48,662 nucleotides of DNA, taken from Verrucomicrobiota bacterium (GTDB lineage: Bacteria > Verrucomicrobiota > Verrucomicrobiia > Chthoniobacterales > JAFAMB01). Below are positions 1-48,662 of this stretch, piece after piece. The stretch spans positions 1 to 48,662 of the forward strand of contig JAFBAP010000081.1 of NCBI GenBank assembly GCA_019247695.1, in the 5' to 3' direction. The translations under genes were made by a program, and so were the position numbers. Every line of letters starts with the position of its first letter. The first letter of the stretch is position 1. Below the pieces are notes generated by a model. The model searched no databases and was not told where the DNA came from. It saw only the letters and a list, made by a program, of their open reading frames with translations.

Positions 1-1602
1 GACGCGACTTTGGTTGAAGCGGCCGTGTCGGGTCCGGGGGCGAGCGGTTCCTACGTGCGGCAGTTGAGCCTGCTGGCCTACGAGTTATTGGGTGGGCCGC
101 GGGGGGTGTTGGAGAGCCAGGGCCGGTACACGCCGTTGGCGGCGTTGGCGGAAGAGGGCAACCAGGTGCTGCGGCGGGGATTGGTTGACGAGATCGGCAC
201 GGCGGAGGAGTTGGTGCGGGCGCTGGCGGCCAGCCTGGGCAGCCGTCCGGGTGCTGCTTCCTCCGTTCAAAGCGTTTCCACTGCGTCGCTGGCTGCCGCA
301 GCGTCGAGCAGGACCGGCCCACCGGCCTCGCAAGCTTCAACTCCGGTCAGCTCATCCCTTCCGGACTCAGCGGAATCGCAGGCATCAACGGCGCGAGGCC
401 GCGAAAAGGCGCCGACGCCGAGACGTGGATTACTGTTGGCCCTGCTTTTGACCGCGGTTGCGCTGGCGGCCATCGCATTATACGGCTACAGCGTTTACCG
501 GTCCGTCAATTCCACCCGGAAGAAATCGTTTACGCTGCAGTCGCCGACTCCGGTGCTGCGACCCACGGCCAAGCCGGCGTTGCAATCCCCGGAGCTCATG
601 ACGACATCCAGACCGGCCGCTTCATTTACCGCCAGAACCGCGCTGCCTTCTCCGGCGCTGGAAGCCGCGGGGCGGACCGCCGTGATCGGTATCCCGGAAG
701 CGGATTCGCTTGAGCAGGCGTTAGGTGACGCCCAGAACGCCGGCCGAAACGGGAATTGGGACAGGGCGCTTTCTGCGTACGTCGACTTGGCTGAACGTTA
801 TCCCAACCGGCCGGAACCGCGCCAAAGGCTGGCCAACCTGCTGGCTGAAGGCCACAGAAATGGCGTTCGCGTCAATGAAGAGAACTTCGCGACGTTGAGA
901 CCCGTTTTGGAACGGGCTTCCCGTCTGGGGGTGGTCCCGGCGATGCTTCTCGTCGCCCAAAATCTCCGGGCGAACCAGCCGTATGAGGCGTTATCCTGGT
1001 ACGAGAAAGCGGCCCAAAAGGGGAACTCTGATGCGATGGTCCAGGCCGGGTTGCTCTACAGCGTTCGCCACACTGCCGAGGATAACCGGAAAGCCCTTGA
1101 ATACTTCATCCAGGCCGCCGATGTCGGTAACAGGGATGGAAAATATCTTGCCGGCGAGTGCTATTTTTACCCGAAGCCGGGCTTGGTTCCCGATGAAGCC
1201 AAGGCGTTGCAGTACCTGCACGACGCGGCGGCTTTGGGCGAATTGAGATCCATGAACCTGCTCGGCACGTACTACCGCAAGATTCGCCGGTACGACGAGG
1301 CACGACGGTATCTGGAAGAGGGAGCGCGCGGGGGCTTACCGCTGGCCATCGCGAACCTGGGCGTGCTTTATATAAACGGCGAGGGCATACCCAAGAACTC
1401 GGAAAAGGCCGTTGAGCTTTTCCGCCAGGCAGCCGAGCAGGGTGAACCGGGCGGCATGTACCTGTACGGGCAATGCTTTTTCAACGGGGTTGGCGTGGCT
1501 AAGGACGTCCGCACGGCCAATGAATGGTTCCGCAAAGCGGCGCGCGCCGGGAACCCGTCGGCGATCGAATACTGCCGGCGCAATAACCTGGAGTACCGGT
1601 AA
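1..1602 (+). CDS. Membrane-anchored Sel1-repeat protein with kinase-like N-terminal remnant, 5' truncated
   Basis: The frame is open from base 1, so the true start lies upstream; 533 residues are visible. The first ~75 residues resemble the C-lobe end of Ser/Thr protein kinases (SLLAYELLGG, then an EEGNQVLRRGL helix). A Ser/Ala/Pro-rich linker follows. A single hydrophobic segment at about residues 143-163 (LLLALLLTAVALAAIALYGY) sits after a basic stretch, so the C-terminal half should be outside the membrane. That half holds a TPR-like helix pair near residue 240 and then about five Sel1-type repeats (AMVQAGLLY, AIANLGVLYINGEGIPKN, GMYLYGQCFFNGVGVAKD). Sel1 repeats are protein-interaction modules. 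The kinase assignment is inference, because the catalytic loop would lie outside the window. The stop is followed within 2 bases by a heptamer array. Confidence 0.75.
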   Translation, partial: DATLVEAAVSGPGASGSYVRQLSLLAYELLGGPRGVLESQGRYTPLAALAEEGNQVLRRGLVDEIGTAEELVRALAASLGSRPGAASSVQSVSTASLAAAASSRTGPPASQASTPVSSSLPDSAESQASTARGREKAPTPRRGLLLALLLTAVALAAIALYGYSVYRSVNSTRKKSFTLQSPTPVLRPTAKPALQSPELMTTSRPAASFTARTALPSPALEAAGRTAVIGIPEADSLEQALGDAQNAGRNGNWDRALSAYVDLAERYPNRPEPRQRLANLLAEGHRNGVRVNEENFATLRPVLERASRLGVVPAMLLVAQNLRANQPYEALSWYEKAAQKGNSDAMVQAGLLYSVRHTAEDNRKALEYFIQAADVGNRDGKYLAGECYFYPKPGLVPDEAKALQYLHDAAALGELRSMNLLGTYYRKIRRYDEARRYLEEGARGGLPLAIANLGVLYINGEGIPKNSEKAVELFRQAAEQGEPGGMYLYGQCFFNGVGVAKDVRTANEWFRKAARAGNPSAIEYCRRNNLEYR

Positions 1603-1603
1603 G

Positions 1604-1628
1604 GGGTGCCGGGTGTCGGGTGTCGGGT
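1604..1628 (+). repeat. Heptamer tandem array (GGGTGYC) after a stop codon
   Basis: Three 7-bp units (GGGTGCC, GGGTGTC, GGGTGTC) plus a partial unit begin directly after the Sel1 gene's stop. The remaining 1629-1927 holds no convincing gene. It contains a perfect inverted repeat CAACGT-ACG-ACGTTG at 1742-1756 and an 11-codon open frame at 1806-1841 with no family match. Confidence 0.75.
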
Positions 1629-1927
1629 AAAATTCGGGATTCGGACACCTCCCGAAAGGCACGGAGGTCAGTGGCGCCACCTGGCTCCACGGCCAAACAC
1701 ACGAGCACGTCGGTCAGCGCCGGGAGCGGGTGATAGAAACACAACGTACGACGTTGGTGTGGAATTTAGCATCGTAACCCGATCGAGATGCGCTAACCTC
1801 CAAGGATGAGCTTGGACGAAATCATGGCCGAAGTTGCCTAAGTTTACGGGCGCGGCCAGCAACGGTGGCGGCCTTCCTCATGCGCTGCCTGTTCACCAGG
1901 TTGGCCGAGTACCCCGCCGGGCCGGGG

Positions 1928-2002
<75 letters not shown>

Positions 2003-2060
2003 ATGGTTTTCCGAGGAGTGACAGCGTAAACGGGTCTGGCCCGAATGCAATCGGTTTCGT

Positions 2061-2453
2061 TCAACCCTCGACCGGCTTGCGCGCCCGCTGCGCCAGAACG
2101 TGCGCGAGGAACGGCTGCTTGTAGTTTTCGAAAACCGTCGTGACGATGGCGGCATCGTCTGCACGCCCCATGCCTGGGATATGGTCGGGGATGATGTCGA
2201 TATGTTTGTGCACGTAAAACAGGGCGAACGCCGATTCGGCAACGGCCGTGTATGGAATGTCCCGGCTCAGGCCCGAATGGAAATCCTCGATGATTTCCGC
2301 CAGCAATTCCACCTGATCGGCCAAGTGCGGAAACTCGTGGACCTGCGTGACGGCCAGCCGAATCCGGGGCAATAGACGGATGAGTTTCTCAAGGCGGGCA
2401 GGCGTGATCCCGGCCGCACCTTCGGCGATAAATCGTTTAAGTTCGTCGTTCAT
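2061..2453 (-). CDS. YkvA/DUF1232-like small membrane protein
   Basis: A 130-residue protein. The C-terminal half carries the hallmark of the YkvA (DUF1232) family, ALFYVHKHIDIIPDHIPGMG followed by RADDAAIV. The family normally shows an aliphatic-Y-x(4)-D-x-IPDxIP segment that forms a membrane hairpin; its biochemical role is unknown. The ATG at 2453 is preferred over an upstream GTG at 2483 because the family-like sequence starts at MNDELKRF. The N-terminal helices are amphipathic, and no signal peptide is seen. It lies on the same strand as alaS, 78 bp downstream, and may be read through from it. Confidence 0.72.
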   Translation of the reverse strand: MNDELKRFIAEGAAGITPARLEKLIRLLPRIRLAVTQVHEFPHLADQVELLAEIIEDFHSGLSRDIPYTAVAESAFALFYVHKHIDIIPDHIPGMGRADDAAIVTTVFENYKQPFLAHVLAQRARKPVEG

Positions 2454-2531
2454 AGGGTATCGGTCAGCAGCGTGGACCAACACCCTATCATGAACGAACG
2501 GCCGAGGGCCAGCCGGGATGGTGCCGGCCTT

Positions 2532-5171
2532 TCATCCGAAGCGTTTGCGCAGTTCCGCGAGAACCTCGTCAACCTTGCCCGGCTCCTTGCCCATACCCCG
2601 GGCCAGATCCGGACGGCCCCCGCCTTTACCACCCAGGCGGCTGCAGACTTCCTGAGTCAATTTGCCGGCGTGATACCCTTCTTTCGCGGCGTGCGGCCCG
2701 ACGTACACCTGCACCCCAACCTGGGCGTCCCCGGGGGCAAGGAGCACCGCCACGCCGCCGTAGCCTTTGGCTTTCAGGGCGTTGGCCAGGTTCTGGAGCA
2801 AGTCGCCTGAGGCTTGCGCCACGCGCTCAATGAGAGCCGGCCGGGTCAGGTCCAGATGGGCCAGCATCTCGTTGGCTTCCCGTTGCAACGCCTGCGCCCG
2901 GTCTTTTTCGATCTGTTTTTTCAGCTCGAGATTTTCCCGCTGCAGCGCCTGCAGGCGGCTTTCCTTTTCCGCCAACACGTGCTGGACATGATCGTACGAT
3001 GCCAGACCCGTCACCGCCTCGATCCGGCGGACGCCGGCCGAAATGGCGCCCTCGCTGACGATTCTGAAAAGCCCCAACTGGCCCGTGCGCAGGACGTGGG
3101 TGCCCCCGCAGAGTTCCATGGAATACCCGTCAAAACGCCCCGCACTGCCTCCGATCTGGACGACCCGAACCAGTTCGCCGTATTTTTCGCCGAAGAACTG
3201 CATGATGTCAGGACGCGCCTTGACTTCGGCGTACGGAACTTCGATCCAGGACACCGCGTCGTTGGCGATCACGCGAGCGTTTACGAGGCGTTCGACGGCC
3301 CCGATCTGTTCCGGGGTCAACGGCTGGCTGTTGAAGTCAAACCGAAGCCGGTCCGGCCCGACGTACGAACCTTTCTGGCTCACGTCGGGGCCGACGATTT
3401 CATGCAATGCCCAGTGCAGGAGGTGCGTGGCGGTGTGATTAGCCTCGATCTGGCGCCGGCGTTCCCGGTCAATGGCGAGGACAACCTCGGAATCAGGAGA
3501 CGTTTCCAGGGGCTCGGCCAGCCGCAGGTAAAAAGTCCGCCCCTGTTTAACCGCGTGCTCGACCCGGACGCGCGCACCGGAGGCGGTGCGAACCTCACCG
3601 GTGTCACTGACCTGGCCGCCCATTTCGGCGTAAAACGGTGAACGGTCGATGGCCGCGAGGATCGCGTCGCCCTGCCGGAGCAGACTCACCACGTGCCCCC
3701 GTGTCTCGCCCTGCTCAAAGCCGACGAACTCGGTGGCAACGCCTTCCTGGATGGCGGTGATGGTTTCTTTCTCCTGGGCCGCCCGCGACCGTTCCCGCTG
3801 CTGATCCAGCAGCGCCTCGACTTTTTGCAGATCCAGCGTCAGTCCCCGCTCCCTCGTGAGCACCTCCGTCAAGTCAACCGGGAAACCGTAAGTGTCGGAA
3901 AGTTTAAAGGCGACCTCAGCCGAGAATTCGTTCCCGCCCTGTCCGGCCGCGGCCTCCTCGAAGATACGCAAGCCGCGGTCGAGCGTGCGGTTAAAAAGGG
4001 CTTCCTCAGACCTGAACACTTCGACGATTTTGGTTTCCTGGCGTTTAAGTTCCGGGAAAACCGGGCTGAACTCCGCCACAACGGTCGGCGCCAGCCGGTC
4101 GAGAAAGCCTTCCGAGCCGAACCCCAGGTAACGGCCAAACAGGACCGCGCGGCGCAGAATCCGCCGGAGCACGTAATTGCGGTCGGTGTTGCCGGGAATG
4201 ATCCCGTCGGCAATCGCGAACGACAGCGTGCGCAGGTGGTCGGCGATCACGCGGAACGCCACATCCACTTTTTCCTGCTCGGAAAGATTGGCCCGTGAGC
4301 TCGGCAGGGTGGCGGTATAGCGTTTGCCGCTGAGGCGCGAAATCGCGTTAAAGAGCGGCCTGAACACATCGCTGTCGTAATTGGAAGTCGGCCGGGAAAA
4401 ATCCTGAAACCGGCGGGAACCCGCGACGATTCCGGCCACGCGTTCGAACCCCATGCCGGTGTCGACGTGCCTGGCCGGCAACGGCGAAAAGGTGCCGTCA
4501 GGATTGGCGTTAAACTGGATGAACACCAAATTCCAGATCTCGATGCAGAGCGGGTCGCCGGCATTAACCAAGGCGCCGGCCGTGTTCCCCTGCGGCGTCA
4601 GATCAATGTGAACCTCCGAACACGGGCCGCACGGCCCGGTGTCGCCCATCATCCAGAAATTATCTTTCCGGCCGCCCGAGACGACGTGGACCTCCGGATC
4701 CAGGCCGGCTTTCCGGAAGCGGCCAGCCCAATGATCGTGGGCTTCCTGGTCGAAAGCAGCCGGGTCACCCGGGCCGGGTTGATAGACCGTGGCATAAAGC
4801 CGTTGCGGTGGAAACTTCCAATGTTCGACCAGCAGATCCCACGCCCAGGCGATCGCCTCCTTTTTGAAATAGTCGCCAAAGCTCCAGTTGCCCAGCATCT
4901 CGAAAAACGTGTGGTGGTAGGTATCGAACCCGACGTCATCGAGGTCGTTGTGCTTGCCGCCGGCCCGGATGCACTTCTGGGTGTCGGCGGCCCGCGGCGG
5001 CTGGAAGGGCGCCTTTTCCCGGCCCAGGAAATAAGGCACGAACTGGTTCATGCCTGCATTGGTAAAAAGGAGGTTCGGCGAACCCGGCAGCAAGCTTGAA
5101 GAGGGCACGATCGTGTGCTGCCTGTCCCGAAAGAAATCGAGGAACGACTGGCGAATCTCGTTGGCGGTCAT
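2532..5171 (-). CDS. alaS: Alanyl-tRNA synthetase
   Basis: Cytoplasmic enzyme that charges tRNA-Ala; 879 residues, the normal full length. The class II catalytic core is at the N-terminus (TANEIRQSFLDFF, then FTNAGMNQFVPYFLG and the RAADTQKCIRAGGKHNDLDDVG motif). The editing domain carries the zinc-binding HxxxH (HTATHLLHWAL) and CxxxH (CGGTH) motifs, so mischarged Ser/Gly clearance should be intact. The C-terminal region has a coiled-coil segment (LQALQRENLELKKQIEKD) and a glycine-rich GGKGGGRPDLARG tail typical of the C-Ala domain. The start codon is 8 bp from the recA stop, so recA and alaS look co-transcribed. No recX lies between them. Confidence 0.97.
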   Translation of the reverse strand: MTANEIRQSFLDFFRDRQHTIVPSSSLLPGSPNLLFTNAGMNQFVPYFLGREKAPFQPPRAADTQKCIRAGGKHNDLDDVGFDTYHHTFFEMLGNWSFGDYFKKEAIAWAWDLLVEHWKFPPQRLYATVYQPGPGDPAAFDQEAHDHWAGRFRKAGLDPEVHVVSGGRKDNFWMMGDTGPCGPCSEVHIDLTPQGNTAGALVNAGDPLCIEIWNLVFIQFNANPDGTFSPLPARHVDTGMGFERVAGIVAGSRRFQDFSRPTSNYDSDVFRPLFNAISRLSGKRYTATLPSSRANLSEQEKVDVAFRVIADHLRTLSFAIADGIIPGNTDRNYVLRRILRRAVLFGRYLGFGSEGFLDRLAPTVVAEFSPVFPELKRQETKIVEVFRSEEALFNRTLDRGLRIFEEAAAGQGGNEFSAEVAFKLSDTYGFPVDLTEVLTRERGLTLDLQKVEALLDQQRERSRAAQEKETITAIQEGVATEFVGFEQGETRGHVVSLLRQGDAILAAIDRSPFYAEMGGQVSDTGEVRTASGARVRVEHAVKQGRTFYLRLAEPLETSPDSEVVLAIDRERRRQIEANHTATHLLHWALHEIVGPDVSQKGSYVGPDRLRFDFNSQPLTPEQIGAVERLVNARVIANDAVSWIEVPYAEVKARPDIMQFFGEKYGELVRVVQIGGSAGRFDGYSMELCGGTHVLRTGQLGLFRIVSEGAISAGVRRIEAVTGLASYDHVQHVLAEKESRLQALQRENLELKKQIEKDRAQALQREANEMLAHLDLTRPALIERVAQASGDLLQNLANALKAKGYGGVAVLLAPGDAQVGVQVYVGPHAAKEGYHAGKLTQEVCSRLGGKGGGRPDLARGMGKEPGKVDEVLAELRKRFG

Positions 5172-5179
5172 GCGTTGCG

Positions 5180-6226
5180 TTATCGCCGCTTGGCCGCTTC
5201 CTCTTCGAGGGTGGCTTTCACCGTGGCCTCGATCTCCTCATAGAGGCCCTGGTCAGCCCGCAACGCCTCCTTGGCCGCATCGCGGCCCTGGGCCAGTTGC
5301 TGCCCTTTGTAGGAGATCCAGGAGCCGCGTTTCTCGAGAATATTTTTCTCGAGGGCTAGGTCAAGCAGGGCGCCGATGTTGGAGATGCCCTCGTTGTACA
5401 TGATGTCGAACTCAGCTTCCCGAAAGGGGGGCGCCACCTTGTTCTTGACCACTTTCACCCTGGTCCGATTGCCGGCTACTGTGCCGTCAGTCAGCTTGAT
5501 CGCGTTAATCCGGCGGATGTCGACGCGAACGCTGGAGTAAAATTTCAGCGCCTTGCCGCCCGGGGTCGTCTCCGGGTTGCCGAACATAACGCCGATCTTT
5601 TCCCGGATCTGGTTGGTAAAAATGCAGCAGGTGCGCGCCTTGGCGATGAGGGCGGTCAGTTTGCGCAACGCGGCACTCATCAGCCGGGCCTGCGACCCTA
5701 CGGTCGCATCGCCGATTTCGCCTTCGAGTTCCGCCTTGGTGACGAGCGCCGCGACTGAGTCGATCACGACGACGTCGAGCGCGTTGGACCGGATCAGCGT
5801 CTCGCAAATGCGCAAGGCTTCTTCGCCCGAGCTCGGCTGTGAAACCAGCAGGTCATCCAGGCTAACGCCCAGACGGCGGGCGTACTGGGGATCAAGCGCG
5901 TGCTCGACGTCGATAAAGCCGGCCAGCCCGCCGCGCTTCTGCGCCTGCGCGATGACCGTCAGCGTCAGCGTCGTTTTACCGGACGATTCAGGTCCGAAAA
6001 TCTCAACAACCCGGCCTCGGGGAAACCCGCCGACGCCCAGGGCGTGGTCGATCAGGATGTTTCCGGTAGGGATCACCTCGACGGCAGCCACCCGTTCATC
6101 GCCAAGGCGCATGATCGCGCCTTCGCCGTAGTCTTTGGCAATCTGCTGGAGAGCGAGGTCAAGATTCTTCTTACGCGCCGCCGATGCGGGATCAACGGCC
6201 GCAACATCATTGTTTTTAGCTGCCAT
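5180..6226 (-). CDS. recA: Recombinase RecA
   Basis: DNA-dependent ATPase that forms strand-exchange filaments and triggers LexA autocleavage; 348 residues. Walker A GPESSGKT lies at residues 78-85 and the Walker B segment is [12 protein letters not shown]. The L2/DNA-binding region reads [20 protein letters not shown], followed by [13 protein letters not shown]. The C-terminus is acidic (EEEAAKRR preceded by [12 protein letters not shown]). The ATG at 6226 is preferred, with GAAG a few bases upstream; a TTG at 6235 would add three residues. I looked for a palindromic LexA-type operator in the 300 bp upstream and found only isolated half-sites. It is first gene of a recA-alaS pair. Confidence 0.97.
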
Positions 6227-6419
6227 GTTCTTCAAAAGAGCTTACCGGGACCGGGTAAGAAAACAATCCATTACCTTGCCTTGGATCGCGCACACGGAGA
6301 ACATAAAACCCAGGCCCGGGCACGCGGTTAAATGCTGTTGAGTCGAGACGACGAGAACTTATCCGGACTCGCCGCTTTTTCAAGCTGCCGGTGCGCTTTG
6401 AAAGGATCTTTTGAAGGCC

Positions 6420-6461
6420 AAAAAACGCTGGGAACGCCACCGCGGCAGCAATGGCGTTCCC
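6420..6461 (-). terminator. Intrinsic terminator after the hsp20 genes
   Basis: On the minus strand a perfect 10-bp stem (GGGAACGCCA/TGGCGTTCCC, 12-nt loop, 6430-6461) is followed after four bases by six T residues (6420-6425). A second perfect 7-bp hairpin (CTGGTCA-GCC-TGACCAG) lies at 6471-6487, between it and the hsp20 stop. This separates hsp20 transcription from recA. Confidence 0.8.
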
Positions 6462-6534
6462 TCTGCGATACTGGTCAGCCTGACCAGCGGGCTCCGGCCA
6501 TCCTGGCGGCCGGCAGCCGTGCAAAATCAGGTCT

Positions 6535-6918
6535 TTATTCGACGTTGATCCGCCGCGGTTTCACCGCCTCGGCTTTGGGCAGTTTCACGGTCAGGATGCC
6601 TTGATCGATCCTGGCGCTGACGCGGCTCGCGTCGAGCGACGGATCAAGTTCGTAAACCCGCCGGAAATCGTGCTCGCGACGTTCGCGGTAAATTCGCCGG
6701 CCGCTCACCTCGGCCGGGCGACGATGGCCCACCAAGGCCAATTGGCCGTTTTCGACGGTGATCTCAACGCCCTCTTTGTTTACTCCCGGCATTTCAGCCA
6801 CTAACTCATAGCCGTCTCCCGTCGAACGGATGTTCACAAGGGGAGTAGCATAATAACGAGCCTGCTCATTTTGCTGGCCCTGCGGGGCCTCGCGATCGGG
6901 TTGTGAAACCATGCTCAT
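6535..6918 (-). CDS. Hsp20/alpha-crystallin small heat-shock protein
   Basis: ATP-independent holdase chaperone of 127 residues. The alpha-crystallin domain spans about residues 30-125: VNIRSTGDGYELVAEMPGV opens it, DFRRVYELDPSLD forms the central strand, and the C-terminal signature is ARIDQGILTVKLPKAE. The C-terminal I-x-I/V anchor motif seen in many family members reads INVE here. GGAGG lies 8 nt before the ATG. It is 71 bp downstream of a second hsp20 gene on the same strand, and the two proteins are clearly divergent paralogues (shared GxLxxxLxK-type ending). An intrinsic terminator follows. Confidence 0.92.
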   Translation of the reverse strand: MSMVSQPDREAPQGQQNEQARYYATPLVNIRSTGDGYELVAEMPGVNKEGVEITVENGQLALVGHRRPAEVSGRRIYRERREHDFRRVYELDPSLDASRVSARIDQGILTVKLPKAEAVKPRRINVE

Positions 6919-6989
6919 ATAAAAAACCTCCGCCGCCGCCCGGCGCGCCCGGATCGGGCCCGCCGGACAACCGGAAAAATTGATGTTGA

Positions 6990-7457
6990 TCAGCTAACGG
7001 AAACTTCGATCTGTTTCGGCTTCGCCTCTTCAGCTTTCGCCAACTCGATCTTCAGGATGCCGTCCTGGAGACTGGCGCGAACCCGCTCGGCGTTGACTTC
7101 CGCCGGGAGGGTTACCGTGCGCTGGAACCGGCCGAAGTAGCGTTCGGAACGCAGCCCTTCTTCTTTACCTTGCGATTCCTGTTTACGCTCGCCCGAGATG
7201 GTCAAAGCCCCTTGATGGAGGGAGATTTCGACCTCATCTTTTTTGAACCCGGGCAGGTCAACCAGCACTGTAAATTGATCCTTGTCCTCGTACACATCCA
7301 GCGCCGGTGCCCAGCCGCTGAATGAAGCGGTACTTCCGAAGAAGGGACCGAACGAGGTGTCAAACAGGCGGTCCATCTCCTCACGCAGATTCGAGAGACG
7401 ATTGAAAGCAGAGGGAAGCTCAGAATGTGGATTCCGTTGATAACGGACGATATTCAT
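6990..7457 (-). CDS. Hsp20/alpha-crystallin small heat-shock protein
   Basis: 155-residue holdase of the Hsp20 class A type. The N-terminal arm contains REEMDRLFDTSFGPFFG, typical of HSP16.5/HspA-like proteins. The crystallin domain runs from PALDVYEDKDQFTVLVDLPG to ASLQDGILKIELAKAEEAKP, and the C-terminus ends IEVSVS, giving the usual I-x-V anchor. The start is set at 7457 because AGGAGG lies 9 nt upstream; an upstream in-frame codon at 7484 overlaps that site. It is the first gene of the hsp20 pair, with a possible sigma-54 promoter just upstream. Confidence 0.93.
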   Translation of the reverse strand: MNIVRYQRNPHSELPSAFNRLSNLREEMDRLFDTSFGPFFGSTASFSGWAPALDVYEDKDQFTVLVDLPGFKKDEVEISLHQGALTISGERKQESQGKEEGLRSERYFGRFQRTVTLPAEVNAERVRASLQDGILKIELAKAEEAKPKQIEVSVS

Positions 7458-7500
7458 AGGATTGAACCTCCTAACGATTTGCATTTACGGCCATACTGAT

Positions 7501-7516
7501 AGCTAGTTCGGTGCCA
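7501..7516 (-). promoter_or_regulatory. Candidate sigma-54 (-24/-12) promoter for hsp20
   Basis: On the minus strand TGGCACCGAACTAGCT keeps the GG-N10-GC spacing of sigma-54 promoters. It differs from TGGCACG-N4-TTGC at two positions. The -12 element is about 45 nt from the ATG. An inverted repeat GTTCGG...CCGAAC (7506-7529) overlaps it and could be an operator. Confidence 0.35.
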
Positions 7517-7592
7517 GCGGTGCCCGAACCATGTAAAGAAAACGAAATCAACGAGTTATGCAAAAGGGCCAACTGAGCGAACCGCTTCACCA

Positions 7593-7649
7593 GCGACAAT
7601 ATGTCTCACACCCCGGGCGCCGTCGCGCCCCATGCGACAATATGGCTCA
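7593..7649. repeat. Two near-identical 16-bp direct repeats in the hsp20/GNAT spacer
   Basis: GCGACAATATGTCTCA (7593-7608) and GCGACAATATGGCTCA (7634-7649) match at 15 of 16 bases, 41 bp apart. They lie in the 396-bp spacer upstream of hsp20 (7458-7853). Otherwise that spacer contains no convincing gene. Confidence 0.6.
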
Positions 7650-7853
7650 AGGGCGCGCCGGAGGGGGTCGGCCGCCGGGTTCGGGAACGCCGCACGAGGG
7701 ACTGCTCGATGCCGGCGGGTTGAGAGGCTGGGATCTCCAAGCTGCGCTGCACCCTGGCCGCCCCGGCGGAGGCATGCCGGTAACCGGGCAACGCGGTTGG
7801 GGGCGCAAAATCTGCCCCGGCAGGTAAGGTCATCCACCATCAACGGTGGGAGA

Positions 7854-8549
7854 TCATTTTACCTGGTACAACAGCCGGTCTTCCTGCTTTTCCAATTCTT
7901 TGACGACGGTGCAGAGGTATACTGTCCGGTCTGTGAACCGCTTGTATTTCGTGATTTCCGACCGGTTCAACACTTTGAAACCGTAACGCTTGAAAAGTTT
8001 GAAGCCGCGCCGGCTATCGAAGGTAACGATTTGGGCGTGCACCTGCTTCACGCCGGATTCGTAAAGAAACGCCAGATAAGTTTCGAGCAGTTGCCGGCAG
8101 ATCTCGATACTGCGCGCTCCCGGCAGGATATTGAGGTGGAAATGCCCGATCGACCGGGGTGCGGCCGGGACTTCCCGCCAGGCGTTCAGGATGATCCAAT
8201 GCACAAAACGCCGCGATTCAGGCTGGTACCGCCAATAGCGGCAGGCGAGTTTGGCCACGAGGCGTATGGTATGGAAGAAACTGAACGCCTGATGTTTCAG
8301 GGGAAACCGTGAACCGAGCAAGTAACCCTTGGTTTGACCGTCGACCGTAACGACGAAAGCCGACTCGGGTTCGTGGTTCAGGTAATATTCGGTGAGGAAG
8401 TCGGCAAAAAGTTCGCGATCTTCGAAAACTGGATCAATTGGGTCACCAAGGAAGCCGGTGTCGCAGCACAGCGCGCGCAGCGTTGCTCGATCTTCCGGCC
8501 GGTACCGGCGGACGATCACGCCGCGAGGTTCCATAGCCGTAAAGTGCAT
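7854..8549 (-). CDS. GNAT-family N-acetyltransferase
   Basis: 231 residues. The N-terminal part has the GNAT entry strand-helix (VIVRRYRPEDRATLRALC). Acetyl-CoA binding would be around HFHLNILPGARSIEICRQLL (residues ~136-155), and the final FKLFKRYGFKVLNRSEITKY is the classic GNAT C-terminal strand-helix. The substrate is unknown. It starts 6 bp after the stop of the GT4 gene at 8556-9710 on the same strand, so the two are probably co-transcribed; the acetyltransferase may modify a sugar, lipid or amine in the same pathway, which is inference. No signal peptide is seen. Confidence 0.8.
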   Translation of the reverse strand: MHFTAMEPRGVIVRRYRPEDRATLRALCCDTGFLGDPIDPVFEDRELFADFLTEYYLNHEPESAFVVTVDGQTKGYLLGSRFPLKHQAFSFFHTIRLVAKLACRYWRYQPESRRFVHWIILNAWREVPAAPRSIGHFHLNILPGARSIEICRQLLETYLAFLYESGVKQVHAQIVTFDSRRGFKLFKRYGFKVLNRSEITKYKRFTDRTVYLCTVVKELEKQEDRLLYQVK

Positions 8550-8555
8550 CGCTAT

Positions 8556-9710
8556 CTAAATCCTGATCTGCTGGTAAATGTCAAACATGGTGCGGAAAAC
8601 CGAGTTCCAGGAATAGCGGGCGGTGACCCGTTTGCTCGCTTGCAGACCGGCTTTGGCCAGGTCGGTCTCGCTTATGGCGAGAATGGCGGCCGCCAGGGAT
8701 CCCGGTGAATTTTCGGCCGACCAGTGGGATTGGTCGGCAAAGATTATACGGTCCATGTAACTGCCGCGGATTCCGACGACCGGGGTGCCGCAGGCCTGGC
8801 TCTCAAGGGCGACCAGCCCGAAGGTTTCCTGCACGCCCGGATGGACGAAAAGGTCTGCCGCGCGGTAATAGCGGGCAAGCTGCGCCTGATCGGAGCAATA
8901 ATTGATCCAGGTAACGGCGTTTGTGCGTTTCTGAAGTTCGACCAGGTGTTCACGCTGCGGGCCGTCACCGACCACCAGCAAGGCAAATCTGCCGGGAGCA
9001 AGCTGGTCTTCAAGCAAGCTGAACGCGGCAAACAAAGTCTTAACGTTTTTTTCCGGGGCGAGCCGGCCGACGTAGAGCAGCAGCCGGCGCTTCGGGTCCA
9101 TTTGCAGCGTGTGCCGGGTTTCACAACGGTCGTGACCGGCTCGAAAGGTGTTCGTGTCCACGCCGAGTTCGCAGAGCACGGCATTTTCCACGCCCCATTC
9201 CCGGAGCACCTGGGCGAGCCCGAGGGAGGACACGAACGTATGGGTAAAATGATTGTAAAGCGACCGGACGTAATGCTTCACCACGTCCATCATGATGTCG
9301 CCGGCGGTCTGGCCGAAGTATTTCAACGTGGTGCGCAGGTAAGCCTCGGGAAAATGGGAATGGTAAAACCCGACGACCGGAATTCGAAGGGCGTCCCCGG
9401 ACGCGATGGCTTTCCAGGCGACCTGGTAAGGGTCACTTGACTCGATCACATCCGGGCGTTCGGCCTCAAGGATGGTTTCCACCGCGTTGAGGTTCAGCAG
9501 CACACGGTAACGGGAGGTCTTGGAGACGAGCGGGGCGGCGATGGAGTAAGTACGCGCCTGGGGCGTCGCGATGGTCTCCGTTTTCGGGCCCGGGATGATC
9601 AGGATGTGCTCGTGGCCGGCGGCCTCGGCGTATTTACGCTTTTCCTCCAGGTAACGCTTCACCCCGCCGCTGAGTGGCGAATAAAACTGCGTCAGATCGC
9701 AGACCTTCAT
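8556..9710 (-). CDS. GT4-family glycosyltransferase
   Basis: 384 residues with a GT-B fold. The N-terminal acceptor domain begins MKVCDLTQFYSPLSGGVKRY, with the glycine-rich loop of GT4 enzymes. A linker RRLLLYVGRLAPEKNVKTL starts the nucleotide-sugar domain, and the E-x7-E motif lies in PGVQETFGLVALESQACGTP. This arrangement resembles mannosyl- and sulfoquinovosyl-transferases that act on lipid acceptors, but the sugar cannot be read from sequence. The ATG at 9710 is chosen because the family-conserved N-terminus starts there; 9719 is an alternative. It is upstream of a GNAT gene (6-bp gap) and downstream of trxB (87 bp). Confidence 0.9.
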   Translation of the reverse strand: MKVCDLTQFYSPLSGGVKRYLEEKRKYAEAAGHEHILIIPGPKTETIATPQARTYSIAAPLVSKTSRYRVLLNLNAVETILEAERPDVIESSDPYQVAWKAIASGDALRIPVVGFYHSHFPEAYLRTTLKYFGQTAGDIMMDVVKHYVRSLYNHFTHTFVSSLGLAQVLREWGVENAVLCELGVDTNTFRAGHDRCETRHTLQMDPKRRLLLYVGRLAPEKNVKTLFAAFSLLEDQLAPGRFALLVVGDGPQREHLVELQKRTNAVTWINYCSDQAQLARYYRAADLFVHPGVQETFGLVALESQACGTPVVGIRGSYMDRIIFADQSHWSAENSPGSLAAAILAISETDLAKAGLQASKRVTARYSWNSVFRTMFDIYQQIRI

Positions 9711-9797
9711 CGAAAACATGCAGACAACCGGCACGCCGGCTCGTTGCGGGGGCGTACGTGCAGCTGGCGCCGGTGCTGGGCCGCTCGTGCTTTTTTC

Positions 9798-10760
9798 CTA
9801 ATAGAGCGGCAGCGAAGTGCCGACCTCCTCAAGCCGGGCCGAGTCGATCTCAACCAGGTAATGCTCGGCGTCGATCGCGGCGGCGCAACCCTGTCCGGCC
9901 GCCGTCACGGCTTGGCGGTAGATCGGGTCGGCAACGTCGCCGGCGGCAAACACGCCCGGAAGGTTGGTCTGGGTGCCTTTTCGCGTCAGCAGGTAACCGT
10001 TTCCGTCCATGTCCAGCTTACCACGAAACGGCTGGGTGTTGGGCGTGTGGCCAATCGCGACAAAAACGCATTTCACCGCCAACCGGTTGCGTTCGCCGGT
10101 TTTCAGGTCAAGCAGATCCACAGCTTCCATTTCGCCCTGGGCGTCTCCGACGTAGCGGGTAGCGACCGTGTTCCAGACGGGCTCGATTTTCGGGTGCGAA
10201 AGCGCGCGGTCAGCCAGGATGGCCGAAGCCCGAAGGTGGTCGCGCCGATGGATCAGGTAAACCTTGGAAGCGAAACGGGTCAGGAAAACGGCTTCCTCGC
10301 AAGCGGTATCGCCGCCGCCGATCACCGCTACGGGGACGTCCCGATAAAACGCGCCGTCACAAGTGGCGCATGACGTCAAGCCGTGGCCCTTGAACTTTGA
10401 TTCATTCTCCAGTCCGAGCCACCGGGCCGAAGCGCCGCTGGCGATGATCACGGTATGGGTCTCAATCCATTCGCCGTCAATCTTCAGACGATGGTAACCG
10501 GCCGCCGGCTCGAAGGCTTCCACCTCGCCGAAACGGAAACGGGCACCAAATCGCTCAGCTTGCCGGTGCATGTTGATGATCAGGTCCGGGCCATCAATGC
10601 CTTCGGGAAAGCCGGGGAAATTCTCGACGAGCGTCGTCGTCGTCAGCTGACCGCCCGGCTCGCGCCCTTCCAGGACAAGGGGATTCAAATTTGCCCGCGC
10701 CGTGTAAATGGCTGCGGTGAGGCCTGCACACCCAGTGCCGACGATGATGACTTTCTCCAT
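9798..10760 (-). CDS. trxB: Thioredoxin reductase
   Basis: FAD-dependent enzyme that passes electrons from NADPH to thioredoxin; 320 residues. The FAD-binding motif is VIIVGTGCAGLTAA (residues 4-17), where a GxGCAG form replaces the usual GxGPAG. The redox-active disulfide CATC is at residues 131-134, within the NADPH domain, followed by the second dinucleotide motif VIGGGDTACEEA. The C-terminal FAD motif is LPGVFAAGDVADPIYRQ. The ATG at 10760 directly precedes the FAD motif and has AAGGGGG just upstream; longer in-frame starts add no conserved sequence. It is divergent from ribE across a repeat-rich spacer. Confidence 0.96.
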   Translation of the reverse strand: MEKVIIVGTGCAGLTAAIYTARANLNPLVLEGREPGGQLTTTTLVENFPGFPEGIDGPDLIINMHRQAERFGARFRFGEVEAFEPAAGYHRLKIDGEWIETHTVIIASGASARWLGLENESKFKGHGLTSCATCDGAFYRDVPVAVIGGGDTACEEAVFLTRFASKVYLIHRRDHLRASAILADRALSHPKIEPVWNTVATRYVGDAQGEMEAVDLLDLKTGERNRLAVKCVFVAIGHTPNTQPFRGKLDMDGNGYLLTRKGTQTNLPGVFAAGDVADPIYRQAVTAAGQGCAAAIDAEHYLVEIDSARLEEVGTSLPLY

Positions 10761-10802
10761 GGCCCCCTTAAGTGACATCAAAAGCACCACCCTGCAATCG
10801 CC

Positions 10803-10895
10803 GGTCACACGGTCACACGGCGGGCACAGCGGGTTTGGCGGGCACGACGTAAGAGTTCACACGGCGAACACGGAGGGCCACGGCGACCACGGCGG
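10803..10895 (+). repeat. Intergenic repeat module A (CACGGCG units)
   Basis: A run of 9-11-bp units built on CACGGCG or CACACGG (as in CACGGCGAC). It is near-identical to copies at 15927-16012 and 33151-33287, to the window end, and inverted at 11080-11162. It is followed by a purine-rich GAAAGAGGGGG tract and GTTCGGAGTTCGG heptamers. Confidence 0.85.
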
Positions 10896-11008
10896 AAAGA
10901 GGGGGAAAGCGTTCGGAGTTCGGGGTTCGGAGCGACAGAGAATGCCACAAATGAGGAGAAGTGCCGGGTGCCGGGTAAGAGAGACGCTATATCCGCCGTG
11001 TGCCCTCT

Positions 11009-11071
11009 AATCTGTGTCAATCTGTGTAATCTGTGGATGTTTTCTCTTTTCTGCGTGTTCTGCGGATGATT
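11009..11071 (+). repeat. Intergenic repeat module B, copy 1
   Basis: Three TCTGTG units followed by a T/C-rich tract and TCTGCG units, ending CTGCGGATGATT. Compared with copy 2 it lacks one TCTGCGTTCT unit, which suggests slippage. A GTGCCGG heptamer pair lies just upstream (10961-10977). Confidence 0.85.
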
Positions 11072-11079
11072 TATCTTCT

Positions 11080-11162
11080 CACTGTGGTCGCCGTGGCCCG
11101 CCGTGTTCGCCGTGTGAACTCTTACGTTGTGCCCGCCACACCCGCTGCGGCTGCCGTGTGCC
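11080..11162 (-). repeat. Intergenic repeat module A, inverted copy
   Basis: Reverse complement of module A (CCGTGTTCGCCGTGTGAAC and flanks), lying between the two B copies. It is the only inverted A copy in the window. Confidence 0.85.
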
Positions 11163-11166
11163 CCCT

Positions 11167-11239
11167 AATCTGTGTCAATCTGTGTAATCTGTGGATGTTT
11201 TCTCTTTTCTGCGTTCTTCTGCGTGTTCTGCGGATGATT
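11167..11239 (+). repeat. Intergenic repeat module B, copy 2
   Basis: Same sequence as copy 1, 158 bp further on, with the extra TCTGCG unit. Together with the short GCCGTGTGCC lead-in, this makes a long imperfect direct duplication. Confidence 0.85.
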
Positions 11240-11268
11240 GGGGGAGATCGGACGTGGTTCTACGACCC

Positions 11269-11339
11269 CTCCGAACTCCGAACTCCGAACTCTTTCTGCT
11301 GTGCCCGCCACCCGTTACGCGTTATCCGTTACCCGCAAC
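11269..11339 (-). repeat. Heptamer arrays (CTCCGAA x3, then CCGTTAC-type x4)
   Basis: CTCCGAA is repeated three times at 11269-11289. CCGTTAC, GCGTTAT, CCGTTAC and CCGCAAC follow in 7-bp phase at 11312-11339. The second motif is the complement of the AACGGGT array at 33085. The arrays end 14 bp before the ribE ATG. No FMN-riboswitch core is visible here. Confidence 0.8.
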
Positions 11340-11352
11340 TGATCGATCAATC

Positions 11353-11964
11353 ATGTTTACCGGGATTGTCGAAGCAACTGGCAAGGTGGAACGCCTGGAG
11401 GAAACGGGGGTGGCCGGGTCATTTCGGCTGCGATTGGAAACGCGTTTGGCGGCAGCGCTCAAGATCGGGGACAGTCTGGCGGTCAACGGTTGTTGTCTGA
11501 CGGCCGCCGAATTGCGCGGAGAAACGATTCGTTTCGATTTGCTGGCCGAAACGCTGCGGCGGACCAATCTCGGGGCACTTCGTCCGGGCAGCCTCGTCAA
11601 CCTCGAACGGCCCATGGCGGCCGACGGCCGTTTTGACGGCCACCTGGTGCAAGGGCACGTCGACACGGCGGCCGAGATTCTGGCGATTGAACCGGCCAGC
11701 GGCGATCACCGCGTCGAAATAGCCTTACCGGCTGCGTTCGCGCGTTACGTCGTCTTCAAAGGCTCGATCGCCGTAAACGGCATCAGCCTGACGGTGGCGG
11801 AACTTCTCGAGTCGAGTTTCGTCCTGTGGATTATCCCGCACACCTGGGAGGTAACCAACTTGCGCGCACTCAAGCCGCGAGAGCGTGTAAACCTGGAATT
11901 CGACCTTGTGGCCAAATACGTCGAGCGCATGATGGCGGAATCGCTGAAAGCCGGTCGAGTTTAG
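11353..11964 (+). CDS. ribE: Riboflavin synthase, alpha chain
   Basis: Dismutates two 6,7-dimethyl-8-ribityllumazine molecules to riboflavin; 203 residues, the normal length. It has the invariant N-terminus MFTGIVE and two lumazine-binding repeats, each with its signature (VNGCCLTA in the first half, VNGISLTV in the second). The inter-repeat active-site segment is NLERPM followed by GHLVQGHVD. The ATG at 11353 is fixed by MFTGIVE; the long upstream extension is repeat sequence and is not coding. No Shine-Dalgarno is visible. The gene is isolated from other rib genes and ends 1 bp from the convergent arfB-like stop. Confidence 0.97.
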   Translation: MFTGIVEATGKVERLEETGVAGSFRLRLETRLAAALKIGDSLAVNGCCLTAAELRGETIRFDLLAETLRRTNLGALRPGSLVNLERPMAADGRFDGHLVQGHVDTAAEILAIEPASGDHRVEIALPAAFARYVVFKGSIAVNGISLTVAELLESSFVLWIIPHTWEVTNLRALKPRERVNLEFDLVAKYVERMMAESLKAGRV

Positions 11965-11965
11965 G

Positions 11966-12370
11966 TTAGGGTTGGTCGGGCAACGCAACCCGCCGGCGGG
12001 TCCGTTTCACGGCTGCCCGCCGCTGTTTGGATTCGTGGATTTCCCGCTTCAAGCCGGCCGGCCGCCGTGAGTTCTGGCGGCGCACCTTTTCGCGGGCGGC
12101 GCGTTTCGCGGTCCGCTCGTCCTCGCGACGCCGTTCCAGCAGGTTGATAAGGCGTTCGAGGGCCAGTTGGCGGTTGCGGTATTGGGACCGCGAATCCTGC
12201 ACCGTGACGGCGAGGCCCGAACCCCGGTGACGCAAGGTGACAGCAGTCGAAACCTTATTCACATTCTGTCCCCCTGGTCCGCCGGCACGCGCGAAGATCT
12301 CGTCAAATTCCTCCGGCCTGAAACCGAGTTTTTCGAGCCGCCTGAGCTGGGTGTTATCGCTGATCAGCAT
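11966..12370 (-). CDS. arfB: ArfB-like peptidyl-tRNA hydrolase / release-factor homologue
   Basis: 134 residues. It carries the RF-1 domain catalytic loop AGGPGGQNVNKVSTAV, whose GGQ motif hydrolyses peptidyl-tRNA in the ribosome. It lacks any codon-recognition domain and ends in a long basic tail (LKREIHESKQRRAAVKRTRR), as in ArfB/YaeJ/ICT1, which rescue stalled ribosomes by placing the tail in the empty mRNA channel. The ATG at 12370 has AAGGAG 6 nt upstream. The sequence spacing around GGQ also fits generic 'release factor-like' proteins, so the precise subfamily is probable and not certain. Confidence 0.88.
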   Translation of the reverse strand: MLISDNTQLRRLEKLGFRPEEFDEIFARAGGPGGQNVNKVSTAVTLRHRGSGLAVTVQDSRSQYRNRQLALERLINLLERRREDERTAKRAAREKVRRQNSRRPAGLKREIHESKQRRAAVKRTRRRVALPDQP

Positions 12371-12485
12371 GGGATACTCCTTTCGCACAACCTTGATATG
12401 GATTGCGGACCAAACGGTAGTTTACAGCCTGTGGCCGGCTAACAACCTTTGACCGGCGTCCGTATAACCCGGCCTGCGGTCAGGG

Positions 12486-12528
12486 AGCAACCCGGTGAAT
12501 CGCTCGAAGCTGCCGGTGCCGGGTTGCT
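12486..12528. repeat. 10-bp inverted repeat in the arfB/sucC spacer
   Basis: AGCAACCCGG (12486-12495) and CCGGGTTGCT (12519-12528) are perfectly complementary with a 23-nt loop. There is no T-run, so this is more likely an operator or REP-like hairpin than a terminator. It lies 78 bp before the sucC -35 box. Confidence 0.6.
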
Positions 12529-12605
12529 TCCGTGGGCAGAGTCGCCGGGGCCGGCCTCAACGATCGATCCCGGTGCACGCCACGGATCAGGAGCACTTTT
12601 CCCGG

Positions 12606-12634
12606 TTGACGCCTTTTGAAGCCCGTCCTATGTA
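12606..12634 (+). promoter_or_regulatory. Sigma-70-type promoter for sucCD-gltA
   Basis: TTGACG (12606-12611), 17-bp spacer, TATGTA (12629-12634). The predicted start lies about 35 nt before the sucC ATG. Confidence 0.6.
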
Positions 12635-12676
12635 GCAGAACGCTTACCCCCCTCAGCAGAGACAGCGACCCCCGCC

Positions 12677-13864
12677 ATGAACATCCACGAATACCAAGCC
12701 AAACAGCTTTTTGAACGTTTTGGGATTGCAACCCCGAAGGGAGGCCCGGCCGAGGCCCCTGAACAAGCCGAAGCGGTCGCGGTGAGTCTGCACACCTCCA
12801 ACCTGGTGATTAAGGCCCAGATTCATGCCGGCGGCCGCGGCAAAGGCACGTTCCTGAACGGGTTCAGAGGCGGTGTGCACCTCTGCTCGAGTCCGGCGGA
12901 AGTACGGGCGGTGGCCGAAAAGATGTTAGGCCAAACGCTGGTCACGCACCAGACCGGGCCGGCGGGTAAAATCGTCCGCAAAGTGTTGGTAGCCGAATCG
13001 GTCGAGATTGCGCATGAGCATTATCTGGCCATCCTGACGGATCGCGCGACGGGCGCCCCGGTCGTGGTGGCCAGCACCGAAGGTGGAGTCGAAATCGAAA
13101 AGGTAGCCGAAGAATACCCGGAAAAAATCATCCGGGAACCGGTACACCCGCTCGCCGGGCTGCAACCTTACCAGGCCCTGAAAATTGCGAACGAGCTAGG
13201 TTTTGGAGGAAACCAACTCAAGGCTGCGTCGAAGCTGATGAACAACCTTTTCAAACTTTTCATCGCCCTGGATTGCTCCCTGGTTGAGATCAACCCGCTC
13301 GTGGTTACCAAAAAGGGTGAGGTCCTCGCCCTGGACGCCAAATTTAACTTCGACGATAACGCGCTCTTCCGGCATCCGGAAATCGTCGCGATGCGGGACA
13401 CCGAAGAGGAAGACGCGCGTGAAGTTGAAGCGTCCAAGTACGGCCTTAACTACATCGGGCTGGACGGAAACATCGCTTGTCTGGTGAACGGCGCGGGGTT
13501 GGCGATGGCCACGATGGACATCATCAAGTACGCCGGGGGTGAACCGGCCAATTTCCTCGATGTGGGCGGCGGCGCGAGCGAGGAGCAGGTGACGGAGGCT
13601 TTCAAAATCCTGGTTTCGGACAAAAACGTGCGGGCCATCCTGGTGAACATTTTCGGCGGGATCATGCGTTGCGACGTCATTGCCCAGGGCATCATCAACG
13701 CGGTAAAGGCCGTGAGCCTGCCGGTGCCGCTGGTGGTACGGCTGGAGGGCACCAACGTCGAGCGTGGCAAGCAGCTGCTGGCCGAATCGAAGCTGCCGAT
13801 CCAAACCGCTTCGGACCTTGCTGAAGCCGCGCGCCTGGCCGTGTCCGCAGCAAAAGCCGCCTAG
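12677..13864 (+). CDS. sucC: Succinyl-CoA synthetase (ADP-forming), beta subunit
   Basis: TCA-cycle enzyme subunit that binds nucleotide; 395 residues. The ATP-grasp N-terminal domain starts [17 protein letters not shown], with [14 protein letters not shown] as the nucleotide-binding strand. The C-terminal ligase-CoA domain has [20 protein letters not shown], then [14 protein letters not shown] and [16 protein letters not shown], a signature of the beta chain. It is first gene of a sucC-sucD-gltA run, 38 bp ahead of sucD. No clear Shine-Dalgarno precedes the ATG. A TTGACG-N17-TATGTA promoter lies just upstream. Confidence 0.97.
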
Positions 13865-13902
13865 CTCCGTAGATCACCCTCACTCACACCCAACTACTTT
13901 CC

Positions 13903-14778
<876 letters not shown>

Positions 14779-14785
14779 CCAGCGT

Positions 14786-15913
14786 ATGACCGCGCTCAGC
14801 AAGGGACTTGAAGGCGTCATCGCCAATGAGACCCGGATCGGGGACGTCAGGGGACAGGAAGGCCAACTCATTTACTCCGGTTACGACATCAATGAACTGG
14901 CCGGAAAAGTCTCTTTCGAAGAGGTTGTTTACCTGCTGTGGAACAACCGGCTGCCGAACCGTGCTGAGCTCCGGTCGCTTAAAGAACAGCTTGCGTCTGA
15001 GCGGCAGCTTCCCGAGCAGGTCATTGCTTTCATCAAAGGAGCGCCGAAGGCTGCCGCGCCCATCGATGTATTGCGGACGGCGGTCTCGATGCTTGGTTTG
15101 CACGACTCGGCCGTGGCCACGGACAACAGCCCCGAGGCGAACCGGCATCGTGCGGCCAGCCTGGTGGCCAAGAGCGGGGTGATCATCGCCTACTTTCACC
15201 GGGCCCGGAACGGCCTGGAACTCCCCCCGGTACGCCAGGACCTGAACGAAGCCGGCCATTTCCTTTACCTTCTGGACGGTAACGAACCTTCGAAGCAGAA
15301 AACCAAAACCCTCGACGTGGCCTTTGTGCTGCACGCCGAGCACGGTATGAACGCTTCCACCTTCAGCGCGCGGGTGACCATTTCCACCCTGACCGACATC
15401 TATTCGGCCGTAACGGCGGCGATCGCGACGTTGAAAGGACCGCTCCACGGGGGGGCCAATGAAGGCGTCATCCATATGCTCCAGGAGATCGACACGCCGG
15501 ACCGGGTGGACGCCTACATCGAGAAAGCGTTGGTTGAGAAAAAAAAGATCATGGGCATCGGCCATCGCGTTTACAAGGTGCTCGATCCCCGGGCGCCGCA
15601 CCTGCGGAACATGGCGGTGGAACTCAGCCAGGAGCTGGGTGAACCGAAATGGATCGAGATGTCGGAACGGATTGCGGCCTTGATGAAGGAGAAAAAGGGG
15701 CTGTACGCAAACGTCGATTTCTATTCGGCGACCGTCTACTACTCCCTCGGCATCCCGACGGACTTGTTCACCCCGATTTTTGCCATCTCCCGCATGGCCG
15801 GTTGGACTGCCCACGTGTTGGAGCAATTGGCGGACAACCGTCTTTACCGGCCCCTGAGCCAATACACCGGTGAACCGCCCGGCCGCACGTTCGTGCCGAT
15901 CGAGGAACGGTAG
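14786..15913 (+). CDS. gltA: Citrate synthase (short type)
   Basis: Condenses oxaloacetate and acetyl-CoA; 375 residues, the short form seen in CitZ-like and 2-methylcitrate synthase-like enzymes. The catalytic triad is visible as H221 (GPLHGGANEG), H260 (GIGHRVYK) and D311 (NVDFYSATVYY). FTPIFAISRMAGWTAHVLEQ is the CoA/arginine segment near the C-terminus. An AAGGA site overlapping the sucD end lies 9 nt before the ATG, so it is translated in the sucCD operon. A 2-methylcitrate synthase role cannot be excluded from sequence alone, but the sucCD context favours the TCA cycle. The stop codon runs straight into heptamer repeats. Confidence 0.95.
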   Translation: MTALSKGLEGVIANETRIGDVRGQEGQLIYSGYDINELAGKVSFEEVVYLLWNNRLPNRAELRSLKEQLASERQLPEQVIAFIKGAPKAAAPIDVLRTAVSMLGLHDSAVATDNSPEANRHRAASLVAKSGVIIAYFHRARNGLELPPVRQDLNEAGHFLYLLDGNEPSKQKTKTLDVAFVLHAEHGMNASTFSARVTISTLTDIYSAVTAAIATLKGPLHGGANEGVIHMLQEIDTPDRVDAYIEKALVEKKKIMGIGHRVYKVLDPRAPHLRNMAVELSQELGEPKWIEMSERIAALMKEKKGLYANVDFYSATVYYSLGIPTDLFTPIFAISRMAGWTAHVLEQLADNRLYRPLSQYTGEPPGRTFVPIEER

Positions 15914-16012
15914 GAGTTCGGGGTTCGGTCACACGGCGGGCACAGCGGGTTGGGCGGGCACAACGTGGGAGTTCACACGGCGAACACGGCGGGCCACGGC
16001 GACCACGGCGGG
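15913..16012 (+). repeat. GGAGTTC heptamers plus repeat module A after gltA
   Basis: The TAG stop of gltA overlaps GGAGTTC-GGGGTTC (15913-15926), then module A runs 15927-16012, nearly identical to 10803-10895. A GAAGAGGGAGAAGG tract and further GTTCGGAGTTCGGAG follow to about 16048. Confidence 0.85.
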
Positions 16013-16103
16013 AAGAGGGAGAAGGGGAAAGCGTTCGGAGTTCGGAGCGGCAGGATGGGGGTCGGTGCGAGTGTCAACCTTAGAGTTGCCGCCAAGTCCT
16101 CTT

Positions 16104-16176
16104 AATCTGTGTCAATCTGTGTAATCTGTGGATGTTTTCTCTTTTCTGCGCTCTTCTGCGTGTTCTGCGGATGATT
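16104..16176 (+). repeat. Intergenic repeat module B, copy 3
   Basis: Near-identical to 11167-11239, including the TCTGTG triple and the TCTGCG triple. It lies between the convergent gltA and glf stops, with the same order (A, then B) as at 33.1-33.4 kb. Confidence 0.85.
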
Positions 16177-16226
16177 CCGTCTTCCCGCCGTGTTCCGCCG
16201 AAAGATTGGCTCCAGTTATAGGACGT

Positions 16227-16272
16227 CTCCGAGCTCCGAACTCCGAACGCCGAACTCCGAACTCCGAACTCC
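16227..16272 (-). repeat. Heptamer array (CTCCGAA x6) abutting the glf stop
   Basis: Six in-phase 7-bp units (CTCCGAG, CTCCGAA, CTCCGAA, CGCCGAA, CTCCGAA, CTCCGAA). The G-rich strand reads away from the glf stop codon, as at the other gene ends. Confidence 0.85.
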
Positions 16273-17405
16273 TACGCCGCGATGGTCGCTGAATCGATGC
16301 CGCTCAACCGGTTGAACTCCGTCAGGGCCATCGCCACGACCTGGTCCATGTTACAATAACGGTAGGTGGCCAGCCGGCCGATAAAGCTGACGTTGCGCTG
16401 GGCTGCAGCCAGTTGCGCATACCTGCCATAAGCGGCTCTGGCTTCGGGCGTAGGGATCGGGTAATACGGTTCTCTACCCGGGCCGTAATCTTCCGGGTAC
16501 TCCCGGACGATGGTTGTTACCGGCAGGACCTGGCCCGTAATGTGTTTGGTCTCCACAATCCGGGTGAACTCGAAATCGTTCGGATAGTTAACCTGCACCG
16601 CCGGCTGGAAAAACGGCACCGGCAAGGTCTCGGGTTCGAAACGCAGCGACCGGTACGGCAACGGCCCGAACCGGTGCCGAAAGAACTCGTCCACCGGTCC
16701 GGAGTAGACGAGGTGCTTGAACGACACCTTATCGATCACGTCGCACAAGCTGGTGCCTAACCGCACCTCAATTTTAGGGTGGTCAAGCATGCGCTGTATC
16801 AGCGGGGTGTAACCGTCCGCCGGGAGCGCCTGGAACCTTTCGGTCAGATACCGGTTATCCCGGTTGGTCCGGACCGGGATGCGGCCGCACACCCCGGGGT
16901 CAAGTTCGGACGGGTCGCGGCGCCATTGTTTACGCGTGTAGTGTTTGAAAAATTTCTCGTACAGCTCACGCCCGACCTGGGCGACGATGACCTCCTCGGA
17001 GTTCCGGGGTGGTCGAGCCAGCGGGACCCGCCATTTGGCGAGGGTCGCGTCCATTTCTTCGGTGGATGAGGGGCGTCCCAGGAGCTGTTCGAACGTGTTA
17101 AGGTTGATGGGGAAATTCCAGAACCGGCCGTCGCTGAAGGCCAGGATCTTGTATTCGACGGCGCGCCACTCGGTGAACTGGCTCAGGTAGGCCCGGACGC
17201 GCTCGGAGTTCGTGCGGAAATAATGGGGACCGTACCGGTGGACCAGCACGCCGGCACGGTCGTACTCGTCGAATGCATTACCGGCGACATGAGTCCGGCG
17301 ATCGATAACCAGAGAACTCTTGCCAAGCACTCGAGCAAAGCGTTCGGCGAGCACCGCCCCCGCAAAACCTGCCCCGGTTATCAGGAGATCAAATGCGGGC
17401 TTCAT
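16272..17405 (-). CDS. glf: UDP-galactopyranose mutase
   Basis: Flavoenzyme that interconverts UDP-galactopyranose and UDP-galactofuranose, feeding Galf into surface glycans; 377 residues. FAD-binding motif LLITGAGFAGAVLAERFA sits at the N-terminus, followed by IDRRTHVAGNAFDEYD. RYGPHYFRTNSERVRAYLSQF and FKHYTRKQWRRDP are family signatures, the latter in the substrate region, and RLATYRYCNMDQVVAMAL forms the C-terminal FAD contact. The ATG at 17405 directly precedes the Rossmann strand. It heads the polysaccharide region and is divergent from a GT4 gene, with 173 bp between starts. Confidence 0.95.
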   Translation of the reverse strand: MKPAFDLLITGAGFAGAVLAERFARVLGKSSLVIDRRTHVAGNAFDEYDRAGVLVHRYGPHYFRTNSERVRAYLSQFTEWRAVEYKILAFSDGRFWNFPINLNTFEQLLGRPSSTEEMDATLAKWRVPLARPPRNSEEVIVAQVGRELYEKFFKHYTRKQWRRDPSELDPGVCGRIPVRTNRDNRYLTERFQALPADGYTPLIQRMLDHPKIEVRLGTSLCDVIDKVSFKHLVYSGPVDEFFRHRFGPLPYRSLRFEPETLPVPFFQPAVQVNYPNDFEFTRIVETKHITGQVLPVTTIVREYPEDYGPGREPYYPIPTPEARAAYGRYAQLAAAQRNVSFIGRLATYRYCNMDQVVAMALTEFNRLSGIDSATIAA

Positions 17406-17578
17406 CTTTCGCGCGACCAACGCACATCGAGCGGCCATCTTAATGACTCGCCGCGCGGACGCGACTGAAATCAGCGTTTTTTCGTCGCTTGACGCCGGGC
17501 CTTTCGTACGCACGTCCGGCGGTTTCGGTCGGCACGGGTGGCCAATTTGTGGTAGACGAATTCCCTCGCGTAACTCGC

Positions 17579-18733
17579 ATGAAAGTGGCTTTCATCACGA
17601 CCGATAACCGGGAAAACGAGCGGCAATACCACCTGACGCAGCCGGCGTTTGGTTCGGCTCCGGAGGCTTTACTGAGCGGGTTCCGTGAACTGAAGGGTAT
17701 AACCGTGCACGTTATTTCCTGCACGCAGCGGGTGGTGCAAGCCCCCGAAAAGCTCGCCGATAATCTGTATTTTCACAGCCTGCACGTCCCCAAATTTGGC
17801 TGGCTCCGAACCGGTTACCAAGGCTGTATCCGGGCGACGCGCAGTCTCTTGCGAACGTTGCGTCCCGACGTCGTGCACGGCCAGGGAACGGAGCGGGATT
17901 GCGGCATCGCCGCAGTCATGAGCGGCTTGCCGAACGTCATCACCATTCACGGCAACATGCGGCTGATCGCAAAACTTGCGAAGCCCAAAACCTGGTCCTA
18001 CCTGAACCTGGCCGCGTTGCTTGAGGGACCTACCGTGCGGATGGCGGGAGGGGTGGTCTGCATCAGCCGGTATACCCAGGCGGCCGTTAGCGGCATTGCG
18101 CGCAGGACGTGGCTGGTGCCAAACGCGGTTTACCCAAGCTTCTTTGACGTCGAACGCAGGCCGGCCGATCCGCCCTTGATTCTGTGCGTCGGCGTGATCA
18201 GCCGCAGAAAAAATCAGCTGGCGCTGCTCACCGCTCTGGACCGGCTGGCACCCAAATTCCGCTTTCGAGCCCGCTTTATCGGGCCGGCTTTTCCAGGTGA
18301 CCCGTACGGTCAGGAATTTCTCAGCCGGGCCGCCAGGGCAGCTTGCGTCGATGAAGTGCGGCCGATGGGGCGGGACGATCTCCGCGAAACGTTAAAGCGC
18401 GCTTCCCTGCTGGTGTTGCCTTCGCTTGAGGACAATTGTCCGATGGTTATCCTGGAAGCGGCGGCGGCCGGCGTGCCGGTGCTTGCGTCCAGGGTTGGCG
18501 GAATTCCGGAGTACGTCGAAGATCGGGTGAACGGATCCCTTTTTGACCCGAACGAACCGCATGCATTGGCTGAACGGCTGGCAGAGTTTTTGACGGATCG
18601 GCAACCGTTCGAAAGAGCGGCCATCGAAGCGCGCCGGAGGGCAATCGCCGAGTTCCACCCGCGCGTGATCGCGACGCGGCACGTCGACGTGTATCACCAA
18701 TTGCTGGAATCGCCGATGCCCGCATGCGCCTGA
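17579..18733 (+). CDS. GT4-family glycosyltransferase
   Basis: 384 residues, GT-B fold. The N-terminal domain starts MKVAFITTDNRENERQYHL; the acceptor-domain segment DVVHGQGTERDCGIA ends its third strand. The donor domain opens with ILCVGVISRRKNQLALLTAL, and the GT4 E-x7-E region is PSLEDNCPMVILEAAAAGVP followed by ASRVGGIPEYV. The ATG at 17579 is chosen because conserved sequence begins there. Its last 10 bases overlap the start of the next gene, so the two are translationally coupled. Glf divergently upstream suggests, but does not prove, that galactofuranose may be its donor. Confidence 0.92.
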   Translation: MKVAFITTDNRENERQYHLTQPAFGSAPEALLSGFRELKGITVHVISCTQRVVQAPEKLADNLYFHSLHVPKFGWLRTGYQGCIRATRSLLRTLRPDVVHGQGTERDCGIAAVMSGLPNVITIHGNMRLIAKLAKPKTWSYLNLAALLEGPTVRMAGGVVCISRYTQAAVSGIARRTWLVPNAVYPSFFDVERRPADPPLILCVGVISRRKNQLALLTALDRLAPKFRFRARFIGPAFPGDPYGQEFLSRAARAACVDEVRPMGRDDLRETLKRASLLVLPSLEDNCPMVILEAAAAGVPVLASRVGGIPEYVEDRVNGSLFDPNEPHALAERLAEFLTDRQPFERAAIEARRRAIAEFHPRVIATRHVDVYHQLLESPMPACA

Positions 18734-20853
18734 GCCGCTATGGCCGCCATAATTCGATGGATGCCGTGACCACACCGCAGCCTGTTTCCGGAAAGGTTCC
18801 ACTAAGCGTTTTCTGCGCCCTCGTTTTCGTCCTTTTTGCGACGTGGCTCAACCTGTGCGGCTGGATCCTCTCGGGTGTCCACGCGCTCAATGCTGCCGGG
18901 TACGCCTTTTGCCTGCTGCTCTTCTTCAGTTCCGCCGGCTTCGTTTTGAGGCGGGGCCGGTTCGGGGCCGCTGCGCTCCTTGCCTTAACCCGCTGGCGAC
19001 GCCGGGTCCTGCGGCCGCTGCCCGCCCTTTGGCTCCTGGCCTTCGTCCTGGCCTTCGCGGGCGGGCTTTTCTTTGAACCGAGGAACTATGATTTTTTAAC
19101 GTACCGGTTAAGTCGCATTCTGCACTGGTGGGCTGAAGGCCGGTGGCACTGGATCACGACAAATAATGACCGCATGAACATCAGCGGGCCCGGCTTTGAA
19201 TGGGTGCTCACCCCGTTCGTGATCCTGACCCACTCGGCGCGTCCTGCCGCGTTGCTCAACCTGCTCAGCTTCGGGCTCATGCCCGGGCTCCTGTTCCGTT
19301 CTCTAACCGCCTTGCGGGTTCGACCCTCAGTCGCTTACCAATGGATGTGGCTTTTTCCAGGCGGCTATTGTTTTGTTACCCAGGCGGGCAGCGCTGGAAA
19401 TGACGCTTACGCTGTCACTTACCTCCTGGCCGGCATAACCTTCGCCTTGGAAGCTGATCGAACCCGCAACGTGGCCTGGTTGTACGCCAGCATTCTGGCG
19501 GCCGCCCTGCTCACGGGCGTCAAAGCCAGCAACATTCCACTGATCGTACCGGTCGTGACGAGCTGGTGGCCCGTTCGCAAACTGCTGTTCCGGCGGATCA
19601 CACTCCTGGTTGCGGTGGTGGCCGTTGCAGCCCTGAGTTCCTTTGCGCCGGTCGCGATCGCCAACCACCTTCTCACAGGCCAATGGGCCGGTGACGCCGG
19701 AGGGGCAAGCGGGCTGCAAATCTTCAACCCCATCGCCGGCGCCATCGGCAACCTGCTGCAGCTGGCGGTGAACACGTTGTTATCCCCCTTTGTGCCGTTT
19801 GCCTCCCTGTGGAGCAACGTTGTCGCCCCGCGCATCCTGCAGCTGCCGTTCGGGACGTGGCTCCGTCACGGCTTTCCCCGGCTCGACCTTACCGTTCGCG
19901 AGGTTGCGTCTGAGGAAAACGTCGGTATCGGGCTGGGCGTCGCCGTCCTTTGGATAGTGTTGGCGGCTCGTAGAGTCATCCCGCACGCCGGTACGGCATC
20001 CGTGCCTTCCCGTTCCTGGCCGGTGGGTAGGATGCCTGTCTTCCTCTCCATCGCCGGCCTCCTCAGCCTGGGCGTGTTTCTGGCGAAAATGGGATCGGAG
20101 GCAGGCCCCCGGCTGCTTGCGCCGTATTACCTCATCTTCCTGATCGTTGTCCTGCTGTTTGCAGGTAGCCGGCACCCGAGGCTGCGCGGGGCGTGGTTGG
20201 GCTTCTGCGTCGTGGTTCAATCCGTTCCGGTGCTGCTCCTGCTGGTAGAACCTAACCGGCACCTGCTTCCGGTGTCGCCGATCGCCCATTTTGTGATGCA
20301 TTCCCCAAACGCGCTCCTGGCGCGGATCGACGTGGTCTATTCAACTTACCAGTCGCGTGCTGACGTCCTCGCCCCGTTGCGGGACCTGATTCCTTCCGAG
20401 GCGACCACCGTCGGCTTCATCGCCGATCCGGACGAACCAGAGGTTTCGTTATGGCGCCCTTTCGGCAGCCGCAGGCAGGTGGTGGATGTGGTTGATTTGG
20501 AGAAGAGGGAGTCCTTGCCTGACTATTGCGTGGTGCTCAACTCGTGGATTGAAGAAGCCAGGCGAATGCCGCTGGGCGAGTGGGCGCAACTGATGAGGTT
20601 GCATGAAGTCGGACGCAGGACTATCTCCATGCGGGCGCACGACGAACCCCAGATCTGGGCGGTGTTGACAAAAGTCGGCCCGCCTCCAGCGGAGGCCGAG
20701 GCCGCCGCGAAACCGTCCGATCGATCAACTGACTGCCAGACCATTCAATCGTTCGGACCACGACCCGCGCTGCCCTGGCTGACTCCCGTACGGTTTATGG
20801 AGGGAAAGTCAGGATCGGGGTGCGTGCTGAATCCGAGGTCTTGTTTCCAGTAA
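18724..20853 (+). CDS. Polytopic membrane protein, GT-C-like
   Basis: 709 residues with about 11-12 hydrophobic helices over residues ~25-510, then a soluble tail of ~190 residues. The first large loop has EPRNYDFLTYRLSRILHWW, matching the N-[WY]-D-x-x-T-Y-x-L-x-R pattern found in uncharacterised GT-C-like membrane proteins of this group; GT-C enzymes use polyprenyl-phosphate sugars in the periplasm. No named family can be assigned. The ATG overlaps the GT4 stop by 10 bases; an ATG at 18757 is an alternative start. The last 109 bases overlap a convergent small gene (20745-21071), so the C-terminal ~36 residues may be less constrained. Confidence 0.78.
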   Translation: MRLSRYGRHNSMDAVTTPQPVSGKVPLSVFCALVFVLFATWLNLCGWILSGVHALNAAGYAFCLLLFFSSAGFVLRRGRFGAAALLALTRWRRRVLRPLPALWLLAFVLAFAGGLFFEPRNYDFLTYRLSRILHWWAEGRWHWITTNNDRMNISGPGFEWVLTPFVILTHSARPAALLNLLSFGLMPGLLFRSLTALRVRPSVAYQWMWLFPGGYCFVTQAGSAGNDAYAVTYLLAGITFALEADRTRNVAWLYASILAAALLTGVKASNIPLIVPVVTSWWPVRKLLFRRITLLVAVVAVAALSSFAPVAIANHLLTGQWAGDAGGASGLQIFNPIAGAIGNLLQLAVNTLLSPFVPFASLWSNVVAPRILQLPFGTWLRHGFPRLDLTVREVASEENVGIGLGVAVLWIVLAARRVIPHAGTASVPSRSWPVGRMPVFLSIAGLLSLGVFLAKMGSEAGPRLLAPYYLIFLIVVLLFAGSRHPRLRGAWLGFCVVVQSVPVLLLLVEPNRHLLPVSPIAHFVMHSPNALLARIDVVYSTYQSRADVLAPLRDLIPSEATTVGFIADPDEPEVSLWRPFGSRRQVVDVVDLEKRESLPDYCVVLNSWIEEARRMPLGEWAQLMRLHEVGRRTISMRAHDEPQIWAVLTKVGPPPAEAEAAAKPSDRSTDCQTIQSFGPRPALPWLTPVRFMEGKSGSGCVLNPRSCFQ

Positions 20854-21071
20854 GTTGTCCTGCGTTGCGGCAGAAATTCCGGTCGCACCGAAGCGGTCAG
20901 CCCGATGATCCATAGCTTGCCCCGGAATGGAATAATCAGCACGCGTCCCAGCGACTCCCCGGTCCGCTGGTCTTTCAGCCGGACGCCAAAGGTATGAGCG
21001 CATCGTAAAAGGATAATACGAATAATCCTGGTCAGCAGTGCAATGGGAAGGCGATCAAAGGCGGCGACCAT
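20745..21071 (-). CDS. Small conserved-looking hypothetical protein
   Basis: 108 residues starting MVAAFDRLPIALLTRIIRII, a likely amphipathic or membrane-associated helix. A strand-rich core follows (ESLGRVLIIPFRGKLWIIGL) and an aromatic C-terminal stretch (RRTTYWKQDLGFSTHPDPDF). I do not recognise the family. The start is chosen because it lies 5 bp after the stop of the gene at 21077-21814 and the sequence before it is shadow translation of that gene. The 3' end overlaps the convergent 709-residue gene. Confidence 0.55.
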   Translation of the reverse strand: MVAAFDRLPIALLTRIIRIILLRCAHTFGVRLKDQRTGESLGRVLIIPFRGKLWIIGLTASVRPEFLPQRRTTYWKQDLGFSTHPDPDFPSINRTGVSQGSAGRGPND

Positions 21072-21076
21072 AGGAT

Positions 21077-21814
21077 TTATTCGTCCCAGAGCGTCTTGAC
21101 CGGGTGCACGGACCACGCGCCGGCCGCCTGAAGCTCGCCCATGCGGGACTGCAGTTCGCCCGCGTTTTGGATAAAGCGTTGTTGGCGGACCATCCCCCGA
21201 ACCCTGAAGCCAAGGTGATGGGCTGCGGTCGGGATGAAAAGTTCGAGGTACACCGGAGGAGTGTCGCGCAACCCTGCCACCGCGTCGAAGGCGTCGCGGC
21301 GCCAAAAGGAGCCGGTGCCGAGCATCGACAGTACGACCGAACCGTTCTCGCGCACCGTAATCTCGCGCCAGAAGTTCGCGAACCTCGGGTCGAAAGCGTG
21401 ATTCAGGAAGTGAGGGTTAGACGTGCCATCCACTCGGACCACATGAAAACCCGCCACGTCGCAGGCCTCCGTTTGGATAAAAGCCAGATGCAAGGAAACG
21501 AAATCTTTCTGCACCGGCACCTGGTCGTACTCGACGAAGTGCACGAACCGGTAATCTTTTCCGCGCAGCCATTCCCGGGCAGCATGGAATAAATCCTGAT
21601 AGCTCTGCTTTTGTCTTTGATGGTCCCTGGTCTTCAGCCTCGGCGAGTCGATGAGGATGCGCTGGTCGTGATCAAGGTGGCGAAACTCCGGGGGCGGGCC
21701 GCCGTACGCGATGAGAATGTCCTCCACGGGAACGAATTCACGCCAATGATTCAGCATTCGCCTGATCTGGGGCGCCTTCTGGTGCGTGAGGAGAAGGGTC
21801 AGGGTGTCCGGCAT
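21077..21814 (-). CDS. Probable glycosyltransferase-like protein
   Basis: 245 residues. The N-terminal strand LTLLLTHQKAPQIRRMLNHW and an early VPVEDILIAYGG suggest a nucleotide-sugar-binding GT-A-like fold. YRFVHFVEYDQVPVQKDF looks like a DxD-type metal site (EYDQ) following a strand, and SMLGTGSFWRRDAFDAVAGL resembles the acceptor-side loop of GT2-type enzymes. No exact family is recognised, so the call is tentative. It is transcribed toward the 3' end of the GT-C-like gene, with a 108-residue gene 5 bp downstream. No Shine-Dalgarno is seen before the ATG. Confidence 0.6.
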   Translation of the reverse strand: MPDTLTLLLTHQKAPQIRRMLNHWREFVPVEDILIAYGGPPPEFRHLDHDQRILIDSPRLKTRDHQRQKQSYQDLFHAAREWLRGKDYRFVHFVEYDQVPVQKDFVSLHLAFIQTEACDVAGFHVVRVDGTSNPHFLNHAFDPRFANFWREITVRENGSVVLSMLGTGSFWRRDAFDAVAGLRDTPPVYLELFIPTAAHHLGFRVRGMVRQQRFIQNAGELQSRMGELQAAGAWSVHPVKTLWDE

Positions 21815-21957
21815 GGCCGGCGTTCAACATGGGCCGGGTATGCTGACGCGTCAAAAGGGGGCCATCTTTCCCGGGCCGGAAACCATGGCCGGAGCGGCAC
21901 CGGACCCGGCGCGGCGATGAGGTGATGCGGCATCCCTGATCGGCTATGCTGGAGGGG

Positions 21958-22003
21958 GGTGCAGTGTCGCACCGGTAAGAATTCTCAGGAACCGCTAAAG
22001 CGG
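21958..22003 (+). promoter_or_regulatory. Structured 5' leader of the beta-helix protein gene
   Basis: Two small perfect hairpins lie 45-90 nt before the ATG: GGTGC-agtgtc-GCACC (21958-21973) and CCGC-taaa-GCGG (21992-22003), joined by an 18-nt segment containing AAGAATTCTCAGGAA. The layout resembles a compact structured leader, but it matches no riboswitch consensus I know. Confidence 0.4.
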
Positions 22004-22047
22004 ACGCGGCGGCTCCCGTATTACCTTCCATAAATACCATAATAACC

Positions 22048-23373
22048 ATGTTTAATGTATTTATGAGAAACTGGAAGCGGCGCCTCGGTGCCGCGATGCT
22101 CTTCAGCAGCGTTGTGTTCGCCGCCGCCGCCGCCGTCGCCAACACCGATATCTATCTGGCCGTGAGAACCGACGGGAAATCAGGGTCTGGCACGCAGGCC
22201 GATCCTTTTGACGCAAGTTCAGCCCCGAAGTTTGATGCGCTCCTCGCCCGCTTCAAGGCCAACACCAATTTCCATTACGCCGCCGGCACCTACCAGACCA
22301 CCGGCTGGCATTTCCAAACCGCCCAGACCGCGAACCCCGGGTGCGTCCACCTCGGCGCCGGGATTGACCAAACCGTCATCCAGTTGACCGGCGTGACCAA
22401 TTACCCGACCAGCGGGGTGATCTTCGGGTGCGATTATAACCTGACCTGCGACGGCTTTCAGCTTCAGAACATGACGCTGGACGTCAACGCTACCAAAAAC
22501 CCGGTGTGGTCCGGCGCCACCGGGTCCCTCGGCGCCGTCGCTGTGCAAGGCAACAACCTCCTGATCAGCGGCTGCAAAATGATCAATTTCGGCACCTCGC
22601 GTTCCGGCAGCGAATGCTTCACCCTCTTTATCTGCCCGGGACCCGTCTTCGCCGGGCGCACCTTCAACAACATCCAGGTCCAAAACTGCATCTTTACCAA
22701 TCCCGCCACCGGTAACCAGGACGGCTTGACCGCGTGCACCGTCGGCTCGGACCACACCGTGACCCTGACCAACGCTGCCGTCACCGGCTGCTCCTTCGTG
22801 GACGTCGAGTCCGACTTTACCTACTCCCACGCCTTTTCGGCCAACGTTGCCCAGAACAACTTCGTCACGGGTTGCGCCACGGGTTTTTATTGCGAACCCA
22901 CTCAGGTATTCAATGCCGCCGTGAGCGTGGTCAACAACACCTTCATCGACGTGTCCGTCGCCGCCGCGATCTGCTTCCATGCAAACGGCGGGTTCGGCAG
23001 CCTTAATTTCAGCGGCAACAAAGTCGTCCTGCGTGACCAGTACAACACGTATTCGGCGGCTGTAAACGTGATGAACTTTGACCAGCAAGGCGCCATCCCG
23101 GTCATGCAGTCACTGTCCATGACCAACAACCAGATCATGGGCGTCGGCCAAGGCCCGCTGGCCACGCCGGCTTATCGTGCCGTCGACTTGCGTTGTCCGG
23201 CCGCCAACCTCATCATCAAGAGCGTCGCCATCCAGGGCAATGCGCTGGGAACGTCCATCCCTAACGGCGTTGAATTCGACGTGACGCGGTCGAGCACCGT
23301 GCTGCCGAATCTGCAGTACGGTATTAACCGGTACGCGAACGGCCTGCCGGTGTCGATCATGCGAGAAATGTGA
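22048..23373 (+). CDS. Secreted right-handed beta-helix protein
   Basis: 441 residues. A basic start (MFNVFMRNWKRR) precedes a hydrophobic core (LGAAMLFSSVVFAAAAAVA) and probable signal peptidase I site at AVA-N, so the protein should be exported. The mature part is rich in N, T and G, with repeated strand-turn units (NLLISGCKMINFG, FNNIQVQNCIFTNPA, VSVVNNTFIDVSV, LNFSGNKVVLRDQ) of parallel beta-helix proteins such as pectate lyase-like and polysaccharide-binding families. No catalytic motif is recognised and no PEP-CTERM anchor follows the C-terminus (NGLPVSIMREM). A terminator follows and a structured leader precedes it, so it is likely a single-gene unit. A role on the neighbouring polysaccharide is possible. 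Confidence 0.8.
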   Translation: MFNVFMRNWKRRLGAAMLFSSVVFAAAAAVANTDIYLAVRTDGKSGSGTQADPFDASSAPKFDALLARFKANTNFHYAAGTYQTTGWHFQTAQTANPGCVHLGAGIDQTVIQLTGVTNYPTSGVIFGCDYNLTCDGFQLQNMTLDVNATKNPVWSGATGSLGAVAVQGNNLLISGCKMINFGTSRSGSECFTLFICPGPVFAGRTFNNIQVQNCIFTNPATGNQDGLTACTVGSDHTVTLTNAAVTGCSFVDVESDFTYSHAFSANVAQNNFVTGCATGFYCEPTQVFNAAVSVVNNTFIDVSVAAAICFHANGGFGSLNFSGNKVVLRDQYNTYSAAVNVMNFDQQGAIPVMQSLSMTNNQIMGVGQGPLATPAYRAVDLRCPAANLIIKSVAIQGNALGTSIPNGVEFDVTRSSTVLPNLQYGINRYANGLPVSIMREM

Positions 23374-23415
23374 GAAGAAACAACGATTGCAAGTTTGCGC
23401 GCTGCCGAACAAAGA

Positions 23416-23452
23416 AGGCTGCCGGTCCGAGTGCCCGGCAGCCTTTGTTTTG
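23416..23452 (+). terminator. Intrinsic terminator after the beta-helix gene
   Basis: Perfect 10-bp stem AGGCTGCCGG/CCGGCAGCCT with a 9-nt loop, followed by TTGTTTTG. It lies 43 bp after the stop. The remaining 23453-23671 shows no gene. Confidence 0.88.
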
Positions 23453-23671
23453 TATTGAATGGCTGGCGCGAGCCGGCTGACGCTTGCGCCGTTTTCAGGA
23501 TCATTGGCGCTTGCGGAATGAACCGGTTGCTTCACGCGCAAGCACGCCGAAGGGTCCGGCATCGTGCCGAGTCCGGCGGCCGATCTAAACCAAGCCGTTC
23601 AGGAACCAAACTACCTTGCCGGCCACGACGCTTTGTCTAGTTTTTGCGTATTCCACGGAGCATAAACCTGA

Positions 23672-24511
23672 ATGGGCCTGGATTTCAGAAGCGCGGAATT
23701 TCTTTGCACAGAGGTGAAACGAGGAATCTCCCTTGGAGACCTGCTGCTGCTCGGCCGGCAAACCGTTTACATGGCGCCGCGGGAGATTGCCACGGTAAAG
23801 GCCTGGACTGGAATCGGGCTTGAGCCGTCCGGTTTCGCGGACGAGTTTTTCCGGGCGCTTGGTGCTGAAAGCATTTCATTTCTTGACCACTCAGACTACG
23901 AGGGAGCAAACCTCGTGCATGATCTGAATGAACCCCTTGCGCCGGAGTATCACGCGCGGTTTCACACCGTCATCGACGGCGGCACCCTGGAGCATGTGTT
24001 CAACTTTCCGGTCGCGCTCCGGACGTGCATGGAATCGGTCTGCAAAGGCGGGCGGCTGGTGATTCTATCAATTGCGAACGGGCACATGGGCCACGGATTT
24101 TATCAGTTCAGCCCGGAGCTTTTCTATCGCGCGCTTGCTCCGTCCAACGGGTTTGAAGTCGAGCGCTTGCTCATCAGACACGCCGGCCGGTGGTACGAAG
24201 CGAACGATCCGGCGGCGGTCGGGTGCCGAATCGAGGCAATGACTTCCAGGCCGGCCTCGATTTTTGTGTCCGCCAGACGCGTTCACCTCACGAAGATTTT
24301 CGCCAACTGGCCGGTCCAGAGCGATTACTCCCTGCCCGCGTTGGCGCAGGGCGGCGCATCCTCCCCGGCATCCTCGTGGACCGATCGAGTGGCGGCCCGA
24401 TCCATGACCATGGCTGAACTACGAGCCAGGTGGCGATCCTACCGGGGTTCACGGCACCGGCGCTTATCGAACCCGAGGTTTTTCCGGCAGCTGGGCGCGT
24501 CTTTACTTTGA
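23672..24511 (+). CDS. SAM-dependent methyltransferase-like protein
   Basis: 279 residues. The post-motif region TVIDGGTLEHVFNFPVALRT matches the motif II/III pattern (D-x-G-T-L-E-H-V-x-x) of class I methyltransferases with the usual conserved helix, and CKGGRLVILS matches motif IV/V. Motif I (D/E-x-G-x-G) is not clear, so SAM binding is uncertain. The substrate is unknown; sugar or lipid methylation is an inference from context. The C-terminal ~70 residues are rich in Arg, Ser and Ala. Its stop lies 149 bp before the next methyltransferase gene on the same strand. Confidence 0.68.
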   Translation: MGLDFRSAEFLCTEVKRGISLGDLLLLGRQTVYMAPREIATVKAWTGIGLEPSGFADEFFRALGAESISFLDHSDYEGANLVHDLNEPLAPEYHARFHTVIDGGTLEHVFNFPVALRTCMESVCKGGRLVILSIANGHMGHGFYQFSPELFYRALAPSNGFEVERLLIRHAGRWYEANDPAAVGCRIEAMTSRPASIFVSARRVHLTKIFANWPVQSDYSLPALAQGGASSPASSWTDRVAARSMTMAELRARWRSYRGSRHRRLSNPRFFRQLGASLL

Positions 24512-24660
24512 GACCGTGGCCAAGGTCCGGCGGTGGCGAGGATATCCGGCGCGCCGGCGACCTGCCGGCCTGGATCGATCCGCGTGCCCTCGAGTTGACG
24601 CCCTTGGAACGACTTCCTAGAACTCACTCAGTCCGTGCACGAACTCCACGAGGAACCCTC

Positions 24661-25452
24661 ATGGCAACGAATCGTCAGAAATCAGTCAGCTACGCCTGCC
24701 GAAAGTTGGTCGCACTCACTTGCAATCTGCTCAGGATCAGTCGAGCCAATCCATCCGGACTGCGTCACGTGCTCGGGGTAGCGCTTTCCGGGAGCAGCGA
24801 CGTGATCGACGCGGACGCCGATGTGCGGTCGCTTCCGGAAATCACGGTGGCCGCGCTGCTTGGGGACCAGCCCTCGGTTCGCGCCGTGGTCGAGGTGTTC
24901 AACGACGGCGGAGCCGCCATCTCCGGGTTGGAGTGCGTCGCCCTCTCGGCTTTGATGGTTGCAAACCGGTGCCGCCGAGTGTTCGAGTTCGGAACTTACA
25001 AAGGCATCTCCACTACCCAGCTCGCCCTGAACCTGGCGCCGGGGGGAACGGTTTTCACCATCGATCTGCCCGAAGGCGATTCCCGCTACCGCCTCGACAT
25101 TTCTTCACCGGCAGAGCAGAGATTGACCAAGGAAGCGGGTAAAGGGCGGCTGGTCCCGGAGGATCTTCTGGCCAGGGTGACGTTCCTGCGGATGGATTCC
25201 GCAGAGTTTGATCCTGCACCCTTTCTCGAATCGATTGACCTGGCCTTCGTGGATGGCGCGCATAGTTACGACTACGTGAAGAACGATTCGCTGAAGGCAT
25301 GGCAGATGTTGCGTCCGGGAGGCTGGATCGTCTGGCACGATTGCAACCCGCGGCATGGCGACGTGGTTAGGTTTCTGAAGAATTTTCCGTGTCCGGTAAA
25401 CCGGGTGGCCGGTACCGATCTGGCGTTGAGCCGAAAGCCTGAATCGAAATAG
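24661..25452 (+). CDS. Class I SAM-dependent O-methyltransferase-like protein
   Basis: 263 residues. Motif I is VFEFGTYKGISTTQLALNLA, then VFTIDLPEGDSRYR (motif II acidic residue) and IDLAFVDGAHSYDYVKNDSL, a typical motif of the MT24/CmoA-like O-methyltransferases that precedes LRPGGWIVWHDCN. The ATG at 24661 is chosen since everything upstream in frame is non-conserved. The substrate is unknown. It sits between another methyltransferase and a GT4 gene, consistent with glycan or lipid modification, which is inference. Confidence 0.85.
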   Translation: MATNRQKSVSYACRKLVALTCNLLRISRANPSGLRHVLGVALSGSSDVIDADADVRSLPEITVAALLGDQPSVRAVVEVFNDGGAAISGLECVALSALMVANRCRRVFEFGTYKGISTTQLALNLAPGGTVFTIDLPEGDSRYRLDISSPAEQRLTKEAGKGRLVPEDLLARVTFLRMDSAEFDPAPFLESIDLAFVDGAHSYDYVKNDSLKAWQMLRPGGWIVWHDCNPRHGDVVRFLKNFPCPVNRVAGTDLALSRKPESK

Positions 25453-25501
25453 TCAGTCGTACGTTCCGCAAGCCGCCGTGCATCATCCGGCCCGTCGAAA
25501 G

Positions 25502-26560
25502 ATGAGGATCCTTTACGATCATCCTACCCCGTTCTTCCTGGCGCACGGGGGACTGCAAATTCAGATCCGGCAGACCATGGCGGGTGTGCGGGCTGCGGGT
25601 CACGAGACAGAGTTCTTACGGTTTTGGGAGGAAGAGGCCGGCGCCGACGTGATCCATTACTTTGGTCGCTGCTCGGGTTTCTACATCGAGATGGCCCGCA
25701 GCAAAGGCATTCCGGTGGTGATGTCGGACCTCCTTTCCGGCACCGGTTCCCGAGCCCCTTGGAAACTCACGCTTCAGGCCGCCGCGATTCGCACGGCACG
25801 CTCTGTCCTGCCCGGTTTCTTCACCAACCGGATGGGGTGGGAGTCTTACCAGCAGGCTGCCGCCCTGGTGGCGCCGACCAAGGTTGAGAAACGGCTGATG
25901 ATCCGCCTTTTCGGTGCGGACCCGCACAAGGTGCACATCGTCACCAACGGGGTCGAGGATTTTTTCTTCCGGCACGAGCCGGGTGACCGGGGCGCGCGGC
26001 TGGTTTGCACCGCGACAATTACCGAGCGCAAGCGGGTTTTGGAACTGGCGGAAGCGGCCGTGCTGGCTGCGATCCCCATCCGCATCGTCGGCCGGCCGTA
26101 CTCGGAACAGGACCCGTATTACCGGGCGTTTGCTTCCGTGGCACGAAAGCACCCTGACCTGGTTCTTTACGACGGGCCGGTTAACGATCGAAGGGCGTTG
26201 GCGCGCCTCTACCAGCAGAGCGCCGGATTCGTGCTGTTAAGCACCATGGAAAGCCTGAGCCTCTCCTCCATGGAAGCCGCGGCGAGCGGGTGCAAGCTGC
26301 TGCTGGCTGATCTTCCCTGGGCACGGGACGCCTTCGGGGCAAAGGCGTGGTATTGCCCGGTGCCGGCTGCCGTCGAACGTACGGCGCAGATCCTCAAAAA
26401 TTTCGTACGGAACCTTTCCGGAGTGCCCACCCCGCCGGTTCCGTTTACCTGGAACGAGATCGGGCGGCAATTTGCCCGAATCTACGAGGGCGTGGCGAAC
26501 CCAAACACCGCCGGAAAATCCGGCGGTGGTGGGGGCGGTGGTGGTGGTGCCGCGTCGTGA
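25502..26560 (+). CDS. GT4-family glycosyltransferase with polyglycine tail
   Basis: 352 residues. It opens MRILYDHPTPFFLAHGGLQI and reaches LVAPTKVEKRLMIRLFGADP before the donor domain. RLVCTATITERKRVLELAEA starts the second Rossmann domain, and the GT4 E-x7-E-like segment is LSTMESLSLSSMEAAASGC. The C-terminus ends in a nine-glycine run within GKSGGGG...AAS, encoded by a GGTGGN-rich stretch at about 26520-26552; this low-complexity tail is absent from the other GT4 proteins here. Start 25502 is chosen as conserved sequence starts there. It is followed at 59 bp by a methyltransferase gene. Confidence 0.88.
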   Translation: MRILYDHPTPFFLAHGGLQIQIRQTMAGVRAAGHETEFLRFWEEEAGADVIHYFGRCSGFYIEMARSKGIPVVMSDLLSGTGSRAPWKLTLQAAAIRTARSVLPGFFTNRMGWESYQQAAALVAPTKVEKRLMIRLFGADPHKVHIVTNGVEDFFFRHEPGDRGARLVCTATITERKRVLELAEAAVLAAIPIRIVGRPYSEQDPYYRAFASVARKHPDLVLYDGPVNDRRALARLYQQSAGFVLLSTMESLSLSSMEAAASGCKLLLADLPWARDAFGAKAWYCPVPAAVERTAQILKNFVRNLSGVPTPPVPFTWNEIGRQFARIYEGVANPNTAGKSGGGGGGGGGAAS

Positions 26561-26618
26561 CGCGCGGCGCGACCCGGGTTGCAAATCTTCACACCGTCCG
26601 GTATCAAGAGCTCCCATC

Positions 26619-27401
26619 ATGCTCCGGGTCAGCCATCCCCGTTGGAAAGCCCATGACGTCCGTCCGCATTTCAAGCCGGCTCGAGAGCATTATGCACCTG
26701 CCGACCAGCCGATGTTTGAGGCTGCCTATGCCGAGCTTTGCCGGATTGACCTGAATGGGAAAAACGTCCTCGAGGTCTGTTGCGGAGCCGGCATGCTGGC
26801 AGTGTGCCTGGCCAGGGTTTTTCCGGATGCCCGGATTACGGCCCTCGACCGGTACGCCGATGCGGGCGGCGAGATCACGGCCGTGCAACCTGAGTTGCCC
26901 AACCTCAAGTACGTCGTCGGCGACGCCTTGAACCTTCCGCAGTACGCCGATGGGTCATTCGATCTGATCTATGGGCAGGCCACCCTTCACCACCTCGCGC
27001 ACGATTGCACCCGCGTGGCGCTGGAGTACTCACGACTGCTGAAACCGGGCGGCCGCCTCATTTTCATCTATGAGCCGCTTGGTCATAACCTGCTGGTGGA
27101 CGTAATCCGAGCGGCACGGATCGCCCGCCGGGAACTTGGTGATGAAAGTAACCTCTACCTTTCCATGCTTGAAGGGATCACCCGGGCTTTTTCCCACTGC
27201 GCCGGCTGCGAAGTCCAGGTTTTCAACCTGCTAAGCTATGCGGTCAAGGGAGTTCAAAACCAGGCGATCCTGGCGGCGGCGCACAACCTGGATGCATGGA
27301 TCCTGGAGCGTCATCCGAAACTTTTAAGGTATTGCGCGAACTGCAACATCGTCTTCACGAAGGCTGCCCGGCAAAATTCTCCGGCCGAGCCCGCCGGGTG
27401 A
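26619..27401 (+). CDS. Class I SAM-dependent methyltransferase
   Basis: 260 residues. Motif I is VLEVCCGAGMLAVCLAR, with ALDRYADAGGEI as motif II and VVGDALNLPQYADGSFDLIY as motif III. Post I is LKPGGRLIFIYEPLGHNLL, giving a complete class I set; the fold is clear and the substrate is not. The ATG at 26619 is preferred because the earlier in-frame extension overlaps the GT4 coding sequence in another frame. Candidates include C- or O-methylation in polysaccharide synthesis, which is inference. Confidence 0.88.
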   Translation: MLRVSHPRWKAHDVRPHFKPAREHYAPADQPMFEAAYAELCRIDLNGKNVLEVCCGAGMLAVCLARVFPDARITALDRYADAGGEITAVQPELPNLKYVVGDALNLPQYADGSFDLIYGQATLHHLAHDCTRVALEYSRLLKPGGRLIFIYEPLGHNLLVDVIRAARIARRELGDESNLYLSMLEGITRAFSHCAGCEVQVFNLLSYAVKGVQNQAILAAAHNLDAWILERHPKLLRYCANCNIVFTKAARQNSPAEPAG

Positions 27402-27458
27402 GGCGCGTAAGGATAACGTCGTCTTTCGCGGGAGAATCTGCGCGCGACGCCTTCTGTC

Positions 27459-27534
27459 GCCCCTACAGGGCTCATCATGATTTTACGGTTCCCCAGGGTA
27501 AACCCTGGGCTATGTTCTACCGCCCCTTCGGGGC
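27459..27534 (-). repeat. REP-like element of three GC-rich hairpins
   Basis: Three palindromes in about 76 bp: GCCCCTACAGGGCT (27459-27472), a perfect CCCAGGGT-AA-ACCCTGGG (27492-27509), and GCCCC-TTC-GGGGC (27522-27534). This motif order resembles dispersed REP/RAYT-type extragenic palindromic elements seen in several phyla, from memory; no RAYT transposase is in the window. Confidence 0.6.
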
Positions 27535-27547
27535 TGAAATCCGGTCG

Positions 27548-27663
27548 GAATTCTATCAATACAACTGTGTAAATGATAAAGGCCGATTTAACGCCGTGCG
27601 GAGCCTCCGGCGGCGTCGCCCTGCCAGAATTTTATCTGAACAACTGTCTAAATGGTATTAGGC
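27548..27663. repeat. Imperfect ~37-bp direct repeat flanking a GC-rich spacer
   Basis: 27548-27583 and 27627-27663 match with few substitutions (shared blocks ACAACTGT, TAAATG, AGGC; both start GAATT). They immediately follow the three-hairpin element. The stretch 27402-27696 holds no gene. Confidence 0.6.
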
Positions 27664-27696
27664 TCGGGTACCCCCCGCCATAAAGGTATCACCTTA

Positions 27697-28890
27697 CTAA
27701 CTGCCCTTGGAGGGGAGGAGGCTCCTGATGATTCGCTCGTAGCCGTCGAGCACACGCGGCCAATGGTACTGCCGTGCGACGGCCGTCCGGCCCGCAGCCG
27801 CCAGATCCGCCCTGGTAACGTTGTCAAGCAGCACGCGGCGGAGCGCCCGGACCAGGCCAACGTTAGTGAGCGCAGTGATCCCTCCCGGCATTTCCGTAAT
27901 TGCTCCGCTTGGTACGGCGACGAACGGAACACCGTTTGCCATGGCTTCCAAGAGGACGATCGGCTGGGTCTCGGCGTTAGCCGTCAACAGGAATGCGTCC
28001 GCGGCCCGGTAAGCGGCGCAAGTCTCCGCTCGAGAAAGCCCGGCCAGCAGCCTTACGTCGCCCGTGAACCCCCCTGCGCGCAGCTTTGCCAGCGCAGCTT
28101 CCAGCTCATTCATGTATTCATTGTGTTCACTCCCGATAAAGACCAGGGCTGCACCGGGCACGGCGGCTTCGGCGAAAACCCGGAGCGCCCGGATTTGGTT
28201 TTTTCGTCCGCTGTAATTCGCGACGCAAAGGACCAGCCTGGCACGATCATCGATGCCGTGGAGGGCGCGAAAAGGGATTGCGGCATTTGCGAATTCCTCC
28301 GGCCGTACGCCGTTTGGAAGCACCGTATGGCGCCGGTAACCGGTCAGATCGGCAACCAGATGGTCGATGAACCGGCGAAGATTGCGCTTCTCGCTAAGTA
28401 AAACGACCTGGTCATAACGGCGCAGGTCCGAGGCCAATCGAAGCGCGATCGGCAACCGCCCGATCCATTGGCCGATCCCGAAATAAGGCGGCCGATGGAA
28501 CGTCAGCAGGTGAGTGGAAAAGCCATGACTTACCAGCACCTTGCGCGCCGTCGTGGCCGGAAAGACGTTTTGTGCCAGGAACGTTGACCAGACATTCCAG
28601 TATTGGCAGATGATAACATCGCACGGAAACTGTGCGACGAAGCGCTGATAACCGGCAACCTCACCCCGCATGCCGGTCCGCCACCCGGGTCGACCTTCAA
28701 CATCGAATTCATAAACCGGGATCCCGTTTACCGGCGATCCTTTGCGCTCAGGATGCGGGCAGGTGACGACGGACACGGCAAATCCGCGTTCGGCGAGGCC
28801 CTCGGCCAGATTGGCTGCGGCCACGGCAACGCCGTCGTAAGCCGGCAGGTAGGTTACCGTGGTGAGGAGAACTCGCGGCGGTGCGCTCAT
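27697..28890 (-). CDS. GT4-family glycosyltransferase
   Basis: 397 residues. The first domain begins VLLTTVTYLPAYDGVAVAAA, with the GT4 glycine/alanine-rich loop. The donor domain starts RLVLCVANYSGRKNQIRALR, followed by FIGSEHNEYMNELEAAL and the E-x7-E motif in TANAETQPIVLLEAMANGVP. The start at 28890 overlaps the stop of the upstream flippase gene by 4 bases (ATGA), so the two are translationally coupled in a minus-strand run polymerase-flippase-GT4. Confidence 0.92.
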   Translation of the reverse strand: MSAPPRVLLTTVTYLPAYDGVAVAAANLAEGLAERGFAVSVVTCPHPERKGSPVNGIPVYEFDVEGRPGWRTGMRGEVAGYQRFVAQFPCDVIICQYWNVWSTFLAQNVFPATTARKVLVSHGFSTHLLTFHRPPYFGIGQWIGRLPIALRLASDLRRYDQVVLLSEKRNLRRFIDHLVADLTGYRRHTVLPNGVRPEEFANAAIPFRALHGIDDRARLVLCVANYSGRKNQIRALRVFAEAAVPGAALVFIGSEHNEYMNELEAALAKLRAGGFTGDVRLLAGLSRAETCAAYRAADAFLLTANAETQPIVLLEAMANGVPFVAVPSGAITEMPGGITALTNVGLVRALRRVLLDNVTRADLAAAGRTAVARQYHWPRVLDGYERIIRSLLPSKGS

Positions 28891-30452
28891 GGAACGCTGG
28901 TGACGGAACGCTGGCGCGCACGCTGAAAAAGTTTGTGCACAAACGCGATCCTTCGCAGGTAACCGGCCAACTCCAACCGCAGGTGCGGGTCCAATCCCAC
29001 CGACCAGGCCAAGGCGGCGCCGATGAGGCCGGCCGTGCCCGAGATTAGAAACAACGGCAGGCCGCGTTCCGCGCCGGGCAACCGAAAAAGCGCTTCGCAA
29101 CACACGGAAAAACTGAGGATGAAGGCAAAACTCCGTTTCAACCAGCCCCAGGTGACCTGGGGCCACGGTAATGAGAAATACAGGCTCACGAAGCGGGTTC
29201 CGAACCACATGCCGCAAAGCAGGTTGGCCACCAGTGACGAGATGAACACACCGGTAAACCCGAGCGGTTTGGCCAGGATCAAACTCAGGGCGACCACCAA
29301 CACGCCTTCGGCTAACGCATAATACTTGTACTTCCCGACCAGCTTGGTAATCCCGGTCATGCCCGTGTAGCATCGGCTTACGCAGAAAACAAAAAGGCAG
29401 GCCGCGGCCGCGAGATCACTGCCTGCATCCCAGGTGACTCTACCGCCCGTCCAGACAAACACGAAATGCCGGTTTGCCGCGGCTCCCAGGACTGCAAAGG
29501 TGCCTGCCAGCACCGCGGACAGAGAGACGACGTTTGCCAGCCGGTACTGCAGCCTGGCCCGTTCTCCCCTTGCCACCATCTCGGAGAGCGCCGGTGAGGA
29601 GGAATCGAAGAGTCGCGAGATGAGCTGCTGGGTCATCGAGAACGCCTTGGTGCAGATCGACCAGACACCAGCCGCTCCAAAACCGAGAAAATGCGAAACC
29701 ACGACGAGCTGCGTCGCCGAGGTGAGTTGGGCCGCGACGGATAACACAAAAAAATCGCGGCTGAGGCCGGTGACCGCCCTGAACAATGGAAAGTTTAGCG
29801 GGCCCCAGTACCTCGTGTGAGGAATAAGCTTGAAATGGATGGAAAAGAACGCCGTCGACAACGTGTAGATCGTGACGCCGACCAGGCCGGCATAACCCAG
29901 GCTGAAATAGGAGCAGCCCGCCTTGAGCGCGATCCACAGCGCCAGGAGGCTCGCCAGGTGCACGGCGATGTTTGTGTAATGGATGATGTCCAGGCGCTGG
30001 TGACTCCAAAGGGGGAGCCCGAAAGGCTGGGCCAGCATGCTTACGCCGAGCACGGTGCATTGAAGCAGCAGAAGGGACGAGAAATCCCCTGCCCGGTCCG
30101 CACTGACGCCAAGGAGCGTTGCGAGCCATGGGCCTGCACAGGCGCCGCACGCCACGATCACCAGGCCGAGCACGGCAAACACGATAAACGCGGCTTTAAA
30201 CACGGCCCCGTACGTTCCCGCTTTGGGATCATCCTTGAAGTCGATCAACACCCGGGAGATAGACTGGGCGAACCCGAGGTCGAGCAACGTCAGGTAACTT
30301 GCCACCTGGGTGACCACGGCCCAAAGACCGAAGTCGGACGCCTTCAGGTAATGCAACGCGATCGGGATCGACAGCCCGATCGAGATGGCATTGGCCGCCA
30401 GAGCGAGGTACCCGGCGCCGACCGCCACCATAAGGCGTCTGGTACGACTCAT
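28887..30452 (-). CDS. Wzx-like polysaccharide flippase
   Basis: 521 residues of hydrophobic sequence, with about 12-14 transmembrane helices. The N-terminal pattern MSRTRRLMVAVGAGYLALAA, then YLKASDFGLWAVVTQVASYL and a GFAQSISRVLIDF segment, is typical of polysaccharide flippases of the MOP superfamily, which move undecaprenyl-linked oligosaccharides across the inner membrane. The 12-bp gap to the polymerase stop and 4-base overlap with the GT4 gene put it in a minus-strand operon. The donor oligosaccharide is unknown. Confidence 0.85.
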   Translation of the reverse strand: MSRTRRLMVAVGAGYLALAANAISIGLSIPIALHYLKASDFGLWAVVTQVASYLTLLDLGFAQSISRVLIDFKDDPKAGTYGAVFKAAFIVFAVLGLVIVACGACAGPWLATLLGVSADRAGDFSSLLLLQCTVLGVSMLAQPFGLPLWSHQRLDIIHYTNIAVHLASLLALWIALKAGCSYFSLGYAGLVGVTIYTLSTAFFSIHFKLIPHTRYWGPLNFPLFRAVTGLSRDFFVLSVAAQLTSATQLVVVSHFLGFGAAGVWSICTKAFSMTQQLISRLFDSSSPALSEMVARGERARLQYRLANVVSLSAVLAGTFAVLGAAANRHFVFVWTGGRVTWDAGSDLAAAACLFVFCVSRCYTGMTGITKLVGKYKYYALAEGVLVVALSLILAKPLGFTGVFISSLVANLLCGMWFGTRFVSLYFSLPWPQVTWGWLKRSFAFILSFSVCCEALFRLPGAERGLPLFLISGTAGLIGAALAWSVGLDPHLRLELAGYLRRIAFVHKLFQRARQRSVTSVP

Positions 30453-30464
30453 GAGGATGCCGGT

Positions 30465-32018
30465 TCAGGTCACGCTGTGGTCGAGCGCGGCAACCGCCGT
30501 ATGGGGGGCCTGCACTTGGTTCCAAGCGGCAAAATTGTTTTCAACAAGTTTGAACAAGCCACACGTAAAAAGCGTGGTCGGAAGACCTGAATCGTAGCCG
30601 CCAAAGATGAACACGTACTGAAACGGCTCGTAGAGGGCCGGCAACACGGTCATCATCGCGATCGGGAAATAAGGCGAACCCATGGTGACCCGCAGCAATC
30701 CGAACCCGTGCACCGCCAGGTACACAAGCAATGCCAGGTAAAGCATGAGGCCCACCACGCCGACAAAACGAACGGCCGAGATCGGCCCGCTGTGAAACGC
30801 GCCCTGAATCATGAACACCTCCTGGGCTTCGTGGCCGATATAATCCTGACCGGATTGCATGATGGAAAGCTCGTAGGCGCTGAACCCGAAGCCGTCGCCG
30901 AAAACCTTGTCCTTGATGAAGTCACTCGTGCTCAGAGCCGTGCGCCACATGTACACGCGCCAGTCGACGGAGGTTTCGGCATCGCTGACCGCTTCAGGGT
31001 CCCACTTGCCCGGCAAGAACGAAAGGGCGCGCTGCACGTTGACCGGCAGGTGAACGCCTTTGGCCTGCAAACCGCATAGCAGCAGGAGCATCAGCGCGAG
31101 GACGGCCCCTAATTGTACCAGCTTCGAAAATCCGTGCCGCACAAAGGCGGAAAGCGCGAACAGGCAAACCAAAAAGAGAATGCCGTTCCGGAACCCCGCC
31201 AGACCCATCGCCGCGAAGCACGCCAGAAACCCGAGGCACCGGGCCGGGCGAAGGGGATTGATCAGCGAAAACGGATCGAAATAGCTGGCCAGGGCGACGC
31301 CGCACGCCCGCGCCCCGGTTGCCAGATCGAAGATACGGTCCACGCTTTCATCCGCTGCGCCTGCCGGTTTAAGGTCTCGAAAAAAGCTCGAGACATCGAT
31401 GCCGCCGTAGAAGTAAGCGATGTAGGGCAGGCTGCCCGGAAACAAGTACCCGATTAAGCCGAGCAGGGAAACCAGGGCTGAAGGAATGACCGCCAGCGCC
31501 GGCAAACGCAGGGCCAGTTTTGGGCCCATCCGGCTCCGGGAGAGCACAAAGTAGGCTAAAAACCCGATCAGCGCGTCAAAGTAAGGCCGCCCTCCAACCA
31601 TCGACGAGCCGAAGGCGGCAACCCCTACCGGGTGACGTGCATAGACAAACATCACGTAAGCCAGGTTCAGATAGAGCAGAAGGTCAACGGCGGTGGTGCG
31701 TGTGCGGAGGGGCAGCCCGCGCAGGGCCATCAGCGTGAGAAAAACGGCCGCGGCCAGCAGGACGGCGAGTTCCCTGACGCTGAACGGCAGCGGCAAAAAC
31801 CCGAGGCGGCCGGTGAGAAACCAGGCGAGCGGAATGAAGACCCACACGTAGCTCTGCATTCGAAGCACCAGGGCAACGATTGCAGCCGCACCGAATACCG
31901 CCAGCACGGAAACCCATTCGTCCGAGCCGATGCAGATGCCGAGAGTCACCGCACCGACCACCCCAAGGACGGTGACCACCGTGAGGGTAAGGCGTGCTTC
32001 AAGGAGTCTCGGGTCCAT
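30465..32018 (-). CDS. O-antigen polymerase/ligase-like membrane protein (Wzy-like)
   Basis: 517 residues, with about 11-12 hydrophobic helices; the N-terminal helices run from LTVVTVLGVVGAVTLGICIG to VFIPLAWFLTGRLGFLPLP. The long periplasmic loop around residues 330-400 includes DWRVYMWRTALSTSDFIKDK and GDGFGFSAYELSIMQSGQDY, similar in position to the large loop of Wzy/WaaL-type enzymes where sugar joining occurs. The name is based on topology and the neighbouring flippase, because no single signature residue set defines these proteins. The start at 32018 is separated from a divergent GT2 gene by 213 bp with a perfect 7-bp inverted repeat. Confidence 0.7.
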   Translation of the reverse strand: MDPRLLEARLTLTVVTVLGVVGAVTLGICIGSDEWVSVLAVFGAAAIVALVLRMQSYVWVFIPLAWFLTGRLGFLPLPFSVRELAVLLAAAVFLTLMALRGLPLRTRTTAVDLLLYLNLAYVMFVYARHPVGVAAFGSSMVGGRPYFDALIGFLAYFVLSRSRMGPKLALRLPALAVIPSALVSLLGLIGYLFPGSLPYIAYFYGGIDVSSFFRDLKPAGAADESVDRIFDLATGARACGVALASYFDPFSLINPLRPARCLGFLACFAAMGLAGFRNGILFLVCLFALSAFVRHGFSKLVQLGAVLALMLLLLCGLQAKGVHLPVNVQRALSFLPGKWDPEAVSDAETSVDWRVYMWRTALSTSDFIKDKVFGDGFGFSAYELSIMQSGQDYIGHEAQEVFMIQGAFHSGPISAVRFVGVVGLMLYLALLVYLAVHGFGLLRVTMGSPYFPIAMMTVLPALYEPFQYVFIFGGYDSGLPTTLFTCGLFKLVENNFAAWNQVQAPHTAVAALDHSVT

Positions 32019-32058
32019 ACGTCAACAAAGCCACCGCTGCATCTGCCGGTGCAAGATA

Positions 32059-32079
32059 TTGATTATCGGCGGTAATCAA
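32059..32079. promoter_or_regulatory. Operator-like inverted repeat in the divergent polymerase/GT2 spacer
   Basis: TTGATTA and TAATCAA are perfectly complementary across a 7-nt loop. The 213-bp spacer (32019-32231) also has an imperfect 9-bp direct repeat (GATCTGACC, GATCTGATT) just before the GT2 ATG. It has no T-run, so an operator is more likely than a terminator. Confidence 0.4.
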
Positions 32080-32231
32080 CCACCCTGTACCGAATCCGTG
32101 GGATGATTGGAAAGCCAAAACCCGCCGGTTTTTCGAGGTGCGGCCATGAAAAGCTTGACTCACTTCCAGCCGGTTTTGCTTTGCGGGAATTCCGGCGGGA
32201 GAGTTGCGACCCGATCTGACCGATCTGATTT

Positions 32232-33080
32232 ATGGATTCCGCCATCTCAATCGTCACCCCCGGTTTTCGCCAGCCCGACCTCCTGAAGCTGTGTTCACGG
32301 TCCGTTCTTGATCAGGCCGGCGTCGAGGTGGAGCACGTCATCCAGGAAGGCGGCGGGCCCCCGGCGCCGGGCGCCTGGCAGCCGGACGATGCTCGAGTGA
32401 AGCTGACCGTGGAACCGGATCACGGAATGTACGACGCCCTGAACCGCGGTCTGCGGAAGGCGCGCGGGGCGATCATCGGTCACCTGAATTGCGACGAGCA
32501 ATACCTGCCGGGTGCGTTGCTGCGTGTAAGCAGGTTCTTTGCGGCTCACCCTGGTATCGAAGTGGTGTTCGGTGATGCCGTTTTGATCGACCTGGAGGGA
32601 ACGCCGCTCAGTTACCGGCGAATTTTGGCGCCCAAGTGGAACCATACGCGGCACGCTCACCTGGGCACGCTCACCTGTTCCACCTTTTTTCGTCGCTCGT
32701 TGCTGGATCGCGGATTCTTCTACCCCGACCATTACCAGGCAATTGGTGATGCCGCGCTGGTTTTGCGATGGTTAAAGGCCGGGGTGGCCATGGCGACCCT
32801 GCCCGTGGCCCTGGCCGCATTCACTTTCACGGGACGTAACCTCGGCGCCAGCGAAGTGGCCGCCAGGGAAAAGGCGATCCTGGAGCGAGAGTTTGGGACG
32901 GACCTTGCCCGGCTCCGGCCCTACTTCGTCCTCCAGCACCGCTTCCGCAAGGCCCTTGCAGGGGCCTACTGGCCAAGGAGGCTGGCGGTCCCCGTTTACA
33001 GCCGGCGTTCGCCCGAACGCCGGGAAACCCGGATACTCAGCGGCTGGCGGTATCGCTGGCCGGCCGAACTGGCCCGGTAG
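32232..33080 (+). CDS. GT2-family glycosyltransferase
   Basis: 282 residues with a GT-A fold. It starts ISIVTPGFRQPDLLKLCSRS, as GT2 enzymes do. The first acidic motif is EPDHGMYDALNRGLRKARG, and the DxD-like motif appears as LNCDEQYLPGAL. LTCSTFFRRSLLDRGFFYPD is the post-metal loop, and IGDAALVLRWLKAGV the conserved C-terminal motif. Such enzymes add hexoses, deoxyhexoses or amino sugars during polysaccharide assembly; the donor is not predictable. Directly after the stop there is a heptamer array. Confidence 0.92.
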   Translation: MDSAISIVTPGFRQPDLLKLCSRSVLDQAGVEVEHVIQEGGGPPAPGAWQPDDARVKLTVEPDHGMYDALNRGLRKARGAIIGHLNCDEQYLPGALLRVSRFFAAHPGIEVVFGDAVLIDLEGTPLSYRRILAPKWNHTRHAHLGTLTCSTFFRRSLLDRGFFYPDHYQAIGDAALVLRWLKAGVAMATLPVALAAFTFTGRNLGASEVAAREKAILEREFGTDLARLRPYFVLQHRFRKALAGAYWPRRLAVPVYSRRSPERRETRILSGWRYRWPAELAR

Positions 33081-33084
33081 AAAG

Positions 33085-33133
33085 AACGGGTAACGGGTAA
33101 CGGGTAACGAGTAACGGGTAACGAGTAACGGGT
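33085..33133 (+). repeat. Heptamer array (AACGGGT x7) after the GT2 stop
   Basis: Seven contiguous 7-bp units, five AACGGGT and two AACGAGT, beginning 5 bp after the stop codon. The motif is the complement of the array at 11312-11332, upstream of ribE. Confidence 0.9.
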
Positions 33134-33150
33134 AACCAATAGCGGGTGTC

Positions 33151-33287
33151 GGTCACACGGCGGGCACAGTGAGGAGGGCGGGCACAACGACTGAGTTCAC
33201 ACGGTCACACGGCGGGCACGGCGGGTTTGGCGGGCACAACGACTGAGTTCACACGGCGAACACGGCGGGCCACGGCGACCACGGCGG
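33151..33287 (+). repeat. Repeat module A (partly duplicated)
   Basis: A partial copy (33151-33202) runs into a complete copy (33203-33287) with the same order as at 10803 and 15927. A GAAGAGGAAAGAGG tract and three in-phase GAGTTCG/GAGTTCC units (33305-33325) follow. Confidence 0.85.
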
Positions 33288-33344
33288 GAAGAGGAAAGAG
33301 GAAAGAGTTCGGAGTTCGGAGTTCCAGCATGGGGGTGGGTGCGA

Positions 33345-33414
33345 GTGTCAATCTGTGTAATCTGTGGATGTTTTGTCTCTTTTCTGCGTTCTTCTGCGTG
33401 GTCTGCGGATAATT
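33345..33414 (+). repeat. Repeat module B, copy 4, at the GT4 3' end
   Basis: Matches the other B copies but lacks the first TCTGTG unit. Its lead-in GGGTGCGAGTGTCAA is also found before copy 3. A GTCTGCGGATAATT tail ends 8 bp before the GT4 stop (33422), and ATCTGTGGA also lies inside the final GT4 codons. Confidence 0.8.
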
Positions 33415-33421
33415 TTTTGTT

Positions 33422-34621
33422 TTATCTGTGGACCCGCTGAGTGAAAGGAACGCCAGCGCTGGCGTAGATGCCGGCGACGCGGCGCAACCAAAGGTCCCGG
33501 CCGAACTCACGGCGCAGTTTGCGTTTGCCTTGTTCGGCCAGGGTGGCGGCAAGTTTGCGTTCCTGCAGCGCTCGTTCCAGCGCGCAGGCAAACCCGTCCG
33601 TATCCTCCACCCGGGCAACCAGGCTCGCCCCTTTTCCGGTTTCAGGAAGCGAGCCCCAGTCGGAAACCACCAGGCCGCGCCCGTTAGCCCAGGCCTCAAG
33701 GACGACCAGGGGAAACGGTTCATCCCAAACCGAGGGGATGACGGCGAACTTAGCCCCGGCCCAGAGCGCGCCTTGTTCGGACGGCGGGACGAACCCCGTG
33801 AAGGATACGTTAGGCAGATTCAAAGCGTTGACCAGCGCCCGGCATTCCCCTTCCAACGGCCCCGTGCCGGCAATCACGAGCCGGCCCGCTGAGGTCGGGA
33901 TCCCGGCCCAGGCACGGATCAACTGGATAACGCCCTTTTCGGGCGAGAGCCGGCCGAGAAACAAGGCGTAGCCATCGTCCGGTACCGCCGTTTGAAAGTT
34001 GGGCGTGGGTTCCAGGTAATGGGGGAGGACGTGAAGCTTGCCTTCCGGCAACCCCATCTTGAGGTGGAGCCGTTTTTGCACCTCGCTCAGAGCCACCCAC
34101 GCGTCGACCTTTGAGAAGGTTTTGAGCCAGCGGACCCGCTGGAGGGTGATTCCCATGGTCCCGCAGGCAACCCGGCTCTCCCGCCAACACCTGGTCAAAA
34201 CCGCGGGAAGAAAATTCCCACGAATGCACCGGTGACACGGTTGGCCGTGGTTGAGGAAAAAGCCGTTCACGCACGACAGACGATAATTGTGGAGGAAGTG
34301 TACGACCGGCACGCCAAGCTCGAAAGCGGCTTTATAGATGCCGGGCGACAATGCCGGAAGGACGTTGTGGATCTCAAAGGCCTGATACCGGCGCTCACGC
34401 TGCAACGCGCGGAGGTGATTCGCAGCCGGCGCGTTATGCACCACTTTGAGCGGAGCCTGGATGCGTTGTCCCCAGCTTTTACCCAGGAGGTCGTCCGTGG
34501 AGTATTCAAACCAGTCCGCTTCCAGGTAATCTTCGAGGTCCGCATGAATCCTCTTCGCCACGGCTTCTTCGCCCCCGAAACGCTGGTAACGTGCGAATAT
34601 CCGTAAAACGCGCGGCCTCAT
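33422..34621 (-). CDS. GT4-family glycosyltransferase
   Basis: 399 residues. The N-terminus RPRVLRIFARYQRFGGEEAV is a common GT4 opening; HFLHNYRLSCVNGFFLNHGQ and GQPCHRCIRGNFLPAVLTRC give an unusual Cys-rich insert typical of a subgroup of bacterial GT4 enzymes, whose possible metal role is not known to me. The donor domain starts YALFLGRLSPEKGVIQLIRA, and the E-x7-E motif lies in PSVWDEPFPLVVLEAWANGR. The C-terminal codons partly coincide with a repeat unit (RVHR-stop encoded by sequence resembling module B), so the exact C-terminus may be recent. Divergent from the exosortase gene by 124 bp. Confidence 0.9.
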   Translation of the reverse strand: MRPRVLRIFARYQRFGGEEAVAKRIHADLEDYLEADWFEYSTDDLLGKSWGQRIQAPLKVVHNAPAANHLRALQRERRYQAFEIHNVLPALSPGIYKAAFELGVPVVHFLHNYRLSCVNGFFLNHGQPCHRCIRGNFLPAVLTRCWRESRVACGTMGITLQRVRWLKTFSKVDAWVALSEVQKRLHLKMGLPEGKLHVLPHYLEPTPNFQTAVPDDGYALFLGRLSPEKGVIQLIRAWAGIPTSAGRLVIAGTGPLEGECRALVNALNLPNVSFTGFVPPSEQGALWAGAKFAVIPSVWDEPFPLVVLEAWANGRGLVVSDWGSLPETGKGASLVARVEDTDGFACALERALQERKLAATLAEQGKRKLRREFGRDLWLRRVAGIYASAGVPFTQRVHR

Positions 34622-34745
34622 TTTGAGCTTACAAGATGGCCTCGAAACCTCCCTTTGTCGAAAGGACCGGCCACCGGTTACGCGCGGCTCCGAGGTCTAC
34701 GCTTGTCCATTACCCGGAAATTGTGTATCGAACCGTCCGCACGTA

Positions 34746-35693
34746 ATGAATTGGCGCCGGCTTTCTACCCGTTACGATTGGCTTATTCCGGCAGCGACCA
34801 GCGCGGTGGCTTTGGCTGTCTTATTCGCGGGAGTCCCGTACTCTCTCGGGTACGGCCTCCGGCCAAGTTCGCTGTTCAGGCAGACCTGGTCGATGTGGAT
34901 GGCGTATCCGGAGTGGGGCCACGGCCTCCTGGTCATTCCGCTCGCCGCGTTTCTGGTTTACCTGAAGCGAAATGACCTGAAGCAAATTCCCATTCGAGGA
35001 TCGTGGTGGGGGCTGCCCGTGCTGATCCTGGCGATCGCATTATTTTGGGCGGGTTTTATCACCGACCTCCAATACGCCGGGTATGCCGCCCTGCAACTTT
35101 TCACGGCCGGCCTGGTGATTTGGTTTCTGGGCACGCGCTTTTTCGGCGCCGTCTTTTTTATCTGGCTGTTTCTGAGCTTCGCGTGGCCGCTGGTTTTCCT
35201 TGACCAATACGTGGCGTTCCCGCTCCGCCTGCTCATGAGCAGCGCGAGCGCGCACGCCCTGAACCTGCTGGGAATAGCGACCATTCGAGCCGGGACGGCG
35301 ATTTTGTCGGGGCCGGATCCGGCGGCCGGGGTTGTGACCGGCCAGCGGTTCAGCGTGGATGTGGCCGACCCATGCAGCGGGTTGCACTCGCTGTTTGCGC
35401 TCACGATGGTTTCAGCCCTTTATGGCATCGCGGTTTTTCGGCGCTGGTGGCAGGTCCTCGTTTTAGTCCTGGCGGCGTTTCCGCTGGCCATCTTCGGGAA
35501 TTTCTGCCGGATCATCCTGCTCACTTTCGGCACCATTTCCTTCGGGAGCCGTTTCGCGTTGGGTTCGGAGGAACACCCTGCCTGGTTTCATTCCGCGGCA
35601 GGATTTTTCGTCTACGGCGTCGCGCTGGCGGGCCTGCAGTTGCTTGGGATCGCCCTCAGCCGTCTGTCCGCGAAGCCTTCGGCTGCAGATTGA
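34746..35693 (+). CDS. Exosortase (exosortase/archaeosortase family)
   Basis: Membrane transpeptidase-like enzyme that cleaves C-terminal PEP-CTERM-type sorting signals; 315 residues with about 8 transmembrane helices. The three catalytic residues are visible in the usual order: Cys210 in DVADPCSGLHSLFAL, Arg255 in GNFCRIILLTFG, and His282 in PAWFHSAAGFFVYGVAL. The ATG at 34746 precedes MNWRRLST; the earlier in-frame part overlaps the divergent spacer and is not conserved-looking. An EpsI-type partner follows after 19 bp. The subtype (A, B, C and so on) cannot be assigned, and no substrate with a PEP-CTERM-like tail is found in the window. Confidence 0.92.
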   Translation: MNWRRLSTRYDWLIPAATSAVALAVLFAGVPYSLGYGLRPSSLFRQTWSMWMAYPEWGHGLLVIPLAAFLVYLKRNDLKQIPIRGSWWGLPVLILAIALFWAGFITDLQYAGYAALQLFTAGLVIWFLGTRFFGAVFFIWLFLSFAWPLVFLDQYVAFPLRLLMSSASAHALNLLGIATIRAGTAILSGPDPAAGVVTGQRFSVDVADPCSGLHSLFALTMVSALYGIAVFRRWWQVLVLVLAAFPLAIFGNFCRIILLTFGTISFGSRFALGSEEHPAWFHSAAGFFVYGVALAGLQLLGIALSRLSAKPSAAD

Positions 35694-35712
35694 TTCGTTA
35701 CACCCTCACGCC

Positions 35713-36453
35713 ATGAGCCTTCATGCCCCGGAAACCAAAAAAGCCGCGCCAAATGCTTCCGGCAGTGTTCCAAACCGCTTTCCGTGGTGGCGCTCGGCCC
35801 TGGTTCTGGCGCTGGTCCTGATCGCCGCCGGCATGATTCTGCTCGACGGCGGAATCAACCGGCCCAGTGAAGCCGGCGTCGTGATGGACTTGCCGGACAG
35901 CGTTGGGGCTTACCTTGGGTTTAATCAGGACGTCACGGAAGCTGAAAAGCGTATCCTGCCGCCCGACACGGAGTTTGCGAAAAAACAATATATAGGCGGC
36001 CCGTTAGGCGAGGTTAATTGTGAAATTGTCCTCAGCGGATCGCAGAAAAACAGCATTCACCGCCCTCAGGTCTGTCTGGCCGGCCAAGGCTGGACGATTT
36101 TGCACGAACAGCCGGCGACTATACCCCTGCCGGATGGGAGAAAACAACGGGTGCGGGTTCTAACCCTCTCACGAGAGATCGGCGCACGCGCGGTCAACGG
36201 GTATTTTGTCTACTGGTTTGTGGGCCGGGATAAAACGACCGATGACCATTTCAAGCGCATCCTTTACACCAGTTGGGATAGGCTGGCTCACAGGGTTAAC
36301 CATCGCTGGGCGTACATCATTGTCAGTGGGATGATTCCAGAAAAATCTGACCCGCAGGCTCCGGCGGCACAACGTATCCTGGAACGGCTGCTCGAGTTCA
36401 CGCGGGACGTGATTCCTGCAGTTGAGAAGCCAGGCGTCGTACCGGAGGGTTAG
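35713..36453 (+). CDS. EpsI-family exosortase partner protein
   Basis: 246 residues. One N-terminal transmembrane helix (WRSALVLALVLIAAGMILLD) anchors a periplasmic EpsI domain of ~200 residues. The family signature is present as NSIHRPQVCLAGQGW, and YWFVGRDKTTDDHFKRILYT is the second conserved block. EpsI proteins are always encoded next to, or fused with, certain exosortases; their exact task is undefined. It starts 19 bp after the exosortase stop, in the same transcript. The ATG at 35713 is supported by the following helix. The gene after it begins 22 bp beyond its stop. Confidence 0.9.
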   Translation: MSLHAPETKKAAPNASGSVPNRFPWWRSALVLALVLIAAGMILLDGGINRPSEAGVVMDLPDSVGAYLGFNQDVTEAEKRILPPDTEFAKKQYIGGPLGEVNCEIVLSGSQKNSIHRPQVCLAGQGWTILHEQPATIPLPDGRKQRVRVLTLSREIGARAVNGYFVYWFVGRDKTTDDHFKRILYTSWDRLAHRVNHRWAYIIVSGMIPEKSDPQAPAAQRILERLLEFTRDVIPAVEKPGVVPEG

Positions 36454-36475
36454 GGTAGAAGGCTCAGTCCACATA

Positions 36476-37480
36476 GTGAGGATCCTTGAAGTCAGCCGCG
36501 AGCCACTGCTGAAATCCGTTTGCCGGGCGCAAACCGACTGGCTGAGCCTTAAACCGCCGCTGGAACCTTCCCGGCGCGAGTATGACCATTTATCCACGGG
36601 ATTTGGTGAGTTAATGCTTCTGGGATGGCGTTTGCTGTGGCGCGAATATGCCGTCATTCTGTTGCCCGCGGTCCACGGCGGCTGGCCGCACGATCTCTCG
36701 CGGCTGAAGAGGTGTGTGCGCAGGGGCCTGGCCGCACTAAGCCGGCAGCCGCTGGCATCACGATTGATCGCCTGGGGTCTTGGAACGGGAACAAAGATCG
36801 GAGTTTATGATTTTGATGATCACCCCGGCATCTCCAGTGAGACCATGCGGTTAATTCCAAATCTCAGCTGCTATTTCAAGAGGGAACTCAACGCCGCCGA
36901 CCCTAAGCGCGATGCCCGGATCCGGTTCCTGCCGTATGCGTTGGAGAGGACTCCCTTCGACGCGGTGCACGCCGCTGAGAAGACGACCGACATCTTCTAT
37001 GCGGCTTCCTTAAACTCGCCGGAGCGAGAAGAGGCCACTCAGGTTCTGCGGCAGATGGGCAATGATGGGTTTCAAATCGACATGCCCGAAGGCCGGATGA
37101 ATCGTGACGAGTTTTTGCGGCGTTTGGCCGCGGCCTGGCTGGCCGTGGCGCCTCAAGGATGCGGTTGGCATAGTTACCGGCAGTACGAGGCTGGATTTCT
37201 CGGCACGGTTCCGGTGAGTAACCGGCCGGCGGGGCCATGGGCAAATGCGGTCTATGAACTCCAGGACGGCGAACACTGCTTTTATTACCAGGCGGGGACC
37301 GGACAACTTCGGACCGTGCTGGAGCAGGCCTTGGCTGACAAGGAGAAACTCGCCCGGATGGCGAGTTCGATTCAGCAACTTTGCCGGGAGCGCCACACGC
37401 GTGAAGCGGTGGCGCGCTACATTCTCCGCACGCTCGGCCTGGAACCCGATGCAGGCGTCGAGTGCCGGCCGCCTGCGTAG
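36476..37480 (+). CDS. Probable glycosyltransferase, exostosin-like C-terminal half
   Basis: 334 residues using a GTG start at 36476 (RILEVSREPLL); a TTG at 36422 inside the epsI gene is the alternative, and a GAAGG sits before the GTG at a long spacing. The N-terminal half is not recognised. The C-terminal half, DIFYAASLNSPEREEATQVL and WLAVAPQGCGWHSYRQYEAG followed by LGTVPVSN, matches the pattern P-x-G-x-G-x(3)-R-x-x-E seen in exostosin-like and GT1-like enzymes that bind the nucleotide sugar. The product and sugar are unknown. It follows the exosortase pair and precedes a FkbM-type methyltransferase. Confidence 0.65.
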   Translation: MRILEVSREPLLKSVCRAQTDWLSLKPPLEPSRREYDHLSTGFGELMLLGWRLLWREYAVILLPAVHGGWPHDLSRLKRCVRRGLAALSRQPLASRLIAWGLGTGTKIGVYDFDDHPGISSETMRLIPNLSCYFKRELNAADPKRDARIRFLPYALERTPFDAVHAAEKTTDIFYAASLNSPEREEATQVLRQMGNDGFQIDMPEGRMNRDEFLRRLAAAWLAVAPQGCGWHSYRQYEAGFLGTVPVSNRPAGPWANAVYELQDGEHCFYYQAGTGQLRTVLEQALADKEKLARMASSIQQLCRERHTREAVARYILRTLGLEPDAGVECRPPA

Positions 37481-37536
37481 TTTGCGCGCGCGCGTTGTTC
37501 CTAACATGATCAGGACGGCTCCAACGAGGTGATGAA

Positions 37537-38304
37537 GTGCAGGCAGTAAGCGTTCGAGAGATCGTTAAGGCGATTACCAAAGCGACGGTCTTCAGAAACC
37601 TTTCGCTTGCTAGCCGGCTCTATGGCTTCGTGCAAAGGGCCGGCTTCCACGTCGCGCCCGGCCCGGACCCGACGGCTGCACTACTGCGCGCATTTGCGAT
37701 CTCGTGCGTTTTGGACGTCGGCGCGAACAGCGGTCAGTTCGGGCGCCGTCTGCGTCTGGCAGGGTATAACGGCCGGATCGTCTCGTTTGAACCCGTTGAT
37801 GAGCCTTACCGACGGCTGGCGGAAACTGCAAAGCACGATGCCCGGTGGCGCGCCGTGCAACTGGCGCTCGGCGATCGCGCCGGGAGCGCAACGATCCACG
37901 TGTCATCATACAGCCAGTACAGCTCGTTGCTCGGGCAGACCGGTTTTTGTATCCAGAACCACCCTGGCGCAGAGCCGATTGCCGACGAGGTCGTGCCCGT
38001 CAAGCGCCTGGACGACGTCTTTCAGGATTATGTGCGTGCGGACGACCAGGTTCTCCTGAAGGTCGACACGCAGGGCTTTGAGCGCGCCGTTCTGGACGGA
38101 GCGTCTGCGGTGCTCCCGCAGATCCGCGGCGTTCACCTGGAAGTGTCGTTCAAGGCCATGTACCAGGGGGAATTGTTGGCTCCGGAGATGATCGATCGAC
38201 TCTCGCGTGACGGCTTTACCCTCGTCCTGCTTGAGCCGCTTTATCACATGCTCGAACCCGGGAAGCTTGCCCAGGCTGATGCACTCTTTTTCCGGCTACC
38301 CTAA
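37537..38304 (+). CDS. FkbM-family methyltransferase
   Basis: 255 residues with a GTG start preceded by GAGGTGAT at good spacing. The family's SAM-binding core reads VLDVGANSGQFGRRLRLAGY, and IVSFEPVDEPYRRLAETA is the acidic loop. DDQVLLKVDTQGFERAVLDG is the signature K-x-D-x-Q/E-G motif of FkbM proteins, which methylate hydroxyls on sugars and secondary metabolites. It ends the clear run of glycan genes that begins at the exosortase. A 26-bp spacer separates it from the convergent GNAT gene. Confidence 0.9.
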   Translation: MQAVSVREIVKAITKATVFRNLSLASRLYGFVQRAGFHVAPGPDPTAALLRAFAISCVLDVGANSGQFGRRLRLAGYNGRIVSFEPVDEPYRRLAETAKHDARWRAVQLALGDRAGSATIHVSSYSQYSSLLGQTGFCIQNHPGAEPIADEVVPVKRLDDVFQDYVRADDQVLLKVDTQGFERAVLDGASAVLPQIRGVHLEVSFKAMYQGELLAPEMIDRLSRDGFTLVLLEPLYHMLEPGKLAQADALFFRLP

Positions 38305-38329
38305 ACCCATTCTCAGGATGGTTGAGCCG

Positions 38330-38914
38330 CTATAGTTGCTGAACCAGCGGACCGACAACCCCTTTCTCGGTGCCCCGCGAGTGAAGTGGTAGTTGCAACC
38401 TGGTGAACTTATCTTCTAATCGGGACGGTGGTGAGGGGACCGCAATAAACCCGCATTTTTGAAGAACACGAATTGCCGGACCATTTTTGCTGAAACACCG
38501 GGCCTTCAATTTAGACAGGGTAGGAATCCTGGCGGCAACGCCCACGAGAGAACAACACACTTCGGAACCGAATCCGCGGTTCTGGTAGGGGCTGCCGATC
38601 CAGAACGCGATCTCCGCCTCTTCACGTTCCGTGGAGAAACTATGCAGGCCGCAACACCCGATCAGGGTATCCCACGCGATTAGCGCGAAAGTTACAGATG
38701 ATCCCTTCTCGGCTTCAGCCATCCGCCGGGCGATGAAATCCGCTGCCGACGCGACGGAATCGATGAATCCGACGTTTGCCCATTTGGAGATGCATGGGTC
38801 GCCGGCCAGGAGCGCTAGAGAAAACGCGTGTTCAGGGCGAACCGGGACGAGACTCGCGCCGATTGCGGGAGCGATTGCTAACCGCATCGGGGCCAAAAGG
38901 CTCTTCGTATCCAT
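38330..38914 (-). CDS. GNAT-family N-acetyltransferase (RimJ/RimL-like)
   Basis: 194 residues from ATG 38914; an in-frame GTG at 38926 would add four. EIAFWIGSPYQNRGFGSEVC carries the acetyl-CoA-binding segment (QNRGFGSE in place of Q/R-x-x-G-x-G/A), and LKARCFSKNGPAIRVLQKCG is the C-terminal helix and strand of the RimJ/RimL group, which often modify N-terminal amines or small molecules. The target is unknown. It is on the opposite strand to the glycan genes, and with the next gene downstream-strand neighbour (38947) it forms a short minus-strand pair with 32 bp between them. Confidence 0.8.
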   Translation of the reverse strand: MDTKSLLAPMRLAIAPAIGASLVPVRPEHAFSLALLAGDPCISKWANVGFIDSVASAADFIARRMAEAEKGSSVTFALIAWDTLIGCCGLHSFSTEREEAEIAFWIGSPYQNRGFGSEVCCSLVGVAARIPTLSKLKARCFSKNGPAIRVLQKCGFIAVPSPPSRLEDKFTRLQLPLHSRGTEKGVVGPLVQQL

Positions 38915-38946
38915 ATCGTTGCCCACAGACGCAACGGTCGATCACC

Positions 38947-39939
38947 TCATTTATTCTCGCCGTTCGCTTTCTGCTGAAGCCTTTGTCTCGCCCGATCGAG
39001 AGCGGCGTGCAAACGACTCTTTAGCATGCCGACCGGGATAGGACGCGCGAGTTGAATCTGCATCTTGTCATCTGCCTTTTGCGTGGCGCGGATGCTCTTG
39101 CGCGATTCCTTTACCAAGGAGTGCGCGCCTTTGTTAAAACCGGACGCGTCGCCCAGATAAGCGTCCCGGATGAGAAGCTCTTCAAATGGCACTTCCGCCC
39201 ATTGCCCGTCCTTGACATGAGCATGGAAACGGAGCGCAGTCACCTTACCTTCGCGTTTCAGCTTCCACAGAACGGGCAGTTCATCGTTCCAGAAAATACT
39301 TCCGACCGTCAGCCCCCTTGGGATCCAGACGTGCACCTCTCCTTGCAACCCTTCCGCGTACACGGCAGAAACGGCGCCCCAAAACTTGAGCGCAGGTGCC
39401 AGGGTGTTGGCGAAGTCTTCTTCCTTTGCGGAATCCGGCTTAGGATAGAGACGCATGGCTTTGACGTTCCGCGCAAGCTCGCCGAGAGCGGTTTCCGCGA
39501 GCACATGACCGGTGCCGCCAAGTTGTACAAGGTGTTCTTTCGCCTTTTCCTGGCCAACCTTGGGATCAGCCCAAAATGCGCCTGTGGTGGGCATTGCGAT
39601 TTGGGCATCCCTAACCAACTTTTGGGCAAATTGCAGTAAGTTTTCCTGGTCGCCGAACGCGACGCCGGTAACAAAAAGATCCGTAAGGTCGGACTTCCAT
39701 GTTTTGTTGTTTATTTTTTTCTTAAGCATAGGCGCCTGATCGGCGGGTAGGTGGTCACATAATTTACCGAGGGCGCTGCCCAGCTGATCGGTAAGGTTTT
39801 TCTTGGTCTTTGGATCAACTACCATGACCGCTACCGGCTGGCTTCCCCGCGCTGTTGGTTCGCTAAACTCCGAGACCTCCAATTTCAGGCTAAGTTGCGG
39901 CGGGGGGTTCGGCTTGCTGGTTTGGTTTGATTCTTCCAT
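38947..39939 (-). CDS. Unknown protein, lower-GC island gene
   Basis: 330 residues. I do not recognise the family. The N-terminal ~35 residues are rich in P, S, T and N (EESNQTSKPNPPPQLSLKLE), then lysine-rich helical parts alternate with strands: VAVMVVDPKTKKNLTDQLGS, WKSDLTDLFVTGVAFGDQEN, and LQGEVHVWIPRGLTVGSIFW. The C-terminal third has a conserved-looking SFNKG-like loop (DASGFNKGAHSLVKE) and a basic tail. No signal peptide or membrane helix is seen. Base composition falls to about 44% GC over 39601-39720 by direct count, against about 65% at 40201-40260, which suggests foreign origin. AAGGAAAG precedes the ATG at a long spacing. Confidence 0.6.
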   Translation of the reverse strand: MEESNQTSKPNPPPQLSLKLEVSEFSEPTARGSQPVAVMVVDPKTKKNLTDQLGSALGKLCDHLPADQAPMLKKKINNKTWKSDLTDLFVTGVAFGDQENLLQFAQKLVRDAQIAMPTTGAFWADPKVGQEKAKEHLVQLGGTGHVLAETALGELARNVKAMRLYPKPDSAKEEDFANTLAPALKFWGAVSAVYAEGLQGEVHVWIPRGLTVGSIFWNDELPVLWKLKREGKVTALRFHAHVKDGQWAEVPFEELLIRDAYLGDASGFNKGAHSLVKESRKSIRATQKADDKMQIQLARPIPVGMLKSRLHAALDRARQRLQQKANGENK

Positions 39940-40186
39940 CGTTAACTTTCGCTTTCCTTTTTTATTGGTTAGGCGCGCCTGGGCTTCGGTTAAGGGGCCA
40001 GGCTTGTCCTTGGCTCGCCGCTGCGCGAGCGGTGTTTACTTACTCCAACGAGGCAAACGCGCCGGTGCCTCAAAAAATTTTTTGCCGGGCCGAAAGAAAT
40101 GCTGAGGGCTGAAGCCGCCGCCGTCGTTTAATCGATAAAGGGGATTTGAAAGCCCGGATGCCCGGCCTAGGGTTCGACGGCGCAAA

Positions 40187-40846
40187 ATGGATGATTCACG
40201 TTTAGACGAAGACCTTAAGGCGCTGGCCAAGCGTCCCCGGCCGGACGTGCCTGCCGGCTTCGACGCCCGGGTCTGGTCGAAGGTTCGGAGGCGCGAGGAG
40301 GCCCCCCGGGCAGGCTGGGGGTCCTGGCTTCAGACGCTTCGGTGGGCGTGGGCGACCCCGCAGTGGGCAGCCGGCGCATTGGCCCTCGCCCTAATGGCCG
40401 GTTGGGGGTTGGGGCGTCTCACGAGCCGTTCACCAGGACAACCGGCTGAGACCAGGGTGGCCGGGACCGTGACGGGCGAAGCGATCGATGTGGCGTGTTA
40501 CTTTGACGACGGGGCCAGCGGGCCGGCGCATGCGGCTTGCGCCAGGCGCTGCATCGAAAGCGGGTTGCCCGTCGGGTTGAAGACCAAGGACGGCAAAGTC
40601 TATGTGCTGATCGGCGAACAAATGCCGCCGGGCCCGCAACCGGGTCCCAAGCACGAGTCGTTCAACGCGCAACTGGCGCGATATGCGGCCATGACGGTGA
40701 CCGTGAGCGGCACCCTGGTGAGCAAGGAAGGGGTGACCGTGATCGAGAACGCCCGGTTGCTCACGAAAGACACCGCCACCGGCGAGGGCATCGACAGCGT
40801 TCGGTTGAGGGGCGGCACCCTGGCGGCGGCAGAAGCAGAAGATTGA
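40187..40846 (+). CDS. Membrane-anchored protein with anti-sigma-like N-terminus
   Basis: 219 residues. A charged 50-residue N-terminus (DEDLKALAKRPRPDVPAGFD) precedes one transmembrane helix (WAAGALALALMAGWGLGRLT, residues ~58-77). The outer part contains VACYFDDGASGPAHAACARR then CIESGLPVGLKTKDGKVYVL, a Cys/His-bearing pattern found in a small domain of unknown function, with a beta-rich remainder (MTVTVSGTLVSKEGVTVIEN). The layout resembles anti-sigma factors with a sensor on the far side, but the ZAS motif is absent. It is convergent with an ECF sigma gene (33 bp between stops), unlike the usual co-directional pair, so the link is tentative. Confidence 0.6.
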   Translation: MDDSRLDEDLKALAKRPRPDVPAGFDARVWSKVRRREEAPRAGWGSWLQTLRWAWATPQWAAGALALALMAGWGLGRLTSRSPGQPAETRVAGTVTGEAIDVACYFDDGASGPAHAACARRCIESGLPVGLKTKDGKVYVLIGEQMPPGPQPGPKHESFNAQLARYAAMTVTVSGTLVSKEGVTVIENARLLTKDTATGEGIDSVRLRGGTLAAAEAED

Positions 40847-40879
40847 CGCGCGCCCGCCGTGCGTTCACCCCCCCCGGTT

Positions 40880-41461
40880 TTAAAAGCCCATCTTGTCCAT
40901 CCTGGCCAGAAGCAGTTTGCGAGCCCGGTAGACCTTCATGCCGACGGCTTTCTGCGAGAGCCCGAGCAAATCCGCAGCCTCCGCCTGGGAGTACCCCTCC
41001 AGCGCGGTCAGGATCAAGGGTTCCTTGAGGTCCGGAGGCAACTCGCGGATAGCCTTTTGCAAGGCGTCCAACTCTTCGCGACGCTCGGTTTGTTCCAGCG
41101 GATCGCGTTCGCCGGCCCGGATCGGCCCTTGTCCTTCGCCTTCCTCGGCAGGTGCATCCGCGGATATGGTCTGAAGGGAATCGCGGTAAGCCCGGCTTCG
41201 GGCGTGGTCCCGGCAAAGGTTTAACGCGATTTGGTACAACCAGGTCACGAACCTGGCCGTGGGCTCAAAGCTGCCGATGCGGAAGTAGGCGCGGACAAAC
41301 ACCTCAGCGGCAAGTTCCAGGGCGTCGGCTTCGTTCGGGACGTGGCGCAAGACGAAATGAAAAATCCCTTGCCGATGCCGGTCCATGAGGGCCGTGAGGG
41401 CCTGATCTTGGCCCGCCTTGAGCGCCTGCACGAAGCCGAGGTCTGGGTCGTCTGAGATCAT
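40880..41461 (-). CDS. ECF-type RNA polymerase sigma factor
   Basis: 193 residues. Region 2 is ALMDRHRQGIFHFVLRHVPN then AAEVFVRAYFRIGSFEPTAR and VTWLYQIALNLCRDHARSRA, the helices that bind the -10 element and core. Region 4 is ELPPDLKEPLILTALEGYSQ with AEAADLLGLSQKAVGMKVYR, a helix-turn-helix for the -35 element. The linker EGEGQGPIRAGERDP is unusually acidic and long for this group. The ATG at 41461 is preferred over 41518 because conserved sequence begins there. The likely partner may be the convergent membrane protein at 40187-40846. Target promoters are unknown. Confidence 0.92.
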   Translation of the reverse strand: MISDDPDLGFVQALKAGQDQALTALMDRHRQGIFHFVLRHVPNEADALELAAEVFVRAYFRIGSFEPTARFVTWLYQIALNLCRDHARSRAYRDSLQTISADAPAEEGEGQGPIRAGERDPLEQTERREELDALQKAIRELPPDLKEPLILTALEGYSQAEAADLLGLSQKAVGMKVYRARKLLLARMDKMGF

Positions 41462-41543
41462 TGCGCTCCCAACGGGGCTTGTCCTTCCCAAAGCCCCTTG
41501 CGCCAACCCCCGGGCCAAACTTTACGCCGGATCATTCCCAAAC

Positions 41544-42620
41544 TCACGCGCAATACTTTCCTCCCTGGATGAAACTGAGGGATTCACCCGGCAAGTGAGG
41601 CCCGCTTATGTTTACCCCACCCGCTGAGCGCAGCGCCGTCTTAGCGACTACCTGATCATAGATCCATTGATAGGTCGATGTCAGGCCGTCCCGCAGACGG
41701 ATTGACGGTTCCCAGCCGAATACGCGTTTGAGCAACGTATTGTCGCTGTTGCGCCCATTAACCCCTTTAGGCGCGGAAAGGTTATAACGCCGCTCGAGGC
41801 GGATTCCAGCGATACCCTCCACGATGTCAACCAATTGGTTGATGGACACAAGCTCGTTGCTGCCCACGTTGATCGGATCGACGAAGTCACCGGCCATGAC
41901 CATCCGGGAGCCGTGGATGCAATCGTCGATGTACATGAAGCTGCGCGTCTGATGGCCATCACCCCAGATCTCAATTTCATGCCTGCCCGAGAGCTTGGCC
42001 TCGATCACCTTGCGGCAGATCGCGGCCGGTGCCTTCTCCCGTCCGCCGGCATAGGTGCCGTGCGGGCCGTAAACGTTGTGATAACGGACCATCCGCGTCT
42101 GCAGCCGGTAATCTTCCCGGAAATGCCGGCACATCCGTTCGCCGAAGAGTTTCTCCCAACCGTAACCGTCCTCAGGCAGGGCAGGGTACGCATCCTCCTC
42201 CTTTAACGCCGTCACTTTCGGATCGCGTTGTTTGTCGGCGTTGTAAACGCACGCCGAAGACGCAAAAAAGAATCGTTCGGCACCGGCTTCTCGAGCGGCT
42301 ACGAGCAGGTGCGTGTTGATGAGCACGCTCAACATGCAAGCCGCCTTGTTCAATTCGATAAAGCCCATCCCGCCCATGTCGGACGCCAGGTTGTAGATCC
42401 ATTTGGCGTCTTGCACCGCACTCCGGCAGGCCGGCAGTTCCCGCAGGTCGAGCACCTGATTGTCCAGGTCGTCAAACCGCTGGAGCCATTCGGAAACAGG
42501 TTTGCGATCCACTGCCCGGAGCCGCTTGAAGCCTTCCGCCCGCAGGTTAGCCGCCAAGTGGCCGCCGATGAAGCCCCCGGCGCCGGCGATCACGATGAGG
42601 TCGTCACGATCGATCATCAT
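41544..42620 (-). CDS. GDP-mannose 3,5-epimerase-like SDR enzyme
   Basis: 358 residues. The extended SDR fold starts VIAGAGGFIGGHLAANLRAE. The catalytic residues match plant GME: YxxxK at Tyr153-Lys157 (DGYGWEKLFGER) and Cys124 in FFASSACVYNADKQRD, with YHNVYGPHGTYAGGREKAPA as the signature segment. GME isomerises GDP-mannose at C3 and C5 to GDP-L-galactose or GDP-L-gulose, so this could supply an L-sugar donor to the polysaccharide. Related bacterial epimerases also exist, so the exact product is an inference. It lies 57 bp downstream of the WecG-like gene (which starts at 43487), on the same strand. Confidence 0.85.
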   Translation of the reverse strand: MMIDRDDLIVIAGAGGFIGGHLAANLRAEGFKRLRAVDRKPVSEWLQRFDDLDNQVLDLRELPACRSAVQDAKWIYNLASDMGGMGFIELNKAACMLSVLINTHLLVAAREAGAERFFFASSACVYNADKQRDPKVTALKEEDAYPALPEDGYGWEKLFGERMCRHFREDYRLQTRMVRYHNVYGPHGTYAGGREKAPAAICRKVIEAKLSGRHEIEIWGDGHQTRSFMYIDDCIHGSRMVMAGDFVDPINVGSNELVSINQLVDIVEGIAGIRLERRYNLSAPKGVNGRNSDNTLLKRVFGWEPSIRLRDGLTSTYQWIYDQVVAKTALRSAGGVNISGPHLPGESLSFIQGGKYCA

Positions 42621-42677
42621 TTCCGCTAAAAAGGATGCACCTCAATCCGGCTTTGCGGTCGATGCAGCCGCCGGCGC

Positions 42678-43487
42678 TCAGACCGGCAGTTCATACCGGC
42701 GGATGCCGGCAAGTTGCAAGCTGATTGCGTAAACGAAAGCCGGATTATTGACCAGGTACCGCCGCCATAACCGGCGGGGTTCGGTGCACAGGCGAAAAAG
42801 CCATTCCAATCCACTCCGCTGTATCCAGCGGGGCGCTTGCTGCAGCAGCCCGGCATGGATGTCAAAGGCGGCGCCTACCCCGATCATGATCGGGACGGGC
42901 AACCGGTCCAGGTACCGGTGCATGAACCTCTCCTGCTTCGGCGTGCTCAGGCCGATCCAGAGGATGTGCGGTTTCGCGGCCGCCAGGGTTTGCACCAAAA
43001 CGTCCTCTTCTTCGGGGGTGAGAGCACGGAACGGCGGAGTGTAGGTTCCGCAGATCACGGCCCCGGGAAAGGTGTCCCCCAGTCTCCGCCGGAGGCGCTC
43101 AGCCACGCCCTCCTTGCCGCCGTAAAAGAAATGCCGCACGGAACCGTCGGCGGTTTGGCGGAAGATCTCCAACATCAGATCCGGGCCGTAGACGCGGTCC
43201 ATCTCACGATGTCCCTGAGCGCGTCCGACCCAGGTCATGGGCATGCCGTCGGGCGTGGTGAGAAACGCGCGGTTAAGGATGCGTTTAAATTCGTGGTCAC
43301 GCTGCGCTTCCATAACCCCATGCACGCCGGTAACGGCAACGTAGCCTTTGCGGCCCAGGCGCGCCGCCCCGATGATGAGCTGCGCAGCTGCCGGCAGGTT
43401 CAGCGCGCTGAGACCTACGCCCAGTACATTGGCACGGGCATGGTTTCGTTCGGCGGCTAACGTCCCGGACGTGGTTTGCTCCTGCAT
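42678..43487 (-). CDS. WecG/TagA/CpsF-family glycosyltransferase (GT26)
   Basis: 269 residues. The family core is VTGVHGVMEAQRDHEFKRIL then AFLTTPDGMPMTWVGRAQGH with the acidic DG pair, KPHILWIGLSTPKQERFMHR and MIGVGAAFDIHAGLLQQAPR followed by WIQRSGLEWLFRLCTEPRR, all hallmarks of GT26. Such enzymes add the second sugar (ManNAc, ManNAcA or similar) to the undecaprenyl-linked first sugar. The ATG at 43487 is chosen because the family N-terminus fits; an in-frame ATG at 43550 is possible. It precedes the epimerase-like gene in the same minus-strand direction. The 495-bp region upstream to 43982 contains no other gene. Confidence 0.93.
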   Translation of the reverse strand: MQEQTTSGTLAAERNHARANVLGVGLSALNLPAAAQLIIGAARLGRKGYVAVTGVHGVMEAQRDHEFKRILNRAFLTTPDGMPMTWVGRAQGHREMDRVYGPDLMLEIFRQTADGSVRHFFYGGKEGVAERLRRRLGDTFPGAVICGTYTPPFRALTPEEEDVLVQTLAAAKPHILWIGLSTPKQERFMHRYLDRLPVPIMIGVGAAFDIHAGLLQQAPRWIQRSGLEWLFRLCTEPRRLWRRYLVNNPAFVYAISLQLAGIRRYELPV

Positions 43488-43675
43488 GACTACCGTTTTG
43501 ATGGAACGCCGATACCGCTGGGGTTGTCCTGCCGGGCGCTCCAAATGCATGGCTTCGCCGCATTCATTACCCTTATCGGCACAAATCAGTCCGGGTACAC
43601 CCCTCGAAGCAACTCGAAGCGATGGGGCTGCGCCGGCCTTGATCATGCGGGCTAGTGAACACCGTGGAAAAGCAT

Positions 43676-43916
43676 TGACGCAAGACGCAAATCCGGGTTG
43701 CGCGCCGGATCGGACCTCAACCTGGCCGGCCAAACACCCGTGCCGGCCTCGGCGCGCGGCCTGCGAAAGAGTGGCTTGGCGCACTGAGCGGCGAGCCGGA
43801 TTCAGGGGGAGCTTGGCTTGGCCCCGCGCGATTGGTCATGCGAATCGCAACCGTGGACAAGTTTTTTCGGTGAGCCCATGCGAAGATCAATGACACAGAC
43901 GCAACCGGGATTGCGC
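43676..43916. repeat. Imperfect direct duplication in the WecG/GT spacer
   Basis: TGACGCAAGACGCAAA and its continuation at 43676-43703 resemble 43890-43916 (TGACACAGACGCAACC and continuation ending GATTGCGC). Related ACCGTGGAAAAG/ACCGTGGACAAG segments lie at about 43661 and 43849. This looks like an old imperfect duplication of roughly 40 bp in the WecG/glycosyltransferase spacer. Confidence 0.45.
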
Positions 43917-43982
43917 ATCAGAAGGGGGGGCAGGTGGCGGAGGGAAACCGCCTTTTTGACACGCAACCTGCAGAAATGACAG

Positions 43983-45146
43983 ATGTTGCCCAAGGTCCAT
44001 ATCGCCGTCACGGGTTTGCAGGGTGAAGCGGTTTTTTCCGAACCGTTCGACCTGCTCGCGACTGAGTTGGCGCCGCGTCTGTGCGAGCGAGGTCACCGCG
44101 TCACGTTGTACCGTGCCGCTCAGTCCGGGCCAACGTGCCCGGCCCGGCCGCCGGGGCTGAACGAAGCGGCGCTGCCGGGCACTGAGGCGACGCTGGGCCG
44201 GAGTCTGACTACGAACCTGTTTGGCACGATCCAGGCCTGCCTTGGTTCCGCCGACGTTCTGTTGCAAGTGCACGCCGGGGGTGGCTGGTTCCAGTGGTTC
44301 CCGCACCTGCTCGGGCGCCGCATCGTTTTGCAGGTGGCCGGCCTGGATGCGCTTGACCGGCGGCACGGCCCGGTCGCGGACGCCTGGTTGCGGCACGCCG
44401 CCACCGTCGGATGCCGGCTCGCTTCCCGGGTGGTGGTTGAGTCGGAGCATGCCCGTCGCATTTACGAGCGCCGCTTCGGTAAACCGTGTGAACTCATCAG
44501 TTACGGTGCGAACCTGATCAGTTCGACGAACCCGGCGTTGCTGGCGCCCCTTGGCCTCATTGCCGGCGGTTATTACCTCTGCGTGGCCGAGCTCCTCGGC
44601 CTCGAGCGGATCGAGCTCATCGCGGAAGGGGGCATGCGATCCGGCACCCTTCGGCCGATCGTGGTGGCGGCCCGGCAGGAATGGCCGCTGGACCATCCTG
44701 CCTCCGAGAGTAATCTCACGCAGGTAACCCAGGAAAGACTCGGCAAATCCACGAAGGTAGTCAGGGTTCCGCCAGATTCGGCGTTATGGCGGGAGTTGCT
44801 GGTCCATGCCTTCGCCTATATCCACAGTGATCCGCCCGGCAGGCCTCACCCGATGATCCTCAATGCCCTGGGCGGCGGTGCCTGCGTACTGGCCGAAGAC
44901 ACTCCGTATGCCCGTGAAGTGCTCGCGGAAGGTGCCTACGGCCTTTTCTGGACCGCATCACCGAGGAACGTGGCAGAGCAGATCCGGCAACTCGAGCACA
45001 ACCCGGCGTTACCGGAAAGATTTCGCCAGCTTGCCAAACGCCGCATCCAGGAACGCTATTCATGGGACCGGATCACAGACGAATACGAGCGGCTTCTGGT
45101 CCAGGTCTGCTCAGAATCCGCGCGTCCCACGGAGAGAGAAAGTTAG
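43983..45146 (+). CDS. GT4-like glycosyltransferase (DUF1972-type N-terminus)
   Basis: 387 residues. The N-terminus VHIAVTGLQGEAVFSEPFDL then LATELAPRLCERGHRVTLYR resembles the DUF1972 domain of rhamnosyl-type GT4 proteins, but the usual G-x-R-G-I-P loop is altered. RLASRVVVESEHARRIYERR and RPHPMILNALGGGACVLAED correspond to the donor-binding half, the latter replacing the standard E-x7-E motif. Activity may therefore be changed. It is divergent from the WecG-like gene across a 495-bp spacer. It ends 42 bp before a 14-bp inverted repeat. Confidence 0.8.
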   Translation: MLPKVHIAVTGLQGEAVFSEPFDLLATELAPRLCERGHRVTLYRAAQSGPTCPARPPGLNEAALPGTEATLGRSLTTNLFGTIQACLGSADVLLQVHAGGGWFQWFPHLLGRRIVLQVAGLDALDRRHGPVADAWLRHAATVGCRLASRVVVESEHARRIYERRFGKPCELISYGANLISSTNPALLAPLGLIAGGYYLCVAELLGLERIELIAEGGMRSGTLRPIVVAARQEWPLDHPASESNLTQVTQERLGKSTKVVRVPPDSALWRELLVHAFAYIHSDPPGRPHPMILNALGGGACVLAEDTPYAREVLAEGAYGLFWTASPRNVAEQIRQLEHNPALPERFRQLAKRRIQERYSWDRITDEYERLLVQVCSESARPTERES

Positions 45147-45187
45147 GCCGGTTGCCGCGCGCCCGGACCGGCCGACGGGGCATATAG

Positions 45188-45272
45188 GGGTTGCGGATCA
45201 ACCGGGGTTATCCCGTAAACCGCAACCGCAAACGGCTGCTTTGATCCGCAACCCGCAACCCGCAGTCCGCAT
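45188..45272. repeat. 14-bp inverted repeat with heptamer array
   Basis: GGGTTGCGGATCAA (45188-45201) and TTGATCCGCAACCC (45241-45254) are perfectly complementary with a 39-nt spacer. TCCGCAA, CCCGCAA, CCCGCAG and TCCGCAT run in 7-bp phase at 45245-45272. The remaining 45147-45325 has no gene. Confidence 0.75.
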
Positions 45273-45325
45273 AACTGATCAACGTCTCGGGTTAACTTCT
45301 TAACTTCTCTACCGTCCCGCCATCG

Positions 45326-46003
45326 TCAGCGTGACTGTTCTAACACGTAAATATGCATTGCCGGGGGAAGCGACCCGGGCGTGAGCTCGAGTTGGGGGCC
45401 GCCGACCCGGGTGATCGACTCGGCCGGATAGCGTGCCAGGAAGTCGTCAACCGGCAGGATATTGAGCACGCCGCGCGGGCTGTAATAATGCATCGGAATA
45501 ATCGCCCGGGGTTGGATCGCCTTGATGGCGGCATCCAGATCATCGTATCCGATCGTCGCGTGGGCACCGGCGAGTGCCAGAAGCAGGTCGACGTTCCCCC
45601 GTAACGCCTCCAGATGGGCGGGTAAGATGGGGTTTCCGATGTCGCCCATGTGCAGCACGCGGATGCCGCCGAGGGTGAAGAGGTACAACGCGTTCGCGTC
45701 CGGATCGCGTCCGAAATCCCACGTGTAACTCTCCATGGCCGGAAAGGAACGGATCTGCAACCCTCGTACGGTCTTTCCCTCCGGCGGCAGTTCCAGCGCG
45801 TTGATCACGGTTGGGCTGCCGAGCACGTGACTCGGGTCGGAGTGGAACGAATCGGTGGCCGAACTCATGATGACGAGGTCGGCGGGTTCGTTGATCGGGT
45901 CAAAGCCGGACCCTTTCGGGCCGGGCGTGTAAGGGTCAGTAATGACGGTCAGCCCGTCAGCTGCGAGGCGAAAACTGGCATGAGCATAAAAGGTGATCTT
46001 CAT
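45326..46003 (-). CDS. MBL-fold protein, degraded metal motif
   Basis: 225 residues. The fold is suggested by the start MKITFYAHASFRLAADGLTV, by LGGIRVLHMGDIGNPILPAH in place of the motif-3 region, and by IQPRAIIPMHYYSPRG with a histidine typical of the UlaG-like C-terminal end. The zinc-binding HxHxDH motif is replaced by SSATDSFHSDPSHVL, which keeps one Asp and one His only. It may have lost metal hydrolase activity or bind metal differently. The ATG is set at 46003. It lies on the same strand as the downstream-strand ABM gene, which precedes it after 130 bp. Confidence 0.78.
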   Translation of the reverse strand: MKITFYAHASFRLAADGLTVITDPYTPGPKGSGFDPINEPADLVIMSSATDSFHSDPSHVLGSPTVINALELPPEGKTVRGLQIRSFPAMESYTWDFGRDPDANALYLFTLGGIRVLHMGDIGNPILPAHLEALRGNVDLLLALAGAHATIGYDDLDAAIKAIQPRAIIPMHYYSPRGVLNILPVDDFLARYPAESITRVGGPQLELTPGSLPPAMHIYVLEQSR

Positions 46004-46133
46004 TAGCCTCCTTCTGAGGTGGGAACAATCAAAGTGTGTGTTGGGTAAGCTGGCATGGCCGCGTCAGGATGCGTGCCGGCCTCGCGGCAGGCGGCGGCAA
46101 GTACCGCATCGCCGAATCCATCGCCGTTGCGAG

Positions 46134-46430
46134 TCAGGCAGAAGCCACCTTCTCACCTAAGAACAGATCCCAAACTTCCACCATGCCTTCGGTGTTGTTC
46201 GGGAACGCCTTCAGGTGCGGAGATTCCATGTGCCGCTCCCAAACCGGACGGTTGGCCCAGTTTTCGTAGAACATGATCGTGCCCGGGTCTTCGACCGAGC
46301 GGAACATGTCATAGTTTATACACCCTTCCTCAGCCAGGGTCGGCGCGATGAGTTTACGACACTCCTCAAAGAGTTTATCCTCGGCGCCGCCTTTGGCTTT
46401 CAATTTGGCGATAACGGTGAGTTGCGACAT
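46134..46430 (-). CDS. ABM-domain (antibiotic biosynthesis monooxygenase-like) protein
   Basis: 98 residues, about the size of single-domain ABM proteins. MSQLTVIAKLKAKGGAEDKL and EEGCINYDMFRSVEDPGTIM then FYENWANRPVWERHMESPH match the ABM core, a dimeric ferredoxin-like barrel. Members oxidise quinols or act as heme- or aldehyde-related small enzymes; the substrate here is unknown. The start at 46430 has AAGGTGG upstream; the longer 46469 form would begin in sequence with no conserved match. It sits upstream of the MBL-fold gene. Confidence 0.85.
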   Translation of the reverse strand: MSQLTVIAKLKAKGGAEDKLFEECRKLIAPTLAEEGCINYDMFRSVEDPGTIMFYENWANRPVWERHMESPHLKAFPNNTEGMVEVWDLFLGEKVASA

Positions 46431-46683
46431 TTGGCCACCTTCTTTGATCCGCTGAAAAAGTGTCAACAAAAATGCCGCCGGCGGACTTTACCCGCGCTTT
46501 TAAGAACGGTTTGGTTGAGATGCGCCGGCCGGCTTCCGGCCGTGCATAGAACTGCATTCGACTGAAGGCGGCTGCCCCGCCTCCGGAAAGGAAGTTAGCT
46601 GCAACGGGCCCGCCTCTCCGGGCATCTGCTCACAAATTGCGGGTTATTGCATATCCCCGCAAATTATGTTCTCCCGGTCCGGC

Positions 46684-46769
46684 AGCCCGTAAGACGGGCT
46701 CCTGACGACTACCTGTGCGGGTAAGGCCCCAAACCCAGCCGGTGCAGGGCAGACACGAATGTCTACCCT
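46684..46769. repeat. Two-hairpin REP-like element between ABM and leuA genes
   Basis: AGCCCGT-AAG-ACGGGCT (46684-46700) is a perfect palindrome, and AGGGCAGACA-CGAA-TGTCTACCCT (46746-46769, one mismatch) is a second. Neither has a T-run. The 409-bp spacer 46431-46839 contains no gene. Confidence 0.6.
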
Positions 46770-46839
46770 GACTCCGGCTGCTCAAAGGCGCTTCCTGATT
46801 TTTTCTGATCACACCGGGCGGCGGGCAAAGCCGGCCGGC

Positions 46840-48411
46840 TCAGACTCCGACCGATTCCAGGGCTTCTTCCGGCGGGACGGTTACAGCGGTTGCAAACCGG
46901 TCGTTGAGCATCCGGTTAACGGCATTCAGGTAAGCCCGGGCGCTTGCCTCGATCACATCGGTGCTGGCGCCTTTTCCACTGATGAGTTTGCCGTGACCGA
47001 AATCGCATTTCACCGTGACTTCACCAAGCGCATCTTTACCGCTGGACGTCGCATGGACGTGGTACTCAACCAGGTTCCCTTGCTGGTTCAGGATGCGGTC
47101 CACGGCTTTCATCGAGGCGTCCACCGCCCCGTTACCCGGCGCAGAATCCTGCCGGACTTCGTCGCCGCGACGCAACCGCACGGTGGCGGTCGGAACGGTG
47201 TTGGTTCCGGAAGTCACGTTGATGTAATCCAGTTGCCAGGTTTCGGCGGCCAACCCCATCGTGTCATCCACCAACGCCCCCAGGTCGTCGTCGTACACGA
47301 ACTTCTTCTTGTCACCGATCTCCTTGAACCGGACGAAGATCTGATCCACCTCCGGTTCGCTCAGCCGGTAGCCCAGGTGCTCGAGGCGCTTGGCCATCGC
47401 GTGGCGGCCGCTGTGCTTGGTCAGGGGGAGTTCGGTTTCGCCCCAGCCGATTTCCCGCGGGTCCATGATTTCGTAAGTTTCCCGCTTCTTCAGGATGCCG
47501 TCCTGATGAATGCCGGCGCTGTGCGCGAAAGCGTTTTCACCGACGATCGCCTTGCTGCGCGCCACGTAGAGGCCGCTCATCCGGCTGACCAGGCGGGACG
47601 ATTTCACGATTTCCTGCGTGTTCACCCCGGTGCAGAAATCTCCGAAGTAATCGTGCCGGGTCTTCAGGGCCATGACCACTTCCTCGAGAGCAACGTTGCC
47701 GGCGCGTTCGCCGATGCCGTTGATCGTGCCTTCGACCTGGCGCGCCCCCGCCTGGATGGCGGCGAGCGAATTGGCGACGGCCAGACCCAGGTCGTTATGG
47801 CAATGGACGCTGATCACGGCATCGTCGATGCCGCGGACGTGGTCACGCAGGTACCGGATCAGGCTGCCAAATTGTTCCGGGACGGCAAATCCGACCGTAT
47901 CCGGGATATTGATGGTTGTAGCGCCGGCATCGATGGCTGCCTGCACCACCTGCGCCAGGAATTCCGGTTCGGTCCGTGAAGCGTCTTCGGGGGAGAATTC
48001 CACGTCGCGGATCAGGTCGCGCGCCCGTCTCACGCCCTCAGTCGCCAGACGAATGATCTCGTCGTGCGCCTTGCGCAGCTTGAATTCGCGATGAATTTTG
48101 GAGGTCGCCAGGAAGACGTGAATCCGGGCCAGGTCGCCCGCCGGTTTGACGGCAGCACCGGCCGCGTCGATATCCTTCGGGTTGCACCGGGCGAGTCCGG
48201 CAATAACGGGGCCTTTCACCTCGGTCGCGATCTGGCGTACCGACTCAAAATCCCCTTCGCTGATGACCGGGAAGCCGGCCTCGATCACGTCGACGTTGAG
48301 CCGCGCCAACTGCCGGGCAATCTCCAGCTTTTCCCGGAGATTCATTGCCGCCCCGGGACATTGTTCACCATCGCGCAGCGTGGTGTCGAAAATGATAACT
48401 TTTTCGGCCAT
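46840..48411 (-). CDS. leuA: 2-isopropylmalate synthase
   Basis: First committed enzyme of leucine synthesis, condensing acetyl-CoA and 2-ketoisovalerate; 523 residues, normal for the long LeuA type. The catalytic TIM barrel starts VIIFDTTLRDGEQCPGAAM, with HCH at residues 203-205 (SVHCHNDLGLAVANSLAAI) and EGTINGIGERAGNVALEE as metal and substrate motifs. A C-terminal leucine-sensing regulatory domain of ~130 residues follows, ending in a strand-rich VTVPPEEALESVGV. The length makes citramalate synthase less likely but does not exclude it. It is separated from other leu genes. A hairpin lies 26 to 56 nt before the ATG. Confidence 0.95.
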   Translation of the reverse strand: MAEKVIIFDTTLRDGEQCPGAAMNLREKLEIARQLARLNVDVIEAGFPVISEGDFESVRQIATEVKGPVIAGLARCNPKDIDAAGAAVKPAGDLARIHVFLATSKIHREFKLRKAHDEIIRLATEGVRRARDLIRDVEFSPEDASRTEPEFLAQVVQAAIDAGATTINIPDTVGFAVPEQFGSLIRYLRDHVRGIDDAVISVHCHNDLGLAVANSLAAIQAGARQVEGTINGIGERAGNVALEEVVMALKTRHDYFGDFCTGVNTQEIVKSSRLVSRMSGLYVARSKAIVGENAFAHSAGIHQDGILKKRETYEIMDPREIGWGETELPLTKHSGRHAMAKRLEHLGYRLSEPEVDQIFVRFKEIGDKKKFVYDDDLGALVDDTMGLAAETWQLDYINVTSGTNTVPTATVRLRRGDEVRQDSAPGNGAVDASMKAVDRILNQQGNLVEYHVHATSSGKDALGEVTVKCDFGHGKLISGKGASTDVIEASARAYLNAVNRMLNDRFATAVTVPPEEALESVGV

Positions 48412-48436
48412 AATAAGTTTTGACGTTGATTCGATG

Positions 48437-48467
48437 GATGGAAGCCGCGGCCAGAAGCGCCTCCATC
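48437..48467 (-). promoter_or_regulatory. Hairpin in the leuA leader
   Basis: On the minus strand GATGGAGGC and GCTTCCATC pair over 9 bp (one G-U) around a 13-nt loop, 26-56 nt upstream of the leuA ATG. It contains CTTCTG but no leucine-codon run, so a classical leader-peptide attenuator is not shown. Confidence 0.3.
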
Positions 48468-48515
48468 GTGAACGTTCCTGACCGAAATTAAAAACTAGCG
48501 AATGAGAAGGAGAGA

Positions 48516-48662
48516 ATGGTTCGGGGCGCCACTCCCAAGGAGGAGAAGATCCGGAAGCCGGAGCTGAAGGCTCGCGTAGCGCATTGCAGGAAGAGCCTTA
48601 GCAGCAAAGGGCCGGGCCGTCAAATAGTTCGGTCACACGGTCACACGGCGGGCACGGCGGGC
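48516..48662 (+). CDS. Possible gene start, cut by the window edge
   Basis: An ATG preceded by AGAAGGAGAGA opens a frame that stays open to the window end: MVRGATPKEEKIRKPELKAR, then more lysine- and arginine-rich sequence. The last 13 or so codons run into repeat module A, so translated sequence there is unreliable. The N-terminus suggests a small basic protein; no family recognised. The strong ribosome-binding site is the main support. Confidence 0.35.
   Translation, partial: MVRGATPKEEKIRKPELKARVAHCRKSLSSKGPGRQIVRSHGHTAGTAG
48627..48662 (+). repeat. Repeat module A, copy cut by the window end
   Basis: GTTCGG followed by GGTCACACGGTCACACGG and CACGGCGGGC, the same as the start of module A at 10803. 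Confidence 0.8.

Follow-up and report, generated by a model that had tools for sequence, protein, structure and literature searches.

The repeat between gltA and glf

The DNA analysed here, hereafter the window, is a stretch of 48,662 nucleotides (contig JAFBAP010000081.1, C81 in our numbering) of a Verrucomicrobiota bacterium whose genome, G000, comprises 5.19 Mb in 191 contigs. The convergent genes gltA, coding for citrate synthase, and glf are separated by repetitive DNA at 15913-16272, and these coordinates, taken from the original prediction, hold on re-reading of the sequence. The gltA stop codon TAG occupies 15911-15913, and its final G is the first base of a GGAGTTC heptamer. The 360 bp had been described as composed of three repeat types. 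The heptamers, module A and module B were confirmed, but a reversed remnant of module A and two unique loops had been overlooked, the second loop lying, in left-to-right reading, between this remnant and the CTCCGAA units. The features of this copy, and of the other copies in the window, are the following:

15913..15928, + strand: left heptamer arm GGAGTTCGGGGTTCGG, beginning at the last base of the gltA stop and assigned from its sequence and left-heptamer polarity
15929..16012 (about), + strand: left arm of module A, CACACGGCG-type units, the word type that also flanks the GxxExxY gene of contig C29
16033..16047, + strand: inner left heptamers GTTCGGAGTTCGGAG, the second GTTCGGA pair
16048..16102, + strand: loop 1, unique sequence present in at least 53 copies within a 1.19-Mb sample of the genome
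16103..16176, + strand: right-type arm of module B, ATCTGTG x3 followed by TTCTGCG x3, the words that also flank the GxxExxY gene of contig C25
about 16178..16200, - strand: remnant of the right A arm (CTTCCCGCCGTGTTCCGCC), short and reversed
16227..16272, - strand: right heptamer arm, 6.6 x CTCCGAA, terminating on the glf stop
10802..11335, no strand assigned: third copy, a compound of order A> H> B> A< B> H< (H, heptamer) plus (ACCCGTT)n, between the divergent trxB and ribE
33085..33147, + strand: left arm of AACGGGT heptamers, a word that also forms the arms around the four-helix-bundle gene of contig C147
33150..33420, + strand: second A-H-B copy, between convergent glycosyltransferase genes
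48630..48662, + strand: module A, truncated by the contig end

The gltA-glf copy possesses arms but no open reading frame or gene, its right A arm is mostly deleted, and its folding is weaker (z = -3.0) than that of full copies. The word types of the arms are unequal within the element, with A on the left and B on the right, and plain base pairing does not explain this mismatch. The predicted recurrence of the A-B order at 33.08-33.42 kb was verified, and the order is also found at 10.80-11.34 kb in a more complex form, flanked by the divergent trxB and ribE. Another heptamer word of like kind, GGGTGTC, is present at 1604-1628, right behind the stop codon of a Sel1-repeat gene. A search of the window with the Rfam models returned no family at the repeats and no rRNA, the copy at 15913-16272 being intergenic and outside 23S rRNA. 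The matches obtained were one tRNA and an Acido-Lenti-1 RNA (RF01687; 27492-27535, + strand, score above the gathering cut-off), both elsewhere.

Abundance and polarity of the copies in the genome

With regard to the whole genome, 437 candidate places were found for the 360 bp, and the number of copies is put at roughly 400; as the window contig ends inside module A, this copy number is if anything underestimated. A 1.19-Mb sample of G000 contains 95 clusters of copies, about 80 per Mb, which account for 2.1% of the DNA. The module words occur 4-12 times in the window, compared with 0-0.5 expected from dinucleotide shuffles, and an unbiased unit-array detector found 248 arrays in the 1.19 Mb and 3 in the same DNA reversed. 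These counts lie far above chance and bear out the claim that the arrangement is too ordered for random drift.

The copies are inverted arrays, in which CAC-type units (module A and reversed module B) and G-rich heptamers stand on the left and their reverse complements on the right. A module-level scan of 833 kb yielded 177 A>..A< pairs and no A<..A> pair, 40 H>..H< pairs and none in the reverse order, and 8 pairs of module B in inverted order against 0. At the level of arrays, 60 neighbours are left-right and none right-left. Module B sits inside the A arms, in either orientation. The fixed order that had been proposed is better captured by inward-facing inverted arms, with heptamers and A outside and B inside, than by A followed by B: module B can point either way, and the gltA-glf copy has lost most of its right A arm.

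A block of about 270 bp, including the unique loop, is common to at least 53 copies in the 1.19 Mb, several of which show 71-94% identity, and has thus been dispersed within the genome. Three copies are near full length (about 430-470 bp), and natural full copies have stems of about 100 bp, with folding z-scores of -14.5 and -13.5. The identity between arms within a copy (0.879, compared with 0.869 after permutation, p = 0.055) gave no significant sign of homogenisation by hairpin correction. In addition, the same 1.19 Mb contain 114 heptanucleotide tandem arrays, chiefly of AACTCCG and AACGGGT, which are intergenic and can be classified as STRR heptamers.

Comparison with a second genome of the genus

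The search extended to a single congeneric genome, G001. Its gltA-glf space also contains an element (folding z = -9.0), with a different arm sequence, and its trxB-ribE space contains an ATCTGTG x3 array only. About twelve syntenic sites were inspected, of which about 8 are occupied in both genomes with differing contents and about 4 in one genome only. The positions are therefore partly old while their contents turn over, and many sites are old and remodelled rather than the result of fresh insertion. No target-site duplication was seen at the inspected sites of the two genomes. In syntenic spaces on C148 of G000 and on C175 and C181 of G001, a further word (ATGCCACAA / TTGTGGCAT) forms left and right arrays around other elements, likewise with CAC on the left and GTG on the right.

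Inverted word arrays in other bacteria

A pattern of three ATCTGTG units has matches in more than 15 phyla among the matches listed, including Chloroflexota, Bacteroidota, Cyanobacteriota, Spirochaetota, Planctomycetota, Acidobacteriota, Verrucomicrobiota, NC10, Nitrospinae, Cloacimonadota and several proteobacterial groups. A typical array reads CCACAGAT-NN-ACACAGAT-NN-ACACAGAT, followed by a loop and the reverse complement. The polarity is the same across phyla, with 32 left-right and 2 right-left neighbours. When 263 CACAGAT x3 arms were taken one-sided, the partner was found on the inner side for 74 and on the outer side for 4. Between partner arms, the core is 93% identical and the linker 59%, and linker lengths match in 43 of 44 comparisons (65% expected). 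The elements of one genome have the unit in common and not the loop, so that the dispersal of one fixed sequence across phyla was rejected. Among 195 Verrucomicrobiota genomes, 91 have such arrays.

CACAGAT arrays with the same polarity (23 left-right, 2 right-left) are also present in IMG/VR (loci L278-L397), on contigs binned as viral, among them several records of 57-62 kb with neighbouring identifiers. Transport by phages was nevertheless rejected as an explanation: no GxxExxY protein was found among annotated phages, and the arrays in IMG/VR contigs may be host DNA.

GxxExxY genes between the arms

At the syntenic site on C29 of G000 and C135 of G001, an open reading frame, which is decayed in G001, occupies the loop and encodes a GxxExxY protein (132 bits with TIGR04256 and 130 bits with PF13366). 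G000 has a GxxExxY gene with module-A arms on C29 and another with module-B arms on C25. In the loci found through their arrays, every GxxExxY match has a left array on one side and a right array on the other, those of Herpetosiphon (Chloroflexota) and of an NC10 bacterium among them.

We then considered 90 GxxExxY loci chosen by the TIGR04256 model alone, all best-scoring matches from one phylum. A comparison of the 110 bp upstream of the gene with the reverse-complemented 110 bp downstream gave a median score of 30, as against 14 for other genes in the loci and 14 for mismatched GxxExxY flanks. With slightly wider windows, 61 of the 90 loci reached an arm score of at least 30; the corresponding figures were 0 of 53 for neighbouring genes and 2.9% for mismatched upstream/downstream pairs. 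The arm words are in the expected order in 51 loci and reversed in 6. The words themselves differ from locus to locus (CACAGAG, CACGGAG, CGCAAAG, CACGAA, CGCCAAG, ACAGGAT and others), while the two arms within a locus agree. In L437, L440 and L436, the end of the left arm (..CACAGAGG) is within a few bases of the start codon, and the arm may provide the site for ribosome binding; in L437, the reading frame extends into the right arm.

Arrays and GxxExxY genes also co-occur at the level of genomes: of the 195 Verrucomicrobiota genomes, 84 have both, 7 arrays only, 20 the gene only and 84 neither (odds ratio 50). This association is weaker at the family level (p = 0.0065), and, as Y1 transposases are also weakly associated with arrays, genome size may contribute to it. 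The 7 array genomes with no detected GxxExxY gene have few arrays, and the 20 genomes with the gene only are devoid of this particular word.

Eight plasmid GxxExxY loci, all outside Verrucomicrobiota, were inspected. Judged by score, the inverted arms are strong in three of them and weaker in two; in two others (on plasmids of Fusobacteria and Prevotella nigrescens) the gene lies between long direct repeats instead of inverted arms, and one has no clear arms. A single filled/empty pair was obtained, with fabD-GxxExxY-fabG in Sphingomonas parapaucimobilis and fabD-fabG in S. paeninsulae; no target-site duplication was identified in this pair.

The GxxExxY residues G22, G24, E27, Y30, D67, E77 and K79 are invariant. 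The fold is predicted with confidence (mean pLDDT 95.9), but its matches to lambda-exonuclease and Cas4-like proteins are weak, with E-values of 0.0075 or worse, and a sequence search returned no solved structure. The predicted model is that of a small conserved PD-(D/E)XK nuclease-like protein, and a structure-cutting nuclease is a reasonable guess for this putative enzyme. Just two open-access papers mention the family, and they do not address its function.

Four-helix-bundle genes between heptamer arms

Among the other small genes in the loci, one had strong inverted flanks: a gene for a four-helix-bundle/S23 protein (TIGR02436) in L090, with CGGGAAA/TTTCCCG arms. Such a gene lies between heptamer arms in 8 of 8 loci, namely six plasmid loci, L090 and C147 of G000. 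In each of the plasmid loci (Cyanobacteriota and Gemmatimonadota), inverted arrays of short tandem words stand on both sides of the gene; most of the words are 7-mers, for example GGGTGTA/TACACCC and AGGGAAC/GTTCCCT. On C147, about 16 GGGTAAC units extend upstream of the gene to the contig end and GTTACCC units follow downstream, which is the word of the arrays at 33085-33147 and 11310-11335 in the window. The word GTTCGGA was not seen around the gene in the eight TIGR02436 loci, so that the GTTCGGA heptamers of the gltA-glf copy can be attributed to the four-helix-bundle type by analogy. The protein at L530:386-751 has a weak match, below the cut-off, to Avd of diversity-generating retroelements (1.9e-6), which hints at an RNA route for this class. 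L530, on plasmid pANA02 of Anabaena sp. 90, has GGTGACA/TGTCACC arms and lies between the cas6 and cas4 genes of a CRISPR locus.

Taken together, a cassette consists of one small gene flanked by inward-facing inverted arrays, in which a word of 6-8 bp recurs every 7-11 bp. Words of the CRCRGA, CGCAAAG, CACGAA and ACAGGAT types surround GxxExxY, whereas those around the four-helix-bundle/S23 protein are 7-mers rich in G or A. We found no published description of these cassettes in open-access full text, and no relevant open-access paper on the repeat words.

Genomic context and alternative explanations

The repeat had been described as lying between convergent genes. This location is not specific, since in G000 copies are found in 13.7% of the convergent spaces, 9.9% of the tandem ones (gap of at least 60 bp) and 9.3% of the divergent ones (p = 0.21 and 0.28), and the trxB-ribE copy is divergent. 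Occupancy being similar in all orientations, a dedicated role in bidirectional transcription termination is unlikely. A broader possibility is that the inverted arrays are hairpins useful to the host, serving as bidirectional terminators or stabilisers of mRNA 3' ends under selection, with the small genes as passengers. The long stems would suit such hairpins, as would two further observations: in tandem spaces, copies are closer to the upstream stop (median 21 bp) than to the next start (112 bp; p = 0.005), and copies across phyla are scarcer in divergent spaces (14%, compared with 26-27%). Nevertheless, divergent spaces are filled as often as tandem ones in G000, related species fill the same site with different contents, and inspection of the sequence behind the gltA-glf copy reveals no T-run, so that it does not qualify as an intrinsic terminator. 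Moreover, two specific gene families are found inside the hairpins, where a terminator predicts none. We therefore regard selection for host hairpins as unlikely.

Far less probable is purely mutational growth, in which slippage and template switching would build inverted arrays from short words in the absence of any element. Tandem words, variable unit numbers and drifting linkers are what such growth would produce, but it would not be expected to bracket two gene families, to yield a core so much better matched than the linker between arms, or to generate a block of about 270 bp, part unique sequence and part repeat, that is common to at least 53 copies. Nor do polarity and words vary randomly between lineages: the polarity is near-absolute, and the same words recur in more than 15 phyla among the matches listed.

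REPIN/RAYT systems comprise dispersed inverted pairs of short repeats, and the copies, as dispersed intergenic palindromes, could be elements of the REP/BIME type, mobilised by a RAYT (Y1) transposase. G000 has two Y1_Tnp genes, and across genomes Y1 genes show a weak association with arrays (odds ratio 6.7; p = 0.06 at the family level). However, the RAYT genes do not track the arrays: neither Y1 locus of G000 contains the modules or is bracketed by arrays, four genomes (G187, G151, G101 and G179) have 38, 11, 11 and 10 arrays and no detected Y1 gene, some genomes with at least 15 Y1 matches have one array or none, and GxxExxY tracks arrays far better. A RAYT/REP identity is thus largely refuted, and we give it marginally less credence than mutational growth. 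An assembly artefact or collapse in the metagenome bin is very improbable, for, although contigs do end in repeats (the window contig in module A), the same architecture is found at syntenic sites in G001, as well as on complete replicons of cultured bacteria.

Relation to known elements

The nearest known system to the cassettes is the intervening sequence (IVS) of 23S rRNA, for example in Coxiella burnetii, a selfish element of about 430 nt whose complementary ends form a long stem; its S23p ORF belongs to the four-helix-bundle type, and RNase III removes the element from the RNA (PMC4990558). Complementary ends around an S23/four-helix-bundle ORF are likewise found in the heptamer-type cassettes, and not in the gene-less gltA-glf copy. 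In contrast to the elements described here, which are intergenic and made of word arrays, the IVS lies inside 23S rRNA, its stems are not described as word arrays, and our second class carries GxxExxY instead of the S23p ORF. The heptameric STRRs of Nostoc and Xanthomonas have been described as simple repeats that in general show no association with mobile elements (PMC4692102). Both they and the heptamers of this study are intergenic tandem G-rich 7-mers, but ours form paired inverted arms and flank TIGR02436 genes.

The copies resemble MITEs in being short, non-coding, dispersed palindromes with terminal inverted repeats and an apparent gene-bearing parent. They differ in that the apparent parents have a GxxExxY or TIGR02436 gene and no DDE transposase, no target-site duplication was found at the sites inspected, and the arms are arrays of a word that changes from one element to another. 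BOX elements of Streptococcus pneumoniae are modular and intergenic, with a fixed module order and a variable unit number; our copies share this build and differ in sequence, and we know of no GxxExxY or S23-type parent of BOX elements.

Proposed origin of the copies

We estimate at about 0.7 the probability that 15913-16272 is a non-coding, partly deleted copy of a dispersed palindromic element built of the arms of small-gene cassettes. Modules A and B, judged by their words, are best read as the arms of the two GxxExxY cassettes of G000. As the gene on C29 has A arms and that on C25 has B arms, the gltA-glf compound combines A, B and heptamer arms, and, having arms and no gene, it would be a derivative of a GxxExxY cassette. 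We take it as a gene-less derivative that is itself dispersed. The suggestion that the repeats are mobile non-coding elements thus gains support, and we infer that they have moved; no transposition event or precise element boundary was demonstrated in the loci compared.

The cassettes are probably selfish, by analogy with the 23S rRNA IVS. In the proposed mechanism, a copy of a cassette or of a gene-less derivative would enter an intergenic space, in most cases immediately after a stop codon, and its arms would fold the transcript into a long hairpin, which may be cut out, in the way RNase III treats 23S rRNA intervening sequences, or tolerated. A transcript folded and processed in this way could make insertion behind a stop codon tolerable, at low cost to the host. 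Copying might be driven by the cassette protein, acting as a nuclease or as a helper binding RNA or a reverse transcriptase.

On balance, we lean towards a more general proposal, held less firmly than the reading of the gltA-glf copy, namely a pan-bacterial superfamily of minimal selfish cassettes, in which inverted arrays of a freely changing word surround at least two unrelated small proteins (the GxxExxY nuclease and the four-helix-bundle/S23 protein), and whose gene-less derivatives make up many dispersed intergenic short repeats, including heptameric STRRs and CTCTGTG/ATCTGTG repeats. If this is true, TIGR04256 and TIGR02436, which are abundant and little studied, would be united with heptameric tandem repeats and CTCTGTG-type repeats in one testable system, many uncultured lineages would have a named selfish element, odd small genes inside operons would be explained, and 23S rRNA intervening sequences would have a possible parent. 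A word that is free to change while the two arms agree would imply either structure recognition or word-specific proteins, and both would be unusual. The cassette architecture may also account for some puzzling intergenic repeats of bacterial genomes. As a separate observation, a published primer upstream of BF2782 of Bacteroides fragilis contains AACTCTGTGTTCTCTGTGGTG (PMC3090145), which looks like one of these arms and was not recognised there as such.
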